Positions 1 to 34,505 of a stretch of DNA of 34,505 nucleotides are shown here, piece after piece; position 1 is the stretch's first letter; every line of letters begins with the position of its first letter. This stretch comes from a virus. The notes beneath the pieces were generated by a model. The model was not told the DNA's origin and ran no database searches. It saw only the letters and a program-made list of their open reading frames with translations. A program made the translations under genes and the position numbers. The stretch spans positions 1 through 34,505 of IMG/VR virus record IMGVR_UViG_3300036985_002165. The stretch is one strand, 5' to 3'.

Positions 1-1
1 T

Positions 2-76
2 GCGTATGGTCAAGCTGATGCAATGTTAGAAAGAAGGGATAAAAACGTTTTTAATGAATCAATCAAAAACAATTAA
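2..76 (+). CDS. C-terminal fragment, probably the end of the DUF3310 gene split across the window ends
   Basis: An open frame runs from the first bases to a TAA at 74-76 and encodes AYGQADAMLERRDKNVFNES and five more residues; no start is present in the window. The right end of the window (34299-34505) stops inside a DUF3310 gene that lacks exactly its C-terminal tail. In that family the KKxxHYxEL segment is normally followed by a short acidic or aromatic tail, which this fragment could supply. Joining base 34505 directly to base 1 does not keep the frame; a gap of 2 bases (or 2 plus a multiple of 3) would. The link is an inference from position and family shape. It could instead be the tail of an unrelated gene. 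Confidence 0.45.
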   Translation, partial: AYGQADAMLERRDKNVFNESIKNN

Positions 77-269
77 AGAAATACGTTATTTATGTAGAAT
101 TAACGGTTTATCATTTAGAAAAAGTAATACCACTTTTAATAACAAACCGCTTTATTATTTTATCAATAGAGAAACGGGCGCTGTTGTGTTGTCTAATATG
201 ACTCTCTCAAGCGCATTAGATAACGCAGAAAAAATAAATGAGATCATCAATAATGAAACCAAAAATTAA
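54..269 (+). CDS. hypothetical small protein, 71 aa
   Basis: I do not recognise this 71-residue protein. It is basic in its first half (KEIRYLCRINGLSFRKS) and has a central stretch NKPLYYFINRETGAVVLSN that looks like short beta strands, followed by a helical acidic tail. No membrane segment or signal peptide is visible. It starts inside the preceding open frame (overlap 54-76), and its end overlaps the next small gene at 253, so it sits in a tightly packed plus-strand series leading to the SNF2 helicase. The only purine-rich stretch upstream (AGAAGGG) is rather far from the ATG, so translation may depend on coupling. Confidence 0.6.
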   Translation: MNQSKTIKEIRYLCRINGLSFRKSNTTFNNKPLYYFINRETGAVVLSNMTLSSALDNAEKINEIINNETKN

Positions 270-372
270 ACGAGTAGGACGATTTTGGGTATGTGGAGGG
301 CCTTACGAAATTGCAGGATATGGACGCACTCCGTGTGAAGCTTATTTAAATTGGAGAAACCAATGGTTTTAA
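253..372 (+). CDS. small conserved-looking phage protein, 39 aa
   Basis: This 39-residue frame encodes MKPKIKRVGRFWVCGGPYEI, then AGYGRTPCEAYLNWRNQWF. The pattern W-x-C-x-GP followed by G-x-G-x-TPxEAYxxW resembles a short protein I recall from many small phage genomes, commonly beside replication genes; its function is not known to me. It overlaps the upstream gene by 17 bases and the SNF2 helicase start by 10 bases, as expected for a real gene in a coupled operon. Two cysteines are present but no zinc motif is clear. Confidence 0.6.
   Translation: MKPKIKRVGRFWVCGGPYEIAGYGRTPCEAYLNWRNQWF
353..356 (+). promoter_or_regulatory. ribosome binding site for the SNF2 helicase
   Basis: GGAG lies 6 bases before the ATG at 363. 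This favours the ATG over the in-frame TTG at 351, which has no comparable site upstream. Confidence 0.6.
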
Positions 373-1706
373 GGCCTTATCAGGATGAAGCTGCTGATTT
401 TTTGTACAGCCGTGATCGAGCGATGATTCTTGCGCCAGTTGGTGCTGGCAAGACGGCCATCACGCTAACAGCTATGCAAGCAATGATTCAGGACGGGCAT
501 GTTAAACGATTCTTAGTCCTTGCACCTAAACGTGTGTGTACTGACGTTTGGAGGCAGGAAGGGCTTAAATGGGCTTCTAACATATTCATTGAAATAGCGA
601 TAGGAACTGCTAAGAACAGAATAGCAGCGTTTAATTGCGCTGCTAATGTGATCGTTACTAATTACGACAATCTGTTATGGCTATGCCGTGAACGTCCAGA
701 CTTGCTTCAAGGCTTTGACGGGATTGTTTTTGACGAGCTGACACGTTTGAAAAACCCGTCTGGATCACGTTTTAAAGCCTTGTTCAAAGTGATAGACCTG
801 TTCAAGATACGCTGGGGGCTGACCGGATCGTTTACTAGCAATGGTTTAGAAGATGTGTTTGGACAATGTAAAGTAGTAGACCAATCATTGCTAGGTAGAA
901 GCAAAAACGCTTTCCTACAGCAATATTTTGTTCTGATGAACCGTGATTATGGTGAATGGGCTGCACGTCCTGATTCCTTACCTAAGATTATGAAAACTAT
1001 CAAACCTGCTACCTATTTGTTAGATGCAGGAGATTACGCTGATCTGATGCCACCTTTGCACATGGTTGAGATTAAGTGCCAGATGGATATGGAACACTAT
1101 AATACTATGAAGAAGGATTTAGTTGTAGCGTTTCCCAGTGCAACTGCGGTTGCAACTAATCTTGCAGTAGTGACGGGTAAGCTTCAGCAAATGAGTTCTG
1201 GGTTTGTTTATCACTCGACAACTACACCCAGTAAATCGCCAGGTAAGTTCAACACTTCCACACAATCAATATGGTTTTCTAGTCATAAATTCGACAGATT
1301 AGAAGAATTGCTTGCAGAAAATCAAAGAGATTGTACAATGATTTTTTACATGTACAAGGAGGAACTTGAAGAACTCAAACGGAGATACCCTCACGCTCAA
1401 ACTTTAGATGACCCTAATGCCGTTGAGCGCTGGAATACTGGGCAAATTGAGTTGTTATTGGCACACCCTAAGAGCGCAGGGCATGGTTTAAATCTTCAGC
1501 ATCACGGCAATAAGATAGTGTTCTTATCATTGCCTTGGTCATTGGAGTATTTTGAACAGGCAATCGGGCGTATTCACCGGAGTGGTCAGAAACGTGAAGT
1601 GTGGTGTTATATTTTAATGACTGAAAATACTATAGACGAGCGCATTTATTCTGTCTTACAAGAAAAATGTACTTTATCTGAAATTGCGATAGCGGAGTTA
1701 CGATGA
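363..1706 (+). CDS. SNF2-family DEAD/DEAH-box helicase
   Basis: The 447-residue protein is a superfamily 2 helicase of the SNF2 type, an ATP-driven DNA translocase probably used in phage replication or recombination. Motif I (Walker A) APVGAGKT is at residues 24-31, motif II VFDELTR near 122-128, a motif III-like LTGS near 153-156, motif V GHGLNLQ near 373-379 and motif VI QAIGRIHRSGQ near 399-409. The arginine-rich IGRIHRSGQ form is typical of SNF2 members. The length is close to the two RecA-like domains alone, so there is no large accessory domain. The start at 363 is chosen from its GGAG site. The stop overlaps the next gene (ATGA). The VRR-NUC nuclease lies in the same direction at the right end of the window; such a nuclease and SNF2 helicase pair is common in phage replication modules. 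Confidence 0.93.
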   Translation: MVLRPYQDEAADFLYSRDRAMILAPVGAGKTAITLTAMQAMIQDGHVKRFLVLAPKRVCTDVWRQEGLKWASNIFIEIAIGTAKNRIAAFNCAANVIVTNYDNLLWLCRERPDLLQGFDGIVFDELTRLKNPSGSRFKALFKVIDLFKIRWGLTGSFTSNGLEDVFGQCKVVDQSLLGRSKNAFLQQYFVLMNRDYGEWAARPDSLPKIMKTIKPATYLLDAGDYADLMPPLHMVEIKCQMDMEHYNTMKKDLVVAFPSATAVATNLAVVTGKLQQMSSGFVYHSTTTPSKSPGKFNTSTQSIWFSSHKFDRLEELLAENQRDCTMIFYMYKEELEELKRRYPHAQTLDDPNAVERWNTGQIELLLAHPKSAGHGLNLQHHGNKIVFLSLPWSLEYFEQAIGRIHRSGQKREVWCYILMTENTIDERIYSVLQEKCTLSEIAIAELR

Positions 1707-1888
1707 AATTAAGTTGGCGAAAACTAAATGAAGTATTACCGGATTTAGAAGAAGAAGAAGTCTTTACGCTTCTTGAGATGGAAAAAGTAGGTGCTAGACG
1801 CGCGATGGTTTTGATACGGCTACATCAACGTTTTTGCACCTTGAGGATGGCTAGAGAGCGCAATCAATTATTTGGGGAACATCAATGA
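1703..1888 (+). CDS. hypothetical small phage protein, 61 aa
   Basis: The 61-residue protein is mostly helical and charged: KLSWRKLNEVLPDLEEEEV, then a basic second half with RRAMVLIRLHQRFCTLRMAR. The W-x-KLxxVLPDLxEEEV opening resembles a short protein I recall next to SNF2 helicases in phages, but no function is known to me. Its ATG overlaps the helicase TGA (ATGA at 1703-1706), and its own TGA overlaps the next ATG (1885-1888), so all three are probably translationally coupled. It could be a cofactor or small DNA-binding partner of the helicase; that is only inferred from coupling. Confidence 0.7.
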   Translation: MKLSWRKLNEVLPDLEEEEVFTLLEMEKVGARRAMVLIRLHQRFCTLRMARERNQLFGEHQ

Positions 1889-2205
1889 TCTTTTATAACT
1901 GTGACGAGCTAGAAAATAAACTTTATAAAGCTGGAATCATTAACATGATTCTATCCGTACTGCTGTGCATCTCATTACTGTTTAATTTGCATTGTGCAAT
2001 GGCAGAATCAATCAACTGCACGACTTTTGGTACTTTAACAACCTGTACTAATGGAATGACAATTAATAGAATGGCATTAGGCACAAACATTACCACACCC
2101 GAATTGCCGGTCTTACCACCAATGGAGCAAATAGCACCTGCTATGCTAGTTGCCCCCTTTCCTCAAATTCAACCTATTGAACCAATCCCCAGCTTCAATA
2201 AGTAA
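1885..2205 (+). CDS. secreted small protein with signal peptide and proline-rich tail
   Basis: The 106-residue product has a hydrophobic segment at about residues 18-38 ending in CAMA-ES, which fits a signal peptidase I site. The mature part begins with two cysteines in INCTTFGTLTTCTNG, suited to a disulfide in the periplasm, and ends in a tail rich in proline (PELPVLPPMEQIAP and similar). The start at 1885 is supported by an ATGA overlap with the upstream gene; an inner ATG at 1945 would give a more standard signal peptide. A proline-rich secreted protein next to the lysis genes recalls an outer-membrane spanin. However, the residues before the nearest cysteine (NLHC) do not form a normal lipobox, and the gene is on the opposite strand from the lysis cassette. 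Function unknown. Confidence 0.7.
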   Translation: MIFYNCDELENKLYKAGIINMILSVLLCISLLFNLHCAMAESINCTTFGTLTTCTNGMTINRMALGTNITTPELPVLPPMEQIAPAMLVAPFPQIQPIEPIPSFNK

Positions 2206-2367
2206 TTAATCAACTACTTCTTCAGCAGGCATCGCTTGAACTTGCGGGCCTGCTTGAAGTTGTATCTTTTGAATGACTGGAGCAACTTGGGTAAATTGAC
2301 CAACTCCCAATGCGTTCATGATGATGTTTAGTTCTTCTAATGACAATGTCAATGTAATTTCGTTCAT
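2206..2367 (-). CDS. small hypothetical protein after lysozyme, 53 aa
   Basis: This 53-residue frame encodes MNEITLTLSLEELNIIMNAL, then a Q-rich part ending in PAEEVVD. The opening LxLSLEELNxIxNALG and the following VAPVIQKIQLQAGPQ resemble a short protein I remember from the late region of many phages; I know no function for it. The ATG overlaps the lysozyme TGA (ATGA at 2367-2364), which argues that it is real and coupled. It is the last gene of the minus-strand late block. Its TAA directly abuts the TAA of the opposite-strand gene at 2203-2205, with no space for a terminator. Confidence 0.75.
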   Translation of the reverse strand: MNEITLTLSLEELNIIMNALGVGQFTQVAPVIQKIQLQAGPQVQAMPAEEVVD

Positions 2368-2795
2368 GATAATATTAATTCTGCTTCTTTATTTCTACGA
2401 ATAGTAAGACCTTTTAAGACCTTACCGCCTGCTTTATCCCAACGTTTGATTTCAACCGCTGCGGAAACCCAATCATTAGCATCTACTTTTTTCTTCAGCG
2501 TTGAAGAAGTGTAACTACCAATGCCTAAATTATAAACAAAATCTGCTATTGCAGCTTGTTTTTCCATATTAACTGTTGCTAGTATGGGTGAAGCCTTAAT
2601 CGCTCTGTTAAGCACCTCTAATGCCGTTTTAATTAAATCTTCATCAGCTTGGTTTTGAGTCCAAGTCATTCTTTCTTTAATGCCTTTGGTTTGACCGTAT
2701 CCTATCGTCCAAATCCCTGCTGGGCATTTATAACTGGTAAGTTTACATCCTTCTGACTCTTTAATGAGTTTGATTAATAGTTCTAATGCCGACAT
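2364..2795 (-). CDS. endolysin, T4-type lysozyme (glycoside hydrolase 24)
   Basis: The 143-residue enzyme should cut the beta-1,4 bond between N-acetylmuramic acid and N-acetylglucosamine in peptidoglycan at the end of infection. The catalytic region ESEGCKLTSYKCPAGIWTIG lies at about residues 13-32. The glutamate is E15 (within KESEG) and the threonine is in WTIGYG. The usual aspartate after Y-x is replaced by cysteine (YKC), a variant I know from other phage lysozymes that likely keeps activity. A second family signature is FVYNLGIGSYTSSTL. There is no signal peptide or signal-anchor segment, so release needs the holin genes just upstream. Its ATG overlaps the XhlA-like TAA (TAATG), and its TGA overlaps the next start. 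Confidence 0.93.
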   Translation of the reverse strand: MSALELLIKLIKESEGCKLTSYKCPAGIWTIGYGQTKGIKERMTWTQNQADEDLIKTALEVLNRAIKASPILATVNMEKQAAIADFVYNLGIGSYTSSTLKKKVDANDWVSAAVEIKRWDKAGGKVLKGLTIRRNKEAELILS

Positions 2796-3028
2796 TAACC
2801 TTTACCAAAAACATATGCCACTACAGCAAATATAGCGCCAACGGCAAAAACAATCCCTCCAAAGAAACCCTTGTTGTTTGCAGATTCTTTTTTAAGTTCA
2901 TCGAGAGCTGTAAAGATTCTATCCGATCTTCTTCTGGAATCTTCAAGTTCTTTATGAAGTTCTTGCGTAAGCCCTTCAATCTTTTGTTCTACTTTAGCAA
3001 CTCTACAGTTAAGGTCAAGGTCTGTCAC
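2795..3028 (-). CDS. XhlA-like membrane protein, probable holin partner
   Basis: The 77-residue protein has a long charged helix (about residues 8-50, heptad-like, rich in K, E, R) followed by one C-terminal membrane span, GFFGGIVFAVGAIFAVVAYV, and a short basic end. That layout is the one seen in the haemolysin XhlA family, which acts with a holin in phage lysis. The start is a GTG at 3028-3026 preceded by AAAGGAAAAAA, a reasonable site. It lies 11 bases after the two-span holin-like gene and overlaps lysozyme by one base, completing a compact lysis cassette. Confidence 0.8.
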   Translation of the reverse strand: MTDLDLNCRVAKVEQKIEGLTQELHKELEDSRRRSDRIFTALDELKKESANNKGFFGGIVFAVGAIFAVVAYVFGKG

Positions 3029-3039
3029 GTTTTTTCCTT

Positions 3040-3201
3040 TTAATCTTTTAAAACCAGTCCTAATCCACCTGCAACTGCACTGGCAAGTATCAAAAGCTGA
3101 TCTATAGGCTTACCTAGATAAATGAATACTGAACCTGCAATGGCTGTTGAAAGCCAAATAAGCCCACGTTTAGTTGATGCTTCTGACCAAAGTATTTTCA
3201 T
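3040..3201 (-). CDS. small holin-like protein with two membrane spans, 53 aa
   Basis: This short frame encodes MKILWSEASTKRGLIWLSTA and onward through two hydrophobic stretches, about residues 14-29 (LIWLSTAIAGSVFIYL) and 36-51 (LLILASAVAGGLGLVL), separated by GKPIDQ and ended by KD. Two spans with a short turn and a position directly before the XhlA-like and lysozyme genes make it a likely pore-forming holin that lets the cytoplasmic lysozyme reach the wall. Its ATG overlaps the TGA of the collar fibre (ATGA at 3201-3198). The assignment rests on topology and context, not on a family motif. Confidence 0.75.
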   Translation of the reverse strand: MKILWSEASTKRGLIWLSTAIAGSVFIYLGKPIDQLLILASAVAGGLGLVLKD

Positions 3202-4142
3202 GTTTTTATGATATACATCATTGCTACGTTTTTAGGACGGGTTTCTGTACCACCAGTAATGCCTGTTGTATTGGATTGAATATCCGCAACACCTGATCCA
3301 GTAGTATGCGAACCATTAAAATCTTGATAATTAGTTGTTCCAGTAGGCCCACCAAAAGTAATTGATGCGCCATTATCTGTATGCGTATGCCCTGCGTCAG
3401 TATGCGTATGTCCAGGATCAGTAATCGGGCCAACTAAATCTGCTTGCGTAGAGCCTAAAACTCGGCCTACATCCACACCAGCACTATCATCCCAACCTCG
3501 GACAAAATAACCTCTTAAATCAGGGAGATTGAAAGTGGTTGTGCCATCACCTGCACCGTATAAAATCCCGCAGACACCAAAAAGATTAACATAAGTCGTT
3601 CTTGATACGGCTGCACCATTACATTCTAAGTACCCTAATGGCACTACGTTACCAGCGTAGGCAGCTACATGACCGATAGGCCCTGCCGATCCAGTAATAT
3701 TAATAGGCCAGTTAGCCCCAAAATCGGTTGTTTCCTGTGAAGCAGTAAAATTAACTCCATTCCACCCCATGAAGATGTCGGTGTTGGATTGTGAAGTAGA
3801 TGTACCTGCAAACACATAAGGAGGTGCAAACGATGTCGGAGCGTTGACACCGTAGATGTTATCAAAGGTTGAGATAGCAGGGCCATTAGTTTCACCAACT
3901 AAAGGAGCGCCTTGCAATACCAACTTGTAAATACCATCTAACCAAATTTCACCGCCTGTTTCACCTCTAGCGTTTAAAACTATAGGGTTAGGCCAAGGTG
4001 TTGTAGCAGCACCATCTTGATAAGCGGTTAATGGTGTAGAAGTACCAGCAGCATAGAACCAAATAAGACCACCATTTAGGAAAGTCCCATCATCGCTAAA
4101 CTGAGCGTTTTGTAGAATCGGTGATAAGTATGCTTGAGTCAT
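3198..4142 (-). CDS. tail fibre with tail-collar domain
   Basis: The 314-residue virion protein has three parts. Residues about 20-95 form an N-terminal module (GGLIWFYAAGTSTPLTAYQD, then TTPWPNPIVLNARGE and IWLDGIYKLVLQG) that probably attaches it to the virion; a similar module starts the gp4-like protein at 15849. Residues about 156-212 match the phage tail-collar family (GYLECNGAAVSRTTY, FNLPDLRGYFVRGWD). The C-terminal part is glycine-rich with a histidine cluster, HTHTDAGHTHTD at 245-256, which in related fibres can bind metal ions, and it ends with ETRPKNVAMMYIIK, a typical tip sequence. The likely role is receptor binding. It is the last virion gene before the lysis cassette. Confidence 0.88.
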   Translation of the reverse strand: MTQAYLSPILQNAQFSDDGTFLNGGLIWFYAAGTSTPLTAYQDGAATTPWPNPIVLNARGETGGEIWLDGIYKLVLQGAPLVGETNGPAISTFDNIYGVNAPTSFAPPYVFAGTSTSQSNTDIFMGWNGVNFTASQETTDFGANWPINITGSAGPIGHVAAYAGNVVPLGYLECNGAAVSRTTYVNLFGVCGILYGAGDGTTTFNLPDLRGYFVRGWDDSAGVDVGRVLGSTQADLVGPITDPGHTHTDAGHTHTDNGASITFGGPTGTTNYQDFNGSHTTGSGVADIQSNTTGITGGTETRPKNVAMMYIIKT

Positions 4143-4169
4143 TTCAATTCCTAAAAATAAGGTTGTTCA

Positions 4170-5810
4170 TTATCTTCTACCTTGTTGCGATGCACCTGCA
4201 CCGACAGAGCCAACATATGGCCCCATTCGAGATAAACCTTGACCAACTGCTGATCTGATCGGGCCTGCTTCTTTTAATGATTGTTCAACCATTAATTTTT
4301 GAAGTTCAGGTGAATAAAATGCTTTACCACCAAAGAAAGTAGCAAGTCCAGCAGGAATACCTGTAATACCTGCGCCTATCAATTCGTTAAGCCCTAATCG
4401 ACCAGCAGAACCAGAATCAGGATATTTATTACCGATAATCTCTTGTGCTTGTCTAGCAGATACTTGCATTGGCATTTGACCTTCAGCGTAACCTGCGCGG
4501 TTTCTACCTCGCAAAGCTTGTAAAAGTGAAGCTGGAGTAGCCATTTCATGTCCTACGCTTGATGTCATTGCAGTTTCCATACGTTTAACATCTCGATACG
4601 CATTATCAGCCGCGCTTAATGCTTCAGCATAACGAGGATTTTGCATTTCCATCATTTGCTTTAATTGATTAGCTGCTTCTTTAGCGGCATCACCAACACG
4701 TCTTTCATCAGCAATTGAACTTTTACCATAGCTTTCACCAACAGTTCGTAATTCGGATAACATTTCTTTTAATGATCTGCCATCTACTCTTTGGCCATCT
4801 TTAAAACGGCTGATTACGCTGTTTTCTAAAATATCATCGATTTGATTTCTAAACTCAGGGCGTAAATTCTTTGATAAGTCTTTAATGCCTTGAAGTCCAG
4901 ATGCAAGTTCAGGAGTCATTGCACCGCTTGATTGAGATACTAAATTATCGTAAGCATTACTAACTGCTTTTTTAACTTTAGAAAACCCTTCCGCAGTCGG
5001 TTCAATTTTACCTAAATCTACAACTTCACGTTGAATAGCTGCTTGACCAGGTAATGCAACTTCTTGACTTGGTGCAGTACGAATACCTTTATTTAATGTA
5101 TCAACAATACCTTGAAGTGTAGAAGCGTTAAAACTTTCCAAACTACGTTTTTGAGCTTCAGCGATATGAGTTCCGATAAAAGGTAATGAAGTAGCTTTTT
5201 CTTCAAGCGGTTTAAACCCTCCTCCTAATGCTTGACCGATAGTAGGTGTACCACCAGCTTCAACAAATTCCTTAACGCCAGGCGCAGCAACAGGCCCTCT
5301 AAACATAGCACCTAATCCTTTAGCTACACTTTCGCCTACACCTTGACCAACAGCACCATACATTCCACTTTTAGCACGATCTTCAGGTGATAATGCAGCA
5401 GCAGTTCCACCAGCACCAACTATTCTAGCCAAGAACGGCAATTTACCCATAGGGGTCATCGCAGCGGCTTCAGCTGCAATGTCAACACTTAGACCACCTA
5501 AAGTTGCAGGAAGCCCTGCTTCTTGCATATAGGCTTCACCAGCTCTTAATTTGGCAATATCTTCTTCAGTTAAATCAGCAAATAAACCTTTTAACCCTGT
5601 TGCAGCTTTAGTTAATGCGATGTTTGCACCTCGTCCAGTTCGCATCAATGCACTTTCTTGAGCAGGATATTTAGGTACACCATAAGCTTCCCAAGGCGAG
5701 GGCATTGCTTGAGGCATCTGCTTAGACGTAGCATTAATAAAGGCTTGTGAAAACGCATCATTAACTTGCGGTTTAGAATTAAACGCTGCGGTAAATTCTT
5801 CATCATTCAT
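4170..5810 (-). CDS. probable internal virion / DNA ejection protein, 546 aa
   Basis: The protein is rich in alanine, glycine and glutamine. It has long stretches of small hydrophobic residues: about 96-140 (GGLSVDIAAEAAAMTPMG, RIVGAGGTAAAL) and about 470-500 (LIGAGITGIPAGLATFFGGK). The middle (about 270-430) is predicted to be helical and charged. This composition, and the position as the third of three consecutive genes before the tail fibre and lysis genes, matches the place of gp7, gp20 and gp16 in P22, the proteins ejected with DNA to form a channel across the envelope. I see no lysozyme or transglycosylase motif. Naming it gp16-like would be position only. Confidence 0.7.
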   Translation of the reverse strand: MNDEEFTAAFNSKPQVNDAFSQAFINATSKQMPQAMPSPWEAYGVPKYPAQESALMRTGRGANIALTKAATGLKGLFADLTEEDIAKLRAGEAYMQEAGLPATLGGLSVDIAAEAAAMTPMGKLPFLARIVGAGGTAAALSPEDRAKSGMYGAVGQGVGESVAKGLGAMFRGPVAAPGVKEFVEAGGTPTIGQALGGGFKPLEEKATSLPFIGTHIAEAQKRSLESFNASTLQGIVDTLNKGIRTAPSQEVALPGQAAIQREVVDLGKIEPTAEGFSKVKKAVSNAYDNLVSQSSGAMTPELASGLQGIKDLSKNLRPEFRNQIDDILENSVISRFKDGQRVDGRSLKEMLSELRTVGESYGKSSIADERRVGDAAKEAANQLKQMMEMQNPRYAEALSAADNAYRDVKRMETAMTSSVGHEMATPASLLQALRGRNRAGYAEGQMPMQVSARQAQEIIGNKYPDSGSAGRLGLNELIGAGITGIPAGLATFFGGKAFYSPELQKLMVEQSLKEAGPIRSAVGQGLSRMGPYVGSVGAGASQQGRR

Positions 5811-5812
5811 GG

Positions 5813-7207
5813 CTATTGACCTTTATTTCGATTAGCACGAACTTTCATTGCAGTTTCATGAGTAATTTTACCTTCTCTACCTAAATCTAACAATTCAGCA
5901 TCTGAATATTTACCATATTTTCCAATATACCGTTGTTCTTTTTTGAACCATTCTTCAAATGCTGCCATTTTTTGATCGATAGTCATATCGGATTCAAGAT
6001 TACCAACTTGTTTTAAGCGTTGTGCTAACTCTTTATCTGATTGCGATCCTGGTGCAAAAGGTACAGTATTAGCCATATCATTTGCGACAACCGCTAAAGC
6101 TGATTGAATATCTCCTGATGCTAAAGATTCACCTATAGTTTGACCAAATCTATTAGTCCAATATTCGATATCGCTTCCTATAGAACCTTTAACCAAATCT
6201 CGGATATGATTAATGTCAGGAAGCGTTTCAAATGAATTAAGCGATTTATTGATTGTCTGTTGTTCTTCAGCTTGTTGTTTAGCGGTGATTATTGCGCCTT
6301 CTTTTTCAGCAGTTTGTTTAATTTGTAAATCTCTAGCTTGTTCAGGGCTTACAATTGCGCTTCCTTGTTCTGGAGGAAGTGTATTCAATAAATCATTTCG
6401 CGCTTTAATAAGCGCTCCTCTTGCTGTTGGCTCTTGTACAGTTTGCAATAATGAATTTATTGAATTAAGCTGTGCAGTCATTTCATCAGGCATTTGCATT
6501 TGTGGAGCGCCTCCTAATGCAGGTTTCTGTTGATATGCACCAACAACTCCTGGCACTTGTTCAACACCGCCATATTGTTGCTCCGCAGTCATTGGAACAC
6601 CTACATTAACTCTAGCTTGTTGTTCTGCTGTTGTTTTTGATGATTCTTGTAATGATTGAAGCCTACGCGAACGAAAACCTAATCCAGCAGAAGCATTTTC
6701 AAGAGCTTCAGGAGATATAGTATTAGGATCGTAAGGAGGATAATTTTTACCTATTAATCCTTGTTGCTGAAAATTTGATAAAGCTTGTCCGCTTTCAGAA
6801 TGAAACATTTGAAGTGCTTGATCTTGAGGAACACCTTTAGCTAATCTTTCATAATACATATCAACAATTGGAACGGCTACTTGCGCTCTTATTTTTGCAT
6901 GTTCTTGTTCCATTTTATCTTCAATTTCACCAGTCTGCGCTTGTTGATGCCGCATCCCTATCAAAGCTTGTTGCAATTCTAACTGGTTTTTCATTGCCGT
7001 TTGTGCGTATTCAGGGCTGATAGCACCGATCGCTTGATACGATGGATTAGCTTGTTGAGCATATAAAGCTTTTAACCCTTCACGCTCTTGTTGCGCTCTA
7101 CGGGCATTATTTAAAGCTATAGCACTAGCTTGAGCTTCTTGTCCGGTCTTTAAGGCGTTAGGATATGCGTCCCATTGCATTTTTAAAATTTCAGTTAAAT
7201 CACTCAT
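5813..7207 (-). CDS. probable internal virion / DNA ejection protein, 464 aa
   Basis: The 464-residue protein is strongly glutamine- and alanine-rich with long helical segments, for example about residues 24-50 (AQASAIALNNARRAQQEREG) and 75-115 (QLELQQALIGMRHQQAQTGE). No membrane span or enzymatic motif is visible. The gene begins two bases after the preceding stop and is followed by the 546-residue ejection-type gene with two bases between, so the three genes 8033->4170 form one unit. In P22 the corresponding gene is gp20, an ejection protein; the match here is by position and composition only. Confidence 0.68.
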   Translation of the reverse strand: MSDLTEILKMQWDAYPNALKTGQEAQASAIALNNARRAQQEREGLKALYAQQANPSYQAIGAISPEYAQTAMKNQLELQQALIGMRHQQAQTGEIEDKMEQEHAKIRAQVAVPIVDMYYERLAKGVPQDQALQMFHSESGQALSNFQQQGLIGKNYPPYDPNTISPEALENASAGLGFRSRRLQSLQESSKTTAEQQARVNVGVPMTAEQQYGGVEQVPGVVGAYQQKPALGGAPQMQMPDEMTAQLNSINSLLQTVQEPTARGALIKARNDLLNTLPPEQGSAIVSPEQARDLQIKQTAEKEGAIITAKQQAEEQQTINKSLNSFETLPDINHIRDLVKGSIGSDIEYWTNRFGQTIGESLASGDIQSALAVVANDMANTVPFAPGSQSDKELAQRLKQVGNLESDMTIDQKMAAFEEWFKKEQRYIGKYGKYSDAELLDLGREGKITHETAMKVRANRNKGQ

Positions 7208-7208
7208 T

Positions 7209-8033
7209 TTAACCCCCTAAACCAGGTTGATAGCCCCAAGATACTTGCGATGAAGGCGAACCGCCTGGATATGCACCCCCACCACCACCACCACCACCAC
7301 CGCCACCAAAATAACTGCCTAATGAGCCAATACCACCTCCACCAAATAAGCTTCCTAATGACCCTACTGCACTAGCAGCTCCAGTCCAAGGTGCAGCTGC
7401 TCCAGCAGCGTTAGCAGCGCCTAATGCTTGATAAGCTGGAGCCATTGCATTAGCCGCGCCTACACCTATTTGACCTAAGCCTAATGCAGAAGTAGACCCT
7501 AATTTGGCAGGTTCTAAGTACATCGTACCAATTTGTGCTTTCTGACTTAAATCTTGATTAAACGCAGTTCCATAGGCTTTTTGCGCTCGTTCCCAAGCAG
7601 ATTGATATCCTTGAGCAGCTTGACCTTGAGCATAAGTGTTCATGGCTTGGCCAGCCGCACCCGATAGCAAGCCACCTTTAGCCGCTGCGCCTTGTTGAAC
7701 GCCTTGCAATCCTTGTTGCAATTGGAATTGATAACCTGGCGTTGCTTGTAGTTCAGCTAAGTTCCTAACCATCGGTGTGTATAAAGGACTTTGTCTGTAG
7801 TCCTCCATACCATAACGCGATGTCAGGTAAGGTAAATTAGCTTCATATCCTGTAGCCCCAATTTCACCTAAATGAGTGTAAGGCTTAATGTCTTTTTGAG
7901 CATTACCGTAGACTTTCTTTGTCCATTCTAATTGCTGACGTGCAACATCCGCCATTGCACTTGAAGCAGCAGATTGACCTGCCCCCCCCATTAATCCAGA
8001 TATTGCACCTGCCGCAGCTATTCCCCAAGGCAT
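7209..8033 (-). CDS. DNA transfer protein, P22 gp7 / p32-like
   Basis: The 274-residue protein starts with a glycine/alanine-rich hydrophobic stretch (IAAAGAISGLMGGAGQSAAS), consistent with membrane insertion during DNA entry. A middle part LQATPGYQFQLQQGLQGVQQ with AAKGGLLSGAAGQAMNTYAQ resembles what I recall of phage proteins named DNA transfer protein p32. The C-terminal third is glycine-rich, including 11 consecutive glycines encoded by a GGT-type repeat at 7275-7307. It is the first of three ejection-type genes and follows the sulfotransferase-like gene. The role inferred is to form part of the channel that carries phage DNA across the envelope. Confidence 0.8.
   Translation of the reverse strand: MPWGIAAAGAISGLMGGAGQSAASSAMADVARQQLEWTKKVYGNAQKDIKPYTHLGEIGATGYEANLPYLTSRYGMEDYRQSPLYTPMVRNLAELQATPGYQFQLQQGLQGVQQGAAAKGGLLSGAAGQAMNTYAQGQAAQGYQSAWERAQKAYGTAFNQDLSQKAQIGTMYLEPAKLGSTSALGLGQIGVGAANAMAPAYQALGAANAAGAAAPWTGAASAVGSLGSLFGGGGIGSLGSYFGGGGGGGGGGGAYPGGSPSSQVSWGYQPGLGG
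7275..7307 (-). repeat. trinucleotide repeat coding for 11 glycines
   Basis: On the coding strand this is almost pure GGT (one GGC and one GGG) giving eleven glycines in the C-terminal region of the DNA transfer protein. Such tracts change length by slippage in units of one residue without breaking the frame. Confidence 0.85.
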
Positions 8034-8073
8034 AGTAACCCCCTACCCGATTCAAAACTAAAAATTAAGTTGT

Positions 8074-8550
8074 TCATACTATTCCTCTGACACGTTCAAT
8101 AGCTGCGGTATTCTGTATATTCATTTGACATAACATTTTATGCCGTTCTTGGTTAAGTTCTTTGCGAAGCAAATAGTAGTATGCTTCTGACATAATTTCG
8201 TAATTAAACAAGTCTTTATAAGCTATTCTATACCCTTTAAGTTGAATCATCAAATCAGCCGAATATGAAGGCATCACTTTAAAGCCTAGCTCTACTATTG
8301 ATTTATTTATATCATCAAAAGGACGGTCTATAATTAGCTTTTTAGCAGAGTGTAGGTTAAGTTCATCCACTCTAATAAACGCACTGGTTTCAGCAATTCC
8401 TAAAGTTCCGTTATACTCCATCGCATCTAAATCAGTCGTATGGTAATACATAGCTGATTCATGAATACACAATGAAGTATCAGTTGTCAGCAAGTTAGAA
8501 ACCCATGCTGTTCCTGATCTAGGAAGCGCTAAAACCATGAAGTCAATCAT
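8074..8550 (-). CDS. sulfotransferase-like P-loop protein
   Basis: The 158-residue protein opens with FMVLALPRSGTAWVSNLL at about residues 4-21. PRSGTxW is the 5'-phosphosulfate binding loop of the PAPS-dependent sulfotransferase fold. A histidine in CIHES (about residue 30) could be the catalytic base. IIDRPFDDINKSIVELG (about 73-89) may contain part of the 3'-phosphate site, but the arginine/serine pattern there is not clear. At 158 residues it is shorter than most cellular sulfotransferases (250-300), so it may be a minimal or degenerate version. It lies inside the virion block, between a small protein and the ejection genes. It might modify a surface sugar or a virion protein; its substrate is unknown. 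Confidence 0.75.
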   Translation of the reverse strand: MIDFMVLALPRSGTAWVSNLLTTDTSLCIHESAMYYHTTDLDAMEYNGTLGIAETSAFIRVDELNLHSAKKLIIDRPFDDINKSIVELGFKVMPSYSADLMIQLKGYRIAYKDLFNYEIMSEAYYYLLRKELNQERHKMLCQMNIQNTAAIERVRGIV

Positions 8551-8569
8551 TTTTTACTTTAATGGCGTT

Positions 8570-8905
8570 TCATACGCTCCAAGGTAATGGAGGAGTTATT
8601 ATTGGGGGGGAAATTAAGTTCTTTATTTGAATTTTAATACCGGTTTCATAGTTAGCTATTTGCTCAACTTCTAAAGAATTTTTCACCCAAGATATAACTT
8701 CATCAGATGTTAAATCTGCAAAAGGTATGTATGTAGTTTTATTTGGATCAACTTCAAAGCATGTCATTCCATAAATATAACCTTCATATGAGCCATCGCT
8801 TCCTGTTAATTTCCAATGCGCTGTGGTCACATACATTGGCTTTTCCCCTGCAAGCGGAACACATTCTAAAGATTCTACATTCCAGTCATATACTATTGTT
8901 GTCAT
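8570..8905 (-). CDS. small virion-block protein, 111 aa
   Basis: The 111-residue protein has the pattern W-x-LTGSDGSYEGYIYGMTCF, then FEVDPNKTTYIPFADLTSDE with VISWVKN. This F-x-x-x-x-PYxDLTxExVxxWV shape resembles a short family that I recall beside fibre genes in many phages, whose role is undefined. The C-terminus is proline-rich (ISPPIITPPLPWSV) and contains a run of seven G/C bases at about 8605-8611. There is no membrane segment. It follows the giant fibre gene by 13 bases and could be a fibre assembly factor; that is inferred from position only. Confidence 0.7.
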   Translation of the reverse strand: MTTIVYDWNVESLECVPLAGEKPMYVTTAHWKLTGSDGSYEGYIYGMTCFEVDPNKTTYIPFADLTSDEVISWVKNSLEVEQIANYETGIKIQIKNLISPPIITPPLPWSV

Positions 8906-8918
8906 TTTATTTTCCTAA

Positions 8919-11900
8919 TTAATAAGATGGATACCATTTAGCCGTTGTTACATCATAAGTCATAATTAATGCTTTGCTTACTACAGCCGTTGATGCTAAA
9001 GCAATATTCCCAGCAGTTGTCGTGGTGAAAATACCTGTAGGGATAAGTGTAATTTGACCACCGCCTAACGAAATTGGACTTGGCGCAGTAATAGTTACTA
9101 TTGGAGTTACACCTGAAATAAACGTAATGGCTTTAGTAGGCGCAATAGTTGTGGCTGAAGCTATAGTAGGCGCTGCTGCTGACGTAGCATTTACACCATA
9201 ATTTACTTGATTACCTGACGCATCGTAATAGGTACGGATAGTGCCAGCTCCATCAGACAGCACAACATAGTTAGTTCCAGTGAGAGATATAGGGGCAGCT
9301 GCCCCTGTGTAACTTCCAATAATTACATTTCCTCCACCTGTTGTTATAGCATTGCCAGAGGTGTAGCCAATACATATATTATCAGTTGCGGAAGTCATTG
9401 CGCTTGCAGCACCATAACCGACAACAGTATTACGAGAACCTACAGAAGTGTATAAACTTCTAAATCCGATAGAGGTATTAAAATTCCCCGTAACATTAGT
9501 GAAAAGCGCTTCTCTACTTATGGCTAGATTACCCTGACCAGATGTATTCTTAGATAGCGCATAATACCCAATAGCGACATTATTTACACCAGTTGAATTT
9601 AAAACTAACGCATTGCTACCTAACGCAGTATTTGTTAAATTTGCTCCTCCACCTAAACCAACAGTCGCGCCATTTATAGTGGCGTCAGAACTTCCTGTTA
9701 TTGTAGTAAAAGCACCTGTAGTTGCAGTAGTTGCGCCAACAGTACCATTAATATTTATTGAGGCTGTACCTGTCAAATTAGTAACTGTACCGCTTGATGG
9801 AGTTCCTAATGCACCGTTAAAAGTTACAAATGCGCCAGCAGCGCCTACATTAGTTCCAAGTGCAGTTAAAACTCCAGTTCCAGTTGTAGTTGTAGCAGGA
9901 GCGCTTCCAGCTCCTCCACCAATCATTAAAGCGTTTGCTGTTAATGCTGCGGAAGTAGCCCAAGTAGTTGCTGAACTGAAATAAGGAATACCTCCTGAAG
10001 TCCCTGCAACAGTAAAAGCTGGAGTAGTTGTAGCTGTAGCAACAGTTATTAATCCTCCAGTAAAACCTACTGAAGTAACTGTTCCGCCTGATCCTGTAGC
10101 TGACAAAGTTCCAGTTGTAAATGAAACGCCTGTTCCAATTGTTACGGAGCTGAAACCGCCAGAGCCATTACCGTAAAGAATAGCCGATCCAGATGTTGCA
10201 GGGGCATAATCAGTTCCAGAAGCTGCAATAGATAAAACACCTGTTGATGTAGTATTTTTAACTATCCCAGTACCCAAAGCACCTAGAAATTGAGCGCCTG
10301 TTAATCCAGTATCTGTTGTGCCTTGTACAATAAATTTATTAGCAAAAGCTACGTTTGCAGAGCCATCTACAGAATTACCAGCTAAATTTCTTGCAGTTGC
10401 CCATTTGCTTGCAGTTGCAGCGTTTCCACCAATGCTTAGACTGGTTGCTGTACCTGAAAAATTTGTTCCAACAAAAGTGGGTGATGATGTAGTTGCTATA
10501 TCTTGAGGTAAACTTAAGGTAACTGCACCTGTTGAAGCTGACGCAATAACTTGATTAGTCGTACCTGTAATAGAGGTAACGCCATTAGAACCTTGAATAC
10601 CTGCAACCGAAATTGTCCAGTTAGCATAAGTACCTGATCCGCCAATAGAATCAACATTGACTACTAAGGTTGTACCGCTGAAAGATGTAATTACGCCTTC
10701 CATGTAATTAGCAGGTGTAGTGACGTAAGCCACTCTAACTCTAGTTCCTACTGTAAAAGCCGTTGAAATATTAGAAAGGTTCGTAGTGAATGTTTTTGAT
10801 CCTGTTGCAATAGCTACAGAAGAAACGGACGTTAAATTGTAATAGCCAATTCCAACTTCAGTAACGGGTGTTGCTGTAACAATTACAGAAGGGCTTTCAG
10901 GGTGTGTTGGTGAAGTCCCAGCAGGTAATGTCTGTAAACTTACATTAGTGCTATCAACATTCCACACCAATTGAAGGTAATCGCCAGCGCTTAATTTTAA
11001 TACATAATTCCAACTTACAATATTAACGCCATCAATTCCACCATGCTTTTGTTGAATAGCTACTGTACCCATAGAATCAGTAACATCAGTACCGTTAAGT
11101 CTTAGCCATATTTGAGCATTATGGATTTGGGTATCTGTATTTACAAATTGTGCCGAAAACTGAAGATTGTAAGCGCCTTCATAAGCAAAGGTAATTCTAC
11201 TGCTGGACACTATACTAATACCATTACTATTCGCATCGGTGCTGTTAAGTGTTATTAAATAAGCTACAGTTGTACTGGCTGCAGTTTGATTAGTTGTATC
11301 CCAAAACGATCCCCAATATCCTGTTGTACCAATACCTGTTGCTACAGTTGCCCAAGTAGGTACTGTTGAGCCATTAGATGTTAAAACCTGACCTGCTGAT
11401 CCTGCTGCGGTAAATGCGTATTGAGTACCATTACCGACAGCAACAGCGCCTGCTGTGGGAGTTGCTGTGCCATTTGTACCGCCATTGGCAATAGGTAACG
11501 TTCCAGTAAAAGTAATATTGGGTGTAGTTCCACCGCTAGAAGCAATATTTCCGCTTCCGGTAACAGCAGTTACGGTACCTGAACCTTTATTGTTAAATGT
11601 ATTCCAATCAATTGAAGATAGATATCCATCAGCAGCAGTTCCAGCTTGGCTGATACTAATAGCTGGAGCAGTTCCGCCAGACGAAGCAATAGGCGCTGTT
11701 CCTGTTACAGCAGTAACTGTACCACCTGATCCTGTAGCACTTAACGTTCCAGCTACAAATGTAACTCCACTTCCAATTGTTACGTTACTAAATCCACCAG
11801 TACCATCGCCATACAAAATAGCTGTACCGGACGTTGCTGGTGCTTTACTATTAAAAGTATTCCAATCAGTCGAAGATAAATAACCGTTTGTACTAACACC

Positions 11901-12410
11901 AGATTGGCTAATACTAATAGCTGGAGTAGTTCCGCCAGATGATGCGATAGGTGCTGTTCCTGTTACGGAAGTAACCGTTCCACCTGATCCAGTAGCTGAT
12001 AAAACACCGCCAGCAAAAGTAACACCTGAACCGATAGAAACGGAACTAAATCCGCCAGCGCCATCGCCATACAAAATTGCATTGCCTGATGTTGCAGGAG
12101 CAAAATCAACGCCTGCTACAGCGTTATTAAATCCCCCTGAACCATTACCTTTTAAAATACTGGTTCCAGTTGTAGAAGGCGCGTAAGTTACCCAAATGAC
12201 ACCATTCCAATAAACCATTTGATCTATTGTAGTATCAAAATAAGGATAGCCTATGTAAAGATTTTGAGTTGGCCTACCTGATGTAGGGCCGCTAGCTACA
12301 ACTGATTGCAGAATAGGTTGTAATTGGCTAAACCATTGCGCCCAAGGCGTTTGCACTCGGTCATTAGCATCAACTAAAGTAGACTGAAAAGGGGGTTGAG
12401 AAATAGACAT
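8919..12410 (-). CDS. giant tail fibre with repeats, C1q-like and YadA-head-like regions
   Basis: The 1163-residue protein is a repeat-rich fibre. The N-terminus (1-75, with TPWAQWFSQLQPILQSV and YIGYPYFDTTIDQMVYWNGV) is a typical attachment region. Residues about 105-277 hold two copies of an 85-residue repeat (SGTAILYGDGTGGF ... GYLSSIDWNTFN); a partial third copy is at about 737-780. Residues about 365-515 look like a C1q/TNF-type beta sandwich (AYEGAYNLQFSAQFVNTDTQ, YVLKLSAGDYLQLVWNVDS). Residues about 928-1045 carry short repeats of the NVAIGYYAL / NTSIGFRSL / NTVVGYGAA type, as in trimeric YadA-like heads. It probably forms a trimeric host-binding fibre. It occupies the place where P22 has its gp26 tail needle, but I see no needle signature. 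Its ATG overlaps the TAA of the gp10-like gene. Confidence 0.88.
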   Translation of the reverse strand: MSISQPPFQSTLVDANDRVQTPWAQWFSQLQPILQSVVASGPTSGRPTQNLYIGYPYFDTTIDQMVYWNGVIWVTYAPSTTGTSILKGNGSGGFNNAVAGVDFAPATSGNAILYGDGAGGFSSVSIGSGVTFAGGVLSATGSGGTVTSVTGTAPIASSGGTTPAISISQSGVSTNGYLSSTDWNTFNSKAPATSGTAILYGDGTGGFSNVTIGSGVTFVAGTLSATGSGGTVTAVTGTAPIASSGGTAPAISISQAGTAADGYLSSIDWNTFNNKGSGTVTAVTGSGNIASSGGTTPNITFTGTLPIANGGTNGTATPTAGAVAVGNGTQYAFTAAGSAGQVLTSNGSTVPTWATVATGIGTTGYWGSFWDTTNQTAASTTVAYLITLNSTDANSNGISIVSSSRITFAYEGAYNLQFSAQFVNTDTQIHNAQIWLRLNGTDVTDSMGTVAIQQKHGGIDGVNIVSWNYVLKLSAGDYLQLVWNVDSTNVSLQTLPAGTSPTHPESPSVIVTATPVTEVGIGYYNLTSVSSVAIATGSKTFTTNLSNISTAFTVGTRVRVAYVTTPANYMEGVITSFSGTTLVVNVDSIGGSGTYANWTISVAGIQGSNGVTSITGTTNQVIASASTGAVTLSLPQDIATTSSPTFVGTNFSGTATSLSIGGNAATASKWATARNLAGNSVDGSANVAFANKFIVQGTTDTGLTGAQFLGALGTGIVKNTTSTGVLSIAASGTDYAPATSGSAILYGNGSGGFSSVTIGTGVSFTTGTLSATGSGGTVTSVGFTGGLITVATATTTPAFTVAGTSGGIPYFSSATTWATSAALTANALMIGGGAGSAPATTTTGTGVLTALGTNVGAAGAFVTFNGALGTPSSGTVTNLTGTASININGTVGATTATTGAFTTITGSSDATINGATVGLGGGANLTNTALGSNALVLNSTGVNNVAIGYYALSKNTSGQGNLAISREALFTNVTGNFNTSIGFRSLYTSVGSRNTVVGYGAASAMTSATDNICIGYTSGNAITTGGGNVIIGSYTGAAAPISLTGTNYVVLSDGAGTIRTYYDASGNQVNYGVNATSAAAPTIASATTIAPTKAITFISGVTPIVTITAPSPISLGGGQITLIPTGIFTTTTAGNIALASTAVVSKALIMTYDVTTAKWYPSY
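10071..10202 (-). repeat. partial third copy of the fibre repeat
   Basis: This encodes residues about 737-780 of the fibre (SGSAILYGNGSGGFSSVTIG and following), matching the first half of the two tandem repeats at 11580-12098 after roughly 460 residues of unrelated sequence. Confidence 0.8.
11580..12098 (-). repeat. two tandem 85-residue fibre repeats
   Basis: Copy one covers about 11841-12098 and copy two about 11580-11837. Both encode ILYGDG-x-GGFS, GSGVTF, LSATGSGGTVT-x-VTGTAP, SSGG and GYLSS-x-DWNTFN. The DNA copies have drifted at many third positions, so the duplication is not recent. Confidence 0.85.
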
Positions 12411-14746
12411 TATTTAGAAGCCTGTGTTGCGTAAGCAGCAGCGCCAATCAATACGGTTTTGATTGGATCAGTTATTCTAAATTTAAAAACATAGTTTCGC
12501 GAAACACCTAATCTTCGCCATTCAGCACGGCTTAAGAAATTACCTTGCGCTCCGCAAGTTGCCCACATTTCATCACCCCAAGTATAACCACCATCTCGGC
12601 TCACTTGAAGCATGACTTGAGGATTTTGACCTTGGCCATCATTAAGCCCTCCACCTTGTTCCATATCCAATCGCAAACGATAAATATGAAGTTTATTAAA
12701 CGAGGTGTTTACAAAAAAATGAGGCGTGATTAATTCTCTAGCTATTAAATCTCCATTATCTGTGTAAGATGCAGGATCGAGAATATACAAATTACCATTA
12801 CGATAATCGGAAGTTATTACATGGAAGTCAAATTGACAGCCAAAATTAGCATAATGTCTTGTGGTAGCACCAGATAATAAGGTACTCCAAACTTGTGAAG
12901 TTGCATCATATAGCCAAGTAACCCCTTGTTGTTGGAAACTTATTTGATAAAATTCATGCCCATTTTGACGATAGCTAAATGCAATTGCATCGCTTGGATT
13001 TACATATTCATTAAATAAAAAATCTAAATCAGGTGTAGATACAGTAACAGGCCGATAATTTTGAATCGTTACAACTGATAAGCCGCCTCGTCTAGCCCGT
13101 CCTAAATAGATTAGTTCACCATTACATCGAGCAATACTCCATCTAGCAGCTACGCCCATATCAGTAGGAGAGCCGGGAATTCTTAACAAAGGAAATGGAT
13201 ATGCACCAATGTCTTGCCAATATTCTTGGGATATAAAGCCTAACAATACTAAACAACTATTATCAACAGCAACTGCTTCTAAATTATCAGTATAAGCTTC
13301 TTTACTAGCAAAAGATAAAGCGTTCCACGTAAATCCATCATAGAGTTGGGATAAGTAAAATTGTCTTGTATTAGGTGAATTAACAATGAAATATCCATCT
13401 AAGAAAGTTACAGTGTTACCGCCAGGGAACCCAGCAGCTGTAATTTGCCTAAAATTATTAATTATTTCTAACCCTCCTGCGCCAGCAGGAGTTGTACTTG
13501 GTACAGCAAACGTCCATTCATTAGCTAATGTGCAAGTTCCAGTTCCTACTGTAGTTCCAGTAGCTGCAAACGAAGTACCAACTTCATTATTTGGAGCGCC
13601 AACTAATTGAAAATCTGATGTACCTACACTATTAATAACATATTGAGTGCCAACAATTAATGCTGTAGCAGAAGTTAAGGGGAAACTAACTGTATATTCA
13701 CCTGATGGCACTGGCCCTGCGGTTTTTAAAATATCAACATTATCATTTGTATGTCGGTTAGTCGCAGTTTCTGTTACTGCAACAACGCCATTTTGTAAAT
13801 ATGTAAGAAGCCCTGAAGAGCTATTGTTTATGACTACTCCTGTCCCTACTCCAATTGCAGATGCAGTAAATTCTAATCCAACAGTATTAGACGCAGCTCC
13901 ATAAAGCGTAAAATTAGTAGTCCCTACGATTAGGATTATATATTTTTGACCTACTACCAAAGATGTTGCTGGAACATTAACATCAATAGTTGCAGGAACA
14001 ACAGTGCCTGTTCCAAAGGTTGCTTTAGTAGCAGTAAAAACAGCGCCTAATACATTAGAAGCTGCCCCTGCAAGTGTAAAATCTGAAGTTCCTAAAGTTA
14101 AAACTGTATATCTTGCTCCTATTACTAAAGCAGAAGCTAGAATAGGGGTTTGTAAAGATGGTAAAACTACATTAAAAGTCCAACTACCTTGTGTAGCTGA
14201 AGCAATTGTATAGGCTCCTGAAAGCACATCCCCACCATCAGTAGTGATGGTGGTGGTATCGCCAGCAATACCAGCATTAATGTAACCAGTTACAGTTATT
14301 GCTAACCCTGTTCGAGTATAAACATTTGAAACTGAATTAGCTGGATAGGTATAACTTAATTGAAGTGTTTTAGGCTCGTAAATGTATCCGTTTTCACCAT
14401 CAACAATTATAACCTGTTGAGCATTATCAGAAATAGATACTGTGCCTTCAGCGGTTGAAAGCGTTCCTCTTTCGGTAACTACGCCATCTTTATCAATCTC
14501 TAATAACTTATTAGCATTTACCGAGTAGAGTAAATTTAAAGATTGTAACCACCATAATCCTCGCGAAGGGTTCTTACCTGCATTAGCAAATAAGGTTAAT
14601 CCTGGTGTTGGATATGCAGCTAAATTTGTTTTATCTTTTTCAGGTTTAACTTCAAGAAAAAGATTCTGTCTTTTTTGAGCAGAAACAGCTTTAGACCGTC
14701 CAGCTATGCCAGCTCCTAATATAGGAAGAACAATGGCTTCTGGCAT
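12410..14746 (-). CDS. P22 gp10-like tail hub / packaged DNA stabilisation protein with insertion
   Basis: The 778-residue protein has the opening and closing parts of the P22 gp10 type: RSKAVSAQKRQNLFLEVKPE with YPTPGLTLFANAG, RGLWW, LLYSVNANKLLEID, VSISDNAQQVIIVDGENGYI, and later TFLDGYFIVNSPNTRQFYLS, DMGVAARWSIARCNGELIYL and QVSRDGGYTWGDE. In P22 this protein plugs the portal and links it to the tailspikes. P22 gp10 has about 470 residues; here an extra block of roughly 280 residues (about 135-410) is inserted into the predicted beta-propeller. It contains three copies of a 44-residue module. The ORF ends in a TAATG overlap with the fibre gene and begins one base inside the gp4-like stop. 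Confidence 0.85.
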   Translation of the reverse strand: MPEAIVLPILGAGIAGRSKAVSAQKRQNLFLEVKPEKDKTNLAAYPTPGLTLFANAGKNPSRGLWWLQSLNLLYSVNANKLLEIDKDGVVTERGTLSTAEGTVSISDNAQQVIIVDGENGYIYEPKTLQLSYTYPANSVSNVYTRTGLAITVTGYINAGIAGDTTTITTDGGDVLSGAYTIASATQGSWTFNVVLPSLQTPILASALVIGARYTVLTLGTSDFTLAGAASNVLGAVFTATKATFGTGTVVPATIDVNVPATSLVVGQKYIILIVGTTNFTLYGAASNTVGLEFTASAIGVGTGVVINNSSSGLLTYLQNGVVAVTETATNRHTNDNVDILKTAGPVPSGEYTVSFPLTSATALIVGTQYVINSVGTSDFQLVGAPNNEVGTSFAATGTTVGTGTCTLANEWTFAVPSTTPAGAGGLEIINNFRQITAAGFPGGNTVTFLDGYFIVNSPNTRQFYLSQLYDGFTWNALSFASKEAYTDNLEAVAVDNSCLVLLGFISQEYWQDIGAYPFPLLRIPGSPTDMGVAARWSIARCNGELIYLGRARRGGLSVVTIQNYRPVTVSTPDLDFLFNEYVNPSDAIAFSYRQNGHEFYQISFQQQGVTWLYDATSQVWSTLLSGATTRHYANFGCQFDFHVITSDYRNGNLYILDPASYTDNGDLIARELITPHFFVNTSFNKLHIYRLRLDMEQGGGLNDGQGQNPQVMLQVSRDGGYTWGDEMWATCGAQGNFLSRAEWRRLGVSRNYVFKFRITDPIKTVLIGAAAYATQASK
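13532..14134 (-). repeat. three copies of a 44-residue module inside the gp10-like hub
   Basis: Copies are at about 13997-14134, 13832-13966 and 13532-13663 (residues 205-250, 261-305, 362-405). All follow the pattern ALxxGxxYxIxxVGTxDFxL, then GAxxNxVGxxFxATxxxxGTG. Spacing between copies two and three is larger, with unrelated sequence between them. Confidence 0.85.
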
Positions 14747-15849
14747 TATCGTCCGTATCCATCGCTATAAATATTATATCTCATTTGGCTGGTACTCATA
14801 AGCGCTACATCCGTACTAAGGGTAGGAGTTCGTTGATTAATTCTTTTAATGCGTTTAATAGCATTTTGAGCTAATGCAACAGAAGTTTGTCTAATATCAA
14901 ATTGGTATTCTTCCGCAATTCGAATAGCTAAATTAAACACTATTGCTTCCCAATAACCTGGAGGAAGGCTAATGTATGCAGTAGGATCATTAACAACCGT
15001 AAAAGGCTTCCAAGATGTCAAAGTAATTGTTTCATTGCTTGATGAACATATCGGGTAGATGTAGACATTTCCAATAGGAAATCCTCTATCATAAAACAAA
15101 TAGCCGGGGAAATTTGTTTGTAAACTTTTAAGTCTTACAGCATTGTAATCATCCCATTCCATAATTTGCATAGGATAATCAACTGGTATGCTACCTGTGT
15201 AGATAGTAAAATATGCGTCTATAATTCGGCTTGGTCTGATAGTATTCCAAGTAGCTCCAAGCCCTATAGTATAAGGGTTAGTGCCGGAGGATAAAGGAAA
15301 TGTTTCTCTAGTGATCTGGTAAAGCATTAATTCATCAGCAGACCACGAATCTAACATACGATTAAGCGATTCTATACCGTCTTTAAGCTCATTTGCAGTT
15401 AAATCAGTATCTACAGAAGATACTTGAATTAATCGCATTGCAGCTCTTACTAAATCATTTGCCGTATAAAGCTGGCCGATATTGCTGACCATTGAAACAG
15501 CAATAGCATAAGGTGAAATATGCGCCCATTCTTCTGGGGCATTACTCCAAAAAACTGATCGATTACCCCAAATAGGTGCTGGCAAAGTCCAAATATCATT
15601 AATAAATACTGTTGATATGAGATTGCCACCTATTAACTGAATATCATAATCTTGTGTTCCGTCAGCCACCCAGAATGAAATATTATATCCTGTAGTTAAA
15701 ACTAAAGGATTAGCTATAGGGGTAGTCATCGCTTGATCTTCAAAGATTGCTACCGCAGAAGAAGTATTTGCATAAAATACTTTACTGGAAATTATACCTA
15801 ATTGGCCCCCTAATTGAGGTACTAAATCTATAGTAAAATAACGGCTCAT
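14746..15849 (-). CDS. P22 gp4-like head completion / tail adaptor with extra N-terminal module
   Basis: Residues about 128-360 match the P22 gp4 tail accessory factor type: ANDLVRAAMRLIQV, LTANELKDGIESLNRMLDSW, SADELMLYQITRETFPL, PYTIGLGATWNTIRPSRIID, SLPPGYWEAIVFNLAIRIAE. In P22, gp4 binds under the portal after packaging and has only about 166 residues. Here residues about 20-95 carry an extra module (VFYANTSSAVAIFEDQAMTT, PIANPLVL, FWVADGTQDYDIQLIGG) like the N-terminus of the collar fibre at 4142. I start at the ATG 15849, two bases after the tailspike stop. The longer frame begins with a TTG at 15906 inside the tailspike and lacks support. Confidence 0.88.
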   Translation of the reverse strand: MSRYFTIDLVPQLGGQLGIISSKVFYANTSSAVAIFEDQAMTTPIANPLVLTTGYNISFWVADGTQDYDIQLIGGNLISTVFINDIWTLPAPIWGNRSVFWSNAPEEWAHISPYAIAVSMVSNIGQLYTANDLVRAAMRLIQVSSVDTDLTANELKDGIESLNRMLDSWSADELMLYQITRETFPLSSGTNPYTIGLGATWNTIRPSRIIDAYFTIYTGSIPVDYPMQIMEWDDYNAVRLKSLQTNFPGYLFYDRGFPIGNVYIYPICSSSNETITLTSWKPFTVVNDPTAYISLPPGYWEAIVFNLAIRIAEEYQFDIRQTSVALAQNAIKRIKRINQRTPTLSTDVALMSTSQMRYNIYSDGYGR

Positions 15850-15851
15850 AA

Positions 15852-17864
15852 TTATGTCGCGCTTGTAGTTGCCATTAAATAAACAACTTGCCCATCTATA
15901 AGGCAACGTATTTTTCTATTTACCGTATTGTCAACGCTATTAAAAACTAAAGTGTTGTTTGATGATTTAAAACTTAAATGTGAATTTGTCCCGTTATTAA
16001 AGCTAAAAGATAATAACCCTGTAGTATTCGCCGCAATATCTGAAGCAATATTTTTTGTAAAATGTGATTGGTTTGCGCCAATAGTCAAAGGGTATAAAGT
16101 GCCTACTGTATTTGTTCCGGCTTCTGATGTTGTACCCCCATAAACATTAACATCAGGCCCAATAGAATAAGTTGTTCCTGATGCAGAGTAAAAATTAACG
16201 CCAGCGCCATTATTTTGGTAAATGACAGAGCTTGAAACTATATTGTTTGTACTCCCTGTATTAAAAGCAAAAACAGGAATAGTTGTGCTATTGCCAGTAA
16301 AATTACATCCGGAAATTACGTTATAGTCTCCAACAAATTCTACAGGTGTGCCTATAAAACAACCTGATATTTTGTTATATCCATACTGCGTATCTTTAAA
16401 TGCGAATACATCAGTTGCGCTTGCTGGTTCAGCAGGAAAAGCACCTTTTGCTGGTATTCCTGCGCCGCATCCTAAGAAAGTTGAGCCTGAGCAAACAACT
16501 GGTGCATTTGACTTAATATCACATCCAGCGTCTCCAAAAAATGCAACATTAGACACATTCAATATGCTAAAAGCCCCTGTATTTACCCAAATTCCAGCCG
16601 CATTAGGATTACCTGTAAAAGGGTTGGAGGGGTTATTTCTCGGATCTAAAGGGTTTACTCCAGCATATTGAATAATAGCGTTAGATATAATTCCTATATC
16701 TGATGAAGAATTTGTATCAAAATATATTTCGCCTTTTGAGTCATTATTTAAAAAAGCATTTGTTAATTGTAGCCCTGCTCCAGTGCCAACATAAATACCA
16801 TACTGACCATTAGCAAATGTTTCAATATTGCTCATAAAAGGTGCTGCGCCTGCAATACCCCCTGTTGTATTTGCTATTAAATAAAGACCACTTAAATAAT
16901 TAGTATTTACCGAAAGAGAGTTCCACTTACCCTGTGACCCTGCGCCATAAATACCATATCCATAATTCTGCTGAATAAGCAACCTTTCTAAAGTTGAGTG
17001 TGCTGATCCGTTTATATTAATGCCTGTATAACATTGCGTAATGAACAAATCAGATAATGTAAATGTTATTGCGCCTGTGCCTAAAGTTCCATTAGTATTT
17101 GTAGATACAGCTATTGAATTTGTATAAGCTGGGTTAGTAGGCCCAGTAATGCTTAAAGATGTGATAGTGAAATAATTATAATTACAATAGAATATATTTC
17201 CGTTATGCGTTGCTGTTACTGTAGTAGCTGATATTCCATCTCCAAACACGGTAACATTACCTGGTACATTTAATGGAGCCGAAACTTTATAGTTTCCTGC
17301 TGGTAAATGTAATGCCCCTCCTGAAATACTTATAGAAGCTAAAGCGTTATTAATGGCAGTAGTATCGTCAGTAACTCCATCTCCACTAGCCCCAAAATCT
17401 TTAGCTGAAATATTAATTTGTGAAGTTACATCTTGAATCTGTGATACTTTACCTGTAACAACTGTAACACTTCCAAAACTATAAAATGCGCCTGTTACAG
17501 TACCTGTGATTTTATAACTTCCAGCAGGAACAGCTATACCTGTAGGGTTTGCAGCGGTAGCTGCAATAAAAGCAGCTGTATCATCAGTTAAGCCGTCACC
17601 TACAGCGCCAAAATCTTTAACATTTGGAAAGTCACCAAACATATCTGAGATTAATCTTGGTGTAGCACCAGTTAAAGAAGTACCATTTTCCGATACTATA
17701 GCTGTATCAGAGGTAGTAACAGATGCGCCAGCAGAACTTAAACTTAAGCCTGTAACATTTCCATTTCCATCTTGAACTTGTTGAAGTGTTGAAGTTATGC
17801 CGCCAGGAACCTGCAATAAGCCTGGAAAGGATAAATTTTGTTGCTGATTCGCTAGGCTAGACAT
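15852..17864 (-). CDS. tailspike with pectate-lyase-like beta-helix
   Basis: The 670-residue protein has an N-terminal part (1-75) of unclear fold. It then has two copies of the pectate-lyase-3 entry motif: VKDFGAVGDGLTDDTAAF at 82-99 and AKDFGASGDGVTDDTTAI at 154-171. The remainder is rich in G, N, S and T with turns such as NQNYGYGIYGAG and NGQYGIYVGTGAGLQL, typical of a right-handed parallel beta-helix. Such spikes bind and often cut host surface polysaccharide. The C-terminus (about 610-670) probably trimerises. The gene lies between the coat cluster and gp4; in P22 the spike gene is at the far end of the late region. No substrate can be deduced. Confidence 0.88.
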   Translation of the reverse strand: MSSLANQQQNLSFPGLLQVPGGITSTLQQVQDGNGNVTGLSLSSAGASVTTSDTAIVSENGTSLTGATPRLISDMFGDFPNVKDFGAVGDGLTDDTAAFIAATAANPTGIAVPAGSYKITGTVTGAFYSFGSVTVVTGKVSQIQDVTSQINISAKDFGASGDGVTDDTTAINNALASISISGGALHLPAGNYKVSAPLNVPGNVTVFGDGISATTVTATHNGNIFYCNYNYFTITSLSITGPTNPAYTNSIAVSTNTNGTLGTGAITFTLSDLFITQCYTGININGSAHSTLERLLIQQNYGYGIYGAGSQGKWNSLSVNTNYLSGLYLIANTTGGIAGAAPFMSNIETFANGQYGIYVGTGAGLQLTNAFLNNDSKGEIYFDTNSSSDIGIISNAIIQYAGVNPLDPRNNPSNPFTGNPNAAGIWVNTGAFSILNVSNVAFFGDAGCDIKSNAPVVCSGSTFLGCGAGIPAKGAFPAEPASATDVFAFKDTQYGYNKISGCFIGTPVEFVGDYNVISGCNFTGNSTTIPVFAFNTGSTNNIVSSSVIYQNNGAGVNFYSASGTTYSIGPDVNVYGGTTSEAGTNTVGTLYPLTIGANQSHFTKNIASDIAANTTGLLSFSFNNGTNSHLSFKSSNNTLVFNSVDNTVNRKIRCLIDGQVVYLMATTSAT

Positions 17865-17867
17865 TTA

Positions 17868-18047
17868 CTATTCCTCAAATTTGGTCGATCTAACACGTTT
17901 TACGGGGGTTTCTTTACCCTTACTGTCCCATTCTTGGGAAGTTAGCCATCCATCCTTGGATAAAGCTTTATATTCTTGCTCATCGATGGCAATTATTGAA
18001 TTGTCATATGAGTCTTTGTGCATCGAGCATGGATATTCGATTGCCAT
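17868..18047 (-). CDS. small hypothetical protein, 59 aa
   Basis: This 59-residue frame encodes MAIEYPCSMHKDSYDNSIIA, then a part with EYKALSKDGWLTSQEW and a basic end (KGKETPVKRVRSTKFEE). YKALSKDGW followed by acidic or aromatic residues resembles short proteins found beside phage capsid genes, often paired with lysine-rich tails, but I know no function. AGGTG lies about five bases before the ATG. The gene starts 8 bases after the terminator at 18056-18095, so it would be expressed by readthrough, at a lower level than the coat. Confidence 0.75.
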   Translation of the reverse strand: MAIEYPCSMHKDSYDNSIIAIDEQEYKALSKDGWLTSQEWDSKGKETPVKRVRSTKFEE

Positions 18048-18055
18048 AATTCACC

Positions 18056-18095
18056 TAAAAAAGGAAAAAGGTGGAGGACTTTATCCCTCCACCTT
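18056..18095 (-). terminator. intrinsic terminator after the coat cluster
   Basis: On the minus strand, AAGGTGGAGG and CCTCCACCTT form a perfect 10-bp stem with an 8-base loop, followed by TTTCCTTTTTT. It lies 8 bases after the stop of the coat-adjacent gene. Confidence 0.87.
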
Positions 18096-18102
18096 CAACT
18101 TA

Positions 18103-18477
18103 CTATGGGTTATTAGCCGCAATTGCACCGTAGTTACTTGGTGATGCTGTCATAAAGTCAGTAGCAACAGGGTAAGAACGAACAATTTGAACTAAATATG
18201 TATCAGCTGCTGGAGTTTTACTTGCAGCAGTTGGGTTTACATAAGTGATACTGATAGTATTAGCAGCTTTTACTCTTGCGCCAGCTATAGCAACGCCAGC
18301 AGTTTGAGCTGCTGTAGTTGATACCGATACAAAATCACCTACAGCAACGCCAGTAAGAGTAAAATCTTGCTCGGCAGTGGTAATTGTTGCAACAGCAGCA
18401 GGAGTTACTGCTAAAGATACAATAGATGTAGCGCGGATTGGTGCGACTGCAACTATATTAGGGCCTGGATTACTCAT
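18103..18477 (-). CDS. coat-adjacent structural protein, possible decoration or head protein, 124 aa
   Basis: The 124-residue protein is rich in A, V, T and S and looks like an all-beta domain: ATITTAEQDFTLTGVAVGDF, VSVSTTAAQTAGVAIAGARV, then NTISITYVNPTAA and TYLVQIVRSYP. No charged interface or membrane part is seen. The shape (FTLTGVxVGDFVSV ... GARVxAANTISITYVNPTA) resembles small proteins that I recall next to phage coat genes. It shares the transcription unit with the coat, bounded by terminators at 19911-19940 and 18056-18095. A head decoration or auxiliary capsid role is likely from position and abundance, but not shown. Confidence 0.75.
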   Translation of the reverse strand: MSNPGPNIVAVAPIRATSIVSLAVTPAAVATITTAEQDFTLTGVAVGDFVSVSTTAAQTAGVAIAGARVKAANTISITYVNPTAASKTPAADTYLVQIVRSYPVATDFMTASPSNYGAIAANNP

Positions 18478-18492
18478 ATTAAAATACTCCTA

Positions 18493-19746
18493 TTAACCAG
18501 TGATACGGCAAGCCAGCTCAGGATAAACTGTGCTGAAACCATAAAGAACATCAAGACGAGTCGGCAATTGGTCAGAGTTAATATCGTATTGGCGAACCAA
18601 ACGAATTGACAGACCATCAGCAGACGCACGTCCAGCCATATCAACACCTTGAGGCAATAACAGATCAGCAGTACCAAGAGCAAAAGCATCGCGATGGAAC
18701 GCAATAGCATTGGCGTAGCTTGCACCAGCAGAACCTGAAATTACAGTAGCGTTGCCAGAAGCAATAGTACCAGTGGTGCTAGTTACGTTTTGGAATTGAC
18801 CGCTAAATACAGGTGTTGGGAATACTTGAACTGTTTGTGAAGAACCAGTACCAGTAGTCAACGCAGTTACTACGAAGTTACGCAGTGTGCCAGTTGATTG
18901 ACGGTTTTGTGGGTTCACAGCGTAAACGCCAGGTATTGTGAAAACAGTACCTTGAGTTAAAGTTTTACCATTAGTAATAGTAGCAGTTAAACCAAAAGTA
19001 GTTGCAGCATTAGTTTGAACAGAACCGCCAGCTTGTGCAGCTACAGCGATAGTGTCAGTTCCAACGATGAAAGAACCAGAAGTAAAGTTACCTACGTTTT
19101 GATCCATTGCAAAGTTGAAGCCTAAAGTGCTGTCGCCCATTGCGCCTTTCTTGAATATTTCAGAAATAACACCTTGTGGGTTGAACAAGTTAGTCAAACC
19201 AGAAACGATACCAACATCAATAGTAGGATCAACAATAATGCTTCTTAATTCATCAACAGGAGCAGCTTCTTGGTTCAATCTAGCACGAGCAGCTAAGATT
19301 GTGTTCAAAGATTGTGCTTGAGTTGGTGAGTTAGATAACACGCCAGGAGTACCGACCATGTTATATACGTTCAAGAATTGTTGTAGACCGTCATAGTCGA
19401 TTTTGTTAGCAACCGCAGCAATAGCAGGCTTAATAAAACGATCTGAGAAGTCAGAAATGTTTAAGCTTAAATCTTGAGTTGTAAACGCCATATCAACACC
19501 GAACTGAGTGTTCAGAGTCAATGGAACGTAAGTTTCAACAGAAGATTCAACTTGAAGTGCAGGGCCAGTTCTACCAACATAACGAGGAGGTTTTCTCAAG
19601 TTAATAGTAGTACCGATTTTTGCGCCTTCGATGGCAAATTTGTCGTCATATTGACGGCTGATTGCACGAGTAAAAACTAAGCTGTTGGTCAAGACCCGTA
19701 GAGCTTCGTTTGTAATCATGCTTATGGTAAGCAATTGATTAGACAT
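18493..19746 (-). CDS. major coat protein, P22 gp5-like
   Basis: The 417-residue protein is close in length to P22 coat (430). Its opening, MSNQLLTISMITNEALRVLT and NSLVFTRAISRQYDDKFA, followed by AKIGTTINLRKPPRYVGRTG, matches the P22 coat family (HK97 fold with an inserted domain). Later features include SLNISDFSDRFIKPAIAAVA and the C-terminal IRLVRQYDINSDQLPTRLDV LYGF. I start at the ATG 19746 because GGAG sits about 6 bases upstream (19753-19756); the longer version begins at a TTG that overlaps this site. It has its own promoter and leader after a terminator, which would let it be made in excess over scaffold and portal. Confidence 0.93.
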   Translation of the reverse strand: MSNQLLTISMITNEALRVLTNSLVFTRAISRQYDDKFAIEGAKIGTTINLRKPPRYVGRTGPALQVESSVETYVPLTLNTQFGVDMAFTTQDLSLNISDFSDRFIKPAIAAVANKIDYDGLQQFLNVYNMVGTPGVLSNSPTQAQSLNTILAARARLNQEAAPVDELRSIIVDPTIDVGIVSGLTNLFNPQGVISEIFKKGAMGDSTLGFNFAMDQNVGNFTSGSFIVGTDTIAVAAQAGGSVQTNAATTFGLTATITNGKTLTQGTVFTIPGVYAVNPQNRQSTGTLRNFVVTALTTGTGSSQTVQVFPTPVFSGQFQNVTSTTGTIASGNATVISGSAGASYANAIAFHRDAFALGTADLLLPQGVDMAGRASADGLSIRLVRQYDINSDQLPTRLDVLYGFSTVYPELACRITG

Positions 19747-19839
19747 ATTTGTCTCCAAATGAAAAGAAAAAGGTATTTAGCCTGATTTATTTCCAGATGG
19801 GAGCCAATCCCTCGAATTATCTGTACTGAGGTTGCCTAG

Positions 19840-19867
19840 CTATTTAAACAGGCAAAAGTTTAAATAG
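19840..19867 (-). promoter_or_regulatory. stem-loop at the start of the coat leader
   Basis: CTATTTAAAC at 19840-19849 and GTTTAAATAG at 19858-19867 form a perfect 10-bp inverted repeat with an 8-base loop. It begins about 10 bases after the predicted -10 box, so it would lie at or near the 5' end of the coat mRNA. The stem is AT-rich and weak on its own. Confidence 0.6.
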
Positions 19868-19877
19868 ATGTGAGGTC

Positions 19878-19906
19878 ATTATATACCATATCATATTTAA
19901 AATGTA
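19878..19906 (-). promoter_or_regulatory. predicted promoter for the coat unit
   Basis: The minus strand carries a perfect TATAAT at 19883-19878 preceded by TGGTA. The -35 region (around 19901-19906, TACATT) is weak. The site lies between the scaffold terminator and the coat leader, which supports it. Confidence 0.5.
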
Positions 19907-19910
19907 CATA

Positions 19911-19940
19911 AAAAAATGCCACCAATATGGTATTGGTGGC
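19911..19940 (-). terminator. intrinsic terminator after the scaffold gene
   Basis: On the minus strand, GCCACCAATA and TATTGGTGGC form a perfect 10-bp stem with a 3-base loop, followed by ATTTTTTT. It begins 14 bases after the scaffold stop. Confidence 0.87.
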
Positions 19941-19954
19941 GAGTCGGAGAGTTT

Positions 19955-20794
19955 TTAGCGTTTTAGACGTGCTACCAGTTTAGCTTTATCTTCTGCATTA
20001 CGAGCAGCTATATATTCTGAAGTAGACATTTCAGCGTAAGATTTCGTGCCATTTACAGTACCTCCAGTCCCATTAATAGGGCGTATTGGCTTTGGTGCTG
20101 AACTTGTTCTGGCATCTTGCCTGACAATCGCTGCTAATCTCATACCTGCTTGTACAGGCGACATATTAGAGATTTCATAGGCTACATCAAGGTTTCTACC
20201 TAATTGATAGGCTATATCAGGGCCATTTTCCATACCTAATATAGCTTCTCTGATAGTTTGGTTCTGAGCTAATATCGGATCTGATGTAATTCTTTCAATA
20301 ACAGAATCGTAATCCGCATATCTAACACGAGCAGCTGCTTCAGCCGTTTCTAATTTGGCTTGTGCAGCTTGTTGGGTTTGCAATCTTGCCCGTTGCTCAT
20401 ATTCTTGAGCAACAGCTTGTTTCGCCTCCATAACCGCAGATTCACGGGTATATTGCATCATTGCATCCATATACCGAGGATCATACTGACCGCCAGCAAA
20501 TTGTGACGGATCAGGTGGTGCTAATGATGGTGCTTGTTGCTCTTGAGCAGGAGAATACTGTCTAAGTATTTGCTCCTGCTGCTCAAGCATCTTTTCCAAA
20601 CGCTCTGCTTGCCTTCTTGCTTCGTGCTTATCACGAGTTAATTCATCAATCCGTTTCTTATACCAAGGGTCTTGTTTTTCGGAGGTAGGTTCTTCAGTTG
20701 TTTCTACCTCCTCCTGATTACTTTCCGATTCAACTTCTTGTGATTCAACTTCTTGAGTCTCTACGGGTGTACTTTCGATTATTTCTTCGCTCAT
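19955..20794 (-). CDS. capsid scaffolding protein
   Basis: The 279-residue protein has the make-up of a phage scaffold: a very acidic N-terminus (1-40, many E, with a repeated ETQEVESQEVESES), a long helical middle (about 55-150, with RRQAERLEKMLEQQEQILRQ and QEYEQRARLQTQQAAQAKLE), and a basic helical C-terminus (AARNAEDKAKLVARLKR). In P22 the basic C-terminal helix of scaffold binds coat. The gene sits between portal and coat, as in P22 (303 residues there). Its ATG overlaps the portal stop (ATGA at 20794-20791). Confidence 0.85.
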   Translation of the reverse strand: MSEEIIESTPVETQEVESQEVESESNQEEVETTEEPTSEKQDPWYKKRIDELTRDKHEARRQAERLEKMLEQQEQILRQYSPAQEQQAPSLAPPDPSQFAGGQYDPRYMDAMMQYTRESAVMEAKQAVAQEYEQRARLQTQQAAQAKLETAEAAARVRYADYDSVIERITSDPILAQNQTIREAILGMENGPDIAYQLGRNLDVAYEISNMSPVQAGMRLAAIVRQDARTSSAPKPIRPINGTGGTVNGTKSYAEMSTSEYIAARNAEDKAKLVARLKR

Positions 20795-22986
20795 TTCGTT
20801 TCTCCGGGTTTTGCTTCACTTGTTAATGCTGCAATATCAGGTTCCCTTCGCATAGCACCAGGTCTAACAGGTTGACCAGCAGGTGCTTGACCTTGTGGTG
20901 CGCCTTGAGGCATACCTTGAGGCTGTGGAGGTGGTTGAGTTGCCTGCATTTCTAACTGTTCAAATTCTTGATTATTTTCTACTAGCTCTTGAGTTCCCAT
21001 ACCCATCATTAAGGTTAAATTTTCTCTGACAGCAGCTTGTAATTGCGTGTCTGTCATCATAATTTTACCTTCCACGTCCATGCGTTTAGTTTGGGCTTCA
21101 AACCATTCACGTTCCTGCTTTTGAAGTTCAATCATGCGTTGGTCACGAAGTTGAGTAATTTCTTGACTCATATGCTCCATTTGACCTGCCAATTCATCCA
21201 TCATTTGCCGAGCTTGAAGGACTTGTGGATCAACTTTATCGCCACTCTTAGCTACCGCTTGTATTTGCGGAGGTAGCATGGCTTGAAGTCGTTTGCTGAT
21301 TTCTTCAGCTCCGGGCCAATCCATATTTTTTAACATCAAATCACCGATGATATTGAATAATGATGGGTTAGCTTGAGTTAAAGTCAGCATCATTGTGGCT
21401 GCTTCATCGCGTTTAGTTGCATATGAAGGGCCTGCATCGCAAACAACGTCATAACGTCCAATAGTCGGATTAAAAATTGAATCAATCGCAGTATTTTCAG
21501 TATTAGCGGACGGAGTTTGAATGTTAGGGTTAAGTTGTACAGTTCTTGGCGTTCCATCTTCACCTAAAATTCGTGCAACTCTGGGTCTATCATAGACTTT
21601 TGGAATCATATCCAATACAACACGGCCAATTTGACGAACGGAACGCGATAAATTGTCTTGATAGTGGAAAGTGTTAATATCAGCCTGTTTTTGCCTCAAT
21701 AACAAGGCTCTACCAGACGTTTCATTAGACTGTGCGCCTAACGTAGGTTGGTAAATCCCCATGCTTTGCATGATGTCATTTTCAGCTAATTGAATAGCTT
21801 GCATGATTGCGGGGCTTGATTGTGGAGGCATTGCGCGTTGAGGTGAGCCAACAGGTGTTCCAGCTATTGATACAGGGTCATATTCGAGGTAGGCGACCGA
21901 TTCTTTGTTTACCCTTCCCCAATTAGGGTCAGTTTCAAATTGCCCTGCTACACCTATAAACGGAGCTTTAGGCGACAATGCAACATTTTCAGCATTAGCA
22001 GATAAATAATAGTTATACAACCGTTGAGCATCTTTAGCATTGCGAATCAATCCTGATAAATAACGTCTACCTTGTAGCCATAGTTCATGACCGATGACTG
22101 GAACAATAGGGATATACTTCGTAGGAAGCTCACCACGTTCTAAAATAGTATCGCCAGTAGCTTTGCACCACATACAGCGTTTTTTATCAGCTATACGCAC
22201 CTGTGATGGGTCTTGGGGATCAGTTATTTCTACTTCTTCATGCTCTATATAATAGTATTCAGCAATACGAACGCTGTCTTTAGTGTACCAGCCTTGAGCA
22301 TCGCCATTACCTGCATCATCAAAATGCGTTTCGTCAACGCCAGGATATAAACGTTCAAATTCATCTTTGGATATTTCTTCCGCTAAAATACACCATTCAG
22401 CATCAGAACCATCTGGTGATTTGCTGTGCGGGTCCATGTAGACCTTAAATGGATCAGGTATCCGGTCAATGTAAATTTCTTGATCGAAACTGGAATCATC
22501 AGCCCAGTCATTACGAATACGCACATAACCGATACCCATATCCACTTGCGATTCCACCGCAGTATCGTAAGCCATACCAGCATTGCTATTGTCTTGAATA
22601 TGGCGAATCAACCCCTGCAATACTTCTGCGGTTTCCTGATCGGCTTCATCGTTGACCGGACGGATACGAATACTGGGAGTATTCTGACGAATTTCATTAA
22701 CCACTCGATCACGATACTGAAGCAATCGGTTAATCACCAACATTGGGCGTTCTTTACCTGGGCGATTACGATCATACTTTGCAGACTCAGGCCATTGATC
22801 GCCTAATCGTGCAAAACGGACATCGTCCAACATTTCCTGTCTATTGACAGAAGTAAACTCCACCGCAGAACTGAAACGCTCGCGTATCTCCTTCAGCGTA
22901 TCTTCATCCATTTTTTCTTCGTCCGTTTCGGTATCCATACCAACACCAAATGATTCCATTATTGAATCTGTATCTAAATTTGCCAT
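20791..22986 (-). CDS. portal protein, P22 gp1-like
   Basis: The 731-residue protein is nearly the same length as P22 portal (725). It begins with an acidic segment and then FSSAVEFTSVNRQEMLDDVR, RLGDQWPESAKYDRNRPGKE and RPMLVINRLLQYRDRVVNEI, which match the P22 portal family, as do VESQVDMGIGYVRIRNDW and YIDRIPDPFKVYMDPHS. The C-terminus (about 600-731) is helical and then rich in proline and glutamine, comparable to the barrel region plus a flexible end. Twelve copies should form the ring through which DNA is packaged and ejected, docking with terminase at one face and gp4-like protein later. Confidence 0.95.
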   Translation of the reverse strand: MANLDTDSIMESFGVGMDTETDEEKMDEDTLKEIRERFSSAVEFTSVNRQEMLDDVRFARLGDQWPESAKYDRNRPGKERPMLVINRLLQYRDRVVNEIRQNTPSIRIRPVNDEADQETAEVLQGLIRHIQDNSNAGMAYDTAVESQVDMGIGYVRIRNDWADDSSFDQEIYIDRIPDPFKVYMDPHSKSPDGSDAEWCILAEEISKDEFERLYPGVDETHFDDAGNGDAQGWYTKDSVRIAEYYYIEHEEVEITDPQDPSQVRIADKKRCMWCKATGDTILERGELPTKYIPIVPVIGHELWLQGRRYLSGLIRNAKDAQRLYNYYLSANAENVALSPKAPFIGVAGQFETDPNWGRVNKESVAYLEYDPVSIAGTPVGSPQRAMPPQSSPAIMQAIQLAENDIMQSMGIYQPTLGAQSNETSGRALLLRQKQADINTFHYQDNLSRSVRQIGRVVLDMIPKVYDRPRVARILGEDGTPRTVQLNPNIQTPSANTENTAIDSIFNPTIGRYDVVCDAGPSYATKRDEAATMMLTLTQANPSLFNIIGDLMLKNMDWPGAEEISKRLQAMLPPQIQAVAKSGDKVDPQVLQARQMMDELAGQMEHMSQEITQLRDQRMIELQKQEREWFEAQTKRMDVEGKIMMTDTQLQAAVRENLTLMMGMGTQELVENNQEFEQLEMQATQPPPQPQGMPQGAPQGQAPAGQPVRPGAMRREPDIAALTSEAKPGETK

Positions 22987-23010
22987 GATTTTTCCTGAGC
23001 TATTAAAATG

Positions 23011-24546
23011 TTAAGCGCCCATCCAAGAAGAAGTGCTTCCCCCAGATGAATTATAAGATCGATTTCCTCCTTCCCTATGCTCTCGCTGTTCCCTATGGGC
23101 TACCGGAAACGCAAAAGTAACCGCTAATGCGTCCGCTGCATCAGGTGAGGCTAAACCCCTAGACCGCATTTCTTTCTTACCTTCAAGAAAGATAGTCCCT
23201 GAAGAATTAGGCTTCTTCATAGGCCCTATTAAATCAGATTTCAATTGCCTATCCTCCTTAATACTGGCAGTTTTTAACCAATCCCTCATTGCGCCCCACA
23301 TCTCTGCGCGTTTGTTGCCCCACATAATAGCATTAGTCGCCTTCCAACCAAAATTCACACCTCTTACCTTATACCGTTGTTCAACTAAACGATCAAGAAT
23401 ACCATAGCCTAATCCACCTTCATCGATCACCGTCAAGGCAGGGCGATACTGTTCAATTGCATCAATCACCCGTCCAACAATCGTCATGGTATCTTCACCG
23501 GAGTACCGTTTAATCGCTAATAAGTCACGCCCCTGTCTGACAATAATCACTGTTGAGTCAGCCCCACCTCGTGCAGGATCGACACCAATAACAATAGGCG
23601 CAGTTGTATCCTTATATAATGGGCGTTGAAACGCATCTTCAATGAGGTCGGGCGATATGAACTGATCTTCACCTGCGGTGGGAAATTCACCGTACACCTC
23701 AACCCGTGCTTGGGAAGAATCTTCGCCATACTCAGCAATAATCTGTTCATAAACCTGTTTATCCGTATCTTCAACCGTTCTCGCGTCCACCATACGGCTT
23801 TTCCAGAACGCTCGTTTGCCGTGAAAGCACTCAAAAAAATACCCTTCATTTCGTCTAGGGTTGCTGAAAGCAAACCAATACCGATCAAGGATATTCTCGG
23901 TAAAGAAACCAGCTCCTACCGACCATATCTCATTAGGAATACCTGACGCTTCATCAAAGATTAACATCATTCCGTCATGGTTGTGAACCCCTGCATAACT
24001 GTCAGGGTTCTCAGCGCTCCATAACTTACCTTCAGCGCCCCAATATCGAGTACCTTTCTTCAGCTGCATTTCCACCAAGTTAGTCAGCCATGTAGCTGGG
24101 GTTATCTTAGTAGCAGACAGTTCAAACCAATGCGTGTTAATTGACATGGCGTACCATCGTGACAGTTCACCCCATGTGACAGACTTCAATTGGCTTTCCG
24201 AGTTAGCTGACACGATCACCGTTGAGCCTACCCGTGTGGTCAACATCCACAATATTAACCACGACACCAATGCGGACTTACCAATACCACGTCCTGAGGA
24301 GACAGCAGAACGTAGAGTTGACATATCTACTTGGCCTTTATTCTCCTTAATATGATCGGCAATATCCCTTAGCACTTCCCGTTGCCATTTTCTTGGCCCG
24401 TGAAAGTGTTCTAATGGTGTGTTCTTCTTCCCCCAAGGAAACACGAACAACACAAACGCTTCAGGATCATCCGCTATCTTGGGCGACCATAACTCCACCA
24501 TCAACGTCTGTTCTTCGTCTGGACGATATATTGGTTGTTGAGCCAT
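23011..24546 (-). CDS. terminase large subunit
   Basis: The 511-residue packaging motor has an ATPase with Walker A SSGRGIGKS at 83-91 and Walker B LIFDEA at 195-200. The nuclease domain carries GVDPARGGADSTVI (D323), LTVIDEGGLGYGI (D375) and ASPDAADALAV (D469, D472), the acidic residues expected for the RNase H-like endonuclease that cuts concatemers. It uses ATP to pump DNA through the portal. The N-terminus overlaps the small subunit by 80 bases in another frame; GAGG upstream of the ATG 24546 supports this start, and no good later start keeps the full domain. The C-terminus is basic and serine-rich. Confidence 0.95.
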   Translation of the reverse strand: MAQQPIYRPDEEQTLMVELWSPKIADDPEAFVLFVFPWGKKNTPLEHFHGPRKWQREVLRDIADHIKENKGQVDMSTLRSAVSSGRGIGKSALVSWLILWMLTTRVGSTVIVSANSESQLKSVTWGELSRWYAMSINTHWFELSATKITPATWLTNLVEMQLKKGTRYWGAEGKLWSAENPDSYAGVHNHDGMMLIFDEASGIPNEIWSVGAGFFTENILDRYWFAFSNPRRNEGYFFECFHGKRAFWKSRMVDARTVEDTDKQVYEQIIAEYGEDSSQARVEVYGEFPTAGEDQFISPDLIEDAFQRPLYKDTTAPIVIGVDPARGGADSTVIIVRQGRDLLAIKRYSGEDTMTIVGRVIDAIEQYRPALTVIDEGGLGYGILDRLVEQRYKVRGVNFGWKATNAIMWGNKRAEMWGAMRDWLKTASIKEDRQLKSDLIGPMKKPNSSGTIFLEGKKEMRSRGLASPDAADALAVTFAFPVAHREQREHREGGNRSYNSSGGSTSSWMGA

Positions 24547-24958
24547 TGTGAGTTTGTTCCTCTAGTTGAATCGGTTTGATTCCTTCAATGACTCGACTAC
24601 GCGCTTCATCTAAGGCAGATTGTATATTAATAGTTTCAATTGACATGGATATTTCCTGCTTGGCAGTCCATCCATGAACGTGTTGCAGGATTGACAGCGC
24701 CGCTTTTGAATCACCGTTTCTAGCAGCTTCTCTTAACTGAGTTGACGCTTCCATTTCTCCATCAGCTGCACCTTTCAACGCTGCCATTTCTGCAACAGGA
24801 TCGAGTTGGCATAACTGTCGATATTCGGAAGGTAACATTCCTGCGGCTAAGGCAAGCTTGTCACCTTTCAACCCTAAAGCAGCAGCATCATATATTTGTT
24901 GTAAGCGCCATTCGGTGGCTTGCACTTCTCTTGGCGTAAATGGGATTGATATCATCAT
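24467..24958 (-). CDS. terminase small subunit
   Basis: The 163-residue protein should recognise the packaging site and recruit the large subunit. The N-terminal half is helical with a possible helix-turn-helix (LKGDKLALAAGMLPSEYRQL, about 30-49). A middle part, DGEMEASTQLREAARNGDSK and AALSILQHVHGWTAK, is typical of phage small terminases with an oligomerising helix. The end is basic then acidic (SSRRRTDVDGGV). A strong site AAAGGAGG (24963-24970) precedes the double ATG at 24958. It is the first gene of the late block and lies next to the repeat array at 25070-25189, its possible binding site. Confidence 0.82.
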   Translation of the reverse strand: MMISIPFTPREVQATEWRLQQIYDAAALGLKGDKLALAAGMLPSEYRQLCQLDPVAEMAALKGAADGEMEASTQLREAARNGDSKAALSILQHVHGWTAKQEISMSIETINIQSALDEARSRVIEGIKPIQLEEQTHNGSTTNISSRRRTDVDGGVMVAQDSG

Positions 24959-24962
24959 CTAT

Positions 24963-24970
24963 CCTCCTTT
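24963..24970 (-). promoter_or_regulatory. strong ribosome binding site for the small terminase
   Basis: AAAGGAGG ends four bases before the first of two consecutive ATG codons. It is the strongest such site seen in the window. Confidence 0.8.
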
Positions 24971-25069
24971 CAAAATTATATTTAACATCATTTACCTATG
25001 GTAGTAAAGTTTTTTACAGATAATACTAAATTTTAAAAAAATTTTTAGGGGGGTAGCTTTTCAATTTTT

Positions 25070-25189
25070 AAAAAAAAATTTCTTGTGGTTCAGTTTCCAT
25101 TCTAAAAAAAATTTACTGTGGAGGCAGTTTTAAAAATAAAAAAAATTTACTGCGGTTCAGTTTCCAATTAAAAAAAAAATTTCTCGTGG
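25070..25189. repeat. four phased A-tract repeats, candidate packaging (pac/cosB-like) site
   Basis: Four copies of A(8-10)TTT followed by a seven-base box are present, with boxes CTTGTGG (25082), ACTGTGG (25115), ACTGCGG (25149) and CTCGTGG (25183). The TTT ends fall at 25081, 25114, 25148 and 25182, spacings of 33, 34 and 34 bases. Copies one and three also share TTCAGTTTCCA after the box. A weaker A-tract (25035-25046) ending in AGGGGGG precedes them. The array lies just upstream of the small terminase gene, where packaging sites often are. A role in initiation of replication is the main alternative. Confidence 0.6.
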
Positions 25190-25237
25190 GGGGTGTACAT
25201 GGGCGACGGACGGTTCAAAATCCCCCTATCACCCCCC
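25188..25237. promoter_or_regulatory. GC-rich inverted repeat around GGGCGACGG
   Basis: GGGGGGTG (25188-25195) and CACCCCCC (25230-25237) are inverted repeats 34 bases apart in an otherwise AT-rich stretch. Between them is GGGCGACGGACGG at 25201-25213. This is slightly like the cohesive-end core of lambda (GGGCGGCGACC), but the match is short. Confidence 0.4.
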
Positions 25238-25437
25238 CATCGACCAGGCACGTTACGTTATAACATATCATTTTAAGTTAACCTATTGATTTATATACGG
25301 TTTACGGTTTAAGTATTGAATCGATTGGCTATTTGAGTACGATGGCAGGACTTGAATTGGATTGTAAGTTATTGTTATCATTAATGTTTTACATCGGTGC
25401 TTTATAAAAGGTAACAAAAAAAGACACGATTTGCATT
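25238..25437. other. gene-free spacer
   Basis: I see no supported gene. It holds two adjacent short direct repeats (ACGTTACGTT near 25250 and TACGGTTTACGGTTTA near 25295). The minus strand carries a weak extended -10 (TGTTATAAC, about 25257-25265) that could start a terminase transcript. Confidence 0.4.
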
Positions 25438-25749
25438 TGTGTGTATTGTGCATAACTGTTTTTATAGTTGTACACATTGTACACATAAGGGCTATTTGCG
25501 TTCCTTGCATAGCTGCTTAATTTGGCATTTGTGTACAATGTGCATAATGTTCACACCTGTTTTTAGTCGGTAGCTTGTAACATTTTTTCCCGTAATATTA
25601 TAACTATTATATTATATTATTTTATAAACCTTATAATATCTAATATATACACATTATACACACAGCTCTTAAAGCCCCGCTAATAAAGGGAATGTTGTGG
25701 GCAAAATTGCTTGAAATTCTTATACACAACGATGCCCACATTATCCACA
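25438..25749. promoter_or_regulatory. predicted replication origin with DnaA boxes
   Basis: Five perfect matches to the DnaA box TTATNCACA occur. Two are on the minus strand (25447-25455 and 25539-25547) and three on the plus strand (25654-25662, 25720-25728, 25741-25749). Related 9-mers are placed directly beside several of them: TTGTACACA twice in tandem at 25468-25485, TGTGTACAA at 25530-25538 touching the second box, and TGTGTGTAT at 25438-25446 touching the first. The boxes of opposite orientation flank an AT-only core. This is the layout of a DnaA-dependent bacterial-type origin. It could also belong to a phage initiator using a similar motif. Confidence 0.75.
25593..25650. promoter_or_regulatory. 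AT-rich core, candidate DNA unwinding element
   Basis: About 58 bases almost free of G and C, made of TATTATA-type steps, lie between the minus-strand and plus-strand DnaA boxes. Such a stretch is expected where an origin first melts. Confidence 0.6.
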
Positions 25750-25758
25750 AATTAACTA

Positions 25759-25787
25759 TTGACAATATAACTTAATAGTTTTAATAT
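25759..25787 (+). promoter_or_regulatory. predicted early promoter
   Basis: A consensus -35 TTGACA (25759-25764) is followed after 17 bases by TAATAT (25782-25787). It lies 10 bases after the last DnaA box and about 55 bases before the first small plus-strand gene. AACTATT (25754-25760) and AATAGTT (25774-25780) form an inverted repeat overlapping the -35. Confidence 0.65.
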
Positions 25788-25794
25788 TTACTCA

Positions 25795-25817
25795 AGTTCT
25801 TGGAATGGCCAGGAACT
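25795..25817 (+). promoter_or_regulatory. inverted repeat at the start of the early transcript
   Basis: AGTTCTTGG (25795-25803) and CCAGGAACT (25809-25817) pair over nine positions with one G-U pair and a 5-base loop. It starts 8 bases after the -10 box, so it would form either a hairpin at the 5' end of the mRNA or a DNA operator at the start site. Confidence 0.6.
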
Positions 25818-25842
25818 AAAACACTAAAAAAAGGTAATCGAC

Positions 25843-25980
25843 ATGTCAAAAGTAGACAAATTATTAAAAGACTTATTAAAAGCAAACCGCGCAAACAACA
25901 AAAAAGTAGTTAATGATTTCAATAAACAAAATGAAAGATTAATTAAATTATTGGCAGAGGTTAACAATGCAAAATTTTAA
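25843..25980 (+). CDS. small charged helical protein, 45 aa
   Basis: The 45-residue frame encodes MSKVDKLLKDLLKANRANNK followed by a lysine- and asparagine-rich helix ending in KLLAEVNNAKF. Leucine/isoleucine spacing suggests an amphipathic helix or short coiled coil. I recognise no family. AAAGG lies nine bases before the ATG, and the gene follows the promoter at 25759-25787 and its hairpin. The next small gene starts inside its end (25967), so they are coupled. It could be an early host-takeover peptide; this is speculation from position. Confidence 0.6.
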   Translation: MSKVDKLLKDLLKANRANNKKVVNDFNKQNERLIKLLAEVNNAKF

Positions 25981-26071
25981 ATTAACAATTATGGCCGCAA
26001 CAAGCGCGCTGTTATTTGTTGGCGGTATTCGCCTAATATGTGAATTGCTTGTATTGATACAAACCGCTTAA
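25967..26071 (+). CDS. small membrane protein, 34 aa
   Basis: The 34-residue frame encodes MQNFKLTIMAATSALLFVGG followed by IRLICELLVLIQTA. It has one hydrophobic stretch of about 20 residues (ATSALLFVGGIRLICELLVL) interrupted by an arginine and a glutamate, so it is probably a single-span or peripheral membrane peptide. It overlaps the end of the previous gene by 14 bases in another frame. Such tiny early membrane peptides are common in phages but cannot be assigned here. Confidence 0.5.
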   Translation: MQNFKLTIMAATSALLFVGGIRLICELLVLIQTA

Positions 26072-26103
26072 AAACTAAACTATAACTAAAAGGTAGAATA
26101 AAA

Positions 26104-26349
26104 ATGAATGTAATCAAAACAAAATATATCGGCCCAACTAATTCCAGAGGATCACGTATAAAGGCGAGCATGGGTAAATTTAGTGTGACTATTCCATATC
26201 CGCATGAATTCAGTTATGAAGTATGCCATTTTCAAGCAGTCAAGGCGTTAGTAGTTAAACATGACCTGCAGGTTGACATTGATAATATGGGTTACGGATC
26301 AGACGATAACGGCTACTACTTCACTTTTAAACAATCAGTAATGAAATAA
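26104..26349 (+). CDS. hypothetical early protein, 81 aa
   Basis: I do not recognise this 81-residue protein. It starts with a basic part (MNVIKTKYIGPTNSRGSRIK), then FSVTIPYPHEFSYEVCHFQA, which looks like a strand and turn, and AVKALVVKHDLQVDIDNMGY, and ends with GYYFTFKQSVMK. The mix suggests a compact alpha/beta fold. AAGGT stands about ten bases before the ATG. It sits between the membrane peptide and the clamp-like gene in the origin-proximal block. Confidence 0.7.
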   Translation: MNVIKTKYIGPTNSRGSRIKASMGKFSVTIPYPHEFSYEVCHFQAVKALVVKHDLQVDIDNMGYGSDDNGYYFTFKQSVMK

Positions 26350-26361
26350 AGGTAAATTAAA

Positions 26362-26922
26362 ATGAAATTACAAGACTTAAGACTAGCATTAACCGCAGTG
26401 CCTAAAAAAACTGATATTCGATATTATCTTAATGGTGTAAAGATTACAAAAGACACTGTAAGCGCGTCAAATGGTCATATCTTATGCCATATCAACACAT
26501 ATCAGAACGAACTACCAAACAATATTGAAAATGATTATTTAATCGTTCCAGTAGAAACGATCAAAGCGCTGCTTAAAAAGATGGGCAGTAAACATGAAAA
26601 TAAGGAAGTATCTATATTTTTAAACAATGGCCGATACGAGCTGCAATGTTTGAATGAAGTTGAAGTGTTTACGCCTATCGATGGCAAGTATCCATCTTTC
26701 GACAAAATATTGACTCCAGTGAAAGCAAATAATCATGATGAAAATTTAAATAAAATATTGCATCAGTTTGATTGGTCATACGTCGCGCTGGCTAATGATG
26801 CAATATGTAAATATTACGGTAACACCACACCGAAACGTTTATACAGTTGTAATGAGTGCGGTTATTTTATGCCGTCATTAGATAATGACATTATCTATGT
26901 AATTATGCCGTGCAGGAACTAA
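26362..26922 (+). CDS. shortened DnaN-like sliding clamp (domains II-III only)
   Basis: The 186-residue protein resembles the bacterial beta clamp from its second domain onward. DIRYYLNGVKI at 18-28 parallels DVRYYLNGMLF of E. coli DnaN domain II. SASNGHIL (34-41) parallels the ATDGHRLA segment, YLIVPVETIKALLKKM (59-74) parallels SVIVPRKGVIELMRML, and PIDGKYPSFDKILTP (105-119) parallels LVDGRFPDYRRVLPK. The last residues YVIMPCRN match the DnaN end YVVMPMRL, part of the partner-binding pocket. Domain I is absent and domain III is short (about 65 residues against about 120). It could be a phage clamp working as a trimer, or a decoy for host clamp partners. It is in the early block beside the predicted origin. 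Confidence 0.75.
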   Translation: MKLQDLRLALTAVPKKTDIRYYLNGVKITKDTVSASNGHILCHINTYQNELPNNIENDYLIVPVETIKALLKKMGSKHENKEVSIFLNNGRYELQCLNEVEVFTPIDGKYPSFDKILTPVKANNHDENLNKILHQFDWSYVALANDAICKYYGNTTPKRLYSCNECGYFMPSLDNDIIYVIMPCRN

Positions 26923-26926
26923 GACA

Positions 26927-27091
26927 ATGACGGATAAAAAACCAGGTAGACCCTCAATTGCAAAAGAAGATAAAAACATCTTGCAAACTTTTAGTTTAAA
27001 ACAGTGGCAAGTAAGGCGGTTAAAAGAAACAAAAAACAAAAGTAAATTGATACAATTACTTTTAACCAAACATTTTACCAGTCTACCGTAA
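26927..27091 (+). CDS. small ribbon-helix-helix-like DNA-binding protein, 54 aa
   Basis: The 54-residue frame encodes MTDKKPGRPSIAKEDKNILQ, then TFSLKQWQVRRLKETKNKSK and LIQLLLTKHFTSLP. A basic GRP-containing N-terminus (AT-hook-like KKPGRPS) precedes a predicted short strand (LQTFSL) and two helices with the NKSxLIQLLL pattern seen in the second helix of Arc/MetJ-type proteins. It starts four bases after the clamp-like stop and ends 24 bases before a terminator. A role as early regulator, perhaps acting on one of the inverted repeats near the promoters, is possible but inferred. Confidence 0.6.
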   Translation: MTDKKPGRPSIAKEDKNILQTFSLKQWQVRRLKETKNKSKLIQLLLTKHFTSLP

Positions 27092-27115
27092 GCTAATTTA
27101 ACTTAATAATTCAAT

Positions 27116-27143
27116 AAGGGCGCCCAATAAGCGCCCTTTTTTT
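27116..27143 (+). terminator. intrinsic terminator after the early plus-strand block
   Basis: AAGGGCGC and GCGCCCTT form an 8-bp GC-rich stem with a 7-base loop, followed by TTTTT. Confidence 0.88.
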
Positions 27144-27446
27144 ATGCCTTGCACTCTGCTATTCCAGTCTATAACCTACTTATCAATCAAGCAGCTTAAC
27201 ATTAAATAACACGTTTTAAGGCCTTAACTATTAAAAGCAATAGTTACCTAGCCATAAAAATTAACGTGCTTAGAATCGATTAAAAACCGCCTAAAAAATA
27301 ACCCTATTTCCTACTAGGTTGTAGGGTATTCTAAGCAGTATACTGAAAATCCGCCCACCAGCAAAAAAAGTTTTGCTCAACTATTTCTGAGCAAAACCCA
27401 ATTTAATCCGATTTGATTTGATTTGAAATTTAGAAATTTTGGTTTT
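27144..27446. other. gene-free convergent region with inverted repeats
   Basis: About 300 bases without a supported gene lie between convergent blocks. Visible structures are TAACTATT/AATAGTTA (27225-27232 and 27239-27246), an imperfect ACCCTA/TAGGGT pair near 27301-27330, the minus-strand terminator at 27363-27397, and a GATTT repeat (GATTTGATTTGATTTG) near 27410-27425. The AACTATT/AATAGTT arms are the same as those over the early promoter at 25754-25780. Confidence 0.5.
27363..27397 (-). terminator. intrinsic terminator after the replication block
   Basis: On the minus strand, GTTTTGCTCA and TGAGCAAAAC form a perfect 10-bp stem with an 8-base loop, followed by seven T. It lies 50 bases after the PrimPol-helicase stop. 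Confidence 0.85.
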
Positions 27447-29744
27447 TCAATTCACAAGTGACAATTTTCTGTTTAGTTCTGGCTCAACTTTTTTCCTAAG
27501 TTCTGTCTTACTCAGCGCATTAATGGCTTCGTCATCAGGAGCTATGTAAATATGTTTCACGCTGGGGAATTCACGCGACTTAAGGCGACCCATATCTTTC
27601 CAGCCTGCTTCTTTAAGAGCATGAAGAAGTGCTGCTTGAGGAACCTTGATGTTACCTGGTGCAGTATTAACCAACCGATCACAGAGCGCATGGAATGGCG
27701 ATGCTATCACTCCCGATGCAAACTCACCGACACGGTTACGCATCAGCTCAACAAGATAAGACTCAGCGCTCGACATGCCTTGCTCAACTAGGTTTATTTT
27801 GAACTCGGTCATCATCGGTGCAGCTGCTGGATTGAACGTGCTAACGTCACGAGCATACAACCAACTGGCAATTGCTTCATAGCCTCCACCTGTCTTAAAC
27901 CACTCCCACATTGATTGCGCTTCTGCGTAATCCATACGAGGTGCATGTGACCAAACGCAGAACCATCGTCTGTCTTGTGTTTCTAATTGAATTGGCACAG
28001 GATCGTTTGAATAAGCCAACACAAACAAACGGTTCATCATGTCGTAAGGGTGTAATCCTTTACGGTTGATAGACAACGTTTCTGGAGGTGCAGCAATGAT
28101 AGGTTTTAATTTGTTAGCAAGCGCTCGTCTTTCTCGTGCATCGGTTTCTTTTAACTCGTTAAGGACTAAGATTTCACACTCTAATGCGTAACCAAACTGG
28201 CTGTTCATCGAATCATTATCAATGTACCCTCGGTTCTTAAAGTGAGGGCCACACACTGCCCAGATGAAAGGCGCATACATCGTATCCTTACCAGCTCCTT
28301 GGTCACCACCGTGCAGAATGGCGTGATTGATCTTGATCTTAGGGTTCTGGACTTTATATGCCATGACATTAAAAATATGCTCCAATTCAGCTTCATTAGG
28401 AACTAAGTTCTTGCAATGGTCAAGCCAGCGAGTGACGTTACCAGCCTTACCCGTCACATCAGGACGTGCATCACGCCAACGATTGCCGTACATGTCACCA
28501 TCCAAAGCGGTCAACATGGTTTCCCCAGCAGCGTAAGTGATCCCCACCAAAGCATGTGCGCCCATCGCCTGTCTGTTCTCGTCATAGCAAACTGAGGCTT
28601 CAATCTTACGCCCAGTATGAATGGACTTGCACTCAAGATGCCGGAACAAGGCGTTGAAAGTAGATCGGCTGACTTCACGTCTAGCAACCAAATCAAAATA
28701 AGATTCATCGGCTTGAATGTAAGCGAATCTGCTAAACCAATCTTTCTTTTCCAATCGTCCTAACTCCTTACGTTCGACTTCAGCAATAGCACTAGCCGCA
28801 TCTTGGCTAAACATATCAGTAGGCTCAAGTTTAGCTAACGTGTCAACCATAACTGAGGCTAATAATTCCTCACGAATTCCATGTGAATGTTTCGGGCCAC
28901 CTTCTGCCTGCACCCATTCAAGGTAGGTCTTACTGTCAAGATGTTGGCAAGACTCGTGAAAGCACATGAAGGCACGATTAACAGGATGATACCTTGCCAT
29001 TGGATTGCCATCAGAGTGCGCTGTTGCGTTGATGCAAGTCACGCCCACCCAGCCTTCACCATTAGCACCCTCGATGACATCACCACGCCCAACAAGCCAT
29101 GTTAAGACATCATCTTTGCCATCGTCAATCAAATCAACACGTTTAACTGTTGCGGTGTCTGCTTCACACGGAGTAACACCCAACGCTTTACATATCTGAG
29201 GTAAGGTGAACTCTAATTCAGGATTGAATTTAACCAGTACGGACTTAAAATTATCTCGACCAGGCTTAAGATTGACGCTATCAGGAAGGCGAAAATTACG
29301 AACGGCATTAATAGCGCCCCCATCAGTATAACCTGCATCAGCAATCGCTTTAATAGCTGCACTGAAATCCCCTTTTGTTGGTTGATCGTCAAGACCGAAA
29401 GTATACCCGTATTGGTAGTTACCTGGTGAAGTTTCCATAATCCATGTTGGAATCAGATCAGGCATTTTTGATTTAGTTCCAACATCATCCAACACGAGGA
29501 ACGCAACCAACTCACAATTGCTTGCAGAAGCACTCGGTTTGCCATCTTTAAAACGCTTAATGATAAAACTTGCCGTGTTACAGTACCAAGCACCTTTACG
29601 GTCATATTTAGTGGGAAGGTAAGCAGGCCAAGTACATTTTTGTGCGCCATCAGCGTGAAAAAGATCGGCTTTAGGAACTTGCTTAACAAATAGACAGGTT
29701 TCCCCTTCTGGCGCGATATTTATGATATACTCTATAAAGTTCAT
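27447..29744 (-). CDS. primase-helicase: RepB-type PrimPol plus SF3 helicase
   Basis: The 765-residue protein combines a primase and a helicase. Residues about 1-190 resemble RepB/archaeo-eukaryotic primases: LVLDDVG (D86, D87) as a metal site, METSPGNYQYGYTF, and NAVRNFRLPDSVNLK. Residues 237-266 form a probable zinc site (C237, H243, C261, C266, with MCFHESC). The C-terminal half is an SF3 / virulence-E-like helicase with Walker A HGGDQGAGKDT (about 478-488) and Walker B ILVLNELKE (525-533). It would open the DNA and lay primers for the phage polymerase. The gene begins one base after the polymerase stop and ends before a terminator. Confidence 0.87.
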   Translation of the reverse strand: MNFIEYIINIAPEGETCLFVKQVPKADLFHADGAQKCTWPAYLPTKYDRKGAWYCNTASFIIKRFKDGKPSASASNCELVAFLVLDDVGTKSKMPDLIPTWIMETSPGNYQYGYTFGLDDQPTKGDFSAAIKAIADAGYTDGGAINAVRNFRLPDSVNLKPGRDNFKSVLVKFNPELEFTLPQICKALGVTPCEADTATVKRVDLIDDGKDDVLTWLVGRGDVIEGANGEGWVGVTCINATAHSDGNPMARYHPVNRAFMCFHESCQHLDSKTYLEWVQAEGGPKHSHGIREELLASVMVDTLAKLEPTDMFSQDAASAIAEVERKELGRLEKKDWFSRFAYIQADESYFDLVARREVSRSTFNALFRHLECKSIHTGRKIEASVCYDENRQAMGAHALVGITYAAGETMLTALDGDMYGNRWRDARPDVTGKAGNVTRWLDHCKNLVPNEAELEHIFNVMAYKVQNPKIKINHAILHGGDQGAGKDTMYAPFIWAVCGPHFKNRGYIDNDSMNSQFGYALECEILVLNELKETDARERRALANKLKPIIAAPPETLSINRKGLHPYDMMNRLFVLAYSNDPVPIQLETQDRRWFCVWSHAPRMDYAEAQSMWEWFKTGGGYEAIASWLYARDVSTFNPAAAPMMTEFKINLVEQGMSSAESYLVELMRNRVGEFASGVIASPFHALCDRLVNTAPGNIKVPQAALLHALKEAGWKDMGRLKSREFPSVKHIYIAPDDEAINALSKTELRKKVEPELNRKLSLVN

Positions 29745-29745
29745 A

Positions 29746-31620
29746 TTATTTTCCGTATCGATACATTGTTGTTATTTCAATGTCTAATGGTATTCCCTCA
29801 GCCCAAACTGGGGGAGTACACATGACAGACATCATTCTTTTTGTAACTTCTTCAGCGTCATCTGCTTTACACTCCACAACAATCTCGTCATGAATATGTG
29901 CGATCACGTTATCTAATTGGCGTAGCGAGTATCTTAGTAGATCATTAGCAGTTGCTTGTGCGCAGTTTTCTTGGGCGATACCTTGCCACAGTCTAGCTCT
30001 AGGCCATTCTTCAGCATCGGACGCAGGTTTAAACGCTGCTTTAAGGTAAGTAACAGCGCCATCTTCTAACCGAGCAAATGGGTAATTCAACACTCTCCCA
30101 GACGGAAGAATATACCACAGATGCTCACCATCAAAAAGATAAGTCACTCGCCCTGCCGAGAACTCATGCCCCTTGTGACGCATAGCACTCATGTAAGCAC
30201 GTTCTAATTCTTGGCCGTACGGAATACACCAAGGATTTGCAATGCGCCAACCGTTAATCATGCGCTTGATCTGATGCTCCGGCATCTCAAGACCGTAAAT
30301 TCTAGCCATCGATGCAAACGCACCAGCTCCACCAGAATACCCTAAGGCCAACTCCTGAACTTTACCGATGAAACGTTGATCTTTGGTGACTTCCTTAACA
30401 TTAAAGGTAGACTTAGCATTTTCCACATACACATCACCACCGGATCGGAAGATGTCCAGCTTTGCTTCAGATGCCACATGATTAGATAACCACGGATTAC
30501 ACCTCGCTTCAATACCTGCCCAATCAGCCACGACTAGAACATTACCTTTAGCAGGGATAATAGCAGGTCTAATCATGCCTTTTAAAACGTTTGTAACGCG
30601 CGTTCCAAACGGACTAAGGTCATCACCTGCCAGCATAGCTGATCGTACTGCTTCAGGGTCTTTAGCGCAGATTCTAGCCATGTTCTGTAGCTGTACACCG
30701 TACGAACTGGCTCTACCTGTAGCAGAACCACCATTAAAGACAAACGCGCCACGAACGCGCCCATCTTCAATATCAGCCAGCTCTGCCATGCGTTTAAACT
30801 TAGCCACCGATGATGCGCTAATGTCGTCAATACACTGAACAACGTCTAGCACTTCATTGGGTAAATCCATTTGCAGTAAAGCCGTCCGAGTAGCTTTATT
30901 TAAAGATAACTTCTCATCCACCATCATCAGTTCAGGATCAATTCGTTCTGCAACCCATTCTTTTAACTTAGGCGAACGTGCAGAAGCGATGCCAGTAATG
31001 TCTTTGACTAAAGCTTGAATATCATCAAGTTCAGTCGTAGCATAGCCAATAGCAGCATGACACAATGGCACATCGACTAATAATCCTTTATCATTAATGC
31101 GCTCATTGACATGGTAATCCAGCAGTTCATCATCAGATAATTGACGTAATGCCAGACTAACTTCACGCATAGCACGAACGTCTTGCTCGCAATAATGAAT
31201 TAACTCAGGCAATAACGCAGTATTATAAGGAGCAACGCAACATTGACGGATCAACTGCTTACCTCGATGATCTTTCTTCATCTTGGCCGACATTGCCCGT
31301 CCAATATCTTCAAGGCTTCCCGGTAAACAATTAGCTCTCGCTTGTGTAGCGGTGCAGTAGAACTGCTCCAATTCAAAGTTAATGCCTAACACATACCAAA
31401 AGATTAGGCGCTCAAAAGCAGCGTTATGCGCGCGTATCTGACCTTTAAAGTTTCTGACACGTTCAGGGAATGGTTGATCCGGTGTCCAAGTCTGGACAGC
31501 TTCATCATCAAAAGCATAAGACATGCACAACACTTCAGTACTTCTGTCTTGTGCGTAATTGTAAACCCCATGCTTCTTCAAGTCACAGGCGCTCTTTGTT
31601 TCGAAATCTATAAATAGCAT
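29746..31620 (-). CDS. DNA polymerase, family A, with 3'-5' exonuclease
   Basis: The 624-residue enzyme should replicate the phage genome. The proofreading domain has exo I FIDFET (D5, E7), exo II AHNAAFE (about 64-70) and exo III YCEQD (143-147). The polymerase domain has motif A VVADWAGIEAR (D366), motif B R416-x3-K420-x3-L424-x3-Y428, and motif C HIHDEIVVE (H577, D578, E579). The position equal to F762 of E. coli Pol I is leucine (L424), a variant studied in marine phages as linked to slower, more accurate synthesis. There is no 5'-nuclease domain. The start is fixed by the exo I motif at residue 3. An intrinsic terminator lies 5-27 bases upstream, and I see no good ribosome site between it and the ATG. 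Confidence 0.95.
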   Translation of the reverse strand: MLFIDFETKSACDLKKHGVYNYAQDRSTEVLCMSYAFDDEAVQTWTPDQPFPERVRNFKGQIRAHNAAFERLIFWYVLGINFELEQFYCTATQARANCLPGSLEDIGRAMSAKMKKDHRGKQLIRQCCVAPYNTALLPELIHYCEQDVRAMREVSLALRQLSDDELLDYHVNERINDKGLLVDVPLCHAAIGYATTELDDIQALVKDITGIASARSPKLKEWVAERIDPELMMVDEKLSLNKATRTALLQMDLPNEVLDVVQCIDDISASSVAKFKRMAELADIEDGRVRGAFVFNGGSATGRASSYGVQLQNMARICAKDPEAVRSAMLAGDDLSPFGTRVTNVLKGMIRPAIIPAKGNVLVVADWAGIEARCNPWLSNHVASEAKLDIFRSGGDVYVENAKSTFNVKEVTKDQRFIGKVQELALGYSGGAGAFASMARIYGLEMPEHQIKRMINGWRIANPWCIPYGQELERAYMSAMRHKGHEFSAGRVTYLFDGEHLWYILPSGRVLNYPFARLEDGAVTYLKAAFKPASDAEEWPRARLWQGIAQENCAQATANDLLRYSLRQLDNVIAHIHDEIVVECKADDAEEVTKRMMSVMCTPPVWAEGIPLDIEITTMYRYGK

Positions 31621-31624
31621 AGCT

Positions 31625-31647
31625 AAAAAAAGCCCCTTACGGGGCTT
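31625..31647 (-). terminator. terminator/attenuator directly before the DNA polymerase gene
   Basis: On the minus strand, AAGCCCC and GGGGCTT form a 7-bp stem with loop GTAA, followed by a T run; the polymerase ATG comes 5 bases after that run. It lies after the stop of the SSB-position gene at 31656, within what otherwise looks like one operon. Confidence 0.83.
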
Positions 31648-31655
31648 CTCCTTAC

Positions 31656-32297
31656 TTAGACTGAACGTCTACGTCTGCCTGATTCTTCAGGCACACCATC
31701 TTCATCCTTGTCAGTAGATGCCTCTCCATCCAAGCCTACCCATTCAACAACTTCAAACACAGGAGTATAAATCTTACCGTACGCTTTATGTTGGTAAAAT
31801 TCTTTCTTCAGGTTGATAACTGGAACAGGTTTATCTTGATCGGCATCTACTTGCGCTGCAATAGCAACTGCAAGAGTCTGTACTGAACGTTTACCGCCAA
31901 CTGAAGTGGTTGAGTAACGAACTTCCAAGCCTTTATCTTCACCGGACAAACATTTTAAGCTCATACCGACTTGAGTTTCCCATCCACGTTTACCACCAGC
32001 AGGAGCAGCATCAAGTTCAGGCAATGGTGATGTAATACTTACCATCTTTTCACCTAAAACTTCACCTTCACCCCAGCAGATAAAACCGTGAACAAAAGAG
32101 AACGGATTAACCGCCCATGTAGAGTCTGATTCAACTTCAGATTCTCCAGCACCAAACACCCAATGACCAGTACGATCCATTTTAAGGATAGCAGAGCCAT
32201 TGTTACCACCGACTTCAGTTTCCAAAGAACGAAGTGCAGTAGAGAGTGAAGTAACAGAAGGAAGATTAGAACCAGAAAACGCTACTAAGTTTGACAT
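31656..32297 (-). CDS. hypothetical replication-block protein, possible single-strand DNA-binding protein
   Basis: The 213-residue protein lies between a DUF2800-type nuclease and the polymerase. In related phage and prophage operons this place is taken by a DUF2815-type protein thought to bind single-stranded DNA. Visible features are a beta-rich core (WAVNPFSFVHGFICWGEGEV, GWETQVGMSLKCLSGEDKGL, EVRYSTTSVGGKRSVQTLAV), a later AYGKIYTPVFEVVEWVG, and a tail that is acidic then basic (KDEDGVPEES, RRRRSV). I see no classical OB-fold SSB signature or typical DDDIPF-type tail. The role is inferred from position; family recognition is weak. Confidence 0.65.
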   Translation of the reverse strand: MSNLVAFSGSNLPSVTSLSTALRSLETEVGGNNGSAILKMDRTGHWVFGAGESEVESDSTWAVNPFSFVHGFICWGEGEVLGEKMVSITSPLPELDAAPAGGKRGWETQVGMSLKCLSGEDKGLEVRYSTTSVGGKRSVQTLAVAIAAQVDADQDKPVPVINLKKEFYQHKAYGKIYTPVFEVVEWVGLDGEASTDKDEDGVPEESGRRRRSV

Positions 32298-32308
32298 AAT
32301 ATTGTACC

Positions 32309-33430
32309 TTATTGAAGTTTAGTAAGAGCAGCAGACAACTGTTGCCCGATTAACAGCACAGCAGGACGAGGATCGTCTACATGTGCCATTGTGTTACCCG
32401 ATGAAATAGAAACGGTTGATCCTTCTGGTAAAGGCTGTTTAAGCTTCTTGAGCTTCTTTTCAGCCTGAGCAGGAGAGATAAACGATGCTTCCATCACATC
32501 AGATTCTGTTAAGCCAGTTGCAAGCAGGGCTTTCTTAGCCTCAACTTCATCTGACCATTTACGAGTTGACCTTTTGGCAACCAGTTTGTAATTTGGTAAA
32601 TCAGTACCAGATTCTAGCATAGTGAACGCCAATGCACGCAAGTCTTTTATCCACTCTTCTAAAATCTCAGCGTTTTGAAGGTAAGCATCAATAGTGGGGA
32701 TGTCGATAGCATCAATTTTCACTTTCAATGCGCGTTCAACTGCACCCGTCATTAATGGGCAAGTAGGCTTTGCTGCACACCATTTACAATGGCTACCTTC
32801 CCTAAGCGGTGCGTCAAGTCTTTGTGATGCTTTAACAGCACTTAACAGTTGCTGTTCAAATGCTTTAATGCGTTCTACAGTCGTTACCCAGCGTTTAATC
32901 ATCGGAGGTTGAATAATAATTAGCTCGACTTCTTTTACGTCTTTAAATGCCCATTTAGCATGTTCAGTACGCATGGCAGCAGCAGCGTAGAACATCAACT
33001 GTTCATTTTCTTTTGCTTCTACGATAACGCCATTACCAAACTTCCAATCCAAGACAATAGCACGATCACGTACACGACCAAGCAGATCGCAGCTGCCAAA
33101 TACATCAGGAATGAAATCACCGAAATTAACTTCAACTTCGACTTCATAAACCATTTCATTTTCTGGTTCAACTTCATCTAGTAACCCCAATGCGACATTG
33201 ATTTTTTCATCGATTAAATCTTGAGTCAGTATAACATCTTCATATTGATCCCCGACTACAGGTTTTGTACCAATACCTAAGTATTCAGCAATAGTATTAT
33301 GAAGAAGTGTACCTTCATCAGCATAAGAGCTGGAAGGCTTTTCAGGTGCAGCATTACAGAGCGCAACACTACCTGGACAGTTGATAACACGTTTGGCAGT
33401 AGAACCACCGACTATTTTTGAATGTGCCAT
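32309..33430 (-). CDS. DUF2800-type Cas4/RecB-like nuclease
   Basis: The 373-residue protein has PD-(D/E)XK nuclease features: H44 in LLHNTIAEY, D115 in FGSCDLLGRV, D128 and K130 in IVLDWKFGNG, and ENEQLMFYAAAA (Q144, Y148). Cysteines C18, C215, C218 and C224 (HCKWCAAKPTCP) are placed as in the iron-sulfur cluster of Cas4 and AddB. It is expected to act as an exonuclease in replication or recombination. It is the first gene of the minus-strand replication block, and a predicted promoter and inverted repeats lie just upstream at 33443-33533. The C-terminal third (about 285-373) has no recognised motif. Confidence 0.87.
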   Translation of the reverse strand: MAHSKIVGGSTAKRVINCPGSVALCNAAPEKPSSSYADEGTLLHNTIAEYLGIGTKPVVGDQYEDVILTQDLIDEKINVALGLLDEVEPENEMVYEVEVEVNFGDFIPDVFGSCDLLGRVRDRAIVLDWKFGNGVIVEAKENEQLMFYAAAAMRTEHAKWAFKDVKEVELIIIQPPMIKRWVTTVERIKAFEQQLLSAVKASQRLDAPLREGSHCKWCAAKPTCPLMTGAVERALKVKIDAIDIPTIDAYLQNAEILEEWIKDLRALAFTMLESGTDLPNYKLVAKRSTRKWSDEVEAKKALLATGLTESDVMEASFISPAQAEKKLKKLKQPLPEGSTVSISSGNTMAHVDDPRPAVLLIGQQLSAALTKLQ

Positions 33431-33442
33431 TAATAGATTCCC

Positions 33443-33533
33443 GTTTCGTTTAAAGTGAATATATTATTTCACAAAAAAATATATTGTACAAATGTTTTTT
33501 ACAGTGATAAGCTATAACCTCACTAAACGAAAC
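33443..33533. promoter_or_regulatory. inverted repeats framing the divergent promoter region, possible operator
   Basis: GTTTCGTTTA (33443-33452) and TAAACGAAAC (33524-33533) are perfect 10-bp inverted copies 71 bases apart, framing the space between the divergent blocks. Inside lies GTGAA...TTCAC (33455-33459, 33468-33472), overlapping the minus-strand -10. Confidence 0.55.
33463..33491 (-). promoter_or_regulatory. predicted promoter for the replication block
   Basis: TTGTAC (33491-33486) and AATAAT (33468-33463) are 17 bases apart on the minus strand, about 30 bases before the nuclease ATG. The -10 is close to consensus and the -35 is moderate. Confidence 0.55.
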
Positions 33534-33545
33534 TGGAATACTCAA

Positions 33546-33764
33546 ATGAACAATACACAAATAGCAGTAATCGCACTATCAATTGCTTTATCATGCGGAT
33601 TTATTTTTGGCGCAACATACACCAACAACGACCAAGCCAGCGTTATACATAAAACCAGATCAGGTTCATTCATCATTCAAAAAAACTTAAAAGGTGAAGA
33701 ACAAATTTATCAGGTCCTAGAATTACCTGGTAACGTTCCAAGCTTTGTAACTCCAAGGGATTAA
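33546..33764 (+). CDS. small secreted or membrane-anchored protein, 72 aa
   Basis: The protein begins MNNTQIAVIALSIALSCGFI, a hydrophobic segment that is a membrane anchor or uncleaved signal, followed by FGATYTNNDQASVIHK and a short soluble part (SGSFIIQKNLKGEEQIYQVL). I choose the ATG at 33546 because the hydrophobic segment then starts at once and TGGA lies upstream; the longer frame from 33492 begins with residues unlike a signal and overlaps the probable promoter. Its TAA is directly followed by the VRR-NUC ATG. Function unknown. It is the first gene of the plus-strand block. Confidence 0.65.
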   Translation: MNNTQIAVIALSIALSCGFIFGATYTNNDQASVIHKTRSGSFIIQKNLKGEEQIYQVLELPGNVPSFVTPRD

Positions 33765-34052
33765 ATGCTAGAACGTGACATTGAAAAATATTTTAAATGG
33801 ATAGTTGAAGTGAACGGAGGAAAGACGTATAAATTCACTTCACCTGCCCATCGAGGTGTAGCAGATAGAATTGCTTGCATGTCAGATGGTTCGTGCTGGT
33901 TCGTCGAATTAAAAACAAAAGGGGGTAGATTATCAGAATTACAAAAACTATTTGCACAAGAAATGATAAGGCTTAACCAAAACTATGCGTGTCTTTGGAC
34001 AATAGAACAGATTGATAATTGGGCAATAGAATGTTTGGGATTACATATTTAA
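33765..34052 (+). CDS. VRR-NUC domain nuclease
   Basis: The 95-residue protein is a stand-alone VRR-NUC domain of the PD-(D/E)XK superfamily, as found in phages and as the nuclease part of FAN1. The visible pattern is E4 (ERDIEKYF), GGKTYKFTSPAHRGVADRIA with the catalytic D in GVADR, then WFVELKTKGGRLSELQKLF giving E and K of E-x-K and the Q. It probably resolves branched DNA in replication or recombination. AAGGGAT precedes the ATG, and the gene starts immediately after the upstream stop. A small membrane peptide gene overlaps its last 22 bases. If the ends of the window join, it stands six genes ahead of the SNF2 helicase in the same direction. Confidence 0.92.
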   Translation: MLERDIEKYFKWIVEVNGGKTYKFTSPAHRGVADRIACMSDGSCWFVELKTKGGRLSELQKLFAQEMIRLNQNYACLWTIEQIDNWAIECLGLHI

Positions 34053-34135
34053 TTAGATTGATTATATGTTTAGTAATTTTAACGGTCATGCTTCCGCTGG
34101 CCATCATTAACTTATGGGTAATGAAATGGAAATAG
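34031..34135 (+). CDS. tiny membrane protein, 34 aa
   Basis: The frame encodes MFGITYLIRLIICLVILTVM followed by LPLAIINLWVMKWK. It is one hydrophobic span of about 24 residues with a basic end, the form of a single-pass membrane peptide. It starts within the VRR-NUC end (22-base overlap) and its end overlaps the next gene by 22 bases. No clear ribosome site is seen, so it would rely on coupling. It may be spurious, but it fills a gap that otherwise has no gene. Confidence 0.45.
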   Translation: MFGITYLIRLIICLVILTVMLPLAIINLWVMKWK

Positions 34136-34302
34136 ATCAAGACATAGACTGGTTGTATGCACAAACTGTAAAAGGAGGGCTTAAACGTCCAACTGAGAAA
34201 CAAGAAGATGAATTTGATTATCTAGTGAGCCGATATAGACGTTTGTTAGGGTTAACTGTATCTTCAGCCAGAACACGAGCTTTCAAGGAAGTCATGATGT
34301 GA
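34114..34302 (+). CDS. hypothetical small protein, 62 aa
   Basis: The 62-residue protein is hydrophilic and helical: EIDQDIDWLYAQTVKGGLKR, PTEKQEDEFDYLVSRYRRLL, then SSARTRAFKEVMM. No family is recognised. Two in-frame ATGs (34114, 34126) are possible; the second is preceded by GGGTAATGAA and may be the real start. Its end overlaps the GTG candidate start of the DUF3310 gene (34299-34302). Confidence 0.6.
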   Translation: MGNEMEIDQDIDWLYAQTVKGGLKRPTEKQEDEFDYLVSRYRRLLGLTVSSARTRAFKEVMM

Positions 34303-34505
34303 AAATACCAACCTTATGGAGTTATCCAATGCCCGACAAAAAGATGGTTGGGGGTAATCATTACTTATTACCGATCCAACCCGTTACTTACATCCATGCT
34401 AACAAGCTACCGTTTATGGAAGGTAACATAATAAAGTACATTACGCGCCATCGAAGCAAGAATGGCGCAGAAGATATAAAGAAAATCATACACTACTGTG
34501 AACTA
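34299..34505 (+). CDS. DUF3310 protein, cut by the window end
   Basis: From the ATG at 34329 the frame reads MPDKKMVGGNHYLLPIQPVT and later EGNIIKYITRHRSKNGAEDI with KKIIHYCEL, the DUF3310 pattern: GGxHY, IQPxxYI, LPFxEGNxIKYxxRxxxKxGxEDxKK. The family is sometimes annotated nucleotide-kinase-like and has no firm function. A GTG at 34299 overlapping the previous TGA would add ten residues; the ATG at 34329 has GGAG eight bases upstream and agrees better with family starts. The gene runs off the window. Its last residues may be those encoded at 2-76. Confidence 0.85.
   Translation, partial: MKIPTLWSYPMPDKKMVGGNHYLLPIQPVTYIHANKLPFMEGNIIKYITRHRSKNGAEDIKKIIHYCEL

Follow-up and report, generated by a model that had tools for sequence, protein, structure and literature searches.

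A putative iteron origin in an uncultured small podovirus whose repeat type tracks the wing of the phage primase-helicase

The 34.5-kb record of an uncultured small podovirus, a freshwater phage, analysed here over its whole length (the window, 34,505 nt), carries a cluster of short repeats in the intergenic region between the terminase small subunit gene (terS; 24467–24958, minus strand) and the early genes. Is this locus an origin fired by host DnaA, as an earlier note had proposed, or one that the phage reads with its own protein? One reading frame appears to be split between 34404–34505 and 1–74, an indication that the map is circular and that the record lacks a few bases. The window holds six exact copies of TTATNCACA, five clustered at 25438–25749 and the sixth far away at 7776(-), with 2.46 expected across its whole length. 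A first-order model of the local 401 bases gave a mean of 0.08 copies, and the clustering exceeds chance because none of 20,000 simulated local sequences contained at least five. Two boxes on one strand and three on the other had been described, and all five were found, at 25447(-), 25539(-), 25654(+), 25720(+) and 25741(+). The 9-mers said to be packed edge to edge with them were likewise seen, at 25438–25455, 25468–25485, 25530–25547 and 25645–25662. Besides the five boxes there are seven further related 9-mers, and four units of the array are tandem 18-bp pairs. The core reported as 58 bases of AT only holds C's: it is 90–91% AT, with AT-only runs of at most 24 bases. The elements of the locus are:

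25438–25749, no strand: putative replication origin, two arrays with together about twelve iterons of 9 bp on either side of an AT-rich core, a layout common to relatives
25438–25455, minus: tandem iteron pair, TTATGCACA (25447–25455) and ATACACACA (25438–25446)
25468–25485, plus: tandem iteron pair, two copies of TTGTACACA
25530–25547, minus: tandem iteron pair, TTATGCACA (25539–25547) and TTGTACACA (25530–25538)
25547–25555, plus: weak iteron ATGTTCACA
25595–25652, no strand: AT-rich core, presumed unwinding region, about 90% AT with no AT-only run above 24
25645–25662, plus: tandem iteron pair, ATATACACA and TTATACACA
25696–25704, minus: weak iteron TTGCCCACA
25720–25728, plus: iteron TTATACACA
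25741–25749, plus: iteron TTATCCACA

Hundreds of related contigs were retrieved using TerL and the primase-helicase as queries; a megablast search against cultured phages gave no match. Phages with 99–100% identical terminases share the layout of 9-base tandem repeats and an AT-rich core between the primase-helicase stop and terS, and their repeats differ (TTGCATACA, NTGATACAT, TTGTCCACA, TTGCCTACA, TGACTACA and others). The structure is therefore conserved and the repeated word is not. The box cluster is gone from L002 and L094 (TerL 100%) and from L006 and L088 (TerL 99%); L002 and L006 carry other tandem 9-mers at the site. Iterons were called with a de novo motif finder, blind to the protein. 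Among the 82 loci with clear iterons, neighbours on the same strand were most commonly spaced 9 bp apart (272 cases), followed by 8 bp (81 cases), and 66 had a low-GC core within the array. The motif finder went astray in places (L085, and L028, L152 and L155 with their GC-rich satellites), and in L195, L197, L201, L250, L255 and others it picked a second repeat family, AGTTAGTG. Because of these wrong calls, the second family was masked and weak motifs were excluded. Repeats of this second family, CACTAACTT/AAGTTAGTG, lie near the origin in L195, L197, L201, L250, L255, L268, L270 and others; they are not the iteron, since they are common to loci with different wings. Phage DSL-LC05, with a terminase 74% identical, has a different primase and its own GACCCACTGGGT-type repeats.

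The array and AT-rich region lie about 1.8 kb downstream of the gene for the presumed initiator, with small genes between. The proteins that bear on the locus are:

24467–24958, minus: terS, flanking the origin; iteron type not tracked
26362–26922, plus: beta-clamp-like/phrog_3007 protein, adjoining the origin; presence or absence unrelated to iteron class
26927–27091, plus: GRPS-type small protein, 54 aa, a possible DNA binder; type independent of iteron class
27447–29744, minus: primase-helicase, 765 aa, presumed initiator, with putative RepB/AEP-type primase, D5-like (DUF5906) helicase and C-terminal winged helix
27543–27599, minus: wing beta-hairpin, residues 716–734, KDMGRLKSREFPSVKHIYI
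27558–27581, minus: wing loop, residues 722–729, specificity positions

A Superfamily 3/D5-like helicase domain was identified from DUF5906, present in 47/47 aligned primase-helicases, from a GGDQGAGKD motif and from the fold match to NrS-1 and SaPI5. RepB_primase was detected in 35 of the 47 members (best E 2.3e-5), the window protein lying under the Pfam cut-off at E 0.0074. AF2 models gave, with moderate confidence (C-terminal model pLDDT 74.8), a C-terminal winged helix of three helices and a beta-hairpin wing, whose strands span residues 716–721 and 730–734 on either side of loop 722–729; helix 703–712, which precedes the wing, is conserved. A fold search of the C-terminal part only against the PDB returned weak winged-helix matches, none with E <= 0.001. 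The full-length model matched the NrS-1 CTR and the SaPI5 primase-helicase (PDB 7ola). NrS-1 polymerase is the closest solved homologue, with a profile E of 5.6e-12 over residues 461–664, and was found by fold too.

The data showed that iteron type tracks the C-terminal winged-helix domain of the primase-helicase. Column scans were run apart for two clades, A with 16 loci (identity 84% or more) and B with 20. Iteron class was most strongly associated with columns 721, 722, 727 and 728 in clade A and with the equivalents of 722, 727 and 728 in clade B. In the scan of close pairs (413 pairs, 323 variable columns), r reached 0.79 at 722, 0.76 at 727, 0.55 at 728 and 0.40 at 721, with an SD of 0.125 over all primase-helicase columns; the maxima for the control proteins were 0.23 (terS), 0.13 (terL), 0.21 (polA) and 0.16 (duf2815). 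Simple linkage fails to explain the peak at the wing, because primase-helicase residues nearer the origin scored lower. A Mantel-type test that controlled for the remainder of the protein gave wing similarity a partial correlation of 0.49, a value reached in 0/999 permutations, the permutation removing phylogeny incompletely. A column scan of distant pairs was set aside as confounded by phylogeny, its top columns being scattered (385, 119, 118, 132, then 724). The wings and the iterons found with them were:

KSREFPSV (window): TTRTACACA
KSTDFPSQ: NTGATACAT
ASREFTTQ: TTGC[AT]TACA
KSREYD[SA]: TTGTCCACA
YSREY[TA]T: TTGCCTACA
M[CS]R[ED]YTA: ATGACTACA
AS[AST][ED]YM[NS]: TGNCAATA
HSREFPT: TTGCCCACA
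ASGDYP[ST]: ATGACCCAAA
KTxDNGN: ATGACCCAT

By an exploratory rule, spotted after the fact, T[GA]NNNACA iterons go with R724: they occurred in 40/57 loci with this residue versus 0/54 without it (16/27 versus 0/33 counting unique wings). Taken together, these sequence comparisons suggest a natural protein–DNA recognition code between iteron and wing loop. A literature search of open-licence papers found no report of a wing code in phage primase-helicases.

Natural swaps bear on the same positions. The primase-helicases of L097 and L098 differ at 17/765 residues, and past residue 573 only by M718N, I721L, A722K, R724T, E725D, T727P and T728S; these seven differences in the last 190 residues all fall in the wing (718–728), and the proteins are identical past 728. 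Ten of the 11 codons 718–728 differ, three of them silently, and codons 713–717 and 729–739 are identical. The iterons of the two phages are entirely different (TTGCATACA in L097, NTGATACAT in L098). The L088 and L091 proteins have 27 residue differences, none of them within 716–734, and their iterons are the same. Positions 716 and 729 are disfavoured as specificity positions, since L093 has 716N and 729Q as in other classes and keeps 721L, 722K, 727P, 728S and the window's iteron class. The L183 and L065 proteins are just 57% identical over residues 1–699, yet have KSREYD[SA] and TTGTCCACA in common. L107, about 2.3–2.9 kb past its primase-helicase stop, has TTATACACA iterons and, in small number, TTGCATACA repeats that belong to another class, and its wing is the window's; this origin is possibly caught between iteron types.

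Hold-out loci were fetched after the wing–iteron pairing had been set, and their iterons were scored blind to the protein. For wings with K722 and D727, the predicted TTGTCCACA (at least five TGTCCACA) was found in 5/7 new loci and in 7/10 overall, compared with a maximum of two TGTCCACA copies in the 136 other loci. The K722+D727 loci L069, L250 and L255 are exceptions without a TTGTCCACA array, and the repeats paired with wing ASREYQT were of two types, TGCCAACA and TGACC[CT]ACA. Within the hold-out clade alone (pairs at least 70% identical), 722 ranked 3rd and 727 5th, so that the wing was not dominant. From these ranks and the exceptions, the code holds strongly in two clades and in part in a third.

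Having weighed these comparisons, we give a probability of roughly 0.84 to an iteron origin to which the phage's own primase-helicase would bind, the repeat sequence being set by a wing that can be swapped. The segment 25438–25749 is thus likely the phage's own replication origin. The sequences show the layout, its conserved place, the turnover of repeat type and the covariation of that type with the wing, and from them we infer that the protein binds the iterons directly, melts the core and loads the helicase, and that the locus acts as an origin; winged-helix binding, helicase loading at the core and priming are drawn by analogy with SaPI Rep and Cch2. The C-terminal winged helix would bind the iterons of 9 bp, a good number of which are arranged in 18-bp tandem pairs, and this binding may assemble helicase rings on either side of the AT-rich core, which would then be melted before priming begins. 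Loop 722–729, flanked by 718 and 721, would determine the 9-mer that is read. The window's wing KSREFPSV would read TTRTACACA-type repeats, which coincidentally spell a DnaA box.

Host DnaA binding the TTATNCACA boxes and firing an oriC-like phage origin would account for the resemblance to bacterial oriC, namely five exact consensus boxes adjoining an AT-rich stretch, and the relative MW202483 codes for a DnaA domain-IV protein. The AT-rich unwinding element is, however, not specific to DnaA origins, and unlike oriC boxes those of the window are unconserved in relatives, where the iteron type tracks a phage protein. Across 148 distinct related loci, counted from primase-helicase to terminase, TTATNCACA was absent from the region in 126 and present at least twice in just 11, 9 of which belong to the window's own iteron class; sister phages with 99–100% identical TerL bear other iterons at the same place. 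The window's TTGTACACA and TTGCCCACA copies agree with the iteron class of the phage, not with the DnaA consensus. Cumulative GC skew makes no turn at 25438–25749, being about zero over 25–27 kb and negative on either side. Because relatives carry other iterons at this site and the skew does not turn, we rejected a DnaA-dependent origin, which appears extremely improbable. Of what the earlier note proposed, the iteron-type origin at 25438–25749 is well supported. Recruitment of host DnaA is not supported: the skew makes no turn and close relatives have lost the boxes, two outcomes that the note itself counted as refuting, and repeat type tracks the phage wing.

A different role for the repeats, as template-specific priming sites of the primase domain rather than double-stranded origin sites, would fit the closest solved relative by sequence and fold, NrS-1 PrimPol (PDB 6k9c, 6lrb), which needs an 8-nt sequence in the template for priming (PMC7102993). 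This is very unlikely, as the iterons covary with the C-terminal wing and not with the primase domain, and about twelve copies in both orientations surround the AT-rich core, compared with two copies of the priming site in the NrS-1 genome; the part of the NrS-1 source consulted describes no C-terminal recognition code. It also seems highly unlikely that another phage factor (a repressor, terS or the small GRPS protein) binds the iterons for regulation or packaging, the wing being merely linked. The iteron locus does adjoin terS and divergent early genes, and about 1.8 kb separates it from the wing. Against such a factor, terS and terL show no comparable column association, residues nearer the origin associate less than the wing, L097 and L098 are identical past residue 728, and the wing–iteron pairing recurs in distant lineages. 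As candidates for binding the iterons, terS, the clamp-like protein and the GRPS protein of 54 aa were rejected, none of them tracking iteron class.

P4 alpha, the protein of a satellite, joins a primase and a helicase to a C-terminal winged helix that binds the origin at iterons. Its likeness to the phage protein, a primase-helicase with putative winged-helix iteron binding, lies in this general plan and implies no family membership; the sequence and fold matches listed from the PDB included no P4 entry. SaPI Rep and Cch2 use their C-terminal domain to recognise iterons that lie immediately after the gene (PMC7581432). SaPI Rep (including SaPI5) and SCCmec Cch2 resemble the phage protein in their D5-like helicase and in a C-terminal domain that, in the phage protein, would likewise recognise iterons, with a primase that is fused (SaPI5) or separate, and the SaPI5 primase-helicase is a structural match of the full phage model. 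In contrast to these, the phage protein comes from small podoviruses that have a family A polymerase of their own, and its 9-bp, often tandem iterons change sequence from one near-identical phage to another as the wing loop is swapped; SaPI iterons are directly adjacent to the gene, whereas the phage's are displaced from it. In geminivirus Rep, a short variable stretch, the iteron-related domain, correlates with iterons across related viruses (PMC10653810); this is, however, an unrelated rolling-circle initiator of plant ssDNA viruses, and the stretch is N-terminal, not a winged-helix wing. Replicons of Vibrio cholerae PLE RepA exchange origin and initiator binding domain together, as may be the case here, and cognate pairs alone replicate (PMC8263062); RepA differs in belonging to the RepA_N family, in its semi-palindromic iterons of about 30 bp and in serving a satellite element.

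The odds are about even that the code is modular, with about 11 wing codons and the origin exchanged as a cassette, near-identical phages thereby acquiring replication specificities that exclude one another. The benefit of a switch could lie in origin incompatibility when phages co-infect, or in evading parasites or defences that target the origin. A misleading DnaA-origin call would give way to a self-recognising phage origin with a specificity readable from its sequence, and its rapid, wing-linked turnover is a more interesting point than the DnaA question. Natural near-identical pairs such as L097/L098 open direct experiments on how a winged-helix initiator changes specificity and why origin identity changes. 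The code may also offer a route to origin prediction across a large uncultured phage group, and the locus cautions that DnaA-box scans can misname phage iterons.

Several minor observations concern the neighbouring genes and repeats. A small DnaA domain-IV protein is coded by L083 (MW202483.1; 31423–31719, Bac_DnaA_C E 1.1e-17), L130 (3202–3432) and L051 (5014–5226), and none was seen in the window. The clamp-like protein at 26362–26922 matched DNA_pol3_beta_2 at E 1.8e-5, just under the Pfam cut-off, is labelled a RusA-like resolvase in PHROGs and is patchy among relatives. Upstream of terS, positions 25036–25250 of the window hold imperfect A-tract repeats of about 30 bp (AAAAAAATTTCTTGTGGTTCAGTTTCC and variants), followed by a GTACATGGGCGACGGACGGTTCAAAATCCCCC element that is near-identical in L002 and L006; these are possibly packaging or late-promoter signals.
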